From NCBI RefSeq assembly GCF_003752415.1, contig NZ_RKHG01000001.1, positions 992,001 to 1,056,000 on the forward strand: 64,000 bases of DNA, written 5' to 3'. Of the stretch, positions 1 through 64,000 are shown one piece after another. The notes beneath the pieces are model-generated. The model ran no database searches, was not told where the DNA came from, and was given only the letters and a program-made list of their open reading frames with translations. The position numbers and the translations under genes are program-made. Position 1 is the first letter of the stretch. Each line of letters opens with the position of its first letter. This DNA is from Luteococcus japonicus (GTDB lineage Bacteria > Actinomycetota > Actinomycetes > Propionibacteriales > Propionibacteriaceae).

Positions 1-674
1 CTGGCGGCCACCATCGAGACCGAAGCCCCGACCAGTGACAGACCCACCATCATCCTCAGCAACTCACCCCAGTGACGGCCCAGCATCAGCCGGCCGAACC
101 GTCCCTCCGTCTCGCTGGTCGACGTTCGTGGTGCATCGGCCTGCCGCCACACGATGGCAACGCCTGCGGCCGCGAAGGCCAACGGCCAGAAGACCGCAGA
201 GGAGGGCCCCAGGCCGAAGCGGCTGACCAGCAGCACCAGGCCACTTCCCACCAGCACCATGGAACCGACGGCCGCAACGTCCTGGCGGACCCGCTCCATG
301 GCCGGGCCGGGCCGACGACGCATGTCCTGACGTCTGGCCGCTTCCAGGCCGGGGGCCTCGGGCTCGTCCTGCTCGTCGTCGGCGGGCAACAGGACCCAGA
401 GCAGGCCGTAGGCGAAGACCCCGATCATCTGCATGCTCCCCAGGAGCACGAAGGCGCCTCGTACCAGCATCACGGGCCAGCCGAGATGGTCGGCGATGCC
501 TGCGGCAACTCCGCCGAGCCACGCTCCCTGCGAGGAGCGGTGCGCGCGGACCGGGGCTTGCTCCAGGGGGTCGAGCGGCACCAGCCCGTCCGCGGCCTCC
601 TGCTGGGGGCGCGACGAAGGCACCGACGGCTCGTCGGGAGCGGCCGGGGTGCCGGGTACGGGCTGATCCTCCAT
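1..674 (-). CDS. PspC-domain membrane protein, N-terminal part (runs off the window)
   Basis: An open minus-strand frame starts with ATG at 674 and stays open to base 1, giving about 224 residues. A Pro/Ala-rich head is followed at about residues 47-105 by a PspC domain (QGAWLGGVAAGIADHLGW, then a hydrophobic segment ending LLWVLLPADDE). Three further membrane segments follow, around VLVGSGLVLLVS, VFWPLAFAAAGVAIVW and MMVGLSLVGASVSMVAA. Actinobacterial proteins of this layout often continue into a histidine-kinase ATPase, but that part would lie outside the window, so the kinase identity is a guess. It is divergent from the small PspC protein at 880, a usual pairing for envelope-stress genes. 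Confidence 0.75.
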   Translation of the reverse strand, partial: MEDQPVPGTPAAPDEPSVPSSRPQQEAADGLVPLDPLEQAPVRAHRSSQGAWLGGVAAGIADHLGWPVMLVRGAFVLLGSMQMIGVFAYGLLWVLLPADDEQDEPEAPGLEAARRQDMRRRPGPAMERVRQDVAAVGSMVLVGSGLVLLVSRFGLGPSSAVFWPLAFAAAGVAIVWRQADAPRTSTSETEGRFGRLMLGRHWGELLRMMVGLSLVGASVSMVAA

Positions 675-879
675 CAGGTCCAAGCCTCACACGCGCATGG
701 GTGGGGCGCCACCCTTGCTGGGTTCGTGTCGGGTGGCGATCAGGGTTCTGCCGGATGTTCAGCAGACCCCGGCCGGGGCAGGATGGATGTCAGAAGGAAG
801 CCCCTTCGAGGCACCACGCAGGACAACCACCCGCGGCCCGGTCTCACCCGGCCGGCCGCCATCCAAGGAGAACAGCACC

Positions 880-1194
880 ATGGCACTCATCCCGAACCTC
901 GTCCGGCCCACCGACGACCGCATGATCGCCGGCGTGTGCTCCGGAATCGCCCGCTACCTGAAGGTCGACACCGGCCTCGTCCGCGTCGTCGTCCTGTTGG
1001 CCGTCCTGTTCGGCGGCGTCACCCTGTGGATCTACCCGATCATGTGGCTGCTGATGCCCGAGGAAGGCTCCGAGAAGGCCGGCGTCGACACCCTGATCAC
1101 CCAGGCCAAGGACTGGAAGGCGAGCAATGACGCCAAGCGTTCCGGCAACGCCCCGACCGACGTCTTCAATCCCTACGAGGAACCCCGCAACTGA
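880..1194 (+). CDS. PspC domain protein
   Basis: 104-residue protein made almost entirely of one PspC domain: RPTDDRMIAGVCSGIARYLK (residues 8-27) followed by a single hydrophobic stretch VRVVVLLAVLFGGVTLWIYP and the typical LLMPEE end of the domain. The last 40 residues are polar. PspC family members act at the membrane in the phage-shock/envelope-stress response; the partner and trigger here are unknown. The ATG at 880 is chosen because AAGGAG lies about 10 bases upstream; upstream in-frame sequence does not look coding. It is divergent from the PspC-containing gene at 1-674 and ends before a strong hairpin. Confidence 0.85.
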   Translation: MALIPNLVRPTDDRMIAGVCSGIARYLKVDTGLVRVVVLLAVLFGGVTLWIYPIMWLLMPEEGSEKAGVDTLITQAKDWKASNDAKRSGNAPTDVFNPYEEPRN

Positions 1195-1213
1195 CCTTCC
1201 CCCGGTCGCTACA

Positions 1214-1259
1214 AACCGACGCGCCCCGCACCTGTCATCAGGTGCGGGGCGCGTCGGTT
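1214..1259. terminator. Bidirectional terminator between pspC-like gene and guaA
   Basis: A perfect 21-bp inverted repeat (arms 1214-1234 and 1239-1259) with the 4-base loop TCAT. It lies between two converging genes, so it can end transcription from both sides. There is no long T run, as is common for high-GC terminators. Confidence 0.85.
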
Positions 1260-1296
1260 GCTGTGCTGTGGATCCCGGGGTCTGGGGGTCGTCCCC

Positions 1297-2847
1297 TCAC
1301 TCCCACTCAATCGTGGCCGGCGGCTTGCTGGTGATGTCCACCACGACGCGGTTCACCTCGCGCACCTCATTGGTGATGCGGGTGCTCATCTTCTCGAGCA
1401 CCTCGTAGGGCAGGCGGCCCCAGTCGGCGGTCATCGCGTCCTCGCTGGTGACGGGGCGCAGCACGATCGGGTGGCCGTAGGTGCGGCCGTCTCCCTGGAC
1501 TCCGACGGAGCGGACGTCGGCGAGCAGCACGACGGGGAACTGCCAGATGGAGCGGTCCAGACCGGCCTTGGTGAGCTCCTCGCGGGCAATGAAGTCGGCC
1601 TCGCGCAGGATGTCCAGGCGTTCGCGGGTGACCTCACCGATGATCCGGATACCCAGGCCGGGGCCGGGGAAGGGGTGGCGGTAGACGAGCTTCTCGGGCA
1701 GTCCGAGCTGCATGCCCGCGGCGCGCACCTCGTCCTTGAACAGGGTGCGCAGCGGCTCGATCAGCTGGAACTGCATGTCCTCTGGCAGGCCGCCCACATT
1801 GTGGTGGCTCTTGATGTTTGCGGCGCCTTCTCCTCCGCCGGACTCGACGACGTCGGGGTACAGGGTGCCCTGCACCAGGAAGTCGATGCCGTCGGCGTCG
1901 GCGATCTCCCGGGCGGTGTCCTCGAAGACGCGGATGAATTCGTTGCCGATGGCCTTGCGCTTGGCCTCGGGGTCGATGACGCCGGCCAGCTTGGCGAGGA
2001 AGCGGTCGCTGACGTCCTTGACGACGAGCTTGGCGCCCGTGATCTCGACGAAGTCCTTCTCCACCTGGTCGGACTCGCCCTTGCGCTGCAGGCCGTGGTC
2101 GACGTAAACACAGGTGAGCTGGTCTCCGATGGCCTTCTGCACGATGGCGGCGGCCACCATGGAGTCGACGCCACCGGACAGGGCGCAGAGCACCTTCTTG
2201 CTGCCCACCTTCTCCTTCACCGCGGCCACGGCCTCGTCGACGATGGAACTGGCCTGCCAGTCCTGGCTGCAGCCGGCGATCTTCACCAGGAAGTTCTCGA
2301 TCACCTGCTGCCCAATGTCCGAGTGCAGCACTTCGGGGTGCCACTGGACGCCGGCCATCCGCTTGGTGGTGTTCTCGTAGGCGGCGACAGCGGCACCGGC
2401 GGTGTGCGCCAGAGGCGTGAAACCCTCGGGTGCGCTGGTGACGGAGTCACCATGGGACATCCACACCGTCGCGCCGGTGCAGCCCTCGAGCAGGGCCCCG
2501 GCTTCGTCGACCTCGACGGGCGTGCGGCCGAACTCGCTCAGACCGGTCTTGGCGACCACGCCACCCATCGCCGCGGCCATCTCCTGGAAGCCGTAGCAGA
2601 TGCCCATCACGGGCACGCCGGCGTCGAAGATGGCGGGGTCGATGTGCGGGGAGTTCTCGGCGTAGACCGACTGGGGTCCACCGGACAGGATGATCGCGGC
2701 GGGCTTGCGCTCCAGGATCCGCTCGGCGGAGGCCGAGTGCGGCATGATCTCCGAGTAGACGCCGGCCTCACGGACTCGACGGGCGATGAGTTGGGCGTAC
2801 TGGGCTCCGAAGTCGATGACGACGACGAGATCATGGTCGGCAAGCAT
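1297..2847 (-). CDS. guaA: GMP synthase (glutamine-hydrolysing)
   Basis: 516-residue GuaA, converting XMP, glutamine and ATP to GMP in the cytoplasm. The N-terminal class I amidotransferase shows the nucleophile in GICYGFQEM (Cys near residue 83) and the VQWHPEV motif. The ATP-pyrophosphatase domain carries the P-loop LSGGVDSMV (near residue 220), and the C-terminal dimerisation domain ends with the conserved [11 protein letters not shown]. The frame is open 62 codons further upstream, but ATG 2847 gives the usual start ([18 protein letters not shown]). It is divergent from cysK with a 91-bp shared promoter region, and catalyses the step after guaB, which lies 6 kb away on the same strand. 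Confidence 0.97.
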
Positions 2848-2938
2848 GGGCCACAGTCTAGGGGACGCGCGAGGCCCACGATGTGAGACACTTTTCAACC
2901 ATCGGAACAAATGGACTGACCGCGCGGTTGCACCTGTC

Positions 2939-3865
2939 ATGAAGACTTTTGACGACGTGACCGCCGTGGTGGGCCGCACCCCCCTCGTGAAGCTCAACAA
3001 GCTGGTGGGAAGCAATGCCACCGTGCTCGCCAAGCTGGAGTTCTACAACCCGGCCAACTCGGTCAAGGACCGCATCGGCGTGGCCATCATCGACGCCGCC
3101 GAGGCCTCCGGCGAGCTGAAGCCCGGCGGCACCATCGTCGAGGGAACCAGCGGCAACACCGGCATCGCCCTGGCGATGGTCGGCGCCGCCCGCGGCTACA
3201 AGGTCGTGCTGACCATGCCGGAGACCATGAGCATGGAGCGTCGCGCCCTGCTGCGCGCCTATGGCGCCGAGCTGGTGCTCACCCCGGGAGCCGAGGGCAT
3301 GAAGGGTGCGGTGGCGAAGGCCGGGGAGATCGCTGCCGAACGCGGTGGCGTCCTGGCCCGCCAGTTCGCCAATGAGGCCAACCCCGCCATCCACTACAAG
3401 ACCACCGGCCCGGAGGTCTGGGAGGACACCGAGGGCAGCATCGACGCCTTCATCGCGGGCGTCGGCACCGGAGGCACCGTCTCCGGCGCGGGCAAGTTCC
3501 TCAAGGAGAACAAGGCGGAGGTCAAGGTCTTCGCCATCGAGCCCGCCGAGAGCCCGCTGCTGACCGAGGGCACCGCCGGCCCGCACAAGATCCAGGGCCT
3601 GGGCGCCAACTTCGTGCCCGACACCCTCGACCGCGACATCGTCGACGAGGTGCTGCCGGTCAAGGGTGAAGAGGCCATCGAGATGGCTCGTCGCGCCGCC
3701 AAGGAGGAGGGCCTGCTGGTGGGGATCTCGTCCGGGGCCGCCCTGGTGGCCGCCAAGCAGGTCGCCGAGCGCCCCGAGATGGCCGGCAAGACCATCGTCG
3801 TCGTGCTCCCCGACTTCGGTGAGCGCTACCTGTCCACGGTCCTGTTCTCCGACCTGATGAACTGA
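2939..3865 (+). CDS. cysK: Cysteine synthase (O-acetylserine sulfhydrylase)
   Basis: 308-residue PLP enzyme that makes cysteine from O-acetylserine and sulfide. The PLP lysine is in [11 protein letters not shown] (near residue 42); the substrate loop [14 protein letters not shown] and phosphate-binding [13 protein letters not shown] follow, with GISSGAA near the C-terminus. The length is that of CysK proper (about 310), without a C-terminal CBS domain, so it is not a cystathionine beta-synthase. ATG 2939 is chosen over the longer open frame because the family starts at this point. It has no cysE next to it in the window and ends before a strong terminator. Confidence 0.95.
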
Positions 3866-3898
3866 CGCAAGCCAAGCGCCGCAAACTGCGGAGTGCAC

Positions 3899-3936
3899 GA
3901 GGCCCGGCCACTCCCCACGAGGAGTGGCCGGGCCTC
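3899..3936. terminator. Bidirectional terminator between cysK and the S33 peptidase
   Basis: Perfect 16-bp inverted repeat (3899-3914 and 3921-3936), loop CCACGA, between two converging genes and 34 bp after the cysK stop. Confidence 0.85.
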
Positions 3937-3956
3937 TGTGCGTCCGGGTGGGTGGG

Positions 3957-5762
3957 TCAGCCCAGTTGTGTGAACAGGGCGTGGTCCGGCTTGCAGACGA
4001 CGTCCTTGGCCGGCGCCTTGCCGGTCAGCAGGTAGCTGTTGCGGATCTTGTCCGAGCAGGCCGAGATGTCCAGCGTCGAGTGCGCCCAGGCACCCTTCAC
4101 CGTCACCAGGCGCGAGGTCTTGAGCGTCTTGCGATAGGCCACCGCACCGCTCATGGGCGTCGCCGGGTCATGGTCCGTTGTCATGACCAGCACCGGGGCC
4201 GAGGTGGGCTTGCCGAAGGAACCGCGGTAGACGCCCGACGCCTTGACCGGCCACCCGGCACACAAGCTGGAGCTCCACAGCCACATCTGGCCGAAACCAC
4301 CGTCCTGCTCACGCACCCGGTCATTGGCCGCCACCCACGCGGCACGCGAGGAGGGGTTGACCGAGTCCCCACACAGCACGGCATGGAAGCCGACACCGTA
4401 GACCGGCGGCTGCGCCGGCTCGCTGGGGATTTCGGTGGGATCCGGCGTGGGTTCGGGTGTCGTCTCACCGGTGGGATCCAGGACGGGCCCGCGGTGCACA
4501 GCCCTGTCGTCGTCCACCGTGCCGGCCGGGACGCTCTTCGCAGCCCGCTCCGCCAGCCGCTCCATCTCCCGGGCGACGCCACGTGCCTTCTGCTGGGCAG
4601 TTGCCTTCTTCGTGGCCTGCACCTTGCGCGCCGCGGGGCTCGAGGCGGCATTGACCCTGTTCACGGTGGACAGTGCGGTCAGCTCGACGGCCATGTCGTG
4701 CAGCACCGAGGGCACGAGGGCGGACTCCTCATGGCTGTACAGGACGCCGGTCATCATGCCGATGACGTCATCCTCCCGCAGCGCGTATCCCTGCCCGAGG
4801 TCCACGGGACCGGCGGCGAGGATGCGCTGGATGGTGTGCCAGTCGGAACGCACCGAACCGGCCTCGGGGCAAGCGGCGGTCCCGACGCGCTCGCATTCGG
4901 CGAGCAGGGCTTCGAAGGCCCCCGCGACACCATGCCCGGAGCCGATCCGCTCCGTGACAGGGACGGCGCCCCCCTGCTTCCCGCGGCCGGTGGCCCACTC
5001 CACGGGATCCAGCACGCCGTCCACCACCAGGGCGCGGACATTCTTCGGGTACATCGCGGCATAGGTGGCGCCCAGGTAGCTGCCGTAGGAGACGCCGTGA
5101 TAGGTGATCTTCTTGTCTCCCAGGGCGCGTCGCGCCAGATCCATGTCACGCGCCACATCTGCCGTCGACATGTGCGAGAGGATCTCTGCCCCCTTCTCCT
5201 TGCAGGCCTTCTGGATCATGGTGTTCTGGGCGAAGACCTGCTCGACCTCGGCGGGATTGAGCGGGTAGGTGAGGGGCATCGACGCACTTCCTGCATCGGC
5301 CGCATCGCCGGTGCACTCGGCCAGGGCTTCGCCATCCATCCCCCGCGGGGCGACGCCGACGATGTCGAAGCGGGCGCGCACGTCGCGGCCCAGGGAATTG
5401 GCGAAGAAGGTGACCGTCTGGTTGGAGGCGCCTCCGGGGCCGCCCGGATTGGTGAACAACGAGCCGATCCGCCGCTTCGGCTGGTCCGCGGGGCGGCGGG
5501 AGACGGGCAGGGTTATGGTTCCCTTGTCCATGTCCGCATAGTCGAGCGGGACGACGAGGTTGCCGCACTGCAGGCCTGGAGCGCAGCGCCGCCAGACGAC
5601 CTTGGGGTTCTTGACGGCATTGATGGCCGCGGTGGCCTTGGCCGAACGCGCAGGTTGCGGCTGCGACGGCTGGACCGGCAGCGCCTGGGCTGCCGAGGTG
5701 ATCATGCTGGCTGCGGTGCCGAGCGCAAGGACGGCGGGGACGAGGCGATGCCTGGATGACAT
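3957..5762 (-). CDS. Secreted alpha/beta-hydrolase, tripeptidyl aminopeptidase (S33) family
   Basis: 601-residue exported hydrolase. A signal peptide lies at residues 1-27 (VPAVLALGTAASMITSAAQA). The catalytic fold shows the oxyanion-hole strand FTNPGGPGGAS, the nucleophile elbow GVSYGSYLG, the acidic residue in TTDHDPATP and the histidine in GAWAHST, in the order usual for the S33 TAP-like family; the last 100 residues match the C-terminal TAP-like domain. An unusual Lys/Ala-rich, then Pro/Glu/Thr-rich insertion occupies roughly residues 380-455. The likely role is removal of N-terminal peptides outside the cell. Start ATG 5762 has CAGGAG seven bases upstream. The control region is shared with the divergent gene at 5987. 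Confidence 0.85.
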   Translation of the reverse strand: MSSRHRLVPAVLALGTAASMITSAAQALPVQPSQPQPARSAKATAAINAVKNPKVVWRRCAPGLQCGNLVVPLDYADMDKGTITLPVSRRPADQPKRRIGSLFTNPGGPGGASNQTVTFFANSLGRDVRARFDIVGVAPRGMDGEALAECTGDAADAGSASMPLTYPLNPAEVEQVFAQNTMIQKACKEKGAEILSHMSTADVARDMDLARRALGDKKITYHGVSYGSYLGATYAAMYPKNVRALVVDGVLDPVEWATGRGKQGGAVPVTERIGSGHGVAGAFEALLAECERVGTAACPEAGSVRSDWHTIQRILAAGPVDLGQGYALREDDVIGMMTGVLYSHEESALVPSVLHDMAVELTALSTVNRVNAASSPAARKVQATKKATAQQKARGVAREMERLAERAAKSVPAGTVDDDRAVHRGPVLDPTGETTPEPTPDPTEIPSEPAQPPVYGVGFHAVLCGDSVNPSSRAAWVAANDRVREQDGGFGQMWLWSSSLCAGWPVKASGVYRGSFGKPTSAPVLVMTTDHDPATPMSGAVAYRKTLKTSRLVTVKGAWAHSTLDISACSDKIRNSYLLTGKAPAKDVVCKPDHALFTQLG

Positions 5763-5914
5763 GGGTCTCCTGAGTGTCGGGTTCCCCGAGAGGAACCAGC
5801 GGTGGGCCATCCGGGGATGGTCCGCCCATCCTCACCTCGGCCGGGGGTCATCTCGCCCCATATTTCCTTGGAGCTCAGAATGCGAGACATTCCAAGAATC
5901 AACAAGGATGACGG

Positions 5915-5975
5915 GTCTGCATTGCAAACCAGTTCGCCCCAGAGATAGGTTTGCGATACAAACCAGTTTGCAGAC
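5915..5975 (+). promoter_or_regulatory. Repeated operator upstream of the membrane protein/regulator pair
   Basis: Two near-identical palindromic 16-bp sites, TGCAAACCAGTTCGCC (5922-5937) and TACAAACCAGTTTGCA (5957-5972), lie 35 bp apart on the same face region of the helix. The second overlaps another palindrome, GGTTTG-cgata-CAAACC (5948-5964). The whole array is bracketed by GTCTGCA (5915-5921) and TGCAGAC (5969-5975). The array sits directly before the gene pair whose second member is a DNA-binding protein, so autoregulation is the simple reading; this is inference. Confidence 0.7.
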
Positions 5976-5986
5976 AAGAGGATGCC

Positions 5987-6562
5987 ATGGACGCCACCCA
6001 GCACACAGGGCCCGCAACAGACCTGCAGGACCGGATCGCGGTGAGCAAGGACTACGACATGCTCCAGGGGCTGATAACCGTCGGCACGGGCATCTCGATC
6101 CTGCTCGCCGCGGCAACCCGCGACTTCACCTGGATGGCGGTCGGCAGCTGCCTCAGCGTCGCAATCGGCGTCACGTGGTACGAGAAGCGCTATGGCAAGG
6201 CCCGCTCCACCCGCAGCCGAAGCGCCGTCACGGTGCTGTTCAGCATCCTTGTCATCCTCGCCGTCGTGATCGCGAGTGGCTTCGACCAGTGGCGCCCCGG
6301 CCCCCTGTTGTGGACACCCCTGGTGGCCGGCCCTCTGATGCTGGCGGGTAAGTGGGCTGGGCTCCGGCACACCGGCCTGACCATGTGGCACTGGATCAGT
6401 TGCGTGGCGCTGACGCTGTGCGCCTTCATCCCGCTGTTCGGCTACCACCCGTCGTTCTGGTTCGCGATGGGCACCCTGGCGCTGCCCTTGATCGTGATCG
6501 GCTCGGTGGACCACCAGCGGCTGGTCAGTGCTCTGGGGAAGGGAACGCCCGATGAGCAGTGA
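5987..6562 (+). CDS. Multi-pass membrane protein cotranscribed with a winged-helix regulator
   Basis: 191-residue protein of unknown function with about six hydrophobic segments (for example ITVGTGISILLAAA, AVTVLFSILVILAVVIA, ISCVALTLCAFIPLFGY). A short charged head precedes the first segment and the tail is polar. ATG 5987 is preferred because AGAGG precedes it; an upstream TTG would fall inside the operator. The stop overlaps the start of the regulator gene by 11 bases, so the two are translationally coupled. Actinobacteria often pair small membrane proteins of this kind with a one-domain winged-helix regulator; the substrate or signal is not known. Confidence 0.75.
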   Translation: MDATQHTGPATDLQDRIAVSKDYDMLQGLITVGTGISILLAAATRDFTWMAVGSCLSVAIGVTWYEKRYGKARSTRSRSAVTVLFSILVILAVVIASGFDQWRPGPLLWTPLVAGPLMLAGKWAGLRHTGLTMWHWISCVALTLCAFIPLFGYHPSFWFAMGTLALPLIVIGSVDHQRLVSALGKGTPDEQ

Positions 6563-6866
6563 CGAGGTGTCCACGCCGGACTTCGCCGTCGACAGGTTGG
6601 TGCACGAACCCGCGCGGCTCGGCATCCTGAGCGTGCTCGAAGGCCAGAAGGAGGCCGACTTCCAGTTCTTGCAGACCGTGCTGGGGCTGACCAAGGGCAA
6701 TCTGTCCAGCCACCTGTCAAAACTGGAAGCCGCGGGCCTGATCCGGGTCACCAAGGTCTTCCAGGGCAAGCTGCCCCGCACCATGCAGGAGATCACCCCC
6801 GCCGGGCGCGCAGCGCTGGAGCGTCACTGGGAGCAGATGGACGCCATCCGCAATCTCGGGCGCTGA
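6552..6866 (+). CDS. Winged-helix transcriptional regulator
   Basis: 104-residue DNA-binding protein consisting of a single winged helix (HTH_34/MarR-like type): LVHEPARLGILSVLEG, then the recognition helix LTKGNLSSHLSKLEAAGLI and the wing TKVFQGKLPRT, ending with EITPAGRAALERHWEQMD. The arrangement matches regulators that repress their own operon. Its ATG at 6552 overlaps the end of the membrane protein gene. The repeated palindromes at 5915-5975 are the best candidate target. No ligand-binding domain or metal-binding cysteines are visible, so what it senses may be delivered by the membrane partner. Confidence 0.85.
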   Translation: MSSDEVSTPDFAVDRLVHEPARLGILSVLEGQKEADFQFLQTVLGLTKGNLSSHLSKLEAAGLIRVTKVFQGKLPRTMQEITPAGRAALERHWEQMDAIRNLGR

Positions 6867-6980
6867 CGCCACTCGCCTGGCCCCATCGGCACGTCGAACC
6901 AGCTCTTGCACGTCGCGCCCCGCACACACGTCGCGAGGAGCGCTGGGGCGCGCAACGTCAGCCCGGTGGGGTCCGGACTG

Positions 6981-7277
6981 TCAGGCGTGGTCCTTGGCGA
7001 TCCGTTCGTGGTGCCGAACCACCTCGGTGACGATGAAGGTGAGGAACTTCTCGGCGAACTCCGGGTCCAGCTGGGCATCGACGGCCAGGGCGCGCAGCCG
7101 CTCGATCTGCCGCTTCTCCCGGTCGGGGTCGGCCGGGGGCAGCCCCTTGGTGGCCTTGAGCTCCCCCACCCGCTGGGTCACCTTGAAGCGTTCGGCCAGC
7201 AGGTGCACCAGGGCAGCGTCGAGGTTGTCGATGCTGGAGCGCAGCCGCAGCAGTTCCGGATCCGTTGCCTGGGTCAT
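6981..7277 (-). CDS. Chorismate mutase, AroQ type
   Basis: 98-residue all-helical chorismate mutase, converting chorismate to prephenate for Phe/Tyr synthesis. The signature residues are present: LRLRSSIDNLDAALVHLLAER (Arg and Asp of helix 1), then KVTQRVGELKATKGLPPADPDRE with the conserved Lys and Asp-Arg-Glu, and the C-terminal helix with FLTFIVTEVVRHHERIA. It has no signal peptide, so it is cytoplasmic, and no fused prephenate dehydratase. It stands alone, converging with the regulator gene at 6552 and 89 bp upstream of the guaB3 stop. Confidence 0.88.
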   Translation of the reverse strand: MTQATDPELLRLRSSIDNLDAALVHLLAERFKVTQRVGELKATKGLPPADPDREKRQIERLRALAVDAQLDPEFAEKFLTFIVTEVVRHHERIAKDHA

Positions 7278-7366
7278 GCCCCCAGCCTATGGGCGCTGAC
7301 CTTCAACCCGCGCCCTGCCCACAACGTGAGGCGACGGGCTGACGACCCGGAGTCGACTGACCACAA

Positions 7367-8470
7367 TCAGCGGATGACGAGCTCGATGCGCTGGAACTCC
7401 TTCACCTCGGTGTAGCCGCAGGAGGCCATGGACCGACGCAGGGCTCCGACGAGGTTCATCGTGCCGTCGGGGATGTGCGAGGGGCCGACGAGCACTTCCT
7501 CGAAGGAGCCGACCGTGTCGAAGTGGACCCGCTCGCCGCGCGGCAGGGTCTCGTGCCAGGCCTCGGAGCCCCAGTGCCACCCCTTGCCGGGAGCCTCGGC
7601 AGCGCGAGCCAGCGGCGAGCCGACCATCACGGCATCGGCGCCACAGGCGATGGCCTTGGCGATGTCACCGGAGCGGCCCACGGACCCGTCGGCAATCAGG
7701 TTCACGTAGCGGCCACCGGATTCGTCCATGTAGTCGCGACGTGCCTCGGCCACGGCCGAGATGGCCGAGGCCATCGGGACCTCGATACCCAGCACGTCGC
7801 GGGTGGTGTGGGCGGCCCCGCCGCCGAAACCGACCAGCACACCGGCGGAGCCGGCACGCATTAGGTGGAGCGCGCTCTGGTAGGTGGCGCATCCGCCGAC
7901 GATGACCGGCACCTCCAGCTTGCGGATGAACTCCTTGAGGTTCAGCGGCTCGGTGGCCTCGCTGACGTGCTCCGCGGAGACCGTGGTGCCGCGGATCACG
8001 AAGAAGTCCACGCCGGCCTTCTCCACGGTGTTGGCGAATTCGCGGGTGTTCTGCGGGCTCAGCGATCCTGCCACCGGGACACCGGCCTCACGGATCTGCT
8101 GCATGCGCGCGGTGATCAGTTCCGCCTTGATGGGCTCGGCGTAGACCTGCTGCATTAAGCGGGTGGCCTCGTAGCGGTCGCTGATGGCCGCGAGCTCCTC
8201 GAAGATGGGCTCGGGATCCTCGTAGCGGGTCCACAGGCCCTCGAGGTTCAGCACGCCCAAGCCGCCGAGACGCCCCATCTGGATGACGGTCTCGGGGCTC
8301 ATCACGGAGTCCATCGGGGCGCCGACGATCGGGAAGTCGAAGCTGACGGCGTCGATCTTCCAGCTGAGGTTCACCATGTCGATGCCGCGAGTACGGCGGG
8401 TGGGGACCATGGAGATGTCGTCGAAGCTGAACGCCTTCGTGGCGCGCTTGCTACGGGCAATGTCGTACAT
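7367..8470 (-). CDS. guaB3: GuaB3 family IMP dehydrogenase-related protein
   Basis: 367-residue TIM-barrel protein of the GuaB3 family, found next to guaB in actinobacteria. It lacks the CBS pair of true IMPDH. It keeps VGAPMDSVMSP, the phosphate-binding LIADGSVGRSGDIAKAIACGAD and the GSPLARAAEAPGKG region. The loop that bears the catalytic Cys in IMPDH (GSICTTR in the neighbouring guaB) reads GAAHTTR here, with His in place of Cys. The family has been linked to GMP reductase-like or regulatory roles; activity cannot be told from sequence. ATG 8470 lies 27 bp after the guaB stop, so the two form an operon. Confidence 0.9.
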   Translation of the reverse strand: MYDIARSKRATKAFSFDDISMVPTRRTRGIDMVNLSWKIDAVSFDFPIVGAPMDSVMSPETVIQMGRLGGLGVLNLEGLWTRYEDPEPIFEELAAISDRYEATRLMQQVYAEPIKAELITARMQQIREAGVPVAGSLSPQNTREFANTVEKAGVDFFVIRGTTVSAEHVSEATEPLNLKEFIRKLEVPVIVGGCATYQSALHLMRAGSAGVLVGFGGGAAHTTRDVLGIEVPMASAISAVAEARRDYMDESGGRYVNLIADGSVGRSGDIAKAIACGADAVMVGSPLARAAEAPGKGWHWGSEAWHETLPRGERVHFDTVGSFEEVLVGPSHIPDGTMNLVGALRRSMASCGYTEVKEFQRIELVIR

Positions 8471-8496
8471 GAGGTTCAGTCCTTGCTCGGGTTGGA

Positions 8497-10047
<1,551 letters not shown>

Positions 10048-10120
10048 TTACCACCTTCGTGCTCGGGAATGGACCCATCCTATCTGCCACCATCGACAGC
10101 TCCCACCGGCTGCAGACGTG

Positions 10121-10156
10121 ACGACTGCCGCCCCTCGGATGAGGGACGGCAGTCGT
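10121..10156 (-). terminator. Terminator downstream of mtlD
   Basis: Inverted repeat ACGACTGCCG (10121-10130) / CGGCAGTCGT (10147-10156) with an inner CCCTC-GGAT-GAGGG stem, giving a nearly continuous 16-bp hairpin. It lies between the mtlD stop and the guaB start. Confidence 0.75.
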
Positions 10157-10183
10157 GGCTTCGACAGGCTCAGCCAGCGTGGG

Positions 10184-11329
10184 TCAGGCGCGCTGGGCCT
10201 TGGCCTGGGTGGCAACCTCGACCAACTGCGCGAACAGCGGGTGCGAGGTGTCCAGCCCGGTGAGCTCGCTCACCGCGGCCTCGGGGGTGTTCGCGGCGAG
10301 GATCTCGCCCACCGTCACGGCCTCGGCATCCTCGGCGACGTCGAAGAGCATGGCGCCCAGCATGGCCGCCTGCAGACCCTTCGACTCCATGCCGCGCTCG
10401 GCGAGCTCGGCGGCGGGGCCGACAAAACGCTCGTGACGCGACAGCTTGCGCAGCGGGGAACGACCGACGCGGGTCACCGTGTCGGGCAGCTCCGGGTTGG
10501 CGAAGCGCTTGAGGATCTTCTGGACGTAGGCCTCCTGGACCTCCGGCTCGAAGCCATACTTGGCCACCAGCAGCGCCTTGGTCTCGGCCAGCACCTGGTA
10601 GATCTTGTCCTTCAGTTCGGGCTGGGCCAGCACGTCGGAGATCTTCTCGATGTCCGCGCCGTAGCCGAAGTAGGCAGTGGCGGCGTGGCCGGTGTTGACG
10701 GTGAACAGCTTGCGCTCGATGTAGGGCGCAAGGCTCTCCACCCAGGTGGCGCCGGGGATCTCGGGCTTGTCGCCTCCGAAGGCCGGCTCCTCGATGGCCC
10801 ACTCGAAGTAGGGCTCGACGTTGACGTCCAGGCCCATGCCCTCCGGCTGGTTGGGGACGATCCGGTCGACGGCCGTGTTGGCGAAGACCGCCTTGGCCTC
10901 CACGTCGGCCGGGTTGTCGCCCAGGATGAATCCCTTGAGCCCGTCGGTGGCGTTGATGGCATTCTCACAGGCCATCACCGCGATCTTCGGGGCATCCGCG
11001 GGACGGGCGTCGATGCCGGCGCGGATGGCCGGGGCGATGAACTTGAGGATGTTCGGGCCCACGGCGCAGGTGACCACGTCCGCCTCGGCGATCGCCGCGG
11101 TGAGCGCGTCGGCCTCCGTCTTGGAGTTGATGGCCTCGAAGCCGCTGATGACGTGGTCCTTGCCACCGTCGCCCACCTCATGGACGGCGTAGCTGTCGGC
11201 CGCCTTGAGCTGGTCGATCAGCGCGTCGGAGACATCGGCGAAGGTCAGCTGGTAGCCACCCTCGTTCAACAGCAGACCGACGAAACCGCGGCCGATGTTG
11301 CCGGCACCGAAGTGCACTGCCTTCTTCAT
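10184..11329 (-). CDS. mtlD: Mannitol-1-phosphate 5-dehydrogenase
   Basis: 381-residue NAD-dependent polyol dehydrogenase that oxidises mannitol 1-phosphate to fructose 6-phosphate. The N-terminal Rossmann motif is KKAVHFGAGNIGRGFVG. The family catalytic-lysine region is represented by IERKLFTVNTGHAATAYFG (near residue 205-225), matching the MtlD signature. Its ATG shares one base with the mtlA stop (TGATG), so it is translated from the same message as the transporter, which delivers its substrate. Confidence 0.95.
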   Translation of the reverse strand: MKKAVHFGAGNIGRGFVGLLLNEGGYQLTFADVSDALIDQLKAADSYAVHEVGDGGKDHVISGFEAINSKTEADALTAAIAEADVVTCAVGPNILKFIAPAIRAGIDARPADAPKIAVMACENAINATDGLKGFILGDNPADVEAKAVFANTAVDRIVPNQPEGMGLDVNVEPYFEWAIEEPAFGGDKPEIPGATWVESLAPYIERKLFTVNTGHAATAYFGYGADIEKISDVLAQPELKDKIYQVLAETKALLVAKYGFEPEVQEAYVQKILKRFANPELPDTVTRVGRSPLRKLSRHERFVGPAAELAERGMESKGLQAAMLGAMLFDVAEDAEAVTVGEILAANTPEAAVSELTGLDTSHPLFAQLVEVATQAKAQRA

Positions 11330-13317
11330 CAGGAATTGACCTTTCCGAGGATCGCGGCCACTTCGTCAGCAGAGCTGGCGTTCTCCAGGGCCTGCACGGA
11401 CTCGTTGTTGGAGAAGATCTTGGCGAGCTTGCCCAGGATCTGCAGGTGCTCCTTGTTCTTGCCGGCAATGCCGACGACGAACTTGACCTGGTTGCCGTTC
11501 CAGTCCAGCGGCTGGTCCAGGCGGATGAAGCTCATCGCGGAGCTCTTGATGTGCTCCTTGGCGTCGTTGGTGCCGTGCGGGATGGCCAGGAAGTTGCCCA
11601 TGTAGGTGCTGACCGACTCCTCACGCTTGTGCATCGCGTCGACGTAGGCGGAGTCCACCGCACCGCGGGCCACCAGCAGCTGACCGGCCTGGGTGATGGC
11701 ATCGCCCTTGTCCACCGCGCGTGCGCCGAGCTGGATGCTCTCGGTGCTCAGGATGTCGGCCGCGGGGGCCTCGTCCTGGGCAGCGGCGGCACCGACGGTG
11801 GCCGCAGCAGCCACCGGGGCGACCGGAGCCGCGGAGCCGGAACGCTGGGTGCGGATCATCTCCACGACCTCCTCGTAACGAGGCGAGTTCATGAAGTTGT
11901 CGACGGTCAGCACGGTGGCGCTGGGAACCTTCGGGATGGCGCGCGGGGCCAGGGTCTCCTGGGTCACGACGATGTCGTAGACGTCCTTGAGGTTCGCGAT
12001 GGCCTCATTGGTGACCTTCACGTCGCCGTAGCCGGCGTCCTTGATCTTGTTGCGCAGCACCGAGGCGCCCATTGCGGAGGAACCCATGCCGGCGTCGCAG
12101 GCGAAGACGATGTTCTTGATCTCGCCCGTGGGAGCGGCGACGAGGTTGCCGGCCACCGAGGACTTCTTGCCCTTCATGGCCTCCATGTCTGCGGTGGCCT
12201 TCGAGAGGTCGCCGTCGCTGGACTTGTCCATCTTGAGGATGACCGCAGCCACCAGGAAGGAGACGATGGTGGCCAGGATGATGGCAATCCACACCTTGGC
12301 GATGTCGCCACCGGCCATGGCGGAGATCGCAATGACCGAGCCGGGAGCCGCCGGACCCTTGAGCCCGGTGTGCAGCAGCATGTTGGTCGCCACGCCGGTG
12401 GCACCGCCTGCAATGGCAGCCAGCAGCAGGGCTGGCTTCATCAGCACGTAGGGGAAGTAGATCTCGTGGATGCCGCCCACGAAGTGGATCAGCGCGGCAC
12501 CAGGCGCGGTGGCCTTGGCTGCCCCCTTGCCGAAGAGCATGAAGGCCAGCAGGATGCCCATGCCCGGGCCGGGGTTGGCCTCCAGCAGGAAGAGGATCGA
12601 CTTGCCGGCCGGGCCCGCGGCTTCGGCCAGGCCGAGCGGCGACAGCACACCGTGGTTGACGGCATTGTTCAGGAAGAGCACCTTGGCCGGCTCGATGAAG
12701 ACACTCGTCAGCGGCAGCAGGTTGTTGCGCACCAACACGCGAACGACGACGGTCAGGACGTCCATCAGCATCTTGACCAGCGGGCTCACCGCGAAGAGGC
12801 CGAAGATCGCGATGATGGTGCCCCAGATGCCTGCGGAGAAGTTGTTCACCAGCATCTCGAAGCCCGGCTTGATCTTGCCGTCCCAGAGAGCGTCCAGCTT
12901 CTTCATGGTCCAGCCGCCCAGCGGCCCCATGATCATGGCCCCGATGAACATCGGGTATCCGGGAACACCGGCGATGACGCCCATGGTCGCGATGGCGCCG
13001 AGGACACCACCGCGCGTGGGGTTCTTCTCGTACATCATCCGGCCGCCCTGGAAGGCGATCAGGATCGGCAGCAGGTAGTTGATGGAGGGGCCGACGATGC
13101 CGATGTTGTCAACCAGCTTGCCGCCGACCATCGACTGGCCGAATCCGCCGATCTTGCCCAGCGGGAAGGGGCCCTTCTCAATGAAGAGAGCGGTGATCAG
13201 GCCCCACGCGATCAGGGCGCCGATATTGGGCATGACCATGCCCGAGAGGAAGGTGCCGAAGCGCTGGACGTGCGCCTGGGCCTGCTTGGCCGCCGAGGGG
13301 GCCGGTGTTGTGGACAT
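11329..13317 (-). CDS. mtlA: PTS mannitol transporter, EIICBA
   Basis: 662-residue mannitol phosphotransferase permease. The IIC membrane domain fills about residues 1-345 (GTFLSGMVMPNIGALIAWGL, LIHFVGGIHEIYFPYVL). The IIB domain has the phosphocysteine in FACDAGMGSSAMGA (near residue 405). An Ala/Pro-rich linker leads to the IIA domain with the phosphohistidine in LAIPHGTND (near residue 580). All three cytoplasmic and membrane modules are on one chain, as in E. coli MtlA. ATG 13317 fits the family start. The upstream 120 bp contain TTCCACA and TGTGGAA arms (about 13371 and 13411) that could bind a regulator; no mtlR gene is in the window. Confidence 0.95.
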   Translation of the reverse strand: MSTTPAPSAAKQAQAHVQRFGTFLSGMVMPNIGALIAWGLITALFIEKGPFPLGKIGGFGQSMVGGKLVDNIGIVGPSINYLLPILIAFQGGRMMYEKNPTRGGVLGAIATMGVIAGVPGYPMFIGAMIMGPLGGWTMKKLDALWDGKIKPGFEMLVNNFSAGIWGTIIAIFGLFAVSPLVKMLMDVLTVVVRVLVRNNLLPLTSVFIEPAKVLFLNNAVNHGVLSPLGLAEAAGPAGKSILFLLEANPGPGMGILLAFMLFGKGAAKATAPGAALIHFVGGIHEIYFPYVLMKPALLLAAIAGGATGVATNMLLHTGLKGPAAPGSVIAISAMAGGDIAKVWIAIILATIVSFLVAAVILKMDKSSDGDLSKATADMEAMKGKKSSVAGNLVAAPTGEIKNIVFACDAGMGSSAMGASVLRNKIKDAGYGDVKVTNEAIANLKDVYDIVVTQETLAPRAIPKVPSATVLTVDNFMNSPRYEEVVEMIRTQRSGSAAPVAPVAAAATVGAAAAQDEAPAADILSTESIQLGARAVDKGDAITQAGQLLVARGAVDSAYVDAMHKREESVSTYMGNFLAIPHGTNDAKEHIKSSAMSFIRLDQPLDWNGNQVKFVVGIAGKNKEHLQILGKLAKIFSNNESVQALENASSADEVAAILGKVNS

Positions 13318-13491
13318 GATGCGTCGCTTTCGTCGGGCGCGGATGCGCCGCTGGTACCAAGGCTTGAACGTTCCACAGATCGACGGAGCTGGCCGAAAAG
13401 GATCATTCATTGTGGAAAGCCCTCGCCACAGCACAGCCTAAGCCATCACCCCGACGCATTGCCTCGCTCCGCAACCTTCGGCGAACGCCAC

Positions 13492-13517
13492 GAGGCCCCC
13501 GCCGTAGCGGGGGCCTC
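13492..13517 (-). terminator. groEL terminator
   Basis: Perfect 11-bp inverted repeat GAGGCCCCCGC / GCGGGGGCCTC with loop CGTA, 29 bp after the groEL stop. Confidence 0.8.
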
Positions 13518-13545
13518 CTGATGCCCTGTGGGCCAACGGTTTGCG

Positions 13546-15153
<1,608 letters not shown>

Positions 15154-15195
15154 TCATTACTCCTGGGGAGTGAGATTCTTGCTGGGGTGTGAGAG

Positions 15196-15330
15196 CCGCG
15201 CCCGCCCGGCCCGATGGGCGAGGCGGGCGCGGCACTGCTCACTTCTTCGTCTCACGAGCGCAGCCGCGAGCTTGCGAGCTGCGGTGCGCGCGAGTGTCGC
15301 GGGGGTTCAAGGGGGTCGTCCCCCTTGCCG
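15196..15330 (-). promoter_or_regulatory. Three consecutive hairpins in the groES-groEL gap
   Basis: The 186-bp gap holds three stem-loops: CGCGCCCGCC/GGCGGGCGCG (about 15197-15232), CGCAGC/GCTGCG (about 15259-15285), and CAAGGGGG-TCGT-CCCCCTTG (15308-15327). The last lies 13 bp after the groES stop and resembles a terminator. They could attenuate read-through or mark an mRNA processing site; which is not decidable here. Confidence 0.6.
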
Positions 15331-15339
15331 CGAAACAGA

Positions 15340-15636
15340 TCACTTCTGGACGATGGCGAGGATGTCGCGAGCGTTCAGGAGCAGGTACTCCTGGCCGTCG
15401 TACTTGACCTCGGTGCCGCCGTACTTGCTGAAGACGACGACGTCGCCCTCGGCAACGTCGAGCGGGATGCGCTTGCCCTGGTCGTCGAAACGGCCCGGGC
15501 CAGTGGCGATGACCTTGCCCTCGGAGGGCTTCTCCTTGGCGGTATCGGGAATGACCAGGCCCGAGGCGGTGGTCTGCTCTGCTTCCAGCGGCTGGACGAG
15601 GACGCGGTCCTCGAGCGGCTTGATCGTGGCTGCCAC
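15340..15636 (-). CDS. groES: Co-chaperonin GroES
   Basis: 98-residue GroES. It starts [19 protein letters not shown] after the GTG at 15636, has the mobile loop [21 protein letters not shown] and ends with [15 protein letters not shown]. The GTG is chosen because AAAGGGG lies 5-10 bases upstream and this is the standard family start; the frame stays open further up but that sequence contains no family match. It is the first gene of the CIRCE-controlled groES-groEL operon. Confidence 0.95.
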
Positions 15637-15737
15637 GTCAAACCCCTTTCTGACTAGTAGCGCCGAGATTCTCGGCGGGGGATCTTCAAGGTCATGGTTA
15701 CCAGCCGGGGCGTCGTCGCGGGTGCCGCCCGTGGCTG

Positions 15738-15810
15738 TTGGCACTCACCTAGGGCGAGTGCCAAGAACCAAGCTATACCGACGTTGGCACTCCTTCAAGC
15801 CGAGTGCCAG
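15738..15810 (-). promoter_or_regulatory. Two CIRCE operators and the groE promoter
   Basis: Two copies of the HrcA operator lie upstream of groES: TTGGCACTC-N9-GAGTGCCAA at 15738-15764 (perfect) and TTGGCACTC-N9-GAGTGCCAG at 15784-15810 (one mismatch). Between them, on the minus strand, TATAGC (about 15773-15778) can serve as -10 with CTTGAA or TTGAAG as -35, so bound HrcA would cover the promoter on both sides. Confidence 0.92.
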
Positions 15811-15836
15811 CGAAGCCCCGGATGAAGTTCGCCAAC

Positions 15837-16592
15837 CTACGGGGCGCCACACGGGCCGATCGCACCGATCGGCTGGAATCCCTTGTCGTCGGCCTGCACG
15901 GAGATGTGCTTGATCACCTCGGCGTCACTCTCGAAGTAGATCGACCACGAACCATCACCCAGCTGGTCAACACCCCACGAACGGCCCGTGGCCGGATGGT
16001 GGTACGGCTCGTGGCCGTAGATGTCCGGGAAGAACTGGAACATCTTCTTCGTCGAATCACCCAGCGTCAGACCCGACTGGGTGCTGGTGGCCGTCGACTG
16101 GATCGAGATGGTCGTCACGGAACCGGAGAGTTGACCATTGCTGGTGAAGACCATCACGACGTCCTTCCCCTCCGCCTTGAACATGGGACCCATGCACTCC
16201 CATGCCGGCGTGAAGGAGGACCTCAGGGCCTCCGGAACCGGCTGCCCGATCTTCACCGGGCCCCACCCCGTCGTGGTGAGCCGCCAGGAACGCCACTGGC
16301 CGGGATCCCCCTAAGCGGCTGACGAACTGGCCGACGGGGTGACGGAGGGCGTGCTGGACTGCGTGACCGAGGGTGTGGTCGCCTGAGATGGCGCCACTCC
16401 CCCGCTGGCCGCTGGGCTGGCCACCGACACCGAGGGGGCCGAGGAGGCCGCGGCCGAGCCGGACCCCGCCGGTGTGCTGGCGGCCGCGCTGGCTCGCTCG
16501 AAGGTCTTCTCCTCGGAACCGCAGGCGGTCAGGGCGGGGAGCAGCAGTGCGCCGCAGAGCAGCACCGGGGCAATACGTCGGGGGGTCGTCAT
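15837..16592 (-). pseudogene. Lipoprotein gene interrupted by one in-frame amber codon
   Basis: The first segment (16592 to 16314) encodes a lipoprotein signal, LLCGALLLPALTACGSEE with lipobox LTAC, then a Ser/Ala/Pro/Thr linker ending SASSSAA. A TAG follows at 16313-16311. The same reading frame then continues without another stop to 15837 as a convincing folded domain: QWRSWRLTTTGWGPVKIG, a middle portion with MVFTSNGQLSGSVTTISIQ, and a C-terminus with IGAIGPCGAP. The two parts together form a normal 250-residue surface lipoprotein whose linker/domain junction carries the stop. The product family is not recognised. An in-frame single-base nonsense change, suppression, or a base-call error are all possible. 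Confidence 0.75.
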
Positions 16593-16654
16593 GGTGACAG
16601 CCCAGCAGCCCCGTGGGTCAGCGGAGCCAACGCCGTGACAACCGCACCATTTCT

Positions 16655-17839
16655 TCAGCCAGTTGACGTGGTCGCAACTCGACGCACCACGAGGGCACGC
16701 GCACCTTCCCGGGTGCGGACCAGCACCAGGGTTGCCTGGTTGGGACCCTTCGGCTGGAGCTTCTTGCGCAGTTCCGCGGGGTCGACGTCGATGGCCCGCT
16801 TCTTGATCTCCAGGCTTCCGACGCGGTGTTCCCGCACCCAGGCCTTGAGCGTCTTGGGGTTGAAGTCCAGGTCCTCCAGCACCTCGAAACAGGTGGCCAG
16901 GGGCGTGTCCACTGGATGGTCCGTGGACAGGTAGGCCACCTGCGGGTCCAGCAGCCAGGCATCCGGATCAACTCGGTCCAAGGCACCGGCGCGAATCACC
17001 GCCCCGTGCGGCTCCAGCAGGTAGCGACCCACCGGGGCCACGGGGAGGGGCTCGTGTGGCGCGGCATCCACCCTCACCCCTTGCGTCAGGTCGGGGAAAC
17101 GGGAATCAAGCAGGACGGCCCCGTGTCCCGGACGCGCACCGGGTGTGCGCCACAGGGAGCACTCGACGACATCATTGCGATCGGCCACCCAGAGCGCCTC
17201 GACGGCCTCGGGAAGCAATTGCTTGGGAACGCCGGGCCCGAGCTTGACCACCGTCGAGTGCGGCCCGTCCAGCAAGGACAGCACGAAGTCCCACGGCGGG
17301 GTGAAGGCCTCCACCTTCCAGGTGCGACCGGACTCGGTGCGGCGGGCCGGATCGATGAAGACGCAGGTCTCCGGGCCAGCATCAGCCAGGAGCTCGGGGG
17401 CCAGCGTGACGGCATCGCCATGGAGGACGGTGCCGCCCGACAGATTGGCGGCGGCGTGCTGGGCGGTGGTCTCGTCCAGCTCCACAGCCACGACGTCGAC
17501 CCCAGCGCGCAGGCAGGCCAACGAGTCGGCCCCGATGCCGCACCCGAGGTCCACCACGCGCGTGATGCCCTCGGCCTTGAGTCGTTGGGCGCGCCAGGCT
17601 GAGACCACGGGGCGGGTGGCTTGTTCGAGGGCATCGTGGGTGAAGAAGAGCGACGGCGCCAGGTCTCCGAACTTGGCACGCGCTGCGTGCCGCAACTGGG
17701 CCTGCCCCAGCGCCTCGGCAGCCATTTCCGGGCTGTGACTGCGACGCAGGCGGGTTGCCGCCGCCAGCGAGCCGGGATCCTTCTCCCCCATCGCCTCGGC
17801 CAGCGCCCGGGCGCCCTCATCGGTGTGCAGCAGGCTCAC
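16655..17839 (-). CDS. Class I SAM-dependent methyltransferase with THUMP-like C-terminal domain
   Basis: 394-residue protein. The central Rossmann methyltransferase domain has motif I VVDLGCGIGADSLACLRAG (near residue 95), acidic motif II VVAVELDE and motif IV-like VFIDPARRTESGRTW. The C-terminal 90 residues (TPLATCFEVLEDLDFNPKTL onward, with the Lys-rich LEIKKRAIDVDPAELRKKLQ) match the THUMP-like domain seen in this actinobacterial family. Such fusion suggests an RNA, probably tRNA, substrate; that is inference. GTG 17839 gives a 4-base GTGA overlap with the NUDIX stop and has GGAG about 14 bases upstream; a further in-frame GTG at 17857 is the alternative start. Confidence 0.85.
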   Translation of the reverse strand: MSLLHTDEGARALAEAMGEKDPGSLAAATRLRRSHSPEMAAEALGQAQLRHAARAKFGDLAPSLFFTHDALEQATRPVVSAWRAQRLKAEGITRVVDLGCGIGADSLACLRAGVDVVAVELDETTAQHAAANLSGGTVLHGDAVTLAPELLADAGPETCVFIDPARRTESGRTWKVEAFTPPWDFVLSLLDGPHSTVVKLGPGVPKQLLPEAVEALWVADRNDVVECSLWRTPGARPGHGAVLLDSRFPDLTQGVRVDAAPHEPLPVAPVGRYLLEPHGAVIRAGALDRVDPDAWLLDPQVAYLSTDHPVDTPLATCFEVLEDLDFNPKTLKAWVREHRVGSLEIKKRAIDVDPAELRKKLQPKGPNQATLVLVRTREGARALVVRRVATTSTG

Positions 17840-18324
17840 AGCGTCGTCACGCTCCACCCGGTGGGGCGGCCGTCCTGATAGGGCAGGCAGCCGTGGAACT
17901 GGGTGATGGTCTCGTCGAAGACCAGCGGCAGGAAGTGTCGGTCACCCTCCCACATGGGCAGCCGGTCGAGCTCGTCGATGCGCTCCCAGCTCAGGCTCCC
18001 CTCCTCATTGGCCTCCGGAACGTCACCTGTGAAGCCGTCGACGACGAAGATGCAGCCGAAGTGGTCCTCGCCATTGCGGCCGAAGCCGGGCCAGCTGACG
18101 GTTCCGCGCAGCCGCAGCCCGGTGGCCTCGATGTGGGCCTCCTCGCGCAGTTCGCGGCGGATGCAGGCGACGACGTCCTCGTCGGGCTCCAGCTTTCCGC
18201 CCAGCCCGTTGTACTTGCCCAGCTGCTCATCGCCCGCGCGCGCCGTGCGGTGAACCATCAGGACGCGCTCTCCATCGGGGTGCCGCACGAAGGCCAGCGT
18301 GGTCATGATCGGGGTGAGCGCCAT
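17836..18324 (-). CDS. NUDIX hydrolase (8-oxo-dGTP diphosphatase-like)
   Basis: 162-residue NUDIX enzyme. The NUDIX box is complete: GGKLEPDEDVVACIRRELREEAHI, preceded by KYNGLGG. The pattern and the downstream W-E-G-D-RHFLPLVF tail match the MutT/8-oxo-dGTP diphosphatase group that starts with a TLxFVRH strand and hydrolyses oxidised nucleotides; the substrate is not proven by sequence. The ATG at 18324 is used; a second ATG at 18306 is equally possible. Its stop overlaps the methyltransferase start, so both are in one transcript. Confidence 0.85.
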   Translation of the reverse strand: MALTPIMTTLAFVRHPDGERVLMVHRTARAGDEQLGKYNGLGGKLEPDEDVVACIRRELREEAHIEATGLRLRGTVSWPGFGRNGEDHFGCIFVVDGFTGDVPEANEEGSLSWERIDELDRLPMWEGDRHFLPLVFDETITQFHGCLPYQDGRPTGWSVTTL

Positions 18325-18496
18325 GCCCGGAAGCCTAGTGCGTGGCCGGGGAGGGGCGTGCAACCAAGAAAATGGTGAGTTCTCGCCAAGAACACTGGCG
18401 CGCTGACCTTGGCGGGCACAACGGTTTCGATGTGGGTCACACGACCGTCTCGACGCGGCGACGGCAGACCCACCCATCCCTCGAAAGGAACCCCGC

Positions 18497-19036
18497 ATGC
18501 GTATCCATGCCATCGTCGCCTCGGCGCTCACCCTGCCTGCCCTCGCGCTTGCCTCTGCCATCCCCGCCCAGGCCACCTGGACTCCCGTCACCCCGAAGAC
18601 GGGCAACCGGGTCAGTGCACAGGCCGTCTCGTTCAAGAACTACGCGGGCGGTGCCCCGATGCGCCAGGTCCGTTCCAGCAGCGTCAAGTGCACCGGCACG
18701 GTCATCTCCCGGCAGGTGGTCAAGCACGCGGGCAAGCCGGCCGGCGAACTGACCATCCACGTCAAAGCCAAGAACAAGACGACCGCGATCGCCTGCTTCA
18801 AGCACGCCGGCATCACCAAGGGCAAGCGGCTGCCGACCAGCGTCGCCCTGATCTCCGCGAAGTCTGCGACGGCAACAAAGCCGGCCGTCCACGTGGTGGC
18901 CTCCGGCAACTTCGTCAGCTACGCCGGCCCGGCAGCCATCAGTGGAGTCAAGGGCGCGTGCGTCCAGGCTGCCGGCGCGATCAAGATCGGCAAGAAGACC
19001 GTGGCCATCGAGTCCCCGGTGCTGTGCGACAGGTGA
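18497..19036 (+). CDS. Secreted protein of unknown function
   Basis: 179-residue exported protein. Residues 1-27 are a signal peptide (VASALTLPALALASAIPAQA, cleavage after AQA). The mature part is basic and small-residue-rich, with three cysteines spaced through it (SSVKCTG, IACFKHAG, KGACVQAAG) and a final Cys in PVLCDR, so two disulfides are possible. No family is recognised. AAAGGA precedes the ATG. It lies alone between two minus-strand operons. Confidence 0.75.
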   Translation: MRIHAIVASALTLPALALASAIPAQATWTPVTPKTGNRVSAQAVSFKNYAGGAPMRQVRSSSVKCTGTVISRQVVKHAGKPAGELTIHVKAKNKTTAIACFKHAGITKGKRLPTSVALISAKSATATKPAVHVVASGNFVSYAGPAAISGVKGACVQAAGAIKIGKKTVAIESPVLCDR

Positions 19037-19063
19037 CTCTCCGCTGACCCGTATGGCCCGGCG

Positions 19064-19705
19064 TCACCCCGCCAGGCCGCACCGGTACGCCCACACCACC
19101 AGCTGCACCCGGTCTCGAACCCCGAGCCGGGTGCAGATCCTGGTCAGGTGGGTCTTCACCGTGCTCACCTCGATGTGCAGTCGCTCCGCGAGCTCGGCAT
19201 TGCTCAAGCCCTCGCACAGGGCCCGGACCAGTTCCAGCTCGCGTGCGCTGAGCTGGGCGGTGATCTCTGTCGCCGGGGCGGGCCGACGACGTGCGAACTC
19301 GTCGATCACCCGTCGCGTCAACCGCGGCTGCACCATGGCCTCCCCGCTCGCGGCGGCCCGCACTGCAGTGACGAGTTCGGCCGGTTCGCAGTCCTTGAGC
19401 AGGAAACCGGCTGCCCCCGCTTCGAGCGCCCCGAAGAGGTATTCGTCGAGGTCGAAGGTGGTGACCACGACCACCGCCACCGGGGGCTGTTGCTGGGCCA
19501 GCTCGCGGGTGGCGGTGATCCCGTCGCCGTCGGGCATCCGGACGTCCATCAGGACCACGTCGGCGGCAAGTGCTCTGGCTCGGCGCACGGCGTCGGGTCC
19601 GCTGGAGGCCTCCCCCACCACCTCCAGATCCTCTTCACCGGACAGGAAGAGCGCCAGCCCACGCCGGACCAGGGCCTGGTCATCGGCAATCAGCACGCGG
19701 ATCAC
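19064..19705 (-). CDS. Response regulator, NarL/LuxR type
   Basis: 213-residue two-component regulator. The receiver domain has the acidic pair in VLIADDQ, the phosphorylated Asp in VVLMDVRMPDGDG (near residue 54) and the Lys in GFLLKD. The C-terminal LuxR helix-turn-helix reads LSARELELVRALCEGLSNAE then VSTVKTHLTRICTRLGVRDR. GTG 19705 forms a GTGA overlap with the stop of the sensor kinase gene, so kinase and regulator are coupled. Target genes are not evident; the upstream flank of the pair is not an ABC exporter as is often the case. Confidence 0.93.
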   Translation of the reverse strand: MIRVLIADDQALVRRGLALFLSGEEDLEVVGEASSGPDAVRRARALAADVVLMDVRMPDGDGITATRELAQQQPPVAVVVVTTFDLDEYLFGALEAGAAGFLLKDCEPAELVTAVRAAASGEAMVQPRLTRRVIDEFARRRPAPATEITAQLSARELELVRALCEGLSNAELAERLHIEVSTVKTHLTRICTRLGVRDRVQLVVWAYRCGLAG

Positions 19706-20973
19706 AGCGACTCCTCGACGGGATTGAGCGGCAGCTCGGCACTCACGCGCCACCCGCGGCCGTGCGGACCGGCTTCCAGATTTCCACCCAGAAGGCCTGC
19801 GCGCTGGCGCATGCCCGCGATCCCCTGGCCCATGCCCAGCCCTGCATCATCCACCAGACGCGACGAGCGTCCGTTGACCACCTCCACCAGGAGCCAGTCG
19901 CCGTCCCGTTCGACGCTGACCGTCACCGGCGCACCCGGGGCGTGGCGATGGGTATTGGTCAACGACTCCTGCACGATCCGCACCGCGGCCAGTGCTGTCG
20001 AGTCCGAGGCCGGGATCCCGGTCAGATCACCAGCCTCCAGCACGATGTCCGGGTTGATCTGTCGGGCGCGCCCGACCAGTGCCGTGATCTCGTCCAGCCG
20101 CGGTTGTGGGTGCAATGGCACCCCGTCGTCCGGGTCGTGCAGCACTCGGACCATCTGCCGCAGGCTGGACTGTGCTGCCTGGGTCTCGGTGACGACGTCA
20201 TCGATCAGGTTCCCGGCCGTCGCGGGGTCCTGCGCATTCACCTTGCGTGCGGCCTTGGCGGTGATGACTGCGGCCGTCGAGTGGTGCGCTGCCAGGTCAT
20301 GCAGTTCCCGCGCCAGCCGCTCCCGGTCCGCACGCAGAGCGGCCACCAACGCGGCGTCCGCCTCTGCCCTGGCCTCCACGGCGCGAGCCTGGACGGCCTC
20401 GGCCCTGACCAGTTGGCGCTTGACCACGATGCCGGCCAGCACCGGGAGCAGGACGTCGTGCAGGTGGCCGGTGAAGAAGCCGAGGATGATCGACGCCGAA
20501 TAGTGCATGTCCTGCGGCATGGTCACCCCGTCCATACCCGTGGCGGTCAGCTGGGTGCGGTACTGGACCGCTGAGGCGGCGACGCCGACAACCGTGGCAA
20601 CCATCGCCAGAATGACGGCTGGCCACGTCCTGGTTCGGCGGCCCAGGTGGTAGCCGGCCGGGATCAGCATGGTCTCCACGCCGAATCCCACCGGCAGGTT
20701 CATGAAGCGGAGTTGGAAGACGGCCACGCAGACCACCAGGAAGCAGGCGACCGGCCAGCGCATGAGCGCGAGGAAGGCGGTCAGGACCACGACCGCGACC
20801 AGTGCAGCTTCCCCCAGTGACCTGAGGTCCAGCGGATCGGGGAAGCCTGAGCTCCAGGCAGTGGCGGCCATCGTCACAAGGCCGTAGCAGGCAGCGATCA
20901 CCGCGGCCCACGCGATGCCGGGCACGCGTCGCACCGGGGAGATGGCGGCAGGAGAGTCGTTCACACTCGACAT
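19702..20973 (-). CDS. Sensor histidine kinase, NarL-partner (HisKA_3) type
   Basis: 423-residue membrane kinase. About five hydrophobic segments fill residues 20-185 (AWAAVIAACYGLVTMAATAW, ALVAVVVLTAFLALM, CFLVVCVAVFQL and others). A coiled-coil rich in Ala/Arg/Glu leads to the phosphoacceptor helix ERLARELHDLAAHHSTAAV. The ATPase has VQESLTNTHRHAPGA (N box), LVDDAGLGMGQGIAGMRQRA (G box) and the closing GGWRV-like GRGWRVSAELPL. This is the DesK/LiaS-like group that works with NarL-type regulators such as the one overlapping its stop. ATG 20973 has AAGGGCAAGG just upstream. No sensory domain outside the membrane is visible. Confidence 0.92.
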   Translation of the reverse strand: MSSVNDSPAAISPVRRVPGIAWAAVIAACYGLVTMAATAWSSGFPDPLDLRSLGEAALVAVVVLTAFLALMRWPVACFLVVCVAVFQLRFMNLPVGFGVETMLIPAGYHLGRRTRTWPAVILAMVATVVGVAASAVQYRTQLTATGMDGVTMPQDMHYSASIILGFFTGHLHDVLLPVLAGIVVKRQLVRAEAVQARAVEARAEADAALVAALRADRERLARELHDLAAHHSTAAVITAKAARKVNAQDPATAGNLIDDVVTETQAAQSSLRQMVRVLHDPDDGVPLHPQPRLDEITALVGRARQINPDIVLEAGDLTGIPASDSTALAAVRIVQESLTNTHRHAPGAPVTVSVERDGDWLLVEVVNGRSSRLVDDAGLGMGQGIAGMRQRAGLLGGNLEAGPHGRGWRVSAELPLNPVEESL

Positions 20974-21169
20974 CCTTGCCCTTGTGGGGTTCGACGCGCG
21001 TCGCGCGGGGGCAGGAATCCTGGGTACGACTTTCGGAGGAAGGCCCACACGTCACGAAGAGTTTTGGGTAGCGCGCCAATTTGTGCAGCGCGCCTGACTA
21101 GAGCGGCGTACTGTCTATTCCCGCCAGCTGAGGCCAGGCCCCGTACCCGCGACGAACTTCGCCCGTCGG

Positions 21170-21433
21170 ATGTTGCCGAACCTGGTCACCATCGGCGCCT
21201 CCAGGATCTACCTACCGAGCCACGCGACCCTCTCGAGCCGGGTCGGCATCACCCTGGGCGCCCTCGCTCTCACCGGGCTGGCGACAGCGTGGGGCCTGGA
21301 CACCGAGCTGATCACGCACTGGACCACCTCCCGGAAGCCATTCCTCACAGGCTTCGTGGTCTTCATCGCTGCCTGGTGGTTCCTGGTCCAATGGACCCGA
21401 CCAGCCCTCCACGTACCGCTGTGGACACTCTGA
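21170..21433 (+). CDS. Small hypothetical membrane protein
   Basis: 87-residue open frame inside a 531-bp gap between two minus-strand genes. It has two hydrophobic stretches (VGITLGALALTGLATAWGL and FLTGFVVFIAAWWFLVQW). No ribosome-binding site is visible before the ATG and the frame is open for 22 more codons upstream to a stop at 21101. No family is recognised. It may be a real orphan, a remnant of a longer gene, or chance; the rest of the gap holds the promoter of the kinase gene and two direct AGCGCGCC repeats (about 21072 and 21089). Confidence 0.35.
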   Translation: MLPNLVTIGASRIYLPSHATLSSRVGITLGALALTGLATAWGLDTELITHWTTSRKPFLTGFVVFIAAWWFLVQWTRPALHVPLWTL

Positions 21434-21504
21434 TTCCTGGGCGGAATCCTCCTTGCCTTGGTGTTCGAGCAGCGTGGGTGGGGTCGGCCAGCGCCGTCCG
21501 ACCC

Positions 21505-23247
21505 TCAGGCGATGACGGCGGGCAGCCAGCCACGCACGGAGTTCAGCACTGCCAGTTCATCGGCCTGCAGCAGGTCTTTCCAGACGAGGCTCCGCTCCAC
21601 CAGGCGCCCCTCGTCGAGCAGTTGGGCGCGCAGCACCCCGGGCAGGCACCCGTCGGTCACCTGCGGCGTCACCCACTGACCGTCCACCAGCGCCGCAATC
21701 GTGAAAATCGACGTCTCGGTCACGAATCCCCGCTCGTTGAGGAAGACCACATCGTCCACGTCGGGACGGCGGGCCCGTGCCTCGTCGAGGATCCGACGGT
21801 GCGTCGTCTTCCAGGAGCGCCACGGGTCATCACTGCGCACCCGACGATCGGCCAGGGCAAGACGCACCCGCTCCATCCGCGGTACCGGGCGCGATGTCAC
21901 GTCGGCCCCCGTCTCCCCCAGCGCCACGCGCACCGCACCGTCACCCGGCGTGGGTCGGGCGCTCAGGAAGGCGTCGCGGATCTGCTCGGCGGTCCAGCCC
22001 AGACCCAGTTCTCGGCAAGTCCGCACCCCGCGCTCGACGTGCCGCTCCAGCAGCGGGAAGTCATCATCATCCCAGCGGGCGGTCTCCAGCACGCGCACCG
22101 GTTCGGCGGGCAGGGCATCCAGCACCCGTGACTTGGTGACCAGCTCGTCCCACTCGGCTGCCGGATCCGAGCTCCAGGTGATCCCGCCACCCGCGCCGTA
22201 CCGCACCGTGCCGGCAGACTTGTCGACGCTCGCCGTGCGGATCGCGACGTTGAACGAACCGGCCGATGCGTCGAAGAGCCCGATGCTGCCGCAGTAGATG
22301 CCGCGCGGCCCGGCCTCCAACTCGTCGATGGCCAGCATCGACGCGAGCTTCGGCGCCCCGGTGATGGAGCCGCACGGGAACAGGGCCGTCAGCACGTCGA
22401 CCGCGTCCAGTCCGGCGCGAAGTTCGCCCTCGATCCGGCTCACCAGCTGCCAGACCGTCGGATACCGCTCGGCCCGGCACAGGTCGCTCACCACCACGCT
22501 GCCCGTCGCGCACACGCGCGCCAGGTCATTGCGCAACAGGTCGACGATCATCACGTTCTCCGCAACGTCCTTCTCGCTGGCCAGCAACCCGTCCCGCGCC
22601 GCACGGTCCCCGGAATCGTCCGCGACGGTGGGGGCGGTGCCCTTCATGGGTTCGCAGGCCACCCGGCCGTCGCGCCAGGCCATCATCAGCTCCGGGCTTG
22701 CGCTGGCCACGGCGAAGTCGTCGGTCTCGATGAAGGCGCAGTGGCCGCTCTGCTGGGCCAACGCCAGGTCCCGGTAGAGGCCCTCCACGGAACCGGCGAA
22801 GGAGGACTGCAGCTGGGTGGTCAGGTTGCACTGGTAGAAGTCTCCGCGGGCAATACGCTCCCGAACCTGCTCCACGTCACCCAGATGCCGCCCGCGGCGC
22901 ACTTGAGGCTCCCACTCGCCCACGTGGTAACGGTTGTTCTCAGGCGTCGGCCAGCTCGCGGGCACCGCTCGGGGAGCTTCGGGAAGTACCGCGAACCAGG
23001 CCACCGGGCAGCGCCCTTCGTCACGCTGATGCCACCGAGTCCCGTCCGGCTGGGCGACCAGCACCTGACCCGCCTCGTAGGACAGGAAACCCGCCAGCGT
23101 CGCTCCGCTGGCCAATCGGGAACGGACCTCTTCCAGAACGGGACGCAGCTCATGGGCGGCGTCGGCCCGCAGCACCTCGCACTCCCCGTCGAAGCGCCGG
23201 CAGGTTCCTGCGACGATGTCGTCGAAGCGGAGCGCGACGCGCTCCAC
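21505..23247 (-). CDS. pabB: Aminodeoxychorismate synthase component I fused to aminodeoxychorismate lyase
   Basis: 580-residue two-enzyme fusion for p-aminobenzoate synthesis in the folate pathway. Residues about 1-385 form the chorismate-binding PabB half: GDFYQCNLTTQL, EPMKGTAPT, SEKDVAENVMIVDLLRNDLARV, CGSITGAPK and the RYGAGGGITWSSDPAAEWDE end. Residues about 400-580 are a PLP class IV lyase (PabC): KTTHRRILDEAR contains the PLP lysine region, and VVFLNERGFVTETSIFTIAA and DGCLPGVLR complete it. The glutaminase PabA is not in the window. The gene starts four bases after the tsaD stop, so it belongs to the tail of the t6A operon. Confidence 0.92.
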   Translation of the reverse strand: MERVALRFDDIVAGTCRRFDGECEVLRADAAHELRPVLEEVRSRLASGATLAGFLSYEAGQVLVAQPDGTRWHQRDEGRCPVAWFAVLPEAPRAVPASWPTPENNRYHVGEWEPQVRRGRHLGDVEQVRERIARGDFYQCNLTTQLQSSFAGSVEGLYRDLALAQQSGHCAFIETDDFAVASASPELMMAWRDGRVACEPMKGTAPTVADDSGDRAARDGLLASEKDVAENVMIVDLLRNDLARVCATGSVVVSDLCRAERYPTVWQLVSRIEGELRAGLDAVDVLTALFPCGSITGAPKLASMLAIDELEAGPRGIYCGSIGLFDASAGSFNVAIRTASVDKSAGTVRYGAGGGITWSSDPAAEWDELVTKSRVLDALPAEPVRVLETARWDDDDFPLLERHVERGVRTCRELGLGWTAEQIRDAFLSARPTPGDGAVRVALGETGADVTSRPVPRMERVRLALADRRVRSDDPWRSWKTTHRRILDEARARRPDVDDVVFLNERGFVTETSIFTIAALVDGQWVTPQVTDGCLPGVLRAQLLDEGRLVERSLVWKDLLQADELAVLNSVRGWLPAVIA

Positions 23248-23250
23248 GGC

Positions 23251-24294
23251 TCAGACGAGGATCGTGGAGATCGGCAGGCCGGAATTGGCACCGATGTCCA
23301 TGCTGGACGGCTTGCCGCCCTTCTTGACCACCTCGGAGCCCAGCACGGCGATCATCGCGCCATTGTCCGTGCACAGGCCCGGACGAGGACGGCGCAGCTC
23401 GACGCCGGCCGCGGCCATCCGTTCTTCCAGCAGACCACGCAGGCGGGAGTTCGCGGCCACGCCTCCACCGATCAGGAAGTGCGTCAGCCCGTGGTGCTCG
23501 CACAGGTCGACGGCCTTCGCGGTGAGCACGTCACAGGCCGCCTCCTGGAAGCTGGCCGCGACGTCGTTCAGCGGTACGTCCAGGCCGTCGCGCTCGCGGG
23601 TCTCCACCCAGCGGGAGACGGCGGTCTTGAGCCCGCTGAAGGAATAGTCGAAGCGGTGCTTCTCCAGGTCCTTGCGCGTGGTCAGGCCCCGCGGGAAACG
23701 GATTGCCTTCGGGTCACCCAGCTGGGCAGCCTTGTCGATCACGGGGCCGCCGGGGTACGGCAGGCCCAGCACGCGGGCCACCTTGTCGTAGGCCTCCCCC
23801 GCGGCGTCGTCGATGGTGCCACCCACCTGGACGATGTCGGTGGCGATGTCGTTGACCACCAGCAGCTCGGTGTGCCCGCCGGAGACCAGCAGGGCACCCG
23901 CCGGGGTCGGCAGCGAACCGTGGTCCAGCAGGTCGACGGCCACGTGACCGGCCAGGTGGTTCAGCCCGTAGAGCGGCTTGTTGGTGTAGGCGGCGAGCGC
24001 CTTGGCCGAGGCCAGCCCGACCACCAGGGCACCCATCAGGCCAGGACCGGCGGTGACGGCGATGCCGTCCAGCTCGGAAAGGTCGACGTCGGCTGTGGCG
24101 AGAGCGCGCTCCAGCGCCGGGACCATCGCCTCCAGGTGCGCGCGGGAGGCCACCTCGGGCACCACCCCACCGAAACGCACGTGCTGCTCCACCGAGCTGG
24201 CCACCTCATTGGCCAGCAGCTCGTTGCCGCGCACGATGCCCACACCGGTCTCGTCGCAGGAGCTCTCGATCCCCAGGATCAGCGGTTCACTCAT
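23251..24294 (-). CDS. tsaD: tRNA N6-adenosine threonylcarbamoyltransferase TsaD
   Basis: 347-residue ASKHA-fold enzyme that transfers the threonylcarbamoyl group to A37 of ANN-decoding tRNAs. It starts with [17 protein letters not shown]; the metal-binding histidines are in [21 protein letters not shown] and the late [12 protein letters not shown] motif are intact. It works with TsaB and TsaE, both encoded just upstream in the same operon; TsaC/TsaC2, which makes the substrate, is not here. Its ATG shares one base with the rimI stop (TGATG). Confidence 0.96.
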
Positions 24295-24803
24295 CAGTCC
24301 AACCCATCATCACTCAGGCCCGCAGGGCGCTGTGGGGCAAGGGGCGCGGCCATCAGGGTGGCGTGCACGCCCTGCCCGTAGTAGTTCTCGCGACGGCTGA
24401 TCGGCCCGAAGCCGAAGCCCTCGTACAGGGCGATCGCCGCGTCATTGTCCTCGCGGACCTCCAACAGCATCCGCTCGGCTCCAATCGCCCGGGCCCACTC
24501 CATGCCGGCCCGCATCATGTGCTTGGCGGCGCCCTCGCCCCGGTGCTGGCGAGCCACCATGATCCGGTGCAGGTCCGCATCACCTCCACGCAGGTGGTCC
24601 CCATCCGGGGTTGGCACGCACTGGAAGGTGGCCGCGGCCATCACCCGGTCATCGGCGTCGCGTGCGGTGATCACGAAACGGTCATCGGCGTGCATCTCGT
24701 CCAGCCAGGACTGGCGGCCCCAACGCTCCCACGGGTGGAAGGCGCCGGACTCCAGCTCCATGATGGCGTCGACATCGGCCTCGCGGCCCGCCCCGAAGAT
24801 CAT
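24294..24803 (-). CDS. rimI: GNAT N-acetyltransferase, RimI-like
   Basis: 169-residue GNAT enzyme. The acetyl-CoA loop is [23 protein letters not shown], and the C-terminal beta-alpha part [30 protein letters not shown] matches ribosomal protein S18 alanine acetyltransferase. RimI is normally encoded with TsaB and TsaD, as here. ATG 24803 makes an ATGA overlap with the tsaB stop and the stop overlaps the tsaD start, so all are coupled. The Q/R-G-x-G-x-A motif reads [10 protein letters not shown]-like in this protein, with Glu inside the loop, a mild departure. Confidence 0.88.
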
Positions 24804-25483
24804 GGATTGCCCCCCAAGGGCTTGAGGCTCAACCGCTTGCCACTGCTGCTCAGCAGGGTGGACTTGCGGGTGGTTGGCGCCACGGCGTCGGGCTTGCGCA
24901 GGTACATGGCGTCGGATCCGGCGTCCGGCAGCTGGCGCCAGTGGCCGGCCAGCACGCCCGCGTCCAAGCGCTCCGGCCCCCCGGCGGCAAAGAGCTCCGG
25001 GAAGGCGGTGCACCCCGGCCCCGCCAGCGGCAGGTCGGGCAATTCGGCCGGGGCGCTCACCTGCGGCTCACCGATCCGCCGGCCAGCGGCGTCATAACGC
25101 GCCCAGTACAACTCCTTGCGCCGCGCGTCGGAGGCGATCACGAACTCCCCCGCCGGCGCATTCTCGGCGTGGACCCACTGCCACGCGACGACATCGAGGC
25201 TGCACACGCCATGCATCGGGGTGCCGGCCAGCGACGCGATGGTGTGGCCGGTGACGATGCCCACCCGCAGTCCGGTGAACGGACCCGGGCCGAGGCCGAC
25301 GGCCACCTCGGTGATGTCGGCCAGCGTGATGCCGGCCCGCTGGCACATCGCCTGGATCGCCGGGGTCAGCTTCTCGGCATGGCCACGACGGTCGTCGATC
25401 CGATCGCTGGCGACGATCTCACCATCGCGGGCCAATCCAAGGCAGATGTCCGTGGAGGTGTCCAGGGCAAGTGTCCAGGCCAT
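24800..25483 (-). CDS. tsaB: t6A complex protein TsaB
   Basis: 227-residue TsaB, the inactive ASKHA paralogue that scaffolds TsaD. N-terminal WTLALDTSTDICLGLARDGE, the conserved GHAEKLTPAI and VGLGPGPFTGLRVGIVTG identify it. The length is normal for actinobacteria. The ATG shares one base with the stop of the tsaE fusion, and the stop overlaps rimI. It has no nuclease or membrane features. Confidence 0.93.
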   Translation of the reverse strand: MAWTLALDTSTDICLGLARDGEIVASDRIDDRRGHAEKLTPAIQAMCQRAGITLADITEVAVGLGPGPFTGLRVGIVTGHTIASLAGTPMHGVCSLDVVAWQWVHAENAPAGEFVIASDARRKELYWARYDAAGRRIGEPQVSAPAELPDLPLAGPGCTAFPELFAAGGPERLDAGVLAGHWRQLPDAGSDAMYLRKPDAVAPTTRKSTLLSSSGKRLSLKPLGGNP

Positions 25484-26415
25484 CAGAGTTCCTCTCCCAG
25501 GGTGTGCAGGTCCACGCCGTGCCAGCGCTCACCGGTGCCCTGCAGGTAGACGGTTCGGGTTTCGTCCTCGGGGTCCAGGCTGCGTCGGATGTCGATCTGC
25601 AGCACCGAGTTGGACAGTCCCTCGGCCAGTCCGGCGCCCCACTCCACCAGCGTCACCGCATCGGGCAGGGTCTGGTCAAGATCAAGGTCGAACAGTTCGG
25701 CCTCGGAACCCAAGCGGTAGGCATCGACGTGCACCAAGTCCGGCCCCTGGCCACGGCTGTGGTGCACGCGGCTCAACACGAAGGTCGGTGAGATGACCGG
25801 GCCATCGACGTCCAGCCCGGCACCGATCCCCTGGGTCAGGGTGGTCTTGCCGGCACCCAGGTCACCGGAGGCAACGACGACGTCCCCGGCGCGCAGCAGC
25901 CCGGCCAGACGACGGCCCAAGTCCTGCATCTGCTCCCCGGTGGGCACATCCACGAGCGCGGGCAGGTCGGCACCCATCACATGGCCCAGCGGGGCCTCCC
26001 GCAGCACCCGGAAGCCGTGATTGGTCCACCATGCCCGGGTCTCAGGGAATTCCTTGCGACACAGTAGTTCCAGGCGTCGCGCCCCGAGCTCGACGAGCAC
26101 CTCGCCGGCACCGCGCACCATCTCGGCCGCGACCCCGTGGGTGCGCTGGCCGGGCAGCACGCTGACCCGGTGCAGCCCGCCGACCTCGCCGTCCAGACTG
26201 GTCAACAGACAGCCGACCATGCGGCCGTCCACCTCTGCGATGACGCCGGGCGCCTCCGCCAGCCGGGACTCGATGTCGGTCAGGCTGTCCGACAGGGCCG
26301 CGGCCGGCGGGTCCACCTCGGGCCGGGCACCGAATGCCTCATGGATGACGTGCAGCATCGCCGGGGCGTCAGCGGCCTCGGCGATGCGCAGGTCAACCTG
26401 TTCAGGGTTGTTCAC
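25483..26415 (-). CDS. tsaE: GNAT acetyltransferase fused to t6A ATPase TsaE
   Basis: About 310 residues in two modules. Residues about 10-155 are a GNAT-like acetyltransferase: DLRIAEAADAPAMLHVIHEAF, then GLHRVSVLPGQRTHGVAAEMV and the ending RAWWTNHGFRVLREAPLGH. Residues about 160-310 are TsaE: Walker A ASGDLGAGKTTLTQGIG, SPTFVLSRVH, VHVDAYRLGSEAELFDLDLD and LVEWGAGLAE. TsaE supplies ATPase activity to the TsaB-TsaD complex. A RimI-like enzyme is also encoded separately two genes down, so the fused GNAT is a different acetyltransferase. GTG 26415 is used; TTG 26427 in frame is an alternative and neither has a strong ribosome-binding site. Confidence 0.88.
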   Translation of the reverse strand: MNNPEQVDLRIAEAADAPAMLHVIHEAFGARPEVDPPAAALSDSLTDIESRLAEAPGVIAEVDGRMVGCLLTSLDGEVGGLHRVSVLPGQRTHGVAAEMVRGAGEVLVELGARRLELLCRKEFPETRAWWTNHGFRVLREAPLGHVMGADLPALVDVPTGEQMQDLGRRLAGLLRAGDVVVASGDLGAGKTTLTQGIGAGLDVDGPVISPTFVLSRVHHSRGQGPDLVHVDAYRLGSEAELFDLDLDQTLPDAVTLVEWGAGLAEGLSNSVLQIDIRRSLDPEDETRTVYLQGTGERWHGVDLHTLGEEL

Positions 26416-26459
26416 GTCGTCCAACAATACGTCGTGTGGGGTGGGCTGTGGTGCCGCGA

Positions 26460-28844
26460 TCAGCGATCGCGACGCCAGCCCTCGCTGTTGTTGCTGCGAC
26501 CGCCGCCCGCACGGTCGAAGCCGCCACGTCCGCCACGGTCGCGGTCACGGTCGCGGTCGCCGCCGAAGCGACGTCCTCCGCCGCCCTGGCCGCGGTAGCC
26601 GCCGCCCTGGCTGCGGCCGCCGAAGCCGCCACGGCTGCCGCCCTGACGCGGGCCGCGGGCGCCGCCGCCACGCTTGGGGGCAATGATGCGCTCGTACTCG
26701 GCATCCTCGATCGGCACACCGTCCACCGGACGCGCGCCGGTCTTGTCGGCCAGCTCCTCCTCGCCCGGGTGGGCGTTGAGCTGCTCGGCCTTGACGCCGG
26801 CAGCACCCAGCAGGCGCAGCATGGAGCGGCGCTGGTGCGGCAGGCAGATGGAGGCCACGACGCCCTTGGTGCCGGCGCGGGCGGTGCGCCCGGCGCGGTG
26901 CAGGTAGTCCTTGTGGTTCATCGGCGGGTCGATCTCCAGCACCAGGGTCACGTCGTCGACGTGGATGCCACGGGCCGCGACGTCGGTGGCCACCAGGACC
27001 GGCACGGAGCCGTCCTTGAAGGCCGCCAGGATGCGGGTACGGGCGCCCTGGGTGAGGCCACCGTGCAGCGCACCAGCCATCACGCCGGCGGCGCGCAGCT
27101 GCTCGGCAACGCGGTTGGTTCCCATCTGGGTGCGGCAGAACAGCACCGAACGACCCTCACGATTGGCGATCTCCGCGGTGATCAGGTTCTTCTCGTGCGG
27201 CGGGACGTGCAGCAGCACGTGCTCCATCGTCGTCACCGACGCACGGTCGGAATCCACCTCGTGGGTGATCGGGTCGTGCAGGTACTTCTTGACGATCTTG
27301 TCCACGGCACCGTCGAGGGTCGCGGAGAAGAGCAGCCGCTGACCGTCCGAGGGAACGGTGTCCATCAGGGTGGTGACGGCGGGCATGAAGCCGAGGTCGG
27401 CCATGTGGTCGGCCTCGTCGAGGACGGTGACCAGGACCTGGGAGAGGTCCACCGCACCCTGCTCGAGCAGGTCGATCAGGCGGCCGGGGGTGGCCACGAC
27501 GATGTCGACGCCACGCTCGAAGGCGCGCAGCTGCGGGCCGTAGCCCATGCCGCCGGCGATCAGCGTGAGGTCGAGGCGCAGGGTCTTGGCCAGCGGGGCC
27601 AGCACGTCGGCGCACTGCAAGGCCAGCTCGCGGGTCGGCACCAGGACGAGGCCACGGGGGGCTCCGCCGGTCGACTCGGCGGCCGCGATGCGGGTGAGCA
27701 TCGGCAGGCCGAAGCCCAGGGTCTTGCCGGAGCCGGTCTGGCCGCGGCCCAGCACGTCGCGCCCGGCGATGGCGTCGGGGATGGTGGCCGTCTGGATCGG
27801 GAAGGGGCTGGTGATGCCCTGCTTGTCCAGTGCGGCAACGAGCTTTGTGGGAACGCCCAGGGCAGCGAAGCCCTCGGTGGCGACGACGGCGGAGTCATCG
27901 ACTTCGCCGAGGTCGGTGGCCTCCCAGCTCATCTGGTCCAGGTTCTCGCTGGCGGGGCGGTCCTCGCGACGGTCGAAGGAATGACGCTCCTCACGCTCGA
28001 AGCGGGGCTTGTCGTCCCGCTGGAAACGGGGCTTGTCGTCCCGCTCGAAACGGGGCTTGTCATCGCGCCAGGTGCGCTCGTCGGCGGGCACACCGTCACG
28101 ACGATCATCACGCTGGAAGCGGGGACGGTCCTCGCGGTTCGGGCGCTCGGGACGGTCCCACGGCTTGCGCTCGGCGCGGGGCTCCCACTTGGGGCGGGGT
28201 GCCGCGTCGTAGGCGCGGGCGGGACGGTATTCCTTGCGGGGGCCACGTTCGGGGCGCTCGTCCCGGTTGAAGGTACGGCGCTCGCCGCGGTCCTCGCGGT
28301 TGAAGCCACGGTCGTCACGGCCGGCACCGCGGTCGTCGCGCTTGAAGCCCCCGCGATCCTCGCGCTTGAAGCCCCCGCGATCGTCGCGGCTGCGGTCATC
28401 ACGGTTGAAGGGACGACGCTCGCGGTCACCGGAGGGACGCTCGCCGCGATTGTCATAGCCGCGGGACTCGGTGCCACGCTCGACATTGCGGGGGGCGCGG
28501 CCACCGAAGCCACCCTCGCGGGGCTCGTAGGCGGTGAAGTTGCGGCCCTTGGCGTCGCTGCGGCGGGGAGCATCGCTGCGGTAGTCGTCGCGACGCTCGT
28601 AGCCACCCTCGCGGGGGGCACGGTCTGTGCGGTCGTCACGACGGGGAGCGCGGTCGTCACGGGAGGAACGGTCCTCGCGGGGCTCCCACTGCTTGCGGGG
28701 GCCCTTGCCGTAGGCAGCGCGCTTGTCGTCGCTCCAGCGGTTCTTGGCGGCGCCATCAGCCTTGAAGCCCTTGGGGCCCTTCTTGGCGGGCTTGAAACCG
28801 GGGGCCTTGGCCGCCTTGCGGCCGTGCGGAGTGGGACGGGGCAT
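26460..28844 (-). CDS. DEAD-box RNA helicase with long RD/RG-rich ends
   Basis: 794-residue helicase. Residues about 1-305 are disordered and extremely rich in Arg, Asp, Glu and Pro, with repeats such as RDDKPRFE/Q. The core (about 320-680) has the Q motif region GITSPFPIQTATIP, Walker A GRGQTGSGKT, PTRELALQ, VLDEADHMADLGF (the DEAD box), SATLDGAVD, and HRAGRTARAG. The last 80 residues are RGG/GGYRGQGGGG-rich. This resembles actinobacterial cold-shock helicases of the CsdA/RhlE group that unwind rRNA or mRNA and may phase-separate; the N-terminal tail is unusually long. A 434-bp leader precedes it. A three-copy 24-bp repeat at 28003-28067 encodes part of the tail. Confidence 0.93.
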   Translation of the reverse strand: MPRPTPHGRKAAKAPGFKPAKKGPKGFKADGAAKNRWSDDKRAAYGKGPRKQWEPREDRSSRDDRAPRRDDRTDRAPREGGYERRDDYRSDAPRRSDAKGRNFTAYEPREGGFGGRAPRNVERGTESRGYDNRGERPSGDRERRPFNRDDRSRDDRGGFKREDRGGFKRDDRGAGRDDRGFNREDRGERRTFNRDERPERGPRKEYRPARAYDAAPRPKWEPRAERKPWDRPERPNREDRPRFQRDDRRDGVPADERTWRDDKPRFERDDKPRFQRDDKPRFEREERHSFDRREDRPASENLDQMSWEATDLGEVDDSAVVATEGFAALGVPTKLVAALDKQGITSPFPIQTATIPDAIAGRDVLGRGQTGSGKTLGFGLPMLTRIAAAESTGGAPRGLVLVPTRELALQCADVLAPLAKTLRLDLTLIAGGMGYGPQLRAFERGVDIVVATPGRLIDLLEQGAVDLSQVLVTVLDEADHMADLGFMPAVTTLMDTVPSDGQRLLFSATLDGAVDKIVKKYLHDPITHEVDSDRASVTTMEHVLLHVPPHEKNLITAEIANREGRSVLFCRTQMGTNRVAEQLRAAGVMAGALHGGLTQGARTRILAAFKDGSVPVLVATDVAARGIHVDDVTLVLEIDPPMNHKDYLHRAGRTARAGTKGVVASICLPHQRRSMLRLLGAAGVKAEQLNAHPGEEELADKTGARPVDGVPIEDAEYERIIAPKRGGGARGPRQGGSRGGFGGRSQGGGYRGQGGGGRRFGGDRDRDRDRGGRGGFDRAGGGRSNNSEGWRRDR

Positions 28845-29278
28845 GGTGGTACTCACTTCTCTGGGCGCAGTACGCCCGTTGGGGCAGCCGATCATGGCTG
28901 GTTCATCACAAGGAACCGTGGCGCACCAACATGCACTTGCTCTCACGCAGATTGATGGCGACGGTACATGGCACTCGAAGCCATGTTTGGCATCAGGCGC
29001 TCGGGGCGAATTGGTCGCCTCATCCAAGCTGCAACTGATTCGCGTCGTGGGCCAACTACCGCTCCCTCATTCGGGAACGAATTGCCCAACCGAGAGGCAA
29101 CACTACCAGTCAGGGCGTGTTCACCACGAATCCAGCCTGTGATCCGGCTGTGGTGTCCTGCCCCGTTCGTCTGGTGTTCAGATTCGTCAACCCGCGTTCA
29201 GACCCATCGCGAAGTGTTCAGCCCGGTGTCTCCCCAGACTGTCCGGAGGCACAGGAAGTGGGGTCTACCATCGAAAAC
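28845..29278. other. 434-bp divergent intergenic region, helicase / glycosyltransferase
   Basis: No gene is seen. The region is less GC-rich than its flanks. Short repeats of GTGTTCA occur on the plus strand (about 29118, 29173, 29215), near the glycosyltransferase start. A long untranslated leader is usual for cold-shock helicase genes, so the half next to 28844 may be a structured 5' UTR. No known riboswitch was recognised. Confidence 0.5.
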
Positions 29279-30424
29279 GTGAGAGTTGCTTTTGCGGCAG
29301 AGTCCTTCCTCCCCCAGGTCAACGGCGTCACCAATTCCGTCCTGCGGATGCTCGAGCATCTGCAGGCCCAGGGCCACGAGGCCCTCGTCCTGGCACCCGC
29401 CGCCGCCGGCCGGGTCCCCAAGCAGTACGCGGGCTTCCCCGTGGTCACGCTGTCCAGCGTCGGACTGCCCGGATATTCCGACGTCCGCGTCAACACCGCC
29501 CCGCGCTTCATGATCGACCGCACCCTGGCCGACTTCCGGCCCGACGTGGTGCACCTGGCAGCCCCCTTCGCCATCGGCTACAAGGCAGCCCTCAGCGCTG
29601 CCCGCCTGAACATCCCGAGCGTCGGCATCTACCAGACAGAGATCGCCACGTACGCCACCCAGTACGGCTTCCCCGCACTGGAACCGGTCTTCTGGTACCG
29701 GCTGCGGCAGGCCCACCAGTTGGCCACGTTGAACTTCGCGCCCTCCACCTATGCGCGTGACCAGCTGATGGAACAGGGCATCCCGCGGGTGGGGATCTGG
29801 GCGCGTGGCGTGGACTCGGTGCGCTTCCACCCGGACAGGCGCGACGAGGAATTGCGCCGCGAATGGGCACCCAATGGCGAGAAGATCGTCGGCTACATGG
29901 GCCGGCTGGCCGCGGAGAAGCGGGTCCAGGACCTGTCCGCCATCGCCGACATCCCCGGCATCAAGCTGGTCATCATCGGCGACGGCCCGAGCCGGGCCGA
30001 GCTGGAGCAGCAGCTGCCCGGCGCCATCTTCCTCGGCATGAAGGGCGGCGAGGAGCTGCCCCGCTGCCTGGCCAGTTTCGACCTGTTCGTCCACACCGGC
30101 GAACTGGAGACCTTCGGCCAGTCCATCCAGGAGGCGGAGGCAAGCGGACTTCCGGTCATCGCACCGCGACGCGGCGGCCCCATCGACCTGGTCAAGCCCT
30201 CGCACAATGGCTGGCTGTACGAGCCCGGACGTCTGGACCAGCTGCGGGGCCACGTGCTGGACCTGGTGGGCGATGACTTCAAGCGCCAGGCCTTCGGTCG
30301 CACGGCGCGGGCCAATGTGGAGTACCGCACCTGGCCCTTCATCTGCGGCCAGCTGGTGGAGCACTACGAGGAGGCCATCAAGATGGGCGTCCGGATTCCC
30401 CGCCTGACCAATTCAACCCGCTGA
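29279..30424 (+). CDS. GT4 glycosyltransferase (mannosyltransferase-like)
   Basis: 381-residue GT-B enzyme. The N-terminal domain begins VRVAFAAESFLPQVNGVTNSV, as in actinobacterial MgtA/PimB-type alpha-mannosyltransferases, with DVVHLAAPFAIGYKA. The C-terminal nucleotide-sugar domain has VGYMGRLAAEKRVQDL, LVIIGDGPSRAELE and the EX7E region FGQSIQEAEASGLPVIAPRRGGP. It likely adds mannose to a membrane lipid or lipoglycan; acceptor unknown. GTG 29279 is chosen by family alignment; the frame is open 54 codons upstream. It converges with nnr, the two stops being 18 bp apart. Confidence 0.88.
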   Translation: MRVAFAAESFLPQVNGVTNSVLRMLEHLQAQGHEALVLAPAAAGRVPKQYAGFPVVTLSSVGLPGYSDVRVNTAPRFMIDRTLADFRPDVVHLAAPFAIGYKAALSAARLNIPSVGIYQTEIATYATQYGFPALEPVFWYRLRQAHQLATLNFAPSTYARDQLMEQGIPRVGIWARGVDSVRFHPDRRDEELRREWAPNGEKIVGYMGRLAAEKRVQDLSAIADIPGIKLVIIGDGPSRAELEQQLPGAIFLGMKGGEELPRCLASFDLFVHTGELETFGQSIQEAEASGLPVIAPRRGGPIDLVKPSHNGWLYEPGRLDQLRGHVLDLVGDDFKRQAFGRTARANVEYRTWPFICGQLVEHYEEAIKMGVRIPRLTNSTR

Positions 30425-30442
30425 CCGGGTTGGTGTCGTAGG

Positions 30443-31858
30443 TCACCAGACCGGGTCGAAGCCGCCCACCACGGCGGCCACCTCGCGCGCGATGACCTCC
30501 GGGGGCCACGGCCCGAGCCGACGCTTCGCGGCCATGGCCTGCACCGAGGCTCCCAGCAGGGCTGCATCGGCCGCACTGAGGCCGGCCGCCAGCAGTGCGG
30601 CGCAGATCCCGGCGAGCACGTCACCGGAGCCCGCCTGGGCGCTCCAGTGGGGGCCCGGCACGGCCAGCTGGACCCTCCCGCCAGGCTCGACGACGTACTG
30701 TGTCGCCCCCTTGAGCAGCACCACGGCCTGCCATCGTTCGGCGGTCTCCCGCGCGTGGGTGAGCGGGTCGGCCTCCACCTGGGCGCGCTCCACGCCCAAC
30801 ATGCGGGACATCTCCCCCGCGTGCGGGGTCAGCAGCGTGTTCGGGGGCACGACGGTGGGCAGGCTGAGCAGGGCATCGGCGTCGATCACGGCTGGCGTCT
30901 TGACGCCGAGGTGCGCGGCCAGGCGGTCCCGGTTGGCCTCGGTCTGTCCCCAACCGGAACCCAGGAGCCATGCCTGCACTGCTCCCTCGCCGTGGGTCAC
31001 GCTGGGCAGCTGGGTGCGGACCAGCTGGGCGGCAACCTCCGGGCCGACGAAACGGATCATGCCGGCGCCGGCATGGAGCGCCCCGATGGTGCCCAGCAGG
31101 GCGGCACCCGGGTAGCGGGTCGAGCCCGTGTCGATGCCCACCACGCCGCGCGAGTACTTGTGGCTGGTGGGGCCGGGCACCGGCCACAGCCGTGCGATGT
31201 CGGCGGGCGTGGCCTGCAGCGCCACCGGGCGCGTCGCGACCGGCACGTCGAGATCCTCCAGCTGCACCACCCCGCACCGTCCAGCGGCGGGTTGCAGCAC
31301 GTGACAAGGCTTGCGGGCGATGAAGGTCACGGTGCGGGCGGCACGGAAACCGTCCTGCTCCACATGTCCGCGGTCGGGGTCCAGTCCCGACGGGATGTCG
31401 ACGCTGAGCACGGGGATGGCGAGGGCCTCGGCCTGTTCGGCGAAGGTTGCCACCACCGAGTCCAGGCCCGGACGCCCGCCGATGCCCAGCACGGCGTCGA
31501 TCACCAGGCTGGCCTGGGCCAAGAGCTCGGTGGCACCCAGCGCATCCACCTCACGGCACCCGGCCTCCAGGGCAGCGTGCAGACCGTCTGGGTGCGCCTG
31601 CCCGGTGGTCAGCCACAGGGAGACGGGGATTCCCTGTCCGGCCAGCCGGGCGGCCGCGTACAGGCCGTCGCCGCCATTGTTGCCGGGGCCAACGGCCACC
31701 AGCACGGCGCCCTCGCTGGTCCGGTCGCCCTCGAGCAACTTCGAGGCCGCCTCCGCGACGGCCTCGGCGGCCAGCTGCATCAGGTCGACGCCCGGCTGCT
31801 GGGCGAAGAAGGACTCCTCCGCCTCGCGCACGGTCTGGGCGGTGTGGATGGGGATCAT
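30443..31858 (-). CDS. nnrD: Bifunctional NAD(P)HX epimerase / ADP-dependent NAD(P)HX dehydratase
   Basis: 471-residue metabolite-repair enzyme that returns damaged hydrated NAD(P)H to use. Residues about 1-205 are the NnrE (YjeF_N) epimerase with VGPGNNGGDGLYAARLA-like AVGPGNNGGDGLYAA and SVDIPSGLDPDRG. Residues about 220-471 are the ribokinase-like NnrD dehydratase with PTSHKYSRGVVGI, LLTPHAGEMSRMLG, VLLKGATQYV and the anion hole AGSGDVLAGICAALLAAG. The ATG overlaps the acpS stop (ATGA). It sits in the usual actinobacterial place between glmS/acpS and tsaE, but here separated from tsaE by the helicase and a glycosyltransferase. Confidence 0.95.
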   Translation of the reverse strand: MIPIHTAQTVREAEESFFAQQPGVDLMQLAAEAVAEAASKLLEGDRTSEGAVLVAVGPGNNGGDGLYAAARLAGQGIPVSLWLTTGQAHPDGLHAALEAGCREVDALGATELLAQASLVIDAVLGIGGRPGLDSVVATFAEQAEALAIPVLSVDIPSGLDPDRGHVEQDGFRAARTVTFIARKPCHVLQPAAGRCGVVQLEDLDVPVATRPVALQATPADIARLWPVPGPTSHKYSRGVVGIDTGSTRYPGAALLGTIGALHAGAGMIRFVGPEVAAQLVRTQLPSVTHGEGAVQAWLLGSGWGQTEANRDRLAAHLGVKTPAVIDADALLSLPTVVPPNTLLTPHAGEMSRMLGVERAQVEADPLTHARETAERWQAVVLLKGATQYVVEPGGRVQLAVPGPHWSAQAGSGDVLAGICAALLAAGLSAADAALLGASVQAMAAKRRLGPWPPEVIAREVAAVVGGFDPVW

Positions 31859-32211
31859 TTCGCCTCACAGATCACGAAGGCGGTGGCAAAGCCACCGTCG
31901 TGGGAGATGGACAGGTGGACGTGGGTGATGCCGAGCTCGTCGGCGCGCTCCTTGACGCTGCCGCGCAGCGCGAAGCTCGGGGCACCAGTCTCGGTGCGCA
32001 CCACTTCACTGTCCAACCACGCCATGCCCGCCGGGGCGCCCAGCGCCTTGGCGAGGGCCTCCTTGGCGGCCCAGCGGCCGGCCTGGGAGGCGACCGAGGT
32101 GGCCGCTTCTGCGGGGTTCAGGATGCGCTGCACCACGCCCGGCCTGCGGGTGCACATGGCCTGCCACCGCTCGATGCTGCACAGGTCCACGCCGATTCCG
32201 ACGATGGCCAT
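31855..32211 (-). CDS. acpS: Holo-[acyl-carrier-protein] synthase
   Basis: 118-residue phosphopantetheinyl transferase that activates acyl carrier protein with CoA-derived 4'-phosphopantetheine. Metal and CoA motifs are present: IVGIGVDLCSIERWQAM (Asp of GVD) and RWAAKEALAKALG (Glu of KEA). The C-terminal HVHLSISHDGGFATAFVICE is typical. Its ATG shares one base with the stop of the TPR-like gene and its stop overlaps nnr, so the three form one operon. Confidence 0.94.
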   Translation of the reverse strand: MAIVGIGVDLCSIERWQAMCTRRPGVVQRILNPAEAATSVASQAGRWAAKEALAKALGAPAGMAWLDSEVVRTETGAPSFALRGSVKERADELGITHVHLSISHDGGFATAFVICEAK

Positions 32212-32675
32212 CAGGCACCTCGCCGGCTCTGCGCCACGCGCAGGGCGTGCTGAGTGGTGGCCAAGGCCCGTGGCGAGCCGACAGCTCGCCCCAGCAGGGC
32301 CAGGCGCAACATGTCAACAGCCTCGCCAGTCCGTCCGGCAGCCAACAGGGCGCAGCCGAGGTGGTGCTGGAGGTAGGTGGCGCGGGCCGGCGTGCGGTCC
32401 TCATCGAACAGCTCGCGCCAGGCCGCGACGCCCTCGTCATGGCGCCCCTGCGCGGACAGGGCATCGGCGAGCAGTGCTCGGGTCCGGAAGTCCTGGGGGC
32501 GTTGCCGCAGCATCTGCTCGGCGCCCGCGGGGTCCTCGCCCCAGAGCCGTTCGAGCTCGGCGCCGTAGGGGTCGTCGGTCCGGTCGGCCCGGAAGACCTC
32601 CAGGTCCGTGATCCGGGGCCGCAGCGTGGCGCGGTCCACCTGCCAGCCGGGCCCGCCTTCGAGTTCGTCGCTCAC
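32211..32675 (-). CDS. Tetratricopeptide-repeat-like protein
   Basis: 154-residue soluble helical protein. Helix pairs such as TRALLADALSAQGRHDEGVAAWRELFDED and HHLGCALLAAGRTGEAVDMLRLALLG fit degenerate tetratricopeptide repeats. There is no signal peptide or membrane segment. No enzyme motif is visible, so a protein-binding role is the only guess. The start is GTG 32675. It is the first gene of the acpS-nnr operon, which is why a role near lipid or cofactor metabolism is possible but unproven. Confidence 0.7.
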   Translation of the reverse strand: MSDELEGGPGWQVDRATLRPRITDLEVFRADRTDDPYGAELERLWGEDPAGAEQMLRQRPQDFRTRALLADALSAQGRHDEGVAAWRELFDEDRTPARATYLQHHLGCALLAAGRTGEAVDMLRLALLGRAVGSPRALATTQHALRVAQSRRGA

Positions 32676-32707
32676 GGCTCGACCCTAGTACGTCTCCCCC
32701 AGAAGGA

Positions 32708-32739
32708 CAGTGCCCCACCGGCGAACCGGTGGGGCACTG
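32708..32739 (-). terminator. glmS terminator
   Basis: Perfect 14-bp inverted repeat (32708-32721 / 32726-32739) with the stable tetraloop CGAA, 35 bp past the glmS stop. A second small hairpin, GGGGG-TCG-CCCCC, lies at 32755-32768 right after the stop. Confidence 0.85.
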
Positions 32740-32773
32740 CATTGGCTGGTCTCAGGGGGTCGCCCCCCTCAAC

Positions 32774-34621
32774 TCATTCAACCGTGACGGACTTCGCCAG
32801 GTTGCGGGGCTGGTCGACGTCATTGCCCAGCAGGGTGGCCACCTCGCAGGCGAACAGCTGCAGGGGCACGATGGCCAGCAGCGGCTGCAGCAACGTGGAT
32901 GCCTTGGGGTGACGGATGATGACGTCGGCGTAGGGGTTGACCGAGTCGTCGCCCTCCTCCACCAGCACGATGGTCTTGGCGCCGCGGGCGCGCACCTCCT
33001 GGATGTTGGAGACGACCTTGTCGTGCAGCTGGTCACGGCCCTGCGGCGGGACCATCACGAAGACCGGGATGTCCTGCTCGATCAGGGCGATGGAGCCGTG
33101 CTTCAGCTCACCGGCGGGGAAGCCCTCGGCGTGCTTGTAGGCGATCTCCTTGAGCTTCAGCGCGCCCTCGAGTGCCGACGGGTAGCCGACGTGGCGGCCC
33201 AGGAAGAAGAAGGAGCGGTCATCCATCAGGTCCTTGGACAGGTCCAGGATCTGCTGGTCGTTGTCCAGCATCGTCTGGATGGCGGCCGGCATCTTCTGCA
33301 GCTCGTCGGTGATGGCCTTGATCTCGTCGCCGTACTTCATGCCGCGCACCTGGGCGAGGTAGAGGCCCAACAGGTAGCAGGCGACCACCTGGGTGAGGTA
33401 GCCCTTGGTGGAGGCGACGCCGCGCTCGGGGCCGGCGTGGGTGTAGATCACGGCATCGGACTCGCGAGGGATGGTGGCGCCGTTGACATTGCAGATGGCG
33501 ATGACCTTGGCGTGCTGCTCACGGGCGTGGCGGATGGCCATCAGGGTGTCGGCGGTCTCGCCGGACTGGCTGATGGTGACCACTAGGGTGTTGGGGTCGA
33601 TGATCGGGTCGCGGTAGCGGAACTCGCTGGCAATGTCGACCTCGCAGGGAATGCGGGTCCAGTGCTCGATGGCGTACTTGGCCACCAGGCCGGCGTGGTA
33701 GGCGGTGCCACAGGCAACGATGACGATCTTGTTGATCCGGCGCAGCTCCTCGGGCGAGATGCGGATCTCGTCCAGGGTCAGCTTGCCCTCGGCGTCGTAG
33801 CGGCCCAGCAGGGTGTCGGCGACGGCCTGCGGCTGCTCGTAGATCTCCTTGCGCATGAACCAGTCGAAGCCACCCTTCTCGGCGGCGGTGATGTCCCAGT
33901 CGACGTGGTACGGGGTGACATCGCTGGCGGGCGTGCCATCGAAGTTGGTGACCTCGTAGGAGTCCTTGGTGATGACGACGACCTGGTCCTGGCCCAGCTC
34001 GACGGCGTCGCGGGTGAACTCGAGGAAGGCGGCGACGTCGGAGCCCAGGAAGTGCTCGCCTTCGCCGACGCCCACCACGAGCGGGCTGTTGCGCCGGGCG
34101 GCGACGACACGGTCGGGGTCCTGGGCGTCGATGGCGACCAAGGTGAAGGCTCCAGCCAGACGGCTGGCGACCGCGTGGATGGCGTCGGTGATGGTGGCGC
34201 CGTCATCGACGAGCTTGCCCAGCAGCTGGGCGGCGGCCTCGGTGTCGGTCTCGGACTTGAACTGGACGCCCTGGGCCTCCAGCTCGCTGCGCAGTTCGGC
34301 GAAGTTCTCGATGATGCCGTTGTGCACGAGGGCGACGCGGCCGGACTGGCTCACGTGCGGGTGGGCGTTCTGGTCGGTGGGGCCGCCGTGGGTGGCCCAG
34401 CGGGTGTGCCCGATGCCGTGGCTGCTCGCGGGCAGCGGGTTCGCCGCGATCTCGGCGTCCAGATTGGTGATCTTGCCCGACTTCTTGCGGGCCTCGATCC
34501 TGCCGTCGGCCTCGACGGCAATGCCGGCCGAGTCGTAACCGCGGTACTCGAGGCGTCGCAGACCCTCGATGACAACGTCCTGGGCGCTACGCGGCCCGAT
34601 ATATCCCACAATTCCACACAT
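32774..34621 (-). CDS. glmS: Glutamine-fructose-6-phosphate aminotransferase
   Basis: 615-residue GlmS, making glucosamine 6-phosphate for peptidoglycan precursors. The N-terminal nucleophile is Cys2 (CGIVGYIG); TRWATHGGPTDQNAHPH and NGIIEN complete the glutaminase half. The two SIS isomerase domains include VACGTAYHAGLVAKY, TISQSGETADT, and the family C-terminus PRNLAKSVTVE. No glmS ribozyme-like leader is evident in the 148-bp gap to coaA. GlmM, the next enzyme of the pathway, is 3.6 kb away on the same strand. Confidence 0.97.
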   Translation of the reverse strand: MCGIVGYIGPRSAQDVVIEGLRRLEYRGYDSAGIAVEADGRIEARKKSGKITNLDAEIAANPLPASSHGIGHTRWATHGGPTDQNAHPHVSQSGRVALVHNGIIENFAELRSELEAQGVQFKSETDTEAAAQLLGKLVDDGATITDAIHAVASRLAGAFTLVAIDAQDPDRVVAARRNSPLVVGVGEGEHFLGSDVAAFLEFTRDAVELGQDQVVVITKDSYEVTNFDGTPASDVTPYHVDWDITAAEKGGFDWFMRKEIYEQPQAVADTLLGRYDAEGKLTLDEIRISPEELRRINKIVIVACGTAYHAGLVAKYAIEHWTRIPCEVDIASEFRYRDPIIDPNTLVVTISQSGETADTLMAIRHAREQHAKVIAICNVNGATIPRESDAVIYTHAGPERGVASTKGYLTQVVACYLLGLYLAQVRGMKYGDEIKAITDELQKMPAAIQTMLDNDQQILDLSKDLMDDRSFFFLGRHVGYPSALEGALKLKEIAYKHAEGFPAGELKHGSIALIEQDIPVFVMVPPQGRDQLHDKVVSNIQEVRARGAKTIVLVEEGDDSVNPYADVIIRHPKASTLLQPLLAIVPLQLFACEVATLLGNDVDQPRNLAKSVTVE

Positions 34622-34769
34622 GGCAAGAAGTGTACAAAAGGACTGAGCGTTTTGCGAATGCCGCGCCCGGCCAGATGCTGGACCACACCCCTTGCGGTGG
34701 ACAGGAACAACCGTCGGTTGAGAATCTAGCTCGTGAGGAGGCGCCGCACACCGATTCGGCGCGACACGA

Positions 34770-35738
34770 ATGAGTGAATCTCTGGCGCAGGACCGTGCCG
34801 ACGACGCTGCGGGCGGCCCCTATGTCCAGTTGGACCGCAACAGTTGGGCCGAGCTGGCCGACCACACCGACATCGACCTGGACGAGGGCACCCTGGCGCG
34901 GCTGCGTGGCCTGGGCGATCCGACCAGCCGCGAGGAGGTGGAGGCGGTCTATCTGCCGCTGACCCAGCTGATCCACCTGCACATGCGCCACACTGGGCAC
35001 CTCTACCGCGCCAGCAATGCCTTCCTGGGGCTCGACGTGCGGCGCACGCCCTTCGTGATCGGCGTCGCCGGCTCCGTGGCCGTCGGGAAGTCCACCACCG
35101 CCCGGCTGCTCAAGGAGTTGCTCTCCCGCTCCCCCGGCCGCCCGAGGGTGGAGCTGATCACCACCGACGGTTTCCTCTACCCCAATGCCGAGCTGGAACG
35201 CCGCGGCATCCTGGACCGCAAGGGATTCCCGGAGAGCTATGACCGCCGCGCCCTGCAGCGCTTCGTCGTCGACGTGAAGTCCGGGATGCCGGAGGTCACG
35301 GCCCCGGTCTACTCGCACATGGTCTACGACGTCACCGACGAGGTGGAGGTGGTGCACCGCCCGGACATCCTCATCGTCGAGGGCCTCAACGTGCTGCAGC
35401 CCGCCCGGGTGCGCAGCAATGGCACCACGGGCCTGGCCCTGAGCGACTTCTTCGACTTCAGCGTCTATGTCGACGCCGCGGAGCAGGACATCCGCTCCTG
35501 GTACCTGGAGCGCTTCCAGGCCCTGCGCAAGACCGCCTTCAGCGACCCGCGCAGCTTCTTCAAGCGCTACGCGACGATGAGCGACGAGGAGGCCACTGCC
35601 TTCGCCCACAAGGTCTGGGACGAGATCAACGGGCCGAACCTGCGGCTCAACGTGGCGCCCACCCGGCCCCGCGCCACGGTGATCCTGCGCAAGGGCGCGG
35701 ACCACGACGTCGAGTGCGTCCGGATCCGCAAGTTGTGA
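34770..35738 (+). CDS. coaA: Pantothenate kinase, type I
   Basis: 322-residue P-loop kinase for the first step of CoA synthesis. The Walker A motif is [17 protein letters not shown] (near residue 95); [23 protein letters not shown] and [13 protein letters not shown] are typical of bacterial CoaA. The C-terminus [15 protein letters not shown] ends like the family. It is divergent from glmS, as in many actinobacteria, and its CoA product feeds AcpS encoded 2.6 kb away. ATG 34770 follows GTGAGGAGG by 25 bases; no nearer start in frame. Confidence 0.95.
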
Positions 35739-35830
35739 CGATGCTTGATCCTGTCCCGAATTGCTGACGCCCCCACGTGGAGCAGGTTATGGTCAGGTGA
35801 CCCGCTAGTCACTCGCTGAGGAGCTCTCGC

Positions 35831-37366
35831 ATGCGTCGCCCCGTCCTGGCACCAGCCGCCGCCACACTTGCGTTGGCCCTTTCCCTGACTGCTCCACCCG
35901 ACGCCCACGCGAAACCCACGCCGAGCCCCAGCCCCACCCCGGCACCGTCACCAACCGCTTCGTCGCCCACTGCTTCAACTCCCATTGCTTCAACTCCCAC
36001 TGCTTCAACTCCCATTGCTTCAACGACAACGCCCACACCACCGTCGGCCAGCAATCCCAGCCCCGACACGACAGCCACCGACGAGGCCACGCCCGCCTCC
36101 ACTGCCCCAGTGCGGAGCTCTTCCCCGTCGGCCTCCTCCAGCCCCTCCCCCTCCCTCGCGACTTCCACGACGCCGAGTGCCAACCCCAGCAGCCGGACAA
36201 GTGCCACTGCGGCAGCACCCGCCATCACCATCTCGTCGGTCACCTGCACAGGAGGGTGCGCCAGCGGTGGGTGGGTTGCCGGCTTCGGCAGCTACCGCGT
36301 GGCGGGTTCCACGACTCTCCCGGCCGGCAGCACGATCGTCCTGCGGCTCTCCATCCGGGGAGGCGTACCCAAGCAGGCCTCCACCGCGACGATCTCCAGC
36401 ACAGGCAGATTCGTGCTCACCACCCCCATGATGGCCTCCGGTGCCGTGGTGGCCAGCGTCGCATCACCTGACGGCAGGACCGGGGCCAGCGCGGCCCCCA
36501 TCAACGTCGCCTTCCCGAAGCTGACGATGACAGCCAGCAGCTACAACGCAGCCACGCTGAAGGGAACCAATGTTGCAGGCCAGCTCAACACCAGGATGGC
36601 CAACCGCTCCGTGAGTCTGTGGGTCTGGACCTGGTTCCCGTCCGAGGGCCGCAGCCGATGGTCCTTCAGCAAGACCGTCCGCACGAACACCACGGGGGCC
36701 TTCGCCACCAAGCTGGACTTCAACAATGGGTACGTCGGTTCTCAGCGCTGGAAGGCAGAGAGCACGTACACGAACACCACCAAGGCCTTCGGCGCGGAGT
36801 TCACCACGAACAAGGTTGCGCAGATTGACTTCTCCACCGTGTCAGCAACCTCGTCCATGGTCTCCACCACATACCGCTCCGGGTGCCCGGTGGCCCCCTC
36901 CCAGCTGACACGGATCAACATGAACTACTTCGGCTTCGACAAGCGGTTGCACCGCGGCCACCTGATCGTGCGCAGCACCGACGTCGCCCGGTTCAAGAAC
37001 GTCTTCGTCGCCGCCTTCAATGCCCGCTTCCCCATGAGGGTCATGCGGGACCCGAGCCCGTACGGCAATGACGACACCTCGATGGCGGCCGACAACACCT
37101 ACGCCTTCTTCTGCCGCCAGGTCAACGGGAATCCCTATGCGATGAGCCCGCACAGCTATGGACGTTCCGTGGACATCAATCCCGTCGAGAATCCCTACCG
37201 CAAGCCCAATGGCTACTGGTACCCCGTCAACGCTCGCAGCTATGTGGACCGCAGCAACCGCCGCCCCGGGATGCTGTTCAGCGATTCGCCCATGACGAAG
37301 TCCTTCCTGGCCAATGGGTTCAAGTGGCTCACCGGCTTCGACTGGCAGCACTTCCAGGTGAAGTGA
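35831..37366 (+). CDS. Secreted M15-family peptidase (D-Ala-D-Ala carboxypeptidase-like)
   Basis: 511-residue exported protein. Signal peptide residues 1-27 end at DAHA. Residues 28-135 are a Pro/Ser/Thr/Ala cell-wall linker. Residues about 140-340 contain beta-rich segments, including an Ig-like or wall-binding region. The C-terminal 150 residues are an M15_4 zinc peptidase: YFGFDKRLHRGHLIVRSTDVA, PMRVMRDPSPYGNDDTSMAA, the zinc ligands in SPHSYGRSVDINPVENPY and the final WQHFQV. This domain cleaves peptidoglycan stem peptides. GAGGAG sits 6-11 bases upstream of the ATG. The stop shares a base with the next lipoprotein start (TGATG), so the two are coupled. Confidence 0.85.
   Translation: MRRPVLAPAAATLALALSLTAPPDAHAKPTPSPSPTPAPSPTASSPTASTPIASTPTASTPIASTTTPTPPSASNPSPDTTATDEATPASTAPVRSSSPSASSSPSPSLATSTTPSANPSSRTSATAAAPAITISSVTCTGGCASGGWVAGFGSYRVAGSTTLPAGSTIVLRLSIRGGVPKQASTATISSTGRFVLTTPMMASGAVVASVASPDGRTGASAAPINVAFPKLTMTASSYNAATLKGTNVAGQLNTRMANRSVSLWVWTWFPSEGRSRWSFSKTVRTNTTGAFATKLDFNNGYVGSQRWKAESTYTNTTKAFGAEFTTNKVAQIDFSTVSATSSMVSTTYRSGCPVAPSQLTRINMNYFGFDKRLHRGHLIVRSTDVARFKNVFVAAFNARFPMRVMRDPSPYGNDDTSMAADNTYAFFCRQVNGNPYAMSPHSYGRSVDINPVENPYRKPNGYWYPVNARSYVDRSNRRPGMLFSDSPMTKSFLANGFKWLTGFDWQHFQVK
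35966..36024 (+). repeat. 15-bp tandem repeat, four copies, in the M15 peptidase linker
   Basis: CCCACTGCTTCAACT and CCCATTGCTTCAACT alternate twice, encoding PTAST-PIAST-PTAST-PIAST in frame. The codons (GCT, TCA, ACT) are AT-rich compared with the rest of the gene, which suggests a recent local expansion. Because the unit is a multiple of three, copy-number change would only alter linker length. Confidence 0.9.
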
Positions 37367-38091
37367 TGGGTACCCGGCATGCACCGCCCCTGGCGGCGAT
37401 CACGGTCCTGGCCCTTGGGCTGCCCCTGACGGCGTGTTCGTCTGCCGAGCAGGCACCACCGCAGGTCTCGCCGAGCCTCTCGACGTCCGGCAGCGTGGAC
37501 CCCAGCAGGGCGGCGGACCAGGTGGCCTCCGAACGAGCCCACCTGCCGTCTGCCAGCGCGACGCCGGCCGCCACGCGCGCCGGTGACCTGGACCAGTCAG
37601 TCTTCAGGGCGTCCATGGGCCGGTGGAAGGCCGTCCCCGGCGAGGGCGACGAGGGTACCTACCAACCCAACGGCTCCTGGGTGCATGCGCTGGATCCCGC
37701 GCAGGTGGTGCAAGGGCTGTCTCTGCAGGCCTGCGGGAAGTCCCCCGCCCTGCCACAGCCCAAGCACGTGCTGGCCTCGGACTACCGCGATCAGGGAAAC
37801 CGACCGGCAGTGGGACAGGCCCTGCGCTTTGCCGACGCAGGCCGGGCCAAGGCCTTCGCGGGGGCCTATGTCGCCCTGCTGAAGACCTGCACGGCCCGGA
37901 AGAATCCGATGGCGGTGACCGTCTTGTCCACCTCCCCTCAGCTGGTGGACCGGCGCGCGATGCTCGCCGACGGCTCCGCCTGGCTCGAGGTGGTCTCCGT
38001 GCAGGGAAACCTGGTCAAGCTCTTCGCCGCCAACGAGCAGGACGCCAAGCTCACGGACGCCGAGGTCCAGGCAATCACGAAGGCCATCTGA
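37366..38091 (+). CDS. Lipoprotein of unknown function
   Basis: 241-residue lipoprotein. The signal is AITVLALGLPLTACSSAEQ with lipobox LTAC. A short Ser-rich linker is followed by a globular domain (residues about 75-241) with two cysteines, LQACGKSP and LLKTCTAR, that could pair. The overall pattern, a sensor-like extracellular domain with a Ser-Pro linker, recalls PknH-type extracellular domains, but this is weak. It is translationally coupled to the M15 peptidase, suggesting a shared role at the cell wall. No other family signal. Confidence 0.75.
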   Translation: MGTRHAPPLAAITVLALGLPLTACSSAEQAPPQVSPSLSTSGSVDPSRAADQVASERAHLPSASATPAATRAGDLDQSVFRASMGRWKAVPGEGDEGTYQPNGSWVHALDPAQVVQGLSLQACGKSPALPQPKHVLASDYRDQGNRPAVGQALRFADAGRAKAFAGAYVALLKTCTARKNPMAVTVLSTSPQLVDRRAMLADGSAWLEVVSVQGNLVKLFAANEQDAKLTDAEVQAITKAI

Positions 38092-38140
38092 CAAACGGCC
38101 CCGCCACCCCATCGCGGCCTGTGCTCCGTCCCCAAAACCG

Positions 38141-38212
38141 CACGTAGCTTGATCTGGAGGTACCCAGCTCGGGATACAAGCCCAGCTGGGTACTCCAAGA
38201 TCAAGCTACGTG
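38141..38212. repeat. Long near-perfect palindrome (29-bp arms)
   Basis: Arms 38141-38169 and 38184-38212 are complementary over 29 bp apart from about three positions near the middle (GGAGG against TGGAG). The 14-base loop contains GGG...CCC that can extend the stem. Each arm reads CACGTAGCTTGATCT outward-in. A further partial match continues outside the arms (TGCTCCGTCC at about 38121 against GGACAGTGCA at about 38215). It lies between the lipoprotein gene and glmM, which converge. See findings. Confidence 0.9.
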
Positions 38213-38251
38213 GAGGACAGTGCACCCAAGGAGGGGCATCCTTGCGCGGCC

Positions 38252-39604
38252 CTACAGGCTCACGCGCTCCTTGACGATGGCGGCGAGTTCCTCGCACACC
38301 TGCTGGGCGCGCTCGGTCGTCTCGGCCTCGACCATGACCCGCACGACGGGCTCGGTGCCCGACGGGCGCAGCACTACGCGGCCGGTGTCGCCCAGCTCCT
38401 TGTTGGCGGCGCTGACGGCGCTCTGGATCTGCGGATCGATGCCGGCGCGCAGCTTGTCGACGTCCTTGACGTTGATCATCACCTGCGGCAGCCGGGTCAT
38501 CACCTGGCCGAGCTCCTTGAGGCTCTTGCCGGTGCGGGCCATCCGGGCGGCCAGGTGCAGGCCGGTGAGCACACCGTCGCCGGTGGTGGCGAACTCACTC
38601 ATGATGACGTGGCCGGACTGCTCCCCACCCAGGGTGAAGCCGTTGGCATTCATGCTCTCCAGCACGTAACGGTCGCCAACCTTGGTGGAGTCGACGCTGA
38701 TGCCGTGCTCCTTCATGGCGTTGACGAATCCGAGGTTGCTCATGATGGTGGCCACGACGGTGTCGCTGTGCAGCTTCTGGTCCTCCTTGAGGGTCAGCGC
38801 CAGGATCGCAAGGATCTGGTCACCATCGATCAGGTTCCCCTCGGCATCGCAGGCCAAGCAGCGGTCGGCATCACCGTCGAAGGCCAGACCGAGATCGGCA
38901 CCCACCTCGACGACCTTCTTCTGCAGGTCCCCCATGTGGGTCGAGCCGCAGTTCTCGTTGATGTTCTCGCCGTCGGGGGTGTTGTGGATGGCGACCACCT
39001 CGGCACCTTGGGTCTCGAAGGCGGCCACTGCGGTCATCGAGCTGGCACCGTTGGCGCAGTCCAGGACCACCTTGAGCCCTTCGAGGCTGGAATCGGCGCC
39101 CAGGCTGGAGACCAGGTGGGCGACATAGGCCTCGATCGCCCCCAGGTCATCGGTGACGCGGCCGACGGCAGCACCAATGGGGCGGGCCCACTCCTCGCCC
39201 ATCCGTTCCTCGATGGCGTCCTCGAGCAGGTCGTCGAGCTTCACGCCACCGCGGGAGAAGAACTTGATGCCGTTGTCGGGCATGGGGTTGTGGGAGGCGG
39301 AGAGCATGACGCCCAGCTCAGCATTGCGGTCATTGACCAGGAAGGCGACACCGGGGGTGGGCACGACGCCCACCCGGACCACGTCGACGCCGGCACTGGC
39401 CAGGCCCGCGACGACGGCGGCCTCCAGGAATTCCCCCGACGCACGGGTGTCACGCCCGACGAGGGCGACGGGCCTCTTCTGCCCGAAGACCCCTGCCTCC
39501 CCCAGGACGTGGGCCGCGCCCACCGAGAGTTCCAGGGCCAGTTCGGCCGTGAGGTCCTTGTTTGCCAGTCCGCGCACACCATCGGTGCCAAAAAGTCGTG
39601 CCAT
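38252..39604 (-). CDS. glmM: Phosphoglucosamine mutase
   Basis: 450-residue alpha-D-phosphohexomutase converting glucosamine 6-phosphate to the 1-phosphate. It begins [14 protein letters not shown]; the phosphoserine loop is [17 protein letters not shown] (near residue 100), the Mg loop [11 protein letters not shown], the sugar loop [10 protein letters not shown] and the phosphate site [18 protein letters not shown] 39604 is the family start. It follows rpsI on the strand after a terminator. It acts directly after GlmS. Confidence 0.96.
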
Positions 39605-39676
39605 GGGAAACAACCCTACCGTCCGGCCTGCCGCCCACACGCGACACGCACGGCGGACGATGCGATCCGGATACGG

Positions 39677-39709
39677 AACAGGCCGCCACCCGAGGGGTGA
39701 CGGCCTGTT
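39677..39709 (-). terminator. rplM-rpsI terminator
   Basis: Stem AACAGGCCG / CGGCCTGTT (39677-39685 / 39701-39709) with inner CACCC-GAG-GGGTG, 33 bp after the rpsI stop. Confidence 0.8.
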
Positions 39710-39741
39710 GCCGGAGCTGATGCGACGTGAGTCGCACCAGA

Positions 39742-40272
39742 TCAACGCTTGCTGTACTGCGGGGCCTTACGGGCCTTCTTGAGACCGGCCTTCTTGCGCT
39801 CCTTGATGCGGGCGTCGCGGGTCAGCAGTCCGGCCTTCTTCAGGGCGGGGCGGCTGGCCTCTTCGTCGATCGCGTTCAGCGCACGGGCAATGCCCAGGCG
39901 CAGGGCACCGGCCTGACCGGTGATGCCGCCGCCATTGATGCGGGCGATGACATCGTAGGCCTCGGTCACACCAGCGGTCACGAAGGGCTCGTTGACCAGC
40001 TGCTGGTGCACCTTGTTCGGGAAGTACTCCTCAAGGCTGCGACCGCCGTTGATCGAGAACTTGCCGGTGCCAGGAACCATGCGCACACGGGCAATGGCCT
40101 CCTTGCGGCGGCCGGTGGCGCCACCCGCGGCGACGACCGCGGCGCGGCCCGACGGGTTCGTGGCGGGAGTCGGGTTCGAATCCGTACGGTAGGCGATCTC
40201 ACGATCGTTCTCGTCGGTGAACGGGGCGACCTCGGTCTCGAGGTTCTCGTCAAGCTCTACGGTCTCAGACAC
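39742..40272 (-). CDS. rpsI: 30S ribosomal protein S9
   Basis: 176-residue S9. The conserved body starts at about residue 50 ([21 protein letters not shown]), with [20 protein letters not shown] and the C-terminal tRNA-contacting RKAPQYSKR. An acidic, Thr/Asp/Glu-rich N-terminal extension of about 48 residues precedes it; extensions of this sort occur in actinobacterial S9. GTG 40272 is preferred because AAGGAATC lies just upstream; an in-frame ATG-equivalent further up at 40305 would overlap the rplM stop. Confidence 0.95.
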
Positions 40273-40301
40273 ATTGATTCCTTGATTCGCGTGGGCGATC
40301 G

Positions 40302-40745
40302 TCACTGGGCGATCTGGGTGATCTCGTACGCCTGCGGGTTCTGCGCGGCGTGGGGGTGCTCAGGGCCCGCGTAGACCTTGAGCTTGCTCATCAGCTGACG
40401 GCTCAGCTTGTTCTTGGGCAGCATGCCCCACACGGCCAGCTCGACGGCCTTGCGCGGATCCTTGGCCAGCATCTCGCCGACGGGGGTCTTGGTGAGACCT
40501 CCCGGACGACCCGAGTGGCGGTAGCGCATCGAGTCGGTGCGCTTGCTGCCGGTCAGGGCGATCTTGGATGCGTTGATGATGACGACGAAGTCGCCACCGT
40601 CGACGTGGGGCGCAAACGTGGCCTTGTGCTTGCCACGCAGCAGGGTGGCAGTAGTCACGGCGAGGCGTCCGAGGACGACATTCTCGGCATCGATCACATG
40701 CCAATTCCTGGTGATCTCCCCAGGCTTCGGGCTGTACGTAGACAC
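40302..40745 (-). CDS. rplM: 50S ribosomal protein L13
   Basis: 147-residue L13: [19 protein letters not shown] at the start, [21 protein letters not shown], and the signature [25 protein letters not shown] 40745 gives the standard 147-residue length; an upstream ATG at 40775 in frame would add ten residues. It heads the rplM-rpsI operon. In most actinobacteria rplM follows rplQ-truA directly; here 16 kb separates it from rplQ. Confidence 0.95.
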
Positions 40746-40876
40746 GGGTCGCAGACCATCTTCCGTTAGATTCATGAACAAGGTGTGGCAGCGCTCAGGG
40801 CCGGCGAAAGCTCCGCCAAGACATTCCAATGCGCAACAGCGACTCATGCTACCTGCTGCGAGGCCCCGGAACAAAA

Positions 40877-42652
40877 TCAGGACCTGCCGGGCATCGCCTC
40901 CGCCTCCAGGTGCAGCACCGCAGCGGCCTGCCGACCCAGCTGCAGCCGCCCCTCCACCAGCTGTACGTCGCCGACGCGCAACAGGATCTGGACACCGTCC
41001 TCCATCTCGATCTCGACGGGATCCATGTCGAAGTTCACGGCCACCGTCATCGTCTCGCCACGCTCCACCACGAACCAGTGGGAGTCGGGGTCGAAGCGGG
41101 CGGCGACCCACTCGAAGCGCGGGTCGGTCAGGTCGGGGTAGGTACGACGCAGCGCGATCGCATCGCGGTAGGTGGCCAGGATCTCCGCGTGCACCTCGCC
41201 GTCGAGTTCTCCCCAGTTGAGCTTGGAGCGCTCGAAGGCGGCCGGGTCCTGCGGGTCGACGATGGTGGAGGTGTCCCAGTCCATCTTGCTGAACTCCTCC
41301 AGCCGTCCCGTGCTGACCGCCTCGGCCAGATCCGGTTCCGGGTGGGAGCTGAAGAACATGAAGGGGGTGCTGGCAGCCCATTCCTCCCCCATGAAGATCA
41401 TCGGGGTGTAGGCGGACAGCAGGGTGATCAGCGCGGCGATCTGCAGCTGGCGCGGGGTCTGCCGGGTGGCCAGACGGCCGCCGTCGGCGCGGTTGCCGAT
41501 CTGGTCATGGTTGTCGCTGCACACCACGAGGCGCCAGGTGGGGATGGTCGGGGTGTCCAGCCGTCGGCCGTGGCGACGTCCCCGGAAGCTGGACTTGGTG
41601 CCGTCGTGGAAGAAGCCGGTCTCGATGACCTTGGCCAGCGCCTCCAGCTCCGCGAAGTCCGCGTAGTAGCCGGAGTCGTCGCCGGTCAGGTTGGCCAGCA
41701 GGGCGTGGTGGAAGTCATCGCTCCACTGGGCGTCCAGGCCGTAGCCGCCGGCCTCGCGGGGCGTGATGAGCCGCGGGTCGTTCAGGTCCGATTCGGCAAT
41801 CAGGCACAGCGGCCGGTTGAGGAAGGTGCTCAGGGCGTTCACCTCAACGGCCATCTCCTCCAGGATGTGGATGGCGCGGGTGTCCACGAGGGCATGCACG
41901 GCGTCGAGGCGCAGGCCATCGACGTGGTAGTCCTGCAGCCACATCAGGGCGTTGTCGATGATGAAGCGGCGCACCTCGTCGGAGTCCTCGCCGGCCAGGT
42001 TGATGGCGCTGCCCCACGGCGACTGGACCGAGTCGTCGAGGAAGGGGCCGAAGAGCGGCAGGTAGTTGCCGCTGGGGCCCAGGTGGTTGTAGACCACGTC
42101 CTGGATGACGCCCAGGCCGCGGGCGTGGCAGGCGTCGACGAACTCCTGGTAGGCGCGCGGGCCGCCATAGGCGTGGTGTACGGCGTACCAGCCGACGCCG
42201 TCGTAGCCCCAACCGTGCTCGCCGTTGAAGGCGTTGACCGGCATGAGTTCCACCAGGTCGATGCCCAGCTCGACGAGGTGGTCCAGCTTGTCGATGGCTG
42301 CGGTCAGCGTGCCCTCGGGCGTGAAGGTGCCGATGTGCAGCTCGTAGATGATGGCGCCGGCCAGCTGTCGACCGGTCCAGTCGGAGTCCTGCCAGGCGTA
42401 GGAGGCCGGGTCGTAGAGCCGGGACAGGCCGTGCACGCCGTCGGGCTGCCAGCGCGAGCGCGGGGCGGGGATCAGGGCCTCGCCACCGTCAAGGCGGTAA
42501 CCGTAGCCGGCGCCCTCGCGCAGCAGGTCCTGGCGCTCGGCGGGCAGCCGCCACCAGCCCTCCTCGCCACGTTCCAGGGGCACCTCGAGTCCGTCGACGA
42601 CGACGTCGACGCGTTCCGGAAGGGGGGCCCAGACATCGAGCGACAGCGGCAT
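40877..42652 (-). CDS. treZ: Malto-oligosyltrehalose trehalohydrolase
   Basis: 591-residue GH13 enzyme that releases trehalose from maltooligosyltrehalose. An N-terminal beta domain ([17 protein letters not shown]) precedes the barrel: [54 protein letters not shown], catalytic Asp in [12 protein letters not shown], the acid Glu in [12 protein letters not shown], and [14 protein letters not shown]. The EHGWGYDG and [12 protein letters not shown] motifs are characteristic of TreZ rather than GlgB. TreY and TreX, its usual partners, are not in the window. ATG 42652. Confidence 0.94.
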
Positions 42653-42827
42653 TGGTCAACAACTCCTCGGATCGGTCGGCAGGCCTTGTTTCGACAGGCC
42701 GTTCGACGTGAACACGCTACCGGCTCGGCGGCCACTCTCCCCCGGGATGGACGCCCGCTACGCGCAGAATGAACACGCTTGCCGGATTGGCACGTTCAAG
42801 CGACGGCGAGGCCCCTAGGGTTGTGCC

Positions 42828-44168
42828 ATGCAGCGGATCACCAGCCTGTGGCCCCGGGCCCTGCGCCCGGGAGGTGGCCGACGCGAGTGCCCGGTCCCCG
42901 ACGAGGTCCGCGACGCCGTCGAGGCCCGCGGCCGCAGGATCGCCGAGGCCACGGGATTCCCGGGCTGGGGCGAGATGTACGTCCGGCTGATGCTGGACAC
43001 CTGGCGCCGCACCCTGCAGCCGGGGCCCGACGGAGTCTTCGTCGTGACCGGGGACATCCCCGCGATGTGGCTGCGGGACTCTGCCGCGCAGATGCGTCCC
43101 TGGCTGGGATTGGCGTCGGACTGCGAAGCCGTCGCCGAGATGTTGCGTGGCTTGGTGCGGATGCAGTGGCGGCTGGTCCGGCACGACCCTCATGCGAATG
43201 CCTTCAACCACGGGCCGGTCGGAGGCACGCCGCACCTGTTGGACAACCATCTGCTCGCCCGTCGCGCGGACCCGTGGATCTGGGAGCGCAAGTACGAACT
43301 GGACTCGTTGGGTCTTCCATTGCTGCTGGCCCACCAGCTGCAGCAGGCCGCCGGTGACGACGCGCACCTGGACTGGGGCGTGCACAGCGGCTTCGCGGAC
43401 GTCGTCTCCCTGTGGCGTCGGGAACAGGACCACGCCTCCAGCCGCTACCGCTTCATCCGGCTCGACGCGGTGCTCCGCGGGCGGGCCGACGACACCCTCC
43501 CCCGGCTCGGGCGCGGGTCTCATGTGGGGCGCACCGGGATGACCTGGCAGGGGTTTCGGCCCAGCGACGATGCCTGCCGCTTCGGCTACAACATCCCCGC
43601 GCAGCTGCTGGCGGTGCACGTCCTGCGGGTGGGTGCGCGGTGGTGCGACGAGCTGTGGCACGATGCGGACCTGGCCGCCGGGGCCCGCGGTCTTGCCGAT
43701 GAGATCGAGGCGGGCGTGGCGGCCCACGGGATGTTGCCGGACGGCTCCTTCGCCTACGAGGTGGACGGGCTGGGCGCCGTGCTGGCAGCCGACGACGCGA
43801 ACCTGCCGAGCCTGTTGGGCCTGCCGCTGACCAGCGCCGTGACGATGGATGATCCGCGCTACCTGGCCACCCGGGCGCGCATCCTGTCGTCGGCCAATCC
43901 GTGGTGGCACCGCGGGAAGGCCGCCAGCGGGATCGGCAGTCCGCACACCCCCGGGAACCGCGTGTGGCCGATTGCCCTGGCCGTGGAGGGCCTGACCAGC
44001 CCGGACCGCGACGAGCGTCTGCGCCTGGCGCGGCTGCTGGCCGACACCACGGCCGGCACGGGACGAATGCACGAGAGTTTCGACGCCGATGACCCGTCGG
44101 ACTTCACGCGCGGCTGGTTCAGTTGGGCGGACATGGTGTTCTGCGAACTGCTCGCCAGCCTGACCTGA
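42828..44168 (+). CDS. GH125 family exo-alpha-1,6-mannosidase
   Basis: 446-residue metal-independent glycoside hydrolase of family GH125. The signature strand VVTGDIPAMWLRDSAAQMRPW (with the Arg-Asp of the active site) and FNHGPVGGT are followed by WERKYELDSLGLP, GMTWQGFRPSDDACRFGYNIPAQ, ILSSANPWWHRG and MHESFDADDPSDFTRGWFSWADMVF, which carries the Glu and Asp of the end of the barrel. The family removes alpha-1,6-mannose from glycans. No signal peptide is visible, so it is probably cytoplasmic and could act on imported oligosaccharides or turn over own mannolipids. No transporter is next to it. Confidence 0.9.
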   Translation: MQRITSLWPRALRPGGGRRECPVPDEVRDAVEARGRRIAEATGFPGWGEMYVRLMLDTWRRTLQPGPDGVFVVTGDIPAMWLRDSAAQMRPWLGLASDCEAVAEMLRGLVRMQWRLVRHDPHANAFNHGPVGGTPHLLDNHLLARRADPWIWERKYELDSLGLPLLLAHQLQQAAGDDAHLDWGVHSGFADVVSLWRREQDHASSRYRFIRLDAVLRGRADDTLPRLGRGSHVGRTGMTWQGFRPSDDACRFGYNIPAQLLAVHVLRVGARWCDELWHDADLAAGARGLADEIEAGVAAHGMLPDGSFAYEVDGLGAVLAADDANLPSLLGLPLTSAVTMDDPRYLATRARILSSANPWWHRGKAASGIGSPHTPGNRVWPIALAVEGLTSPDRDERLRLARLLADTTAGTGRMHESFDADDPSDFTRGWFSWADMVFCELLASLT

Positions 44169-44207
44169 CGCGTGCCTTCGCGACCCGGGGGTTGGTGGCT
44201 CCCCGGC

Positions 44208-44716
44208 TCACTCCAGCCAGGTCTCGAAGGACATCTCGAGGAGGTCGGATCCGAGAGCGTCACCTCGAACCATTCCTCCAGCTTCGCCTTGGCGAACGAC
44301 AGGGGCGATCCGCCCGGGACGGCCGTCTCGTCGGAATCGAGCTTGGACGTCTGCACTTGGGCGTTGGTCTGCCGGACGGAGCATCCGCTGCTGCCCTTGC
44401 AATAGCCCACGAAGCTCTCGGCTGTTGCGCCGCGTGACAGTGCGTCGAGGTCCAGCCCGAGGACAGGGTTGCGGCAGGAGGCCACCACCACCCCGTGGGC
44501 ATTGGCGTGGACGACACCCCGTCCACGGCCAGCAAATCCTCGGTTCCCGCGCAACCGGACAGTCCGAGTTTCTCCGCGACCTCCACGGCGGCTTTGTGAT
44601 CGCAGGGCACACCCAAGCTGAGTCCCACGGTTCCGACACCGAAGACCTTGGAAGTGGCACCGAGGACAGTCCCCTGCCCCGAATTGTGAAGAGCCCCGCT
44701 GAGTCCCCGGACTCAC
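44208..44716 (-). pseudogene. Frameshifted remnant of a small Cys-containing protein gene
   Basis: Coherent protein pieces are spread over three reading frames. From about 44716 down: LGATSKVFGVGTVGLSLGVP, then CDHKAAVEVAEKLGLSGCAG and TEDLLAVDG; the next frame carries VVHANAHGVVVASCRNPVLG, LDALSRGATAESFVGYCKGS, SKLDSDETAVPGGSPLSFAK and AKLEEWFEVT; a third frame gives LGSDLLEMSFETWLE and a stop at 44208. Thus at least two frameshifts, and the 5' end has no proper start. About 170 residues with five or six Cys are implied, maybe a secreted protein. Family unknown. No other gene is seen in 44169-44787. Confidence 0.55.
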
Positions 44717-44787
44717 CGGGGCGATGCAAAACACCGTTACCGAAGCGTGACCTAGCGAGCCACGCCTTCGTCGAGCAGGATGGGCCC

Positions 44788-45462
44788 ATGCACACGTCGC
44801 CACGCATCAGCGCCTTGGGCTGGACCCCGGTCAAGGGCTGCACCTGGTTGAGCGCCAGCTCCCTCGACGTCACGAGCCACGGGATCGAGCAGGACCGCCG
44901 TTGGACTCCCGTCACCCACGGCCTGCGGGCGGTCAAGGCCACCGACGTCCCGGAGCTCGCCGGACTACGTCTGACATCCGAGGACCTCCCGGCGCCCGAC
45001 GAGCACCTGGTCTTCCCCGACGCCCGGACCGTGCACTACTACGACCGCCCCTTCGAGGCGATGGTGCACGACGACCCCGCCGCGCAACGCATCTCCGAGT
45101 GGATCGGCCAACCGGTCTGGCTGGCCCACACCACCGGCCCGACGGGCTTCATCTGGAGCTCCCCCATCAGCGTGCTGCTGCTCAGCGAGCTGGCCGAAGC
45201 CGGCCTGCCCACCGACACCGACCGCTACCGCGCGAACGTGATCCTCGACGACCTGTCGGCTCCCCTGCCGTTGACCGTCGGACAGCGGCTGGAACTGGGC
45301 GACGTGGTGCTGGAGGTGGAACGTCCGCTGGACCGGTGCCGGGTGATCGACCACAACCCCGTCGACGGCCAGCGGGACCACCACCTGCTCCCCCGGTTGC
45401 GCGACGGGCTGTTGCTCGGCTGGGGCTGCCGCGTCCTGGCCCCGGGAACGCTCGTGACATAA
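44788..45462 (+). CDS. MOSC domain-containing protein
   Basis: 224-residue protein. The N-terminal half is the MOSC N-terminal barrel (ISALGWTPVKGCTWLSASSLDV, GIEQDRRWTPVT). The C-terminal MOSC part has SPISVLLLSELAEAG, RYRANVILDD and the Cys-bearing RPLDRCRVIDHNPVDGQRD. MOSC proteins bind the molybdenum cofactor or act as sulfur carriers, the Cys being involved; the target here is unknown. ATG 44788 is chosen because the upstream in-frame sequence overlaps the decayed gene on the other strand. It is 52 bp before the EF-G-like gene. Confidence 0.85.
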   Translation: MHTSPRISALGWTPVKGCTWLSASSLDVTSHGIEQDRRWTPVTHGLRAVKATDVPELAGLRLTSEDLPAPDEHLVFPDARTVHYYDRPFEAMVHDDPAAQRISEWIGQPVWLAHTTGPTGFIWSSPISVLLLSELAEAGLPTDTDRYRANVILDDLSAPLPLTVGQRLELGDVVLEVERPLDRCRVIDHNPVDGQRDHHLLPRLRDGLLLGWGCRVLAPGTLVT

Positions 45463-45514
45463 ACCACAACCAAACCCCCTTGTCAGCTGGGAAGGTCGGG
45501 AGCAATGTTGGGCC

Positions 45515-47611
45515 ATGAGTTCAAAGGTGAGCGCTTCCAACAAGGTCTCCAGCCCCGTCGACCTACGCAATGTGGTCCTGGTCGGATCCGCGGGCTCGGG
45601 CAAGACCACACTGTTCGACACGATGCTGGCCGCCCGGATTCCCGGCCACAGGCCCGCCAAAGACGACACAGACCGTGCCGCCGCCCTGACCCTCGCGTCG
45701 GTCTCCACCGGCGACGTGGTGGTCAACCTCCTCGACGCCCCCGGACACCCGGACTTCGTCGGTGAGTTGCGCGCCGGGTTGCGCGCCGCCGACGCCGCGG
45801 TCTTCGTGGTCTCCGCCGCCGACGGCGTCGACAATGCCACCGCCGCCCTGTGGGCCGAGTGCAAGGCCGTCAACCTGCCGCGCGCCATCGTCATCACCAA
45901 GCTCGACGCAGAGCGTGGCGACTACGAGAGCGCCGTACAGACCTGCCAGGCCACCTTCGGCGAGGGCGTCGTACCCGCCTACCTGCCGCTGACCAATGAC
46001 GCCGGCGAGGTGATCGGCTCGATGTCGCTGGTCACCGAACGCATCCACGACTACTCGTCGGGAACCTCCGAGCTTCGTGACGCCAGCGACGACGAGTCCG
46101 CCCAGATCGAGACCTACCGCGCCCCCTTCCTGGAGAGCGTGGTCACCGAGGCCGAGGACGACGACCTGATGGAGCGCTACCTCGAGGGCGAGCAGCTCGC
46201 CGTCGACCAGGTACGTGCCGACCTGCTCAAGGCCACCGCCCACGCCACCTTCTTCCCCGCCATCCCCGTCCAGGCCAGCAATGGTGTGGGCGTCGAGGAA
46301 CTGTTCAGCCTCATCGAGCACGGCCTGCCGCACCCCGCGCTGCACCCGCTGCCCACCATCACCAATGCCGACGGCTCGGACATCCTCGAGCTGACCTGCG
46401 ACCCCGACGGCCCGCTGGTGGCCGAGGTGATCCGCACCAAGTCGGACCCCTACGCCGGCCGCCAGTCCATGGTCCGCATCTTCTCCGGCACCCTGCGCAC
46501 CGACGAGACGGTGCACGTCGCCGGACACCGGGAACTGTTCACCGGCGTTGCCGACGCCCACCACCCGGACCACGACGAGGACGAGAAGGTCGGCCCGCTG
46601 GCCTTCCCCGTCGGCCTGGAGATGAACACCAAGAAGGAGGCCATCGCGGGCGACATCGTGCTGGTCGGCAAGCTGACCCGGGCCGAGACCTCCGACACCC
46701 TGTCCGCCAAGGAGTCCCCCGCCCTCGTCGAACCGTGGAACCAGCCCGAACCGCTGCTGCCCACCGCGCTGAAGGCCGCGACCCGCAATGACGAGGACAA
46801 GCTGGCCGGTGCCTTGGCCCGCCTGGTCGTCGAGGACACCACCGTCCGGCTGGAACGCACCACGGAGACCGACCAGGAGATCCTGTGGACGATGGGCCAG
46901 GCCCACACGGACCTGCTGCTGGGCCGACTCAACGACCGCTACGGCGTGAAGGTCACCCAGGAGCCGGTGAAGGTGCCGATGCGCGAGACCTTCATCGCCG
47001 GTGCCAAGGCCCACGGCCGCCACGTCAAGCAGTCCGGTGGCCACGGCCAGTACGCCGTCTGCGACATCGAGATCGCCCCCGGGGAACGCGGCTCCGGTTT
47101 CGTCTTCGTGGACAAGGTCGTCGGCGGTGCCGTGCCGCGCCAGTTCATCCCCAGCGTCGAGAAGGGCATCAAGTCCCAGCTGGAGCGCGGCACCATCTAC
47201 GGCTACCCGATGGTGGACGTCCAGGTCACCCTCTACGACGGCAAGGCCCACTCGGTGGACTCCTCCGACATGGCATTCCAGTCCGCCGGTGCGCTGGCGC
47301 TCAAGGAGGCGGCGACGCCGCAGACCGTCGCGCTGCTGGAGCCCATCGACGAGGTCACCGTCACCGTCGGCGAGGAATACCTGGGCGCCGTGATGACAGA
47401 CCTGTCCAACCGTCGCGGCCAGGTGCTGGGCACCGACGCCGACGCCGAGCACCACTCCATCCTCAAGGCACTGGTGCCGGCGACCGAGCTGGGGCGCTAT
47501 GCCGTGGACCTGCGCGGGCTCGCGCACGGCAGTGGCACCTTCACCCGCACCTTCCACGGCTATGAGCTGGTGCCGCCGCAGATCGCCCAGACCTTCGAGC
47601 GGGAGGCCTGA
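45515..47611 (+). CDS. Elongation factor G-like protein (EF-G2 group)
   Basis: 698-residue translational GTPase paralogue. Compared with EF-G, the P-loop reads VLVGSAGSGKTTLFDTML, the G3 motif LLDAPGHPDF is kept, and G4 is ITKLD in place of NKxD. A DYSSGTSELRDASDDESAQ segment and SNGVGVEELFSLIEHGLPHP follow; domains II to V are present, ending with HGYELVPPQIAQTFERE. Actinobacteria carry such FusA2-like proteins beside a canonical EF-G; their role is poorly known and may be in ribosome recycling or stress. It starts with ATG 45515 in the family position. A hairpin at 47675 follows. Confidence 0.9.
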   Translation: MSSKVSASNKVSSPVDLRNVVLVGSAGSGKTTLFDTMLAARIPGHRPAKDDTDRAAALTLASVSTGDVVVNLLDAPGHPDFVGELRAGLRAADAAVFVVSAADGVDNATAALWAECKAVNLPRAIVITKLDAERGDYESAVQTCQATFGEGVVPAYLPLTNDAGEVIGSMSLVTERIHDYSSGTSELRDASDDESAQIETYRAPFLESVVTEAEDDDLMERYLEGEQLAVDQVRADLLKATAHATFFPAIPVQASNGVGVEELFSLIEHGLPHPALHPLPTITNADGSDILELTCDPDGPLVAEVIRTKSDPYAGRQSMVRIFSGTLRTDETVHVAGHRELFTGVADAHHPDHDEDEKVGPLAFPVGLEMNTKKEAIAGDIVLVGKLTRAETSDTLSAKESPALVEPWNQPEPLLPTALKAATRNDEDKLAGALARLVVEDTTVRLERTTETDQEILWTMGQAHTDLLLGRLNDRYGVKVTQEPVKVPMRETFIAGAKAHGRHVKQSGGHGQYAVCDIEIAPGERGSGFVFVDKVVGGAVPRQFIPSVEKGIKSQLERGTIYGYPMVDVQVTLYDGKAHSVDSSDMAFQSAGALALKEAATPQTVALLEPIDEVTVTVGEEYLGAVMTDLSNRRGQVLGTDADAEHHSILKALVPATELGRYAVDLRGLAHGSGTFTRTFHGYELVPPQIAQTFEREA

Positions 47612-47933
47612 CGGTCACCGGAGCACCACGGTCCCGAGCCTGCCAAGGGGCCGCTGACAAAGGCTCCTCCGCTTGGCGCGACGTCGCCCCCTTCCTGGGA
47701 CGATGTCGCGCCGCGTGGTGCACGAGGCGTCGGCCAAGGCTCCTGGCGCCTGGTTTGCGGGGTGCCAGGAGCAAGCCGCGCCGCAGGGTGCAAGAGCTGG
47801 CGGGAGGTGGGGTGCAAGAGCTGGTGTGAGAGGGTGGGGCCGGGGTGTCGAACCGGAGCGCTCCACCACCGGGCCGAGCCGGCATCAACCCGGACCAGGG
47901 CTTCTCGCGCGAGGGTTGGATAGGGTGCCTGCC
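47612..47933 (+). other. 322-bp intergenic region with two hairpins and a direct repeat
   Basis: Stem-loop one: GGCGCGACGTCG (47675-47686) / CGATGTCGCGCC (47701-47712), one mismatch. Stem-loop two: GCTCCTGGC (47739-47747) / GCCAGGAGC (47764-47772), perfect. Then GGGTGCAAGAGCTGG occurs twice (about 47787 and 47809). The first hairpin may end the EF-G-like transcript; TAGGGT at about 47921 may be part of the promoter of the next gene. Confidence 0.55.
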
Positions 47934-48221
47934 ATGGATGAGGGGTCGAGGACGTGGCGTTGGCTCGCGCTGGCCGGAGTGCTGGTGAGCCTGGTGAAGG
48001 TGCTGGGCCCGGACACCTATGTGGACGAGCGCAAGTGCGGCCCGGCGATCTCGGTTGTCGTGCGTGGCCCCGTGATCACCGACGGCTCCACCCCGCCCGC
48101 CGGATGGGTGGACCAGTGCCACCGCGACGCCCGCGCCACGGCCCTGCCCTGGCTGGGCGTGCTCATGGCCGGTGGCCTGTTGCTGGGCGCCGGCCTGAAG
48201 CTCCGCCCCGCCGCCTCCTGA
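47934..48221 (+). CDS. Small membrane protein of unknown function
   Basis: 95-residue protein with two membrane segments (WLALAGVLVSLVKVLG and LGVLMAGGLLLGAGLKL) separated by an outside loop of about 45 residues that has two cysteines (RKCGPAIS and VDQCHRDA), which could form a disulfide. ATG 47934 is preceded by TGCC and a weak purine stretch. No family is recognised. It is followed by trmB after 93 bp. Confidence 0.6.
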   Translation: MDEGSRTWRWLALAGVLVSLVKVLGPDTYVDERKCGPAISVVVRGPVITDGSTPPAGWVDQCHRDARATALPWLGVLMAGGLLLGAGLKLRPAAS

Positions 48222-48314
48222 GCCACCCCTCGCCCGTCGGTTCGACGTGCAGAGTCGATGGTGCACGTCGGAGCGACGAGACCGTGTCCACCACACCTCG
48301 CCTAGACTTGCCCG

Positions 48315-49073
48315 GTGCAGAACCAGTCTCCCAAGCGCCGTGTCCACCGTGAGGTGGTCAGTTTCGTGCGCCGTAGCGCCCGGATGAACGAGTCCCAGAC
48401 CAAGGCCTGGGAGAACCACCATGAACGGTGGGTGCTGCGGGTGGCACAGGGCGAGACCGAGACCTCCATCGCCCCGCAGGACCCCGTCGACTGGGCCGCA
48501 GTCTTCGGGCGCGAGGCGCCGCTGATCGTGGAGATCGGCTCCGGCGCGGGCGAGTCGCTGGTGGCAATGGCCAAGCAGCATCCCGAGGCCAACATCATCG
48601 CCTTCGAGGTCTTCCAGCCCGCGGTGGCCAGCACCCTGTCACGGATGGCCCGAGAGGGCGTGGACAACATCCGGATCGTGATGGGCAACGGCGAACAGGG
48701 GCTCACCCACCTCTTCGCGCCGGCCTCGATCAGTGAGTTGTGGCTCTTCTTCGCCGATCCCTGGCACAAGGTGCGCCACCACAAGCGTCGTCTGGTCAGC
48801 GCCGACTTCGCGCAGCTGGTGCGTTCCCGGCTGGTCGATGGCGGCCTGTGGCGGCTGGCGACGGACTGGGACGACTACGCCGAGTGGATGCGCGAGGTCC
48901 TGGACCATGCCCCCGGCCTGGTCAACGCGCACTTGGACCCAGCCGACCCCGAGAACACCGGATGGGCCCCTCGGCTGGAGATGCGTCCGGTCACCAAGTA
49001 CGAGCGCAAGGGGCTGGCCGCGGGCCGAACCATCCACGACCTCACCTACCGCACGGTGCGCGACGATGACTGA
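48315..49073 (+). CDS. trmB: tRNA (guanine-N7-)-methyltransferase
   Basis: 252-residue TrmB, making m7G46 in tRNAs. SAM motif I is IVEIGSGAGESLVAMAKQHP, the acidic post-I is IIAFEVFQP and the catalytic Asp region reads LWLFFADPWHKVRHHKRRLV (PDPWxK-type motif with Ala-Asp-Pro). The C-terminal TKYERKGLAAGRTIHDLTY is the tRNA-binding signature. The start is GTG 48315. Its stop overlaps truA by eight bases, so two tRNA-modifying enzymes are made together. Confidence 0.94.
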   Translation: MQNQSPKRRVHREVVSFVRRSARMNESQTKAWENHHERWVLRVAQGETETSIAPQDPVDWAAVFGREAPLIVEIGSGAGESLVAMAKQHPEANIIAFEVFQPAVASTLSRMAREGVDNIRIVMGNGEQGLTHLFAPASISELWLFFADPWHKVRHHKRRLVSADFAQLVRSRLVDGGLWRLATDWDDYAEWMREVLDHAPGLVNAHLDPADPENTGWAPRLEMRPVTKYERKGLAAGRTIHDLTYRTVRDDD

Positions 49074-49950
49074 GACCACTCCCATGCCGGCCGAGCCCCT
49101 TCCCACGTCGGCCGAGGCCGTCGAGGCCACCCGCTGGCGTCTGGACATCGCCTATGACGGCACCGCCTTCTCCGGCTGGGCCACCCAGCCCGACCTGCGC
49201 ACCGTCCAAGGCGAGCTGGAGCGCTGGACCGCCCAGGTGCTGCGCCTCCCCGAACCGGTCCAGCTGACCGTCGCCGGCCGCACCGACGCCGGCGTGCACG
49301 CCCGCGGACAGGTGGCGCACGTGGACCTGCCCGTCGCTGTCGACACGTCACGTCTGCAGCGACGCCTGGAACGGGTACTCGACGAGGACCTGCAGGTCCT
49401 GCGGGTCTCGCGAGCTCCCGAAGGTTTCGATGCCCGCTTCTCCGCCCTCTGGCGTCGCTATGTCTACCGGGTCTGGGACGAGCAGAGCACTCGCGATCCC
49501 CTGCTGCGCGGCCACATCACCCGGATCCGTGGCGTCCTGGACGTGGCGGCCACCAATCACGCCGCACGGATGCTGCTGGGCCTGCACGATTTCGCGCCCT
49601 TCTGCAAGCCACGCGACGGCGCCACCACCATCCGTACCCTGACCGGCCTGCATGCCGAGCGCACCGCCGACGGCATCGTGGAGTTCACCGTCACGGCCGA
49701 TGCCTTCTGTCACTCCATGGTCCGCTCGCTGATGGGGGCGATGACCACGGTCGGGACCGGCCGCAAGGACCAGGCCTGGCTGGCGGAGGTGATGGGATCC
49801 CCCAAACGCCACAACGGTGTGCTGGTCATGCCAGCCAAGGGCCTGTGCCTGGAGGAGGTCCGCTACCCCGCCGACGACCGGCTCGCCGAGCGTGCCAACC
49901 TCTCCCGTGCGGTCCGCACCCTGCCCGAGACATCCGAGGAAGCCCGATGA
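49066..49950 (+). CDS. truA: tRNA pseudouridine synthase A
   Basis: 294-residue TruA, forming pseudouridine 38-40 in the anticodon stem-loop. It shows LDIAYDGTAFSGWATQPDLR, the catalytic Asp in VAGRTDAGVHARGQVAH, RRYVYRVWD and DAFCHSMVRSLMGAMTTVGTG. ATG 49066 lies inside the end of trmB. In most actinobacteria truA follows rplQ; here it is 6.8 kb away from rplQ and on the opposite strand, so it has moved. Confidence 0.95.
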   Translation: MTETTPMPAEPLPTSAEAVEATRWRLDIAYDGTAFSGWATQPDLRTVQGELERWTAQVLRLPEPVQLTVAGRTDAGVHARGQVAHVDLPVAVDTSRLQRRLERVLDEDLQVLRVSRAPEGFDARFSALWRRYVYRVWDEQSTRDPLLRGHITRIRGVLDVAATNHAARMLLGLHDFAPFCKPRDGATTIRTLTGLHAERTADGIVEFTVTADAFCHSMVRSLMGAMTTVGTGRKDQAWLAEVMGSPKRHNGVLVMPAKGLCLEEVRYPADDRLAERANLSRAVRTLPETSEEAR

Positions 49951-50552
49951 GCCACTACTTCACCACGCCCGACGGACCTGAGAAGCGGCGCGAGATCCGG
50001 GCCACCATCTGGGGTCACGAGCACACCTTCATCACCGCCAACGGTGTCTTCTCGGGCAGCCGGCTGGACCCGGCGACGAAGATCATGCTCGACGAGGTGC
50101 AGCCGCCGGCCGACGGTGGCCGACTGCTGGACCTGGGCTGCGGCTACGGCCCCATCACGGTCGCCCTGTCAGTGGCCTGCCCTACCAGCACCATCGACGC
50201 CGTCGACGTCAACGAGCGCGCCCTGGCCCTGACCGCGGACAATGCCCGGTGCATCGGCGCCGCAGACCGGGTCCGTGCCATCACCCCGGAGCAGGCGGAG
50301 CCCACCGTGCGCTACGACGAGATCTGGTCCAACCCGCCCATCCGGATCGGCAAGCCCGCGCTGCACGAACTGCTGCTCACCTGGCTTCCTCGTCTGGCCG
50401 ACGGCGGCCGTGCCGTGATGGTGGTCGGCAAGAACCTGGGAGCCGACTCCCTGGCCCGCTGGCTGACGGAGCAGGGCTACCGATGCGAACGACTGACCTC
50501 CAGCAAGGGTTTCCGGGTGCTGGAGGTTCGCCCCGGCGCGCCGGTGCAGTAG
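49947..50552 (+). CDS. Class I methyltransferase, RsmC-like
   Basis: 201-residue SAM-dependent methyltransferase. Motif I is LLDLGCGYGPITVALSVACP, the SAM-acidic loop is IDAVDVNERAL, and the catalytic motif IV is EIWSNPPIRIGKPALHELL, the NPP(F/I)H type of RNA base-N methyltransferases (RsmC/RsmD-like, guanine N2 of 16S rRNA in E. coli). It lacks the N-terminal pseudodomain of enterobacterial RsmC, as usual for the short actinobacterial form. It overlaps truA by ATGA. Its last three bases overlap the first stem of the riboswitch at 50551. Confidence 0.88.
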   Translation: MSHYFTTPDGPEKRREIRATIWGHEHTFITANGVFSGSRLDPATKIMLDEVQPPADGGRLLDLGCGYGPITVALSVACPTSTIDAVDVNERALALTADNARCIGAADRVRAITPEQAEPTVRYDEIWSNPPIRIGKPALHELLLTWLPRLADGGRAVMVVGKNLGADSLARWLTEQGYRCERLTSSKGFRVLEVRPGAPVQ

Positions 50553-50639
50553 TCTGCCGCTGTCGTACCCAGGGAAAGCCGGTGCAAGTCCGGCACTGAC
50601 CCGCAACCGTCACAGTCGGAGCTCCTGGTGCGGCGGACT
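50551..50639 (+). promoter_or_regulatory. Cobalamin riboswitch (short actinobacterial form)
   Basis: The conserved core GGGAA-GCCGGTG-AAGTCCGGC (50572-50594) and CTGACCCGCAACCGT (50596-50610) are present, in the order of the B12 aptamer. A closing helix AGTCTGCCGC (50551-50560) pairs with GCGGCGGACT (50630-50639) with one G-U pair. The long 3' arms of the classical enterobacterial element are missing, as in the compact forms known upstream of actinobacterial corrinoid-uptake genes. It ends 81 bp before the GTG of the secreted protein gene, so adenosyl- or other cobalamin would control that gene. Confidence 0.88.
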
Positions 50640-50720
50640 CATCACCACCCGTCGTGGTCCGCGGGACGAGTCGTGGGCATCGAACCCGCGGCCGTGCGCG
50701 GCCCGCTCGAAAGGACTTCC

Positions 50721-51335
50721 GTGCCCACCACCTCCGCCAAGCTGCTTGCCTCCGCTGCCGCTGCCCTGGCCTTCTCGCTGGCCCCCGGCGCAGCCCTCGC
50801 CGCCGATGCCGCCCCCGCCCGGGTGATGCCCGCCGACGCCGTCTCCGACTGCTCCAGCCAGGGCAAGGTCTGGCTGGTCGTGCAGGACTCCAAGGGCAAG
50901 GCGCTGGTGGACAAGTGCGTCGAGACCGCCGCCACCGGCTCCGAGCTGCTGACCAAGGCCGACGTGAAGACCACGCTGGACCCGAAGACCAAGATGATCT
51001 GCACCATGGAGGGCGAGCCGGCTGCCTGCCCGACCAAGTTCGACGGCAACTACTGGCACTACTACACCGCCGCCAAGCCCGGCACCTGGGCCTTCAGCCA
51101 GAAGGGCGCCGACCAGGCCAAGCCCGTCGCCGGTGGCGCCGAGGGCTGGTGCTACGGCAAGGAGTGCACCCCGGCCAAGCCCGGCACCACCCCGGCCGCC
51201 ACTGCCACCCCCTCGGCCGCCCCTGCCGCGGACGAGAAGAAGAGCAACAAGGGCACCATCACCACCGTCCTGGTCGCGGCGATCGTCGGCGGTCTGGTGG
51301 CCGCCTTCTACGTGGCCAAGCGCAAGAAGTCCTGA
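50721..51335 (+). CDS. Membrane-anchored surface protein under B12 control, DUF4430/transcobalamin-C-like
   Basis: 204 residues. A signal peptide covers residues 1-33 (LLASAAAALAFSLAPGAALA). The mature domain (about 45-140) reads KVWLVVQDSKGKALVDKCVE, GSELLTKADVKTTLDPKTKM, GEPAACPTKFDGNYWHYYTA and GTWAFSQKGAD. The order of beta strand, 'ELL' helix, small Cys pair and W-x-Y-Y strand resembles DUF4430, the fold of the transcobalamin/intrinsic-factor C-terminal domain. An Ala/Pro/Thr stalk and a C-terminal membrane helix VLVAAIVGGLVAAFYVAK with KRKKS tail anchor it outside. GTG 50721 has AAAGGA nine bases upstream. The riboswitch and fold together suggest capture of corrinoids; this is inference. 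No B12 transporter is adjacent. Confidence 0.8.
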   Translation: MPTTSAKLLASAAAALAFSLAPGAALAADAAPARVMPADAVSDCSSQGKVWLVVQDSKGKALVDKCVETAATGSELLTKADVKTTLDPKTKMICTMEGEPAACPTKFDGNYWHYYTAAKPGTWAFSQKGADQAKPVAGGAEGWCYGKECTPAKPGTTPAATATPSAAPAADEKKSNKGTITTVLVAAIVGGLVAAFYVAKRKKS

Positions 51336-51371
51336 GCCACACCAGCCGCCTGGGCAGTTGCCCTGGTGACG

Positions 51372-51409
51372 TGTCGCCCTGCCGTCCTTGCAAGCACGGC
51401 AGGGCGACA
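51372..51409 (+). terminator. Terminator after the B12-controlled gene
   Basis: Perfect 14-bp inverted repeat (51372-51385 / 51396-51409), loop CCTTGCAAGC, 36 bp past the stop and just before the converging broken ABC genes. Confidence 0.85.
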
Positions 51410-51436
51410 GCTCGGCAGGCACTCCAACCGTGCCGA

Positions 51437-51986
51437 TCACCCCTTGCTGTAGGTGACCTTCTTGAGCACCTCGGGCCAGCTACGGTCCAGCACCTGGCCT
51501 CCCCAGATCACTGAACCGGCCAGCAGCGCCATCCCGTACAGCGGCGCCACGCAGAGCAACAGCCAGCCCAGCCAGGGCCGCCCGCCCGCTGATCCCGGCC
51601 GAGATGTGCATCCACAGCGGCGTCCCGTCGTAGCTGATCTCCTGGGCCACCGCCAGCGATCCCATCAACAGCATGGAGAAGATCGGTGGGAACAGGATGC
51701 CGCGCCCGCTGGCCATGGAGTTCTCCGCAGAGCCGCCAATCAGGCTCGGGGCCAGCAGCAGCGTGCCGAGCGGCCAGCCCAGCGTGAGCACCGCACAGCC
51801 GACGGTGGTGGAGCCGCCGTGCAACTGCTGCGCGGCGCCGCGCAGCCTGAGCAGGGCCACGGACAGCCAGACCAAGGCGCCCAGCGCGTAGAGACCCGCC
51901 ATCACCAGGCCGATGATCGTGGTCGCCTGGCCCTGCAACGAGCGCTTGAGCAGCGTCAGTTTGAGTCGGACGAGTGTCCCAACCAT
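51437..51986 (-). pseudogene. Decayed ABC-2 exporter permease
   Basis: The N-terminus is intact (VGTLVRLKLTLLKRSLQGQA, then LVMAGLYALGALVWLSVALL) from ATG 51986, but it jumps after about 100 residues to a C-terminal piece (LLMGSLAVAQEISYDGTPLW, HISAGISGR) that in full-length family members of about 500 residues lies far downstream. After ISGRAALAG the frame shifts; the proper end (LLLCVAPLYGMALLAGSVIW ... VLKKVTYSKG) is in another frame with a stop at 51437. So there is an internal deletion plus a frameshift. It overlaps the ATPase remnant, as the intact operon would. Confidence 0.8.
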
Positions 51987-52752
51987 GCCAGCCCCTCCCC
52001 CGCATCGATCGTGCCGCCACCCACCAGCTCGATGAAGCGGTCCTGCAGTCGTCGCCCCTGGGTCACCTCGGAGGTCGGGCTGATCGCCAACACCCGCCCG
52101 GCGGCGACCACCGCGACGGCGTCGCACAGACTCTCCACCAGCTCCATCACATGGCTGGAAAGCACGACGGTGCCGCCACCGGCAACGAAGTCATGGAGGA
52201 TCTTCCGGATGGCCTGCCCCGAGACCGGATCGACTGCCTCGTAGGGTTCGTCCAGTACCAGCAGCCGCGGGTTGTGCACCAGCGCGCAGCCAGACCGATC
52301 TTCTTGGTCATGCCCGCCGAATAGTCGCACACCAGCGTGTTGGCGTCAGCTGTGAGTCCGAGAGCATGCAGCAGGGCCTCAGCTCGCGGCTCGATCTGGT
52401 CGGGAGCGACGCCGCGCATGCCAGCGGCGAAACGCAACAGTTCCAGCCCGCTGGGCCAGTCGAAGAGTCGCAGCCCGTCGGGTAGCACGCCCATCATCGC
52501 CTTGGCCGCGACGGGGTCGCTCCAGACGTCATGGCCCCAGAACTCAACCTGTCCGGCATCGGGCCGCAGCAACCCGGTGGCCATGCCCAGGCTGGTGGTC
52601 TTGCCGGCACCGTTGGGTCCCACCAACCCGAACAGGCAGCCGGACGGCACGACAAGACTGAGATTGTCCAGGGCCGCCTTCGGCCCGAACCGCTTGAGCA
52701 GATTGCGGATCACCAGGGCGGGGGCGCCGTCGTCGCCTCGTGCTTGACTCAT
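51956..52752 (-). pseudogene. Frameshifted ABC exporter ATPase
   Basis: Starts at ATG 52752 (SQARGDDGAPALVIRNLLKR) with Walker A LVGPNGAGKTTSLGMATGLL and the signature region DYSAGMTKKIGLA (YSxGMxxK, a variant of LSGGQ). Near 52292 one base is missing; translation leaves the frame, and Walker B (ALVHNPRLLVLDEPYEAVDP) and the switch His region (VVLSSHVMELVESL) continue in another frame to 51956. Restoring one base would give a normal 265-residue ATPase. It overlaps the broken permease, so the whole exporter appears dead. Confidence 0.82.
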
Positions 52753-52942
52753 TTGCCCACTACATCGCGCCACCGGCCCAGAACCACTGCCCACAAGGAC
52801 AATTGGCCGTGGATAGCGCTGGCGGCGAACAAGGATGGCCTCGGCGGGAACAAAGTGCCTAGGATCGGTGTTGTCCCAAGGAAAGCCCCTTCAACAGGGG
52901 CTCCAGGCCTTGCCGCCTGGCGAAGACGGAAAGAGGATTTAC

Positions 52943-53545
52943 ATGGCTGTTTACACCCTGCCCGATCTTGACTACGACTACAGCGCCCTCGCGCCGCACA
53001 TCGCGCCCGAGATCATGGAGCTGCACCACTCCAAGCACCACGCCACCTACGTGACCGGCGCCAACACCGCGCTGGAGAAGATGGAGGAGGCCCGCGCCAA
53101 GGGTGACTTCGCCAACATCAACAAGCTGGAGAAGGATCTGGCCTTCCACCTGGGCGGCCACGTCAACCACTCCGTCTTCTGGAAGAACATGTCCCCCGAG
53201 GGCGGCGGCCGCCCCGAGGGTGAGCTGTCCAGCGCGCTGGACGAGTTCTTCGGCTCCTTCGACGCCTTCCAGGCCCAGTTCAACGAGAATGCCAAGGCCA
53301 TCCAGGGCTCCGGCTGGTCCGTGCTGGCCTGGGACACCCTCGGCAAGCGCCTCAACGTGCTGCAGCTCTTCGACCAGCAGGGCAATGTCCCGCTGGGCCA
53401 GACCCCGCTGCTGCAGCTGGACATGTGGGAGCACGCCTACTACCTGCAGTACAAGAACGTGAAGGCCGACTACGTCAGCGCCTGGTGGAATGTCATCAAC
53501 TGGGCCGACGTGACCGAGCGTTTCACCAAGGCCCAGCAGGCCTGA
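52943..53545 (+). CDS. sodA: Superoxide dismutase, Fe/Mn family
   Basis: 200-residue Fe/Mn superoxide dismutase, detoxifying superoxide in the cytoplasm. Metal ligands are His27 region ([13 protein letters not shown]), the His in [20 protein letters not shown], and the Asp and His of [22 protein letters not shown]. Its closest look is to the propionibacterial enzymes known to work with either Fe or Mn; metal choice cannot be read from this. AAGAGGA lies about 7 bases before ATG 52943. A strong hairpin follows. Confidence 0.95.
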
Positions 53546-53566
53546 TCCGCAGTCAGCACGCCGCAT

Positions 53567-53597
53567 GTGGCCGTCACCGTTCGCCGGTGGCGGCCAC
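53567..53597 (+). terminator. sodA terminator
   Basis: Stem GTGGCCGTCACCG (53567-53579) / CGGTGGCGGCCAC (53585-53597), one G-T mismatch, closed by a UUCG-type loop, 22 bp after the stop. Confidence 0.8.
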
Positions 53598-53660
53598 TGC
53601 TCTTGTGGCCGGTTCTGACCCAACCTCCAGAGCAGCTGAGAACCTGAGCCACAATTATGA

Positions 53661-54929
<1,269 letters not shown>

Positions 54930-54941
54930 CTCCTCCTGATC

Positions 54942-54973
54942 CTCGGTCCCCCGGGCTCGTCGGGGGGCCCGAG
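54942..54973. terminator. Bidirectional terminator rpfB / transglutaminase-like gene
   Basis: Stem CTCGGTCCCCC (54942-54952) / GGGGGCCCGAG (54963-54973), one G-T mismatch, between two converging stops. Confidence 0.7.
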
Positions 54974-54975
54974 AT

Positions 54976-55587
54976 TCACAGCAGCTCGTCGAAGTCCCGG
55001 TAGAGCCACGGTGCCACCGGAGTTCCGGCGAGCTGCTTCCATGTCTGCACCGCAACGACGGGTGACAGGGACAGCGAGACCAGGGCGCGGGTCCAGCGGT
55101 TCATCTGTCGCACGGGGGTGACGGGCACGAACTGGACCTCTCCGGCCCTGTTCTCGGCGCGGGAGGCACACACGTCGCGGGTCCGGCCGTCGAGGGTGAC
55201 CTGCAGCCAGCTGTGCCCCGCCTGCCACCACGGGTTGTTGCCCAATCCGCGCACCCGGGCGGCATGCACGACGCGCGCGTCGATACCGAGCCGGCGCAGC
55301 ACCAGCATCAGGGCCCCGTTGTACTGGGCAGCCCATCCGCGGCCATTCCTCAGGGCGGTCTCCGACCCCTCCCACAGGTGCCACAGGCTGGTGTGGTCGA
55401 AGGCCTCGTGCACCTGGCGGGTGGCCTCGTCCACCAACTCCCAGCCGCGCAGGCCGGTGGCGCGGCAGGAGGCCGCAATCTCGTCGACTTCGCGCCCGGA
55501 GCCTTCCCGGGCCGGCCCCGGTGCTGTCAGTACTGCGGGGGCGAAGAAGGCCGCCATGACGGCAGCGCGTGCCAGTGCCCTGTTCAT
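54976..55587 (-). CDS. Secreted transglutaminase-like protein lacking the catalytic Cys
   Basis: 203-residue protein with a signal peptide (ALARAAVMAAFFAPAVLTAP). The central part has the transglutaminase-core layout: WAAQYNGALMLVLRRLGIDA, ARVVHAARVRGLGNNPWWQA, then GHSWLQVTLDGRTRDVCAS with the usual His and Asp positions. The catalytic Cys expected about 12 residues before the LRRLGI helix end is absent (AAQYN at that place). A C-terminal segment ALVSLSLSPVVAVQTW is hydrophobic. It may be a binding protein or have changed chemistry. Its ATG overlaps the stop of the glycosyltransferase gene, so they are coupled. Confidence 0.65.
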   Translation of the reverse strand: MNRALARAAVMAAFFAPAVLTAPGPAREGSGREVDEIAASCRATGLRGWELVDEATRQVHEAFDHTSLWHLWEGSETALRNGRGWAAQYNGALMLVLRRLGIDARVVHAARVRGLGNNPWWQAGHSWLQVTLDGRTRDVCASRAENRAGEVQFVPVTPVRQMNRWTRALVSLSLSPVVAVQTWKQLAGTPVAPWLYRDFDELL

Positions 55588-56684
55588 CGGTGCCCTCCCA
55601 GGCTCTCGTGGAGTGCCAGCATCTGGGTGACGCTGGCCTGCCAGGTGTACTGCTCGGCGCGCAGGCGAGCCGCCCGGCGCAGGTCTGGGGACAGCCGCGC
55701 GGCCAGCCGTTCGACGGCGTCGGCGATCCCGACGGCGTCCGGCGGCCCGTACTCGCCGCAGCTGGCGTCCACGAGTTCGTGGGCCCCACCGCGGTTGGAG
55801 GTGACCACCGGGGTGCCACAAGCCAGCGCTTCCAGCACGGCCAGCCCGAAGGTCTCCGAGGGGCACACGGACAGCGAGACGTCGCTCGCCGCGAAGCGCT
55901 GGGCCACCTCGTCACGTCCCTCGACGAATCCGTGGAAGACGACGGGTGTGTCGCCTGCCTGGTGGCGCATCTTCTCCAGGTCCGGCCCGACGCCGTACAT
56001 GTTGAGCTGGATGGGGACGCCACGCCGGTGCAGCTCCACGGCGGCCGCGACGCCCAGCTCGGGATTCTTCTCGTGGGACATCCGCCCCACGTAGCAGAGC
56101 TTCACCAGTCCGTCGTCTCGGGGTTCACCGGCGCCGGTGTGGAAGGTCTCGAGGTCCACCCCGAGGGGAACCTTCCACAGGTTGGCCCCCAGGTCTGCGA
56201 ACTCCTCTCGGGCATAGTCGCTGGTGACGACGACGGCGTCGAACTCCTTGACCAGGCGGCGATTCAGGGCGCCGACGGCCGTCTCGACCCCGAACTGTGC
56301 CCGCAACCATCCTGCCAGCATGTCGTCGAGGCGCTCATGGCTGAACAGCACCGAACCGACGCCGTGATGCCGGGCCCACCGGGCCGCCGGCGACAGGGTC
56401 CACTTGTCACTGACCTCGATGGTGGTGGGATTGAACCTCTCGAGCACTTTCAGCGCCCGCCACGGGGCGGCGATCATCCGGTAGTCGCGCGAGACCCGGG
56501 GGGCCCGGACCTGCACCACGATGCCGTTCTCCGTCTCGGTGGTGCTGTCCCGCTCCCCCGGGATGACCAGGATCCGTTCGTGACCGGCGGCAACATAGCC
56601 CTTGCCCAGCTGGTCGATCGCGACGCGCATCCCACCCGAGACCGGACCGACGAAATTGGCCAGTTGGGCGATGCGCAGTGTCAT
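55584..56684 (-). CDS. GT4 glycosyltransferase
   Basis: 366-residue GT-B glycosyltransferase. The acceptor domain begins LRIAQLANFVGPVSGGMRVA; the donor domain has LCYVGRMSHEKNPELGVAAA, MYGVGPDLEKMRHQAGDTPV and FGLAVLEALACGTPVVTSNRGG (EX7E-type). It probably uses GDP- or UDP-sugar to modify a lipid or glycan; the donor and acceptor are not told by sequence. ATG 56684 is the family start although the frame is open upstream into the rplQ terminator. It is followed by the transglutaminase-like gene with a 4-base overlap. Confidence 0.88.
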   Translation of the reverse strand: MTLRIAQLANFVGPVSGGMRVAIDQLGKGYVAAGHERILVIPGERDSTTETENGIVVQVRAPRVSRDYRMIAAPWRALKVLERFNPTTIEVSDKWTLSPAARWARHHGVGSVLFSHERLDDMLAGWLRAQFGVETAVGALNRRLVKEFDAVVVTSDYAREEFADLGANLWKVPLGVDLETFHTGAGEPRDDGLVKLCYVGRMSHEKNPELGVAAAVELHRRGVPIQLNMYGVGPDLEKMRHQAGDTPVVFHGFVEGRDEVAQRFAASDVSLSVCPSETFGLAVLEALACGTPVVTSNRGGAHELVDASCGEYGPPDAVGIADAVERLAARLSPDLRRAARLRAEQYTWQASVTQMLALHESLGGHR

Positions 56685-56719
56685 GCCCCCGAGCCTACCG
56701 GGGACGGCTTCGAATACGA

Positions 56720-56754
56720 CGAAGGGCGCCCCACCAGTGGTGGGGCGCCCTTCG
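56720..56754 (-). terminator. rplQ terminator
   Basis: Perfect 16-bp inverted repeat (56720-56735 / 56739-56754) with a 3-base loop, 20 bp past the rplQ stop; it ends the ribosomal protein operon. Confidence 0.85.
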
Positions 56755-56773
56755 CCAAGGGTCGAGCGGAGGC

Positions 56774-57454
56774 TCAGGCCTCTTCGGTCTTCGCCTCGAC
56801 GGCATTGGTGAAGCCAGCGGCCTCGGCGGCCTCGGCGGAGTTGAACCACACCTCGGCGACGGTCTGCTCGTACCACTGCGACTCGGGCGTGTGGAAGAGC
56901 ATGGAGTCCTTGTTGCCCTTGATGTCAAAGCCCTCGGGGGCGTTCTCGCCCACGAAGGAGCCCTCGCCGAACTCGGCAGCCTCGGTGGCATCCTTGGCCT
57001 CGACGGCCTCCGTGTCGGCCAGCGGAGCGGCCTTGGCGATGTCGGCCTTGACGTCCTCGGCCTTGGCGGCCTTGGACTTCGACGGCTGCTTGACGACGGC
57101 CTCGGTCACCAGCTCGATGATGGCCATCGGGGCATTGTCGCCCTGACGGTTTCCGATCTTGGTGATGCGGGTGAAGCCACCGTCGCGCTCGGCCATGGCC
57201 GGGGCGATCTCGGTGAACAGGGTGTGCACGATGCTCTGGTCGGTGATGGTCTTCAGCACCTGACGACGGTTGTGCAGGTCGCCGCGCTTGGCCTTGCTGA
57301 TCATCCGCTCGGCCAGGGGACGAACGCGCTTGGCCTTCGTCTCGGTGGTGGTGATGCGGCCGTGCTCGAACAGCTGGCTGGCCAGGTTGGCCAGGATGAT
57401 CCGCTCGTGGGTGGGCGATCCGCCGAGGCGGGGACCCTTGGTGGGTGTAGGCAT
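56774..57454 (-). CDS. rplQ: 50S ribosomal protein L17 with C-terminal 'sunset'-like domain
   Basis: 226 residues against about 120 for a typical L17. Residues 1-120 are L17: [40 protein letters not shown] and [21 protein letters not shown] Lys/Ala/Asp/Glu linker follows (about 122-170). The final 50 residues ([40 protein letters not shown] and AGFTNAV) match the small 'IKGN...HTP.S.WY..T.AEVWF.S.E.A..AGF' domain called sunset, found on various bacterial proteins. In such ribosomal proteins it should hang outside the ribosome. Role unknown. It ends the rpoA operon before a strong terminator. Confidence 0.9.
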
Positions 57455-57487
57455 GTCAGTTCTCCAGGTTCTTGGTCAGCGGAGCGG

Positions 57488-58507
57488 TCAGTACTGCTCG
57501 GTCTCGGTGAAGTCCTCTTCGCCCTCGGGCTCGTCCTCGTAGTTGGCAGCAGCCAAGGGATCGAAGCCGGGAGCGGAGTCCTTCAGCGAAAGGCCCATCT
57601 CGTGAAGCTTCAGCTTCACCTCGTCGATGGACTTGGAGCCGAAGTTGCGGATGTCGAGGAGGTCCTGCTCGCTGCGCGAGACGAGCTCACCCACGGTGTG
57701 GATGCCCTCGCGCTTCAGGCAGTTGTAGGAGCGAACCGTGAGGTTCAGGTCCTCGACCGGCAGGGCCAGGTCCTGCGCCAGCTGCTCGTCGACGGGCGAC
57801 GGGCCGATCTCGACACCCTCGGCGTCGACATTCAGCTCGCGCGCCAGGCCGAAGAGCTCGACCAGGGTGCGTCCGGCGGATGCCACGGCGTCACGGGGAC
57901 GGATGGCGGGCTTGGTCTCGACGTCGACGATGAGCTTGTCGAAGTCGGTGCGCTGCTCGACTCGGGTGGCCTCGACCTTGTAGGTGACCTTCAGCACGGG
58001 GCTGTAGATCGAGTCGACCGGGATGCGACCGATCTCGGCGTCGGGGTTGTTGTTGAGCACGCTGGAGACGTAGCCACGGCCACGCTCCACGACCAGCTCC
58101 ATCTCGAGCTTGCCGTTGTCGTTCAGCATCGCGATGTGCAGATCCGGGTTGTGGATCTCCACGCCGGCCGGCGGCTGGATGTCGGCGGCGGTGACCGCAC
58201 CGGCACCCTGCTTGCGCAGGTACATGGTGACGGGCTCGTCCTCCTCCGAGGACAGCACCAGACCCTTGAGGTTCAGGATCACCTCGGTGACGTCCTCGAC
58301 GACACCCTCAATGGTCGAGAACTCGTGCTGGTTGCCCTCGACCTTGATGCTGGTCACGGCCGCGCCCGGGATGGACGACAGCAGGGTGCGACGCAGCGAG
58401 TTGCCCAGGGTGTAGCCGAAGCCAGGCTCCAGGGGCTCGATGATGAAGCGCGAACGGTATTCGCCGATCACTTCTTCCGACAGGGTCGGACGCTGTGCGA
58501 TGAGCAT
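57488..58507 (-). CDS. rpoA: RNA polymerase alpha subunit
   Basis: 339-residue alpha subunit. The N-terminal assembly domain has [20 protein letters not shown] and [17 protein letters not shown]; the C-terminal domain with the helix-hairpin-helix ([40 protein letters not shown]) binds UP elements and activators. The end is an acidic tail [16 protein letters not shown]. It lies 33 bp before rplQ and 161 bp after rpsD; the longer gap holds a TGCACCA...TGGTGCA stem (about 58554-58579) that may affect read-through. Confidence 0.97.
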
Positions 58508-58668
58508 GTACTTTCCTTTTCTCCAGGTCCCCCGCTATATGAGGACCATGTGATGCACCACCCGATAGGTGATGGTGCAGGGTAGTTGACGGCCCCTTGC
58601 GGGACCGCCAACCAAAGGTCAGAGCCGAAGGCCCCGGCCGGGGCGGACGTGGGCCCGCCCCGATGGGA

Positions 58669-59274
58669 TCACTTCGAGTAGAGCTCGACGATCATCTGCT
58701 CCTGGACATCCACGGTGATCTGCTCACGAGTGGGCAGCTGGTGGATCAGGATGCGCATCTTGTTGGGACGCACGTCCATCCAGGCGGGAACCTCGCGCTC
58801 GCCATGGATCTCACGGGCCACCACCAGCGGGTGCAGGTCCATGGACTTCGGGCGGACGTCGATGACGTCGTACTGGCTGACGCGGAAGCTGGGGATGTTC
58901 ACCTTCTGGCCATTGACCAGGAAGTGACCGTGCACCACGAGCTGGCGTGCCTGACGACGGGTCGAGGCGAAGCCGGCGCGGTAGATGACGTTGTCCAGAC
59001 GGCTCTCGAGGATCTGGAGCAGGGCGTCACCCGTCTTGCCGGGCACGCGGTCGGCCTCGGCGTAGTAGCGACGGAACTGCTTCTCCAGCACGCCATAGGC
59101 GTAACGAGCCTTCTGCTTCTCCCTGAGCTGCAGCGAGTACTCGGAGTCCTTGACGCGGCCGCGGCCGTGGACGCCCGGCGGGTAGGGGCGCTTCTCGAAT
59201 GCCTTGTCGTTGCCGACCAGGTCGGTCCCGTAGCGACGGGACTTCTTGGTCATGGGGCCGGTGTAACGGGCCAT
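58669..59274 (-). CDS. rpsD: 30S ribosomal protein S4
   Basis: 201-residue S4: ARYTGPMTKKSRRYGTDLVG at the N-terminus (no zinc-binding Cys, the C- form), then LREKQKARYAYGVLEKQFRR and the S4 RNA-binding domain SRLDNVIYRAGFASTRRQAR, VVHGHFLVNGQKVNIPS. It is part of the rpsM-rpsK-rpsD-rpoA-rplQ operon and one of the first proteins to bind 16S rRNA. The gap to rpsK is 31 bp. Confidence 0.97.
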   Translation of the reverse strand: MARYTGPMTKKSRRYGTDLVGNDKAFEKRPYPPGVHGRGRVKDSEYSLQLREKQKARYAYGVLEKQFRRYYAEADRVPGKTGDALLQILESRLDNVIYRAGFASTRRQARQLVVHGHFLVNGQKVNIPSFRVSQYDVIDVRPKSMDLHPLVVAREIHGEREVPAWMDVRPNKMRILIHQLPTREQITVDVQEQMIVELYSK

Positions 59275-59305
59275 TGTTGATCAGTCCTTTTCTGTGTTCT
59301 CGGGA

Positions 59306-59716
59306 TCAGACGCGACGGCGCTTGGGCGGGCGGCAGCCGTTGTGGGGCACGGGGGTGACGTCGGCAATGGCGCCGACCTCGAGCCCGATGGCTCCCAGCG
59401 AACGGATGGCGGTCTCGCGGCCGGAGCCGGGTCCCTTGACGAAGACGTCCACGCGCTTCATGCCGTGGTCCATCGCACGACGACCAGCGGCCTCAGCGGC
59501 CATCTGGGCGGCGAAGGGGGTCGACTTGCGCGAGCCCTTGAAGCCGACGGTGCCGGCAGAGGCCCACGCAATCACAGCACCGGTGGGATCGGTGATGGCG
59601 ATGATCGTGTTGTTGAACGTGCTCTTGATGTGGGCCTGTCCAGCAACCACATTCTTCTTTTCCTTGCGGCGCACCTTGGTCTTTGCGGCGGCGCCCTTAC
59701 GGCCTGCAGTAGCCAT
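59306..59716 (-). CDS. rpsK: 30S ribosomal protein S11
   Basis: 136-residue S11. The Lys-rich head ([20 protein letters not shown]) is followed by the conserved [40 protein letters not shown] and the C-terminal [17 protein letters not shown]. It sits on the platform of the small subunit. Gaps of 47 bp to rpsM and 31 bp to rpsD are consistent with one operon. Confidence 0.97.
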
Positions 59717-59763
59717 GGGTCAGTTTTCTCCTGGAATCTGTCGTGTCTGCACCAACCGGAAGG

Positions 59764-60138
59764 TCAGCGCGCCTTCTTCTTGCCGGCGACGGCCTTCTTC
59801 TTGCCCTTGCGGGTACGAGCGTTGGTGCGGGTGCGCTGGCCGCGAACCGGAAGACCGGAGCGGTGACGACGACCCTGGTAGGTGCCGATCTCGATCTTGC
59901 GACGGATGTCGGCAGCAACCTCGCGGCGGAGGTCACCTTCGGTCTCGTAGTTGGCCGCAATGTGGTCACGCAGGGCAACCAGCTGCTCGTCGGTGAGGGT
60001 GTGGACACGGAGGTCACCGGAAATACCGGTGGCGTCCAGGGTCTCCTTGGCACGGGTCTTGCCGATGCCGAAGATGTAGGTCAGGGCGACCTCGAGACGC
60101 TTTTCGCGCGGGAGGTCGACACCAATGAGGCGTGCCAT
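59764..60138 (-). CDS. rpsM: 30S ribosomal protein S13
   Basis: 124-residue S13: [60 protein letters not shown] and [20 protein letters not shown] with a Lys-rich end. It contacts 5S rRNA and tRNA across the subunit interface. ATG 60138 (MARLIG) is the family start and GGTAACC upstream is a weak ribosome-binding site; an in-frame ATG at 60156 is the alternative. A 335-bp non-coding stretch separates it from rpmJ. Confidence 0.96.
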
Positions 60139-60473
60139 CAGGCGGTTACCTTTCAATTTCCAGCCCAGTTCCCATTTCTGGGAGCTCCCTCGTTTCCAGC
60201 GAGTTGAGGAGCTTTCGGTCTTGGGCCGCGAAGGTGTGTGGCGTGACGCGTCCCCGATGCCTTGTGGAGTTCCGGTGCGGATCTCCGTCGGGGCCCTGGC
60301 CTTCGCCCAGGGGTGCGACCGGTATTCATCTCCGGCCTTGCGTTCACGTTGTTGATTTGTCTGGCAGGTGGTTCACCGTCGAAACGGTGGGTGACCTTGC
60401 ACCTGCGATGTTCTGCGAGTCACCGCCCATTGCCCGTCGAGCCGGGGCTCTCGGGGCGGCATTGCCTGGCTGG
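60139..60473 (-). other. 335-bp non-coding gap between rpmJ and rpsM
   Basis: rpmJ and rpsM are usually within 100 or so bases in this operon. No gene is found here. The stretch has hairpins, including CACCG-TCGAAA-CGGTG (60376-60391 area) and CCTGG-CCTTCG-CCCAGG (about 60293-60308). It may hold an internal promoter or a leader that binds a ribosomal protein (S4 is the known repressor of this operon in E. coli); neither is proven. Confidence 0.5.
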
Positions 60474-60587
60474 TCAGCCCTGGCGCTGCTTGTGGCGCGG
60501 GTTGTCGCAGATCACCATCACGCGACCGTGCCGGCGAATCACCTTGCACTTGTCGCAGATCTTCTTGACGCTCGGCTGAACCTTCAT
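60474..60587 (-). CDS. rpmJ: 50S ribosomal protein L36
   Basis: 37-residue L36 read by hand from ATG 60587 to TGA 60476-60474: [20 protein letters not shown], then [16 protein letters not shown]. The zinc ligands are the Cys pair CDKC, the later Cys in VICDN and the His in PRHK, so this is the zinc-binding C+ form. It is the second gene of the infA operon, 98 bp after infA. Confidence 0.96.
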
Positions 60588-60685
60588 TCGAGAGTCTCTT
60601 TCGGATCATCGAACCGGTGTGGGCACAGGGCTTCCCCCGGTTCTGTGGTGGATGTGTCTGCTGGGCGACGATGCCGCCCGTCAGA

Positions 60686-60907
60686 TCACTTGTGGCGGTA
60701 GACGATGCGTCCGCGAGTCAGGTCATAGGGGGACAGTTCGACCACGACTCGGTCAGACGGGAGGATGCGAATGTAGTGCTGACGCATCTTGCCGCTGATC
60801 GTGGCGAGCACCTTGTGACCGTTGACCAGCTCGACGCGGAACATCGCGTTGGGCAGGGACTCGACCACGGTTCCCTCAAGCTCGAGGGCTCCCTCTTTCT
60901 TTGCCAT
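60686..60907 (-). CDS. infA: Translation initiation factor IF-1
   Basis: 73-residue IF-1, an S1/OB-fold protein that blocks the A site during initiation: [40 protein letters not shown] and the basic end [12 protein letters not shown]. It starts the infA-rpmJ-rpsM-rpsK-rpsD-rpoA-rplQ cluster. The divergent YciI gene begins 134 bp away, so the promoter of the ribosomal cluster should be in between. Confidence 0.97.
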
Positions 60908-61041
60908 GAACTCTCAATCTCTTCGATTGCAGCCCCATCCGGTTGGACATGGGCACGAACGATCGCCTGGACACAGGTGACCGACACACCACTCTACGCC
61001 AGCCGTCCATCGGCACCAAATCCGGCGGCTAGGGTGGATCC

Positions 61042-61332
61042 ATGGCCTACTACAGCGTTGTGTACACCTATGGACCCGACCAGGCGACGCAGGACGAGAA
61101 CCGTCCCCGTCACCGCGCCTTCCTCGGTCAGCTGGCCGAATCCGGGAGCCTTGTGGCCTCCGGCCCGCTGGTGGGCACCAGCCCCGGCCGGGCGCTGCTC
61201 GTGATGCAGGGCGATTCCGCCGACGCGCTGCGCCAGCTGCTCAGCCAGGACCCTTTCCAGAAGCTGGGCCAGGTCGAGGACGTGCAGGTCGACGAGTGGA
61301 ATCCCGTGATCGGCATCCTTTCCGGGAAGTGA
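61042..61332 (+). CDS. YciI family protein
   Basis: 96-residue single-domain protein of the YciI/YCII family (ferredoxin-like fold): YYSVVYTYGPDQATQDENRP, RHRAFLGQLAESGSLVASGP and a final VQVDEWNPVIGILSGK. The conserved His of the family is in RPRHRAFL and the Asp-Glu pair in VDEWNPV. Some relatives are dehydrochlorinases or act with oxygenases; no function can be assigned here. It stands alone, divergent from infA and converging with a decayed gene. Confidence 0.85.
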   Translation: MAYYSVVYTYGPDQATQDENRPRHRAFLGQLAESGSLVASGPLVGTSPGRALLVMQGDSADALRQLLSQDPFQKLGQVEDVQVDEWNPVIGILSGK

Positions 61333-61372
61333 CCTGACCGGCCCGACACCATGGGGCGTCGGGCCGCGGGTC

Positions 61373-62250
61373 TCACCCGCAGTGCAGTTGACGCTCGACG
61401 AGTCGTGCCGTCGCGTCCGGGTCGTCCTGCAGACGTTCGCGCAACCCGTCGTCCTCGAAGGCGCGCAACATGTCCGCCTGCGCGTCCAAACATCCGGTCG
61501 TCGGTCCCCCGCCAGCCCAGCGGCACCCGGACCAGGGCCGAGCGGTTGCGCTCACCCCAGCAGATCGATGTCGGCGCCTCCTGATGGGGAACCAGCCGCA
61601 GGAAACTGGTGGGCACGGTGTTGCCGAAGGCGGTCAGCGCCGGAGCAGCTTCCAACAGCCCGGCGATGGCGCGGCGCGCCGGATCGCTCAGCCCCTCCTC
61701 ACCGGCGAGCAGGTTCACTGCGTCGCGGACCAGACGCAGGTGCACGTGCATCCCCGGGCCGGCCTGACGACCATGATCTTGGGGGCAAAGGTCACCAACA
61801 GGCCGCGCCGATGTGCCACCTCCCGAAGGATCCATTTCGCGACGCCCAGCTGGTCGGCCGCATCCTCCACGGGGGACAGGCAGGAACTCGATCTCCTGCT
61901 GCACCATCTGCCGGTCACCGTCAAGATGTTGCCCACCTCGGCGTGACCGTACTTCACCTGCCCACCGGTGGAGGCGATCAGGGCCAGGGCCTACTGACGC
62001 ACCTCGGCCCACTTCGAGAAGGGTTGCGCTTCGTGGTATACCTCACCCGCTGGAGGTGCTCCTCGGAGTTGATGACGAAGTGGAGTGCCTTCAGCCGCCC
62101 GTCGCCCGCGTCATATCGCAGGGTGAGCATCCCGATCCCCTGCTCCCGCACGTAACGGACCAGGTCCTCGCGGGTGAATTCGGCCTGTGGCTTGCCCAGT
62201 GCCTGGACGATCGGGTTGGGGTTCAGTGCGACGGACGGATGCTGGGACAC
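61373..62250 (-). pseudogene. Glutamine synthetase family pseudogene
   Basis: The N-terminus is intact from GTG 62250 (NPIVQALGKPQAEFTREDLV, IGMLTLRYDAGDGRLKALHF) up to about NSEEHLQRV. After that, pieces lie in different frames: VGNILTVTG, VQQEIEFLPV, DQLGVAKWILREVAHRRGLL, VTFAPKIM, GMHVHLRLVRDAVNLLAGEE, AAPALTAFGNTVPTSFLRLV, PHQEAPTSICWGERNRSALV and the last QADMLRAFEDDGLRERLQDD ending at 61373. The HVHLRL and NTVPTSFLRLVPHQEAPTSI motifs are those of the glutamine synthetase catalytic domain. With at least four frameshifts and much missing middle sequence, it cannot give an active enzyme. Confidence 0.85.
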
Positions 62251-62363
62251 GTGACGCTCCTCGGTCTGGATGACTGTCCATCGATCCCGTCCCGCCACTG
62301 CGACGAAGGGCAATGGCCCGGCCGTGTGAATCTCCGCACACCCGGCGCCCCGTGGGCCCCGGT

Positions 62364-62735
62364 TCAGAGCAGCCCGAAGGCCAGCACCAGCACGATCAAC
62401 ACCGACAGGGCGGTGATAGCCGCGCCCACCTTCAGGGCGAACTGCGCATTCATCCCGGCGGGCGCGAGGTCACCGGGGGCCGTGCTGGTCTGCTGGCGAA
62501 CCATCTCCGGGTCCGAATAGGTCTGCTTGGCGGGCAGGTGCTCGACGACGGGCACCAGCTCCCCCAGTGTCTGGGCTCCGTACAGCTCGTCCAGCAGCGT
62601 CCGGTAGCTGTCGCCGTCGATGTCTCCGCTGGTGAAGGCGTCGTTGAGCCGTTTGGTGAGGTCCTCGCGTTCGGCCTCGTCCACCGGGCGTGCCGGCTGG
62701 CTGCGGTACTTGGAGGAGATCGGAAGGTTGCTCAC
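62364..62735 (-). CDS. DUF1707 membrane protein
   Basis: 123-residue protein. Residues about 1-62 are a DUF1707 (SHOCT-like) domain, VDEAEREDLTKRLNDAFTSG, DIDGDSYRTLLDELYGAQTL, found near the start of many actinobacterial membrane proteins. A polar linker leads to one C-terminal membrane helix, VGAAITALSVLIVLVLAFGLL. Function is not known. The ATG overlaps the stop of the S9 peptidase gene (ATGA). Confidence 0.85.
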   Translation of the reverse strand: MSNLPISSKYRSQPARPVDEAEREDLTKRLNDAFTSGDIDGDSYRTLLDELYGAQTLGELVPVVEHLPAKQTYSDPEMVRQQTSTAPGDLAPAGMNAQFALKVGAAITALSVLIVLVLAFGLL

Positions 62736-64000
62736 TCCTCCACCCTAACGTCCTTCCCGTCCCCCGGACCCTCCCCCACGTCCCCCGAGCCTGTCGAGGG
62801 GAACAGACCGGTGTGGTGGGCGGCGAAGGCCAACAGGTCCGCACACTCGGCCGCCAGCACCGACGGTGGCTTGCTGGCCAGCCCATGCCCGGTCGCCTCC
62901 TCGATCCGCGCGACGACCGGAGCGGCTCCGCCCTGGGCAGCCTGCAGCGCGGCCGCGAACTTGTAGGAGTGCGCGGGCACCACCCGGTCGTCGTGGTCAC
63001 TGGTCAGCACCAGGGTGGCCGGGTAGCTGGTGCCGGGTGTGATGTTGTGCAGCGGAGACCAGGCCAGGATCCGTCCGAAGTCCGCGGCATCGTCGGGATT
63101 GCCGTAGTCACTTGCCCAGGCCCTGCCGACGGTGAACTTGTGGAAGCGCAGGGCGTCGAGCACCCCGACGTGCGGCAGGGCGACGGCGAACAGGTCCGGG
63201 CGCTGGGTCATCACGGCTCCCACCAGCAGGCCCCCATTGCTCTTGCCGTGGACGGCCAACTGCTCCGGCGTGGTGAGCTCCCGGGCGACGAGGTCCTCCG
63301 CGACGGCGATGGCATCGTCGAAGACATTCTGCTTGTGCTCCCGGATCCCCGCCTCGTACCAGCTCCGGCCGAACTCGCCTCCACCCCGGAGATTGGCGAT
63401 GGCCAGCAAGCCCCCGGCGGCCAGCCACCCCGGCCAGGGGGCGCGGTGGTCCAGCTGCACCGGAGTGTTGAATCCGCCGTAGCCGTAGAGGATCGTGGCC
63501 CGTGGCTCGGACAGGTCCAGCCCGTCGGGGACGACGAGGAAGTAGGGGACGCTGGTACCGTCGGCGCTGGTGGCCCGGCGACGCTCCACCCGGAAGCCGG
63601 GCGCAGTCCAGTCCCCCGTCGGCGCCGGGAGCTCGTCCAGCTTCCCGGTGGATGCGGCCAGCCGCCACGCGTGGCTCGGATCGGTCAGGGTGCTGAGCTG
63701 CAGGAAGACCTCGTCGCTGGTGCTGCGGGTATTCACGGACGCCAAGACGCCCGGAGGCAGCTGGACCTGCCCCAGATCACGGGCCCCACCATCCCCCAGA
63801 TCCCAGCGATGCAGCACGCTGCTGGCGTCCTCCAACGAGTGGACCAGCAGGGTCTGTCCGGCGAGCCAGGCACCCACGATGGGCGAAGCCCCTTCCGACA
63901 CCACTTCCCGCAGGTTCCAGTCGCGCTGGTCCACGGCCACGACTCGCCCATGCGGGGCGTCGTCGTCGGTCTGGAAGTACAGCTCCCCGTCTGCGGTGGC
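62732..64000 (-). CDS. Prolyl oligopeptidase family protein (S9), C-terminal part
   Basis: The frame is open from the window edge (64000) to a stop at 62732, giving about 422 C-terminal residues. The first portion is the end of a beta-propeller (VAVDQRDWNLREVVSEGASP, VLHRWDLGDGGARDLGQVQL). The hydrolase domain follows: RATILYGYGGFNTPV, IANLRGGGEFGRSWYEAGIR, nucleophile LAVHGKSNGGLLVGA, the Asp in LTSDHDDRVVPAHSYKF and His in ATGHGLASKP. It cleaves short peptides, most often after proline. The C-terminal end encodes STGSG through a copy of a recurrent TCGACAGGCTC motif. The N-terminus and start are outside the window. Confidence 0.9.
   Translation of the reverse strand, partial: ATADGELYFQTDDDAPHGRVVAVDQRDWNLREVVSEGASPIVGAWLAGQTLLVHSLEDASSVLHRWDLGDGGARDLGQVQLPPGVLASVNTRSTSDEVFLQLSTLTDPSHAWRLAASTGKLDELPAPTGDWTAPGFRVERRRATSADGTSVPYFLVVPDGLDLSEPRATILYGYGGFNTPVQLDHRAPWPGWLAAGGLLAIANLRGGGEFGRSWYEAGIREHKQNVFDDAIAVAEDLVARELTTPEQLAVHGKSNGGLLVGAVMTQRPDLFAVALPHVGVLDALRFHKFTVGRAWASDYGNPDDAADFGRILAWSPLHNITPGTSYPATLVLTSDHDDRVVPAHSYKFAAALQAAQGGAAPVVARIEEATGHGLASKPPSVLAAECADLLAFAAHHTGLFPSTGSGDVGEGPGDGKDVRVEE

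Follow-up and report, generated by a model that had tools for sequence, protein, structure and literature searches.

A gene in the 64-kb window (the whole stretch of DNA that was analysed) probably encodes a surface corrinoid catcher that consists of a beta domain only, is controlled by an AdoCbl-II riboswitch and feeds an ECF importer encoded 109 kb away. Four findings were computed here, namely a match to the riboswitch model, the fold predicted for the domain, the link of its family to ECF genes and cobalamin riboswitches, and a separate ECF operon in the host genome, and the first three of these support the preliminary description, in which the protein had been read as a corrinoid-capture protein. 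In the mechanism that we favour, a fall in intracellular adenosylcobalamin would cause the riboswitch to permit expression of the gene, and a short stalk would hold the protein at the outer face of the cytoplasmic membrane. The single domain of the protein, which is predicted to fold like the C-terminal half of transcobalamin and intrinsic factor that contacts B12, would bind cobalamin or a related corrinoid and hand it over to the S component of a dedicated ECF importer (EcfT, fused EcfA-A and S component). The features of the locus are listed in Table 1.

Table 1. Features of the riboswitch-controlled locus and its immediate neighbours (window positions)
Feature	Position	Strand	Basis or remark
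Small-domain methyltransferase gene, rsmC-like (our label)	49947..50552	+	PF05175, 97.5 bits
AdoCbl-II (cobalamin) riboswitch aptamer	50551..50639	+	Rfam core 50556-50634 plus 10-bp closing helix
Leader, aptamer to start codon	50640..50720	+	AAAGGA at 50710-50715; fold ambiguous
Gene for exported, membrane-anchored protein like the transcobalamin beta domain, 204 aa	50721..51335	+	Sequence, homologues
Signal peptide, residues 1-27	50721..50801	+	Hydropathy; Ala-x-Ala site by eye
Beta-grasp domain, residues 44-149	50850..51167	+	Alignment A1, model, fold matches
Ala/Pro/Thr-rich stalk, residues 150-177	51168..51251	+	Sequence
C-terminal membrane anchor (about residues 178-198) and basic tail AKRKKS	51252..51332	+	Hydropathy
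Broken ABC exporter remnant	51443..52773	-	tblastn of L067/L068 proteins; PF00005
Superoxide dismutase gene	52835..53545	+	PF00081/PF02777

The aptamer core matched the Rfam AdoCbl-II model (RF01689) over its full length (model positions 1-81 of 81) with 46.4 bits against a cut-off of 36.5 and an E value of 4.9e-8. It was the sole Rfam match above the gathering cut-off in the window and the only RF01689 match in the genome, where 109 of 109 candidates were scored. The compact cobalamin riboswitch that the preliminary description had placed before the gene was thus borne out by the Rfam search that it had called for, and the closing helix that it reported, in which positions 50551-50560 pair with 50630-50639 with one G-U pair, was present both in the sequence and in the minimum-energy fold. 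The helix bases 50551-50552 are the final two bases of the stop codon of the upstream methyltransferase gene (50550-50552), and this overlap suggests that the methyltransferase and beta-domain genes may share a transcript. The minimum-energy fold of 50551-50735 had an ordinary energy compared with shuffled sequences (z 0.37) and an interior unlike the Rfam structure, and the riboswitch call therefore rests on the covariance model and not on raw stability. The core motif CTGACCCGCAACCGT was present in one exact copy; when two mismatches were allowed, 0.25 copies were expected and 22 of 100 shuffles contained one, so that the motif by itself is weak proof. Judging from the RF01689 match, the gene would be under the control of adenosylcobalamin.

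The gene starts with a GTG codon 86 bases past the aptamer core and ends with the stop codon at 51333-51335, with GC contents of 0.61, 0.57 and 0.95 at the first, second and third codon positions. We consider it a real gene because profile A1 matched 68 of the 96 genomes searched, its own genome and the source genomes of A1 counted. The protein topology, an export signal together with surface anchoring, was judged from hydropathy only: the N-terminal hydrophobic windows fell inside residues 6-31, with an Ala-x-Ala at 25-27 (by eye), and the C-terminal windows fell inside residues 176-201, the best at 180-198. Hydropathy and sequence agree with the layout proposed earlier of an exported protein with one domain, an Ala/Pro stalk and a C-terminal anchor. 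The domain carries six cysteines (residues 44, 66, 94, 103, 144 and 149), and C44, C66, G73, W112, Y114, G138 and W143 belong to the 12 invariant columns of alignment A1.

A likeness of this domain to DUF4430 had also been proposed, and it did not hold at the level of the Pfam model (PF14478), which matched neither the protein nor the genome (it matches 2 of 14 control genomes), but it did hold at the level of the predicted fold. The AlphaFold model of residues 29-165, for which the input included 20 rows from related loci, reached a pLDDT of 89.8 and a pTM of 0.82. In a Foldseek search of the PDB, ranks 1 to 17 all had probabilities of 0.99-1.00 and belonged to transcobalamin or haptocorrin (15 chains) and to bacterial RUMGNA_00854 (2 chains), and the probability at rank 18 was only 0.25. 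Similarly, the 15 top entries of VIA-align, which comprised 14 animal B12 carriers (intrinsic factor included) and one RUMGNA_00854 entry, had Z scores of 9.0-9.8 and rmsd values of 2.8-3.0 over 92-94 residues, compared with a Z of 5.0 for the next fold. The aligned span covers approximately the whole beta domain, and the model shows short strands at 56-58 and 65-68 after a helix at 45-51. The structural alignments with the animal carriers had 10-18% identity, and no transcobalamin was found among PDB sequences either by phmmer with the protein or with profile A5, whose best match (E 0.11) was a thaumatin-like protein. The relation to transcobalamin is therefore one of predicted fold, and the domain is predicted to have a fold of the transcobalamin C-terminal (beta-domain) type. 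The lack of a transcobalamin match at the sequence level counts against the catcher reading, as does the fact that no Foldseek match of the window domain in the PDB fell under an E value of 0.001. Filamin-B, found in a sequence search of the PDB with an E value of 0.005, was absent among the fold matches listed, and weak matches to Pfam CD1107-like and DUF6480 and to NCBIfam MmdD lay on the stalk and the anchor and were not considered further. The sole useful sequence lead was a match of NCBIfam SCO2322 to part of the domain, with 23.9 bits and below the cut-off of 85.

Transcobalamin, intrinsic factor and haptocorrin share the predicted beta-domain fold, and some relatives of the window protein likewise have a toroid together with a beta domain. 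Unlike the animal carriers, the window protein is membrane anchored and free of a toroid, and the profile of the alpha/alpha toroid (A4) found none in the host genome, where 42 of 42 candidates were scored. A form of this kind can be a catcher, because the beta domain of human transcobalamin made separately binds cobalamin, and extensive washing was needed to free it (PMC5599065). However, since no toroid partner was found in the host genome, an affinity of the two-domain type is not expected.

The preliminary description stated that no transporter is adjacent to the gene. This is correct within the window, but the host genome (G000) has an ECF operon (L110, 929562-933086) 109 kb from the gene, which lies at genome position 1042721, and the operon has a riboswitch of its own. 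In this operon ecfT, ecfAA and ecfS are on the same strand with the fused ATPase in the middle; EcfT is encoded at 931983-933086 on the minus strand (467 bits) and the S component at 929562-930341 on the minus strand (407 bits with profile A2), and an RF00174 element (933190-933329, minus strand, 45.4 bits) precedes the operon. The host genome contained at least 10 RF00174 elements above the cut-off, with 150 of 326 candidates scored, and the genes beside them include cobBC, cobN, cobI, cobM and the gene for the small subunit of methylmalonyl-CoA mutase.

The separation of gene and operon was compared with loci L067 (A. timonense) and L068, in which the ECF genes lie between the beta-domain gene and an ABC exporter pair that is followed by sodA. 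At the window locus the ECF genes are gone and the exporter that adjoins the beta-domain gene is broken, with its ATPase matched in two frames and its permease as short pieces. The simplest history would be an ancestral operon at this place from which the three ECF genes departed. The same comparison is what would be seen if the gene were a relic, an orphan persisting without function after the transporter genes had left and the neighbouring exporter had decayed, but we regard this as quite improbable, as the gene has kept its reading frame, its invariant residues and both its signal peptide and its anchor, the riboswitch before it is intact and above the cut-off, and the three ECF genes persist elsewhere in one open frame each behind a cobalamin riboswitch. 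Furthermore, five Cutibacterium-type loci (L062, L064, L084, L086 and L087) also lack an ecfT beside the gene, and in G035 the S component lies about 34 kb from the beta-domain gene.

In relatives, a contig scan with the single protein returned 590 pattern-matching stretches, none of which was a relative, and a subsequent search with A1 returned 34 stretches, which gave 17 loci. In total, 37 loci were examined (20 regions and the 17 named loci from the A1 search), and 33 of them were distinct after L083, L085, L090 and L094 had been dropped as duplicates of L063, L062, L067 and L069, respectively. The host's family, taken as Propionibacteriaceae, includes Cutibacterium, Propionibacterium cyclohexanicum and Propioniferax innocua. 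The recurring gene order was methyltransferase, toroid (where present), beta domain, ecfT, ecfAA, ecfS and superoxide dismutase; by eye, the methyltransferase was upstream in 13 and the dismutase on the far side of the ECF operon in 11 of the 33 distinct loci. An ecfT gene was found in 23 loci (on the opposite strand in L068), and its absence from the other 10 counts against the catcher reading. A toroid protein was present in 15 of the 33 loci, and 11 had ecfT without a toroid, one of which (L095) is cut just upstream; the toroid profile A4 matched 52 of the 96 genomes. The anchor varies as well: by eye, the proteins of L063 (P. cyclohexanicum) and L068, which belong to one genus, carry a lipobox-like Cys behind the signal and lack a membrane stretch at the C terminus, so that anchoring may persist by another route.

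The toroid and the beta domain form a single protein in G035 and in Cutibacterium porci. All ten Foldseek matches of the C. porci fusion under 1e-3 were transcobalamin, with an rmsd near 22 in nine of the ten, and its two domains are placed unlike those of transcobalamin in a model with a mean pLDDT of 68.4 and a beta half of low confidence. The low confidence of the beta half and the mostly poor alignments are a further point against the catcher reading. The toroid fold alone was rejected as a mark of B12 carriers, as the C. porci toroid ties in Z with terpene cyclases and GH76 enzymes.

The pairing of riboswitch and gene that the preliminary description suggested looking for in relatives was frequent, with an Rfam match or the core motif upstream in 23 of the 33 loci. 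Matches to RF00174 or RF01689 above the cut-off were found just upstream of a beta-domain or toroid gene in 14 loci; 13 of these had RF00174 alone, and L081 had both models, with a second RF01689 element (43.9 bits) before a toroid-beta fusion. The window element, a full-length RF01689 match, differs in this respect from most riboswitches of its family. The core CTG[AT]C[CG]CGCAACCGT, which played no part in choosing the loci, was upstream in 20 of the 33, and all 24 copies in the 37 loci (the four duplicates included) were 30-319 bases upstream of a beta-domain or toroid stretch. Ten of the 33 loci had no detected riboswitch or core, which also weighs against the catcher reading; in L062 and L095 the contig stops close to the gene, and the cobalamin elements of L072, which was counted as without, are about 5 and 7.5 kb upstream.

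The beta domain and the S component also occurred together across genomes. Profile A2 matched in 67 of the 68 genomes with A1 and in 11 of the 28 without (Fisher P of 1e-10), and within the host's family in 37 of 38 genomes with A1 compared with 2 of 19 without, although p-values for such co-occurrence are confounded by descent. The first Fisher table gave an S component in 51 of 53 genomes with P0001 versus 27 of 43. The one genome with A1 but without A2 (G011) has a completeness of 71%, and its contig stops directly behind ecfT. The weakest S-component match counted as present had 42.6 bits (G021), and the genome lists for the Fisher tables and the list of Rfam-positive loci were compiled by hand. 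Searches of the 96 genomes scored at most 19 (A4), 26 (A2) or 31 (A1) candidates per genome, which makes these absences softer than that of the toroid in the host genome.

In L067, EcfT matched PF02361 (CbiQ) above the cut-off, and the S component matched PF12822 below it. The ATPase was below the cut-offs of the ECF models TIGR04520/04521 and just above that of cbiO TIGR01166 (216.7 versus 211.8 bits), the only curated cut-off that it passed among the 25 families listed, and this match to a cobalt-transporter model counts against the catcher reading. If the ECF genes imported cobalt and the surface protein helped to bind the metal, these EcfT and ATPase matches would be accounted for; moreover, a cobalamin riboswitch has been predicted upstream of cbiM in P. 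freudenreichii (PMC11494915), and the structural neighbour RUMGNA_00854 is titled a putative metal-binding protein. Cobalt uptake is nevertheless highly improbable: the host has a separate CbiM (2911319-2911936, 179 bits), the S component matched PF12822 below the cut-off and no CbiM model among the matches listed, and no histidine-rich or acid-rich site was seen by eye in alignment A1.

An unlikely but more serious option is that the same architecture serves a ligand other than cobalamin itself, which the host would then remodel. This ligand would be a corrinoid precursor or another cobamide, such as cobinamide, an incomplete corrinoid or a lower-ligand variant. A salvaged precursor could be finished, since the host encodes genes for corrin synthesis and adenosylation; ECF-CbrT also takes cobinamide (PMC5997447); and the S-component profile A2 matched no solved structure at E values up to 1. 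Control by an adenosylcobalamin riboswitch does not tell these ligands apart, and the fold matches include both haptocorrin, which binds analogues, and transcobalamin, which is stricter (PMC5599065).

Corrinoid capture by the window protein also has to be set against what is known of the transporters. ECF-CbrT is an ECF-type module for corrinoid uptake (PMC5997447), to which the present system would be similar, but the latter has its own EcfT and a fused EcfA-A, a putative extracellular catcher gene beside the operon in relatives, and an S component without a solved match. ECF S components are regarded as substrate binders themselves (PMC5997447), so that in principle a separate catcher is unneeded. 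If the catcher reading is correct, some ECF importers may cooperate with a separate extracellular catcher.

The kind of protein is already known, because bacterial transcobalamin-like proteins beside CbiO/CbiQ-type genes were published in 2007 by Burroughs et al. (PMC1796856), who defined a transcobalamin-like SLBB clade with stand-alone and toroid-fused bacterial forms and proposed that they scavenge B12 or its precursors. Like this clade, the window protein is predicted to be exported and to have a beta-grasp domain similar to the C-terminal one of transcobalamin, and its family is linked to CbiO- and CbiQ-like genes. However, the published clade was described mainly in low-GC Gram-positive bacteria, planctomycetes and some archaea, and its carriers usually lack key B12-synthesis enzymes (PMC1796856), whereas the present set is actinobacterial, is associated with a cobalamin riboswitch, includes a lone beta domain away from the transporter, and occurs in a host with B12-synthesis genes. 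The synthesis genes beside the host riboswitches, unlike the situation in the usual SLBB carriers, were counted against the catcher reading. The word "riboswitch" is absent from the text of that paper. A literature search returned nothing on "SCO2322" and, in titles and the openings of abstracts, no riboswitch-controlled actinobacterial transcobalamin-like protein, which is weak evidence of novelty as most subscription journals were outside its reach. As far as these searches show, what is new is the actinobacterial set, its putative control by riboswitches, a form that has no toroid and is not linked to its transporter, the presence of B12-synthesis genes in the host, and the bridge to SCO2321/SCO2322.

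This bridge rests on several observations. The window protein shares the region W-x-YY ... G-x-x-EGW with the NCBIfam SCO2322 family (NF040672), of which it is not a member as curated. The SCO2321 family (SCO2321_fam, NF053823) was matched below the cut-off by the L067 toroid protein and by a larger toroid protein of L078. SCO2322-type proteins were above the NCBIfam cut-off in 31 genomes, and of the 8 loci examined 7 had the core motif upstream and ecfT-ecfAA-ecfS beside the gene, and 1 had RF00174 above the cut-off; the eighth locus (L123) had neither the motif nor ecfT. We see an even chance that a whole actinobacterial branch of ECF vitamin importers uses a dedicated extracellular catcher equivalent to transcobalamin, widely under cobalamin riboswitches; the catcher would be a beta domain alone, a pair of separate toroid and beta-domain proteins, or a fusion of the two. 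If so, families labelled only SCO2321 and SCO2322 would acquire a function that can be tested directly and is linked with both an ECF transporter and cobalamin riboswitches. The single-domain bacterial proteins could then serve as minimal models of the way in which the human carriers may hold B12.

The same idea could apply to skin Cutibacterium. In C. acnes, a 2022 study reported cobalamin riboswitches that precede adhesin-like fragments whose role is not known (PMC9600381), and the Cutibacterium-type protein of L064 has leucine-rich and Pro/Thr repeats. Both observations would be in keeping with a surface adhesin or immune-facing protein that reuses the fold and is merely regulated by B12, but we think this very unlikely for the window protein, which is small, with one domain and a stalk, and whose family has ecfT in most of its loci. 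If the catcher reading is true, the riboswitch-controlled adhesin-like genes could themselves encode corrinoid-capture proteins, a possible answer to the published question of why cobalamin riboswitches precede surface-protein genes in these bacteria (PMC9600381). In two Cutibacterium-type loci (L064 and L086), divergent cobalamin riboswitches or cores precede the toroid and beta-domain proteins.

A cobalamin riboswitch core was found upstream in the SCO2322-type loci (NCBIfam NF040672) L117 to L122 and L124, and L119 was the only one of these that passed the cut-off of RF00174, the Rfam cobalamin riboswitch model. The element at these loci may be a compact cobalamin riboswitch variant that is under-scored by Rfam. 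The core motif also preceded two genes for proteins with the beta domain (predicted transcobalamin-C-terminal-like fold), the L074 gene and, on the minus strand, that of the L064 repeat protein. Within the 18 kb covered around L074, no match to any ECF profile was obtained. When 150 of the 326 RF00174 candidates in the host genome were scored, the top-scoring riboswitch was that of L111, and approximately 1.3 kb 3' of it lies an open frame with a below-cut-off match to ribonucleotide reductase beta-subunit models.

Features and their coordinates
Feature	Location	Strand	Remarks
Beta-domain protein with FG-GAP-like repeats	L074:8228-9604	-	repeats judged by eye
Cobalamin riboswitch	L111:2338-2563	+	94.3 bits
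ABC exporter remnant	window 51443-52773	-	ATPase and permease pieces
Beta-domain repeat protein	L064:5053-7578	-	leucine-rich and Pro/Thr repeats, C-terminal LPSTGV

The L064 repeat protein carries its beta domain N-terminally. Fusions of toroid and beta domain in both L064 and L086 end in LPHTGV; this end and LPSTGV are LPxTG-like and stand at the extreme C-terminus without a membrane stretch.

In the exporter remnant beside the window gene, the ATPase match is split over two frames and the permease is cut down to short pieces. Related exporter pairs are long open frames in L067 and L068, which hold relatives of the beta-domain gene.
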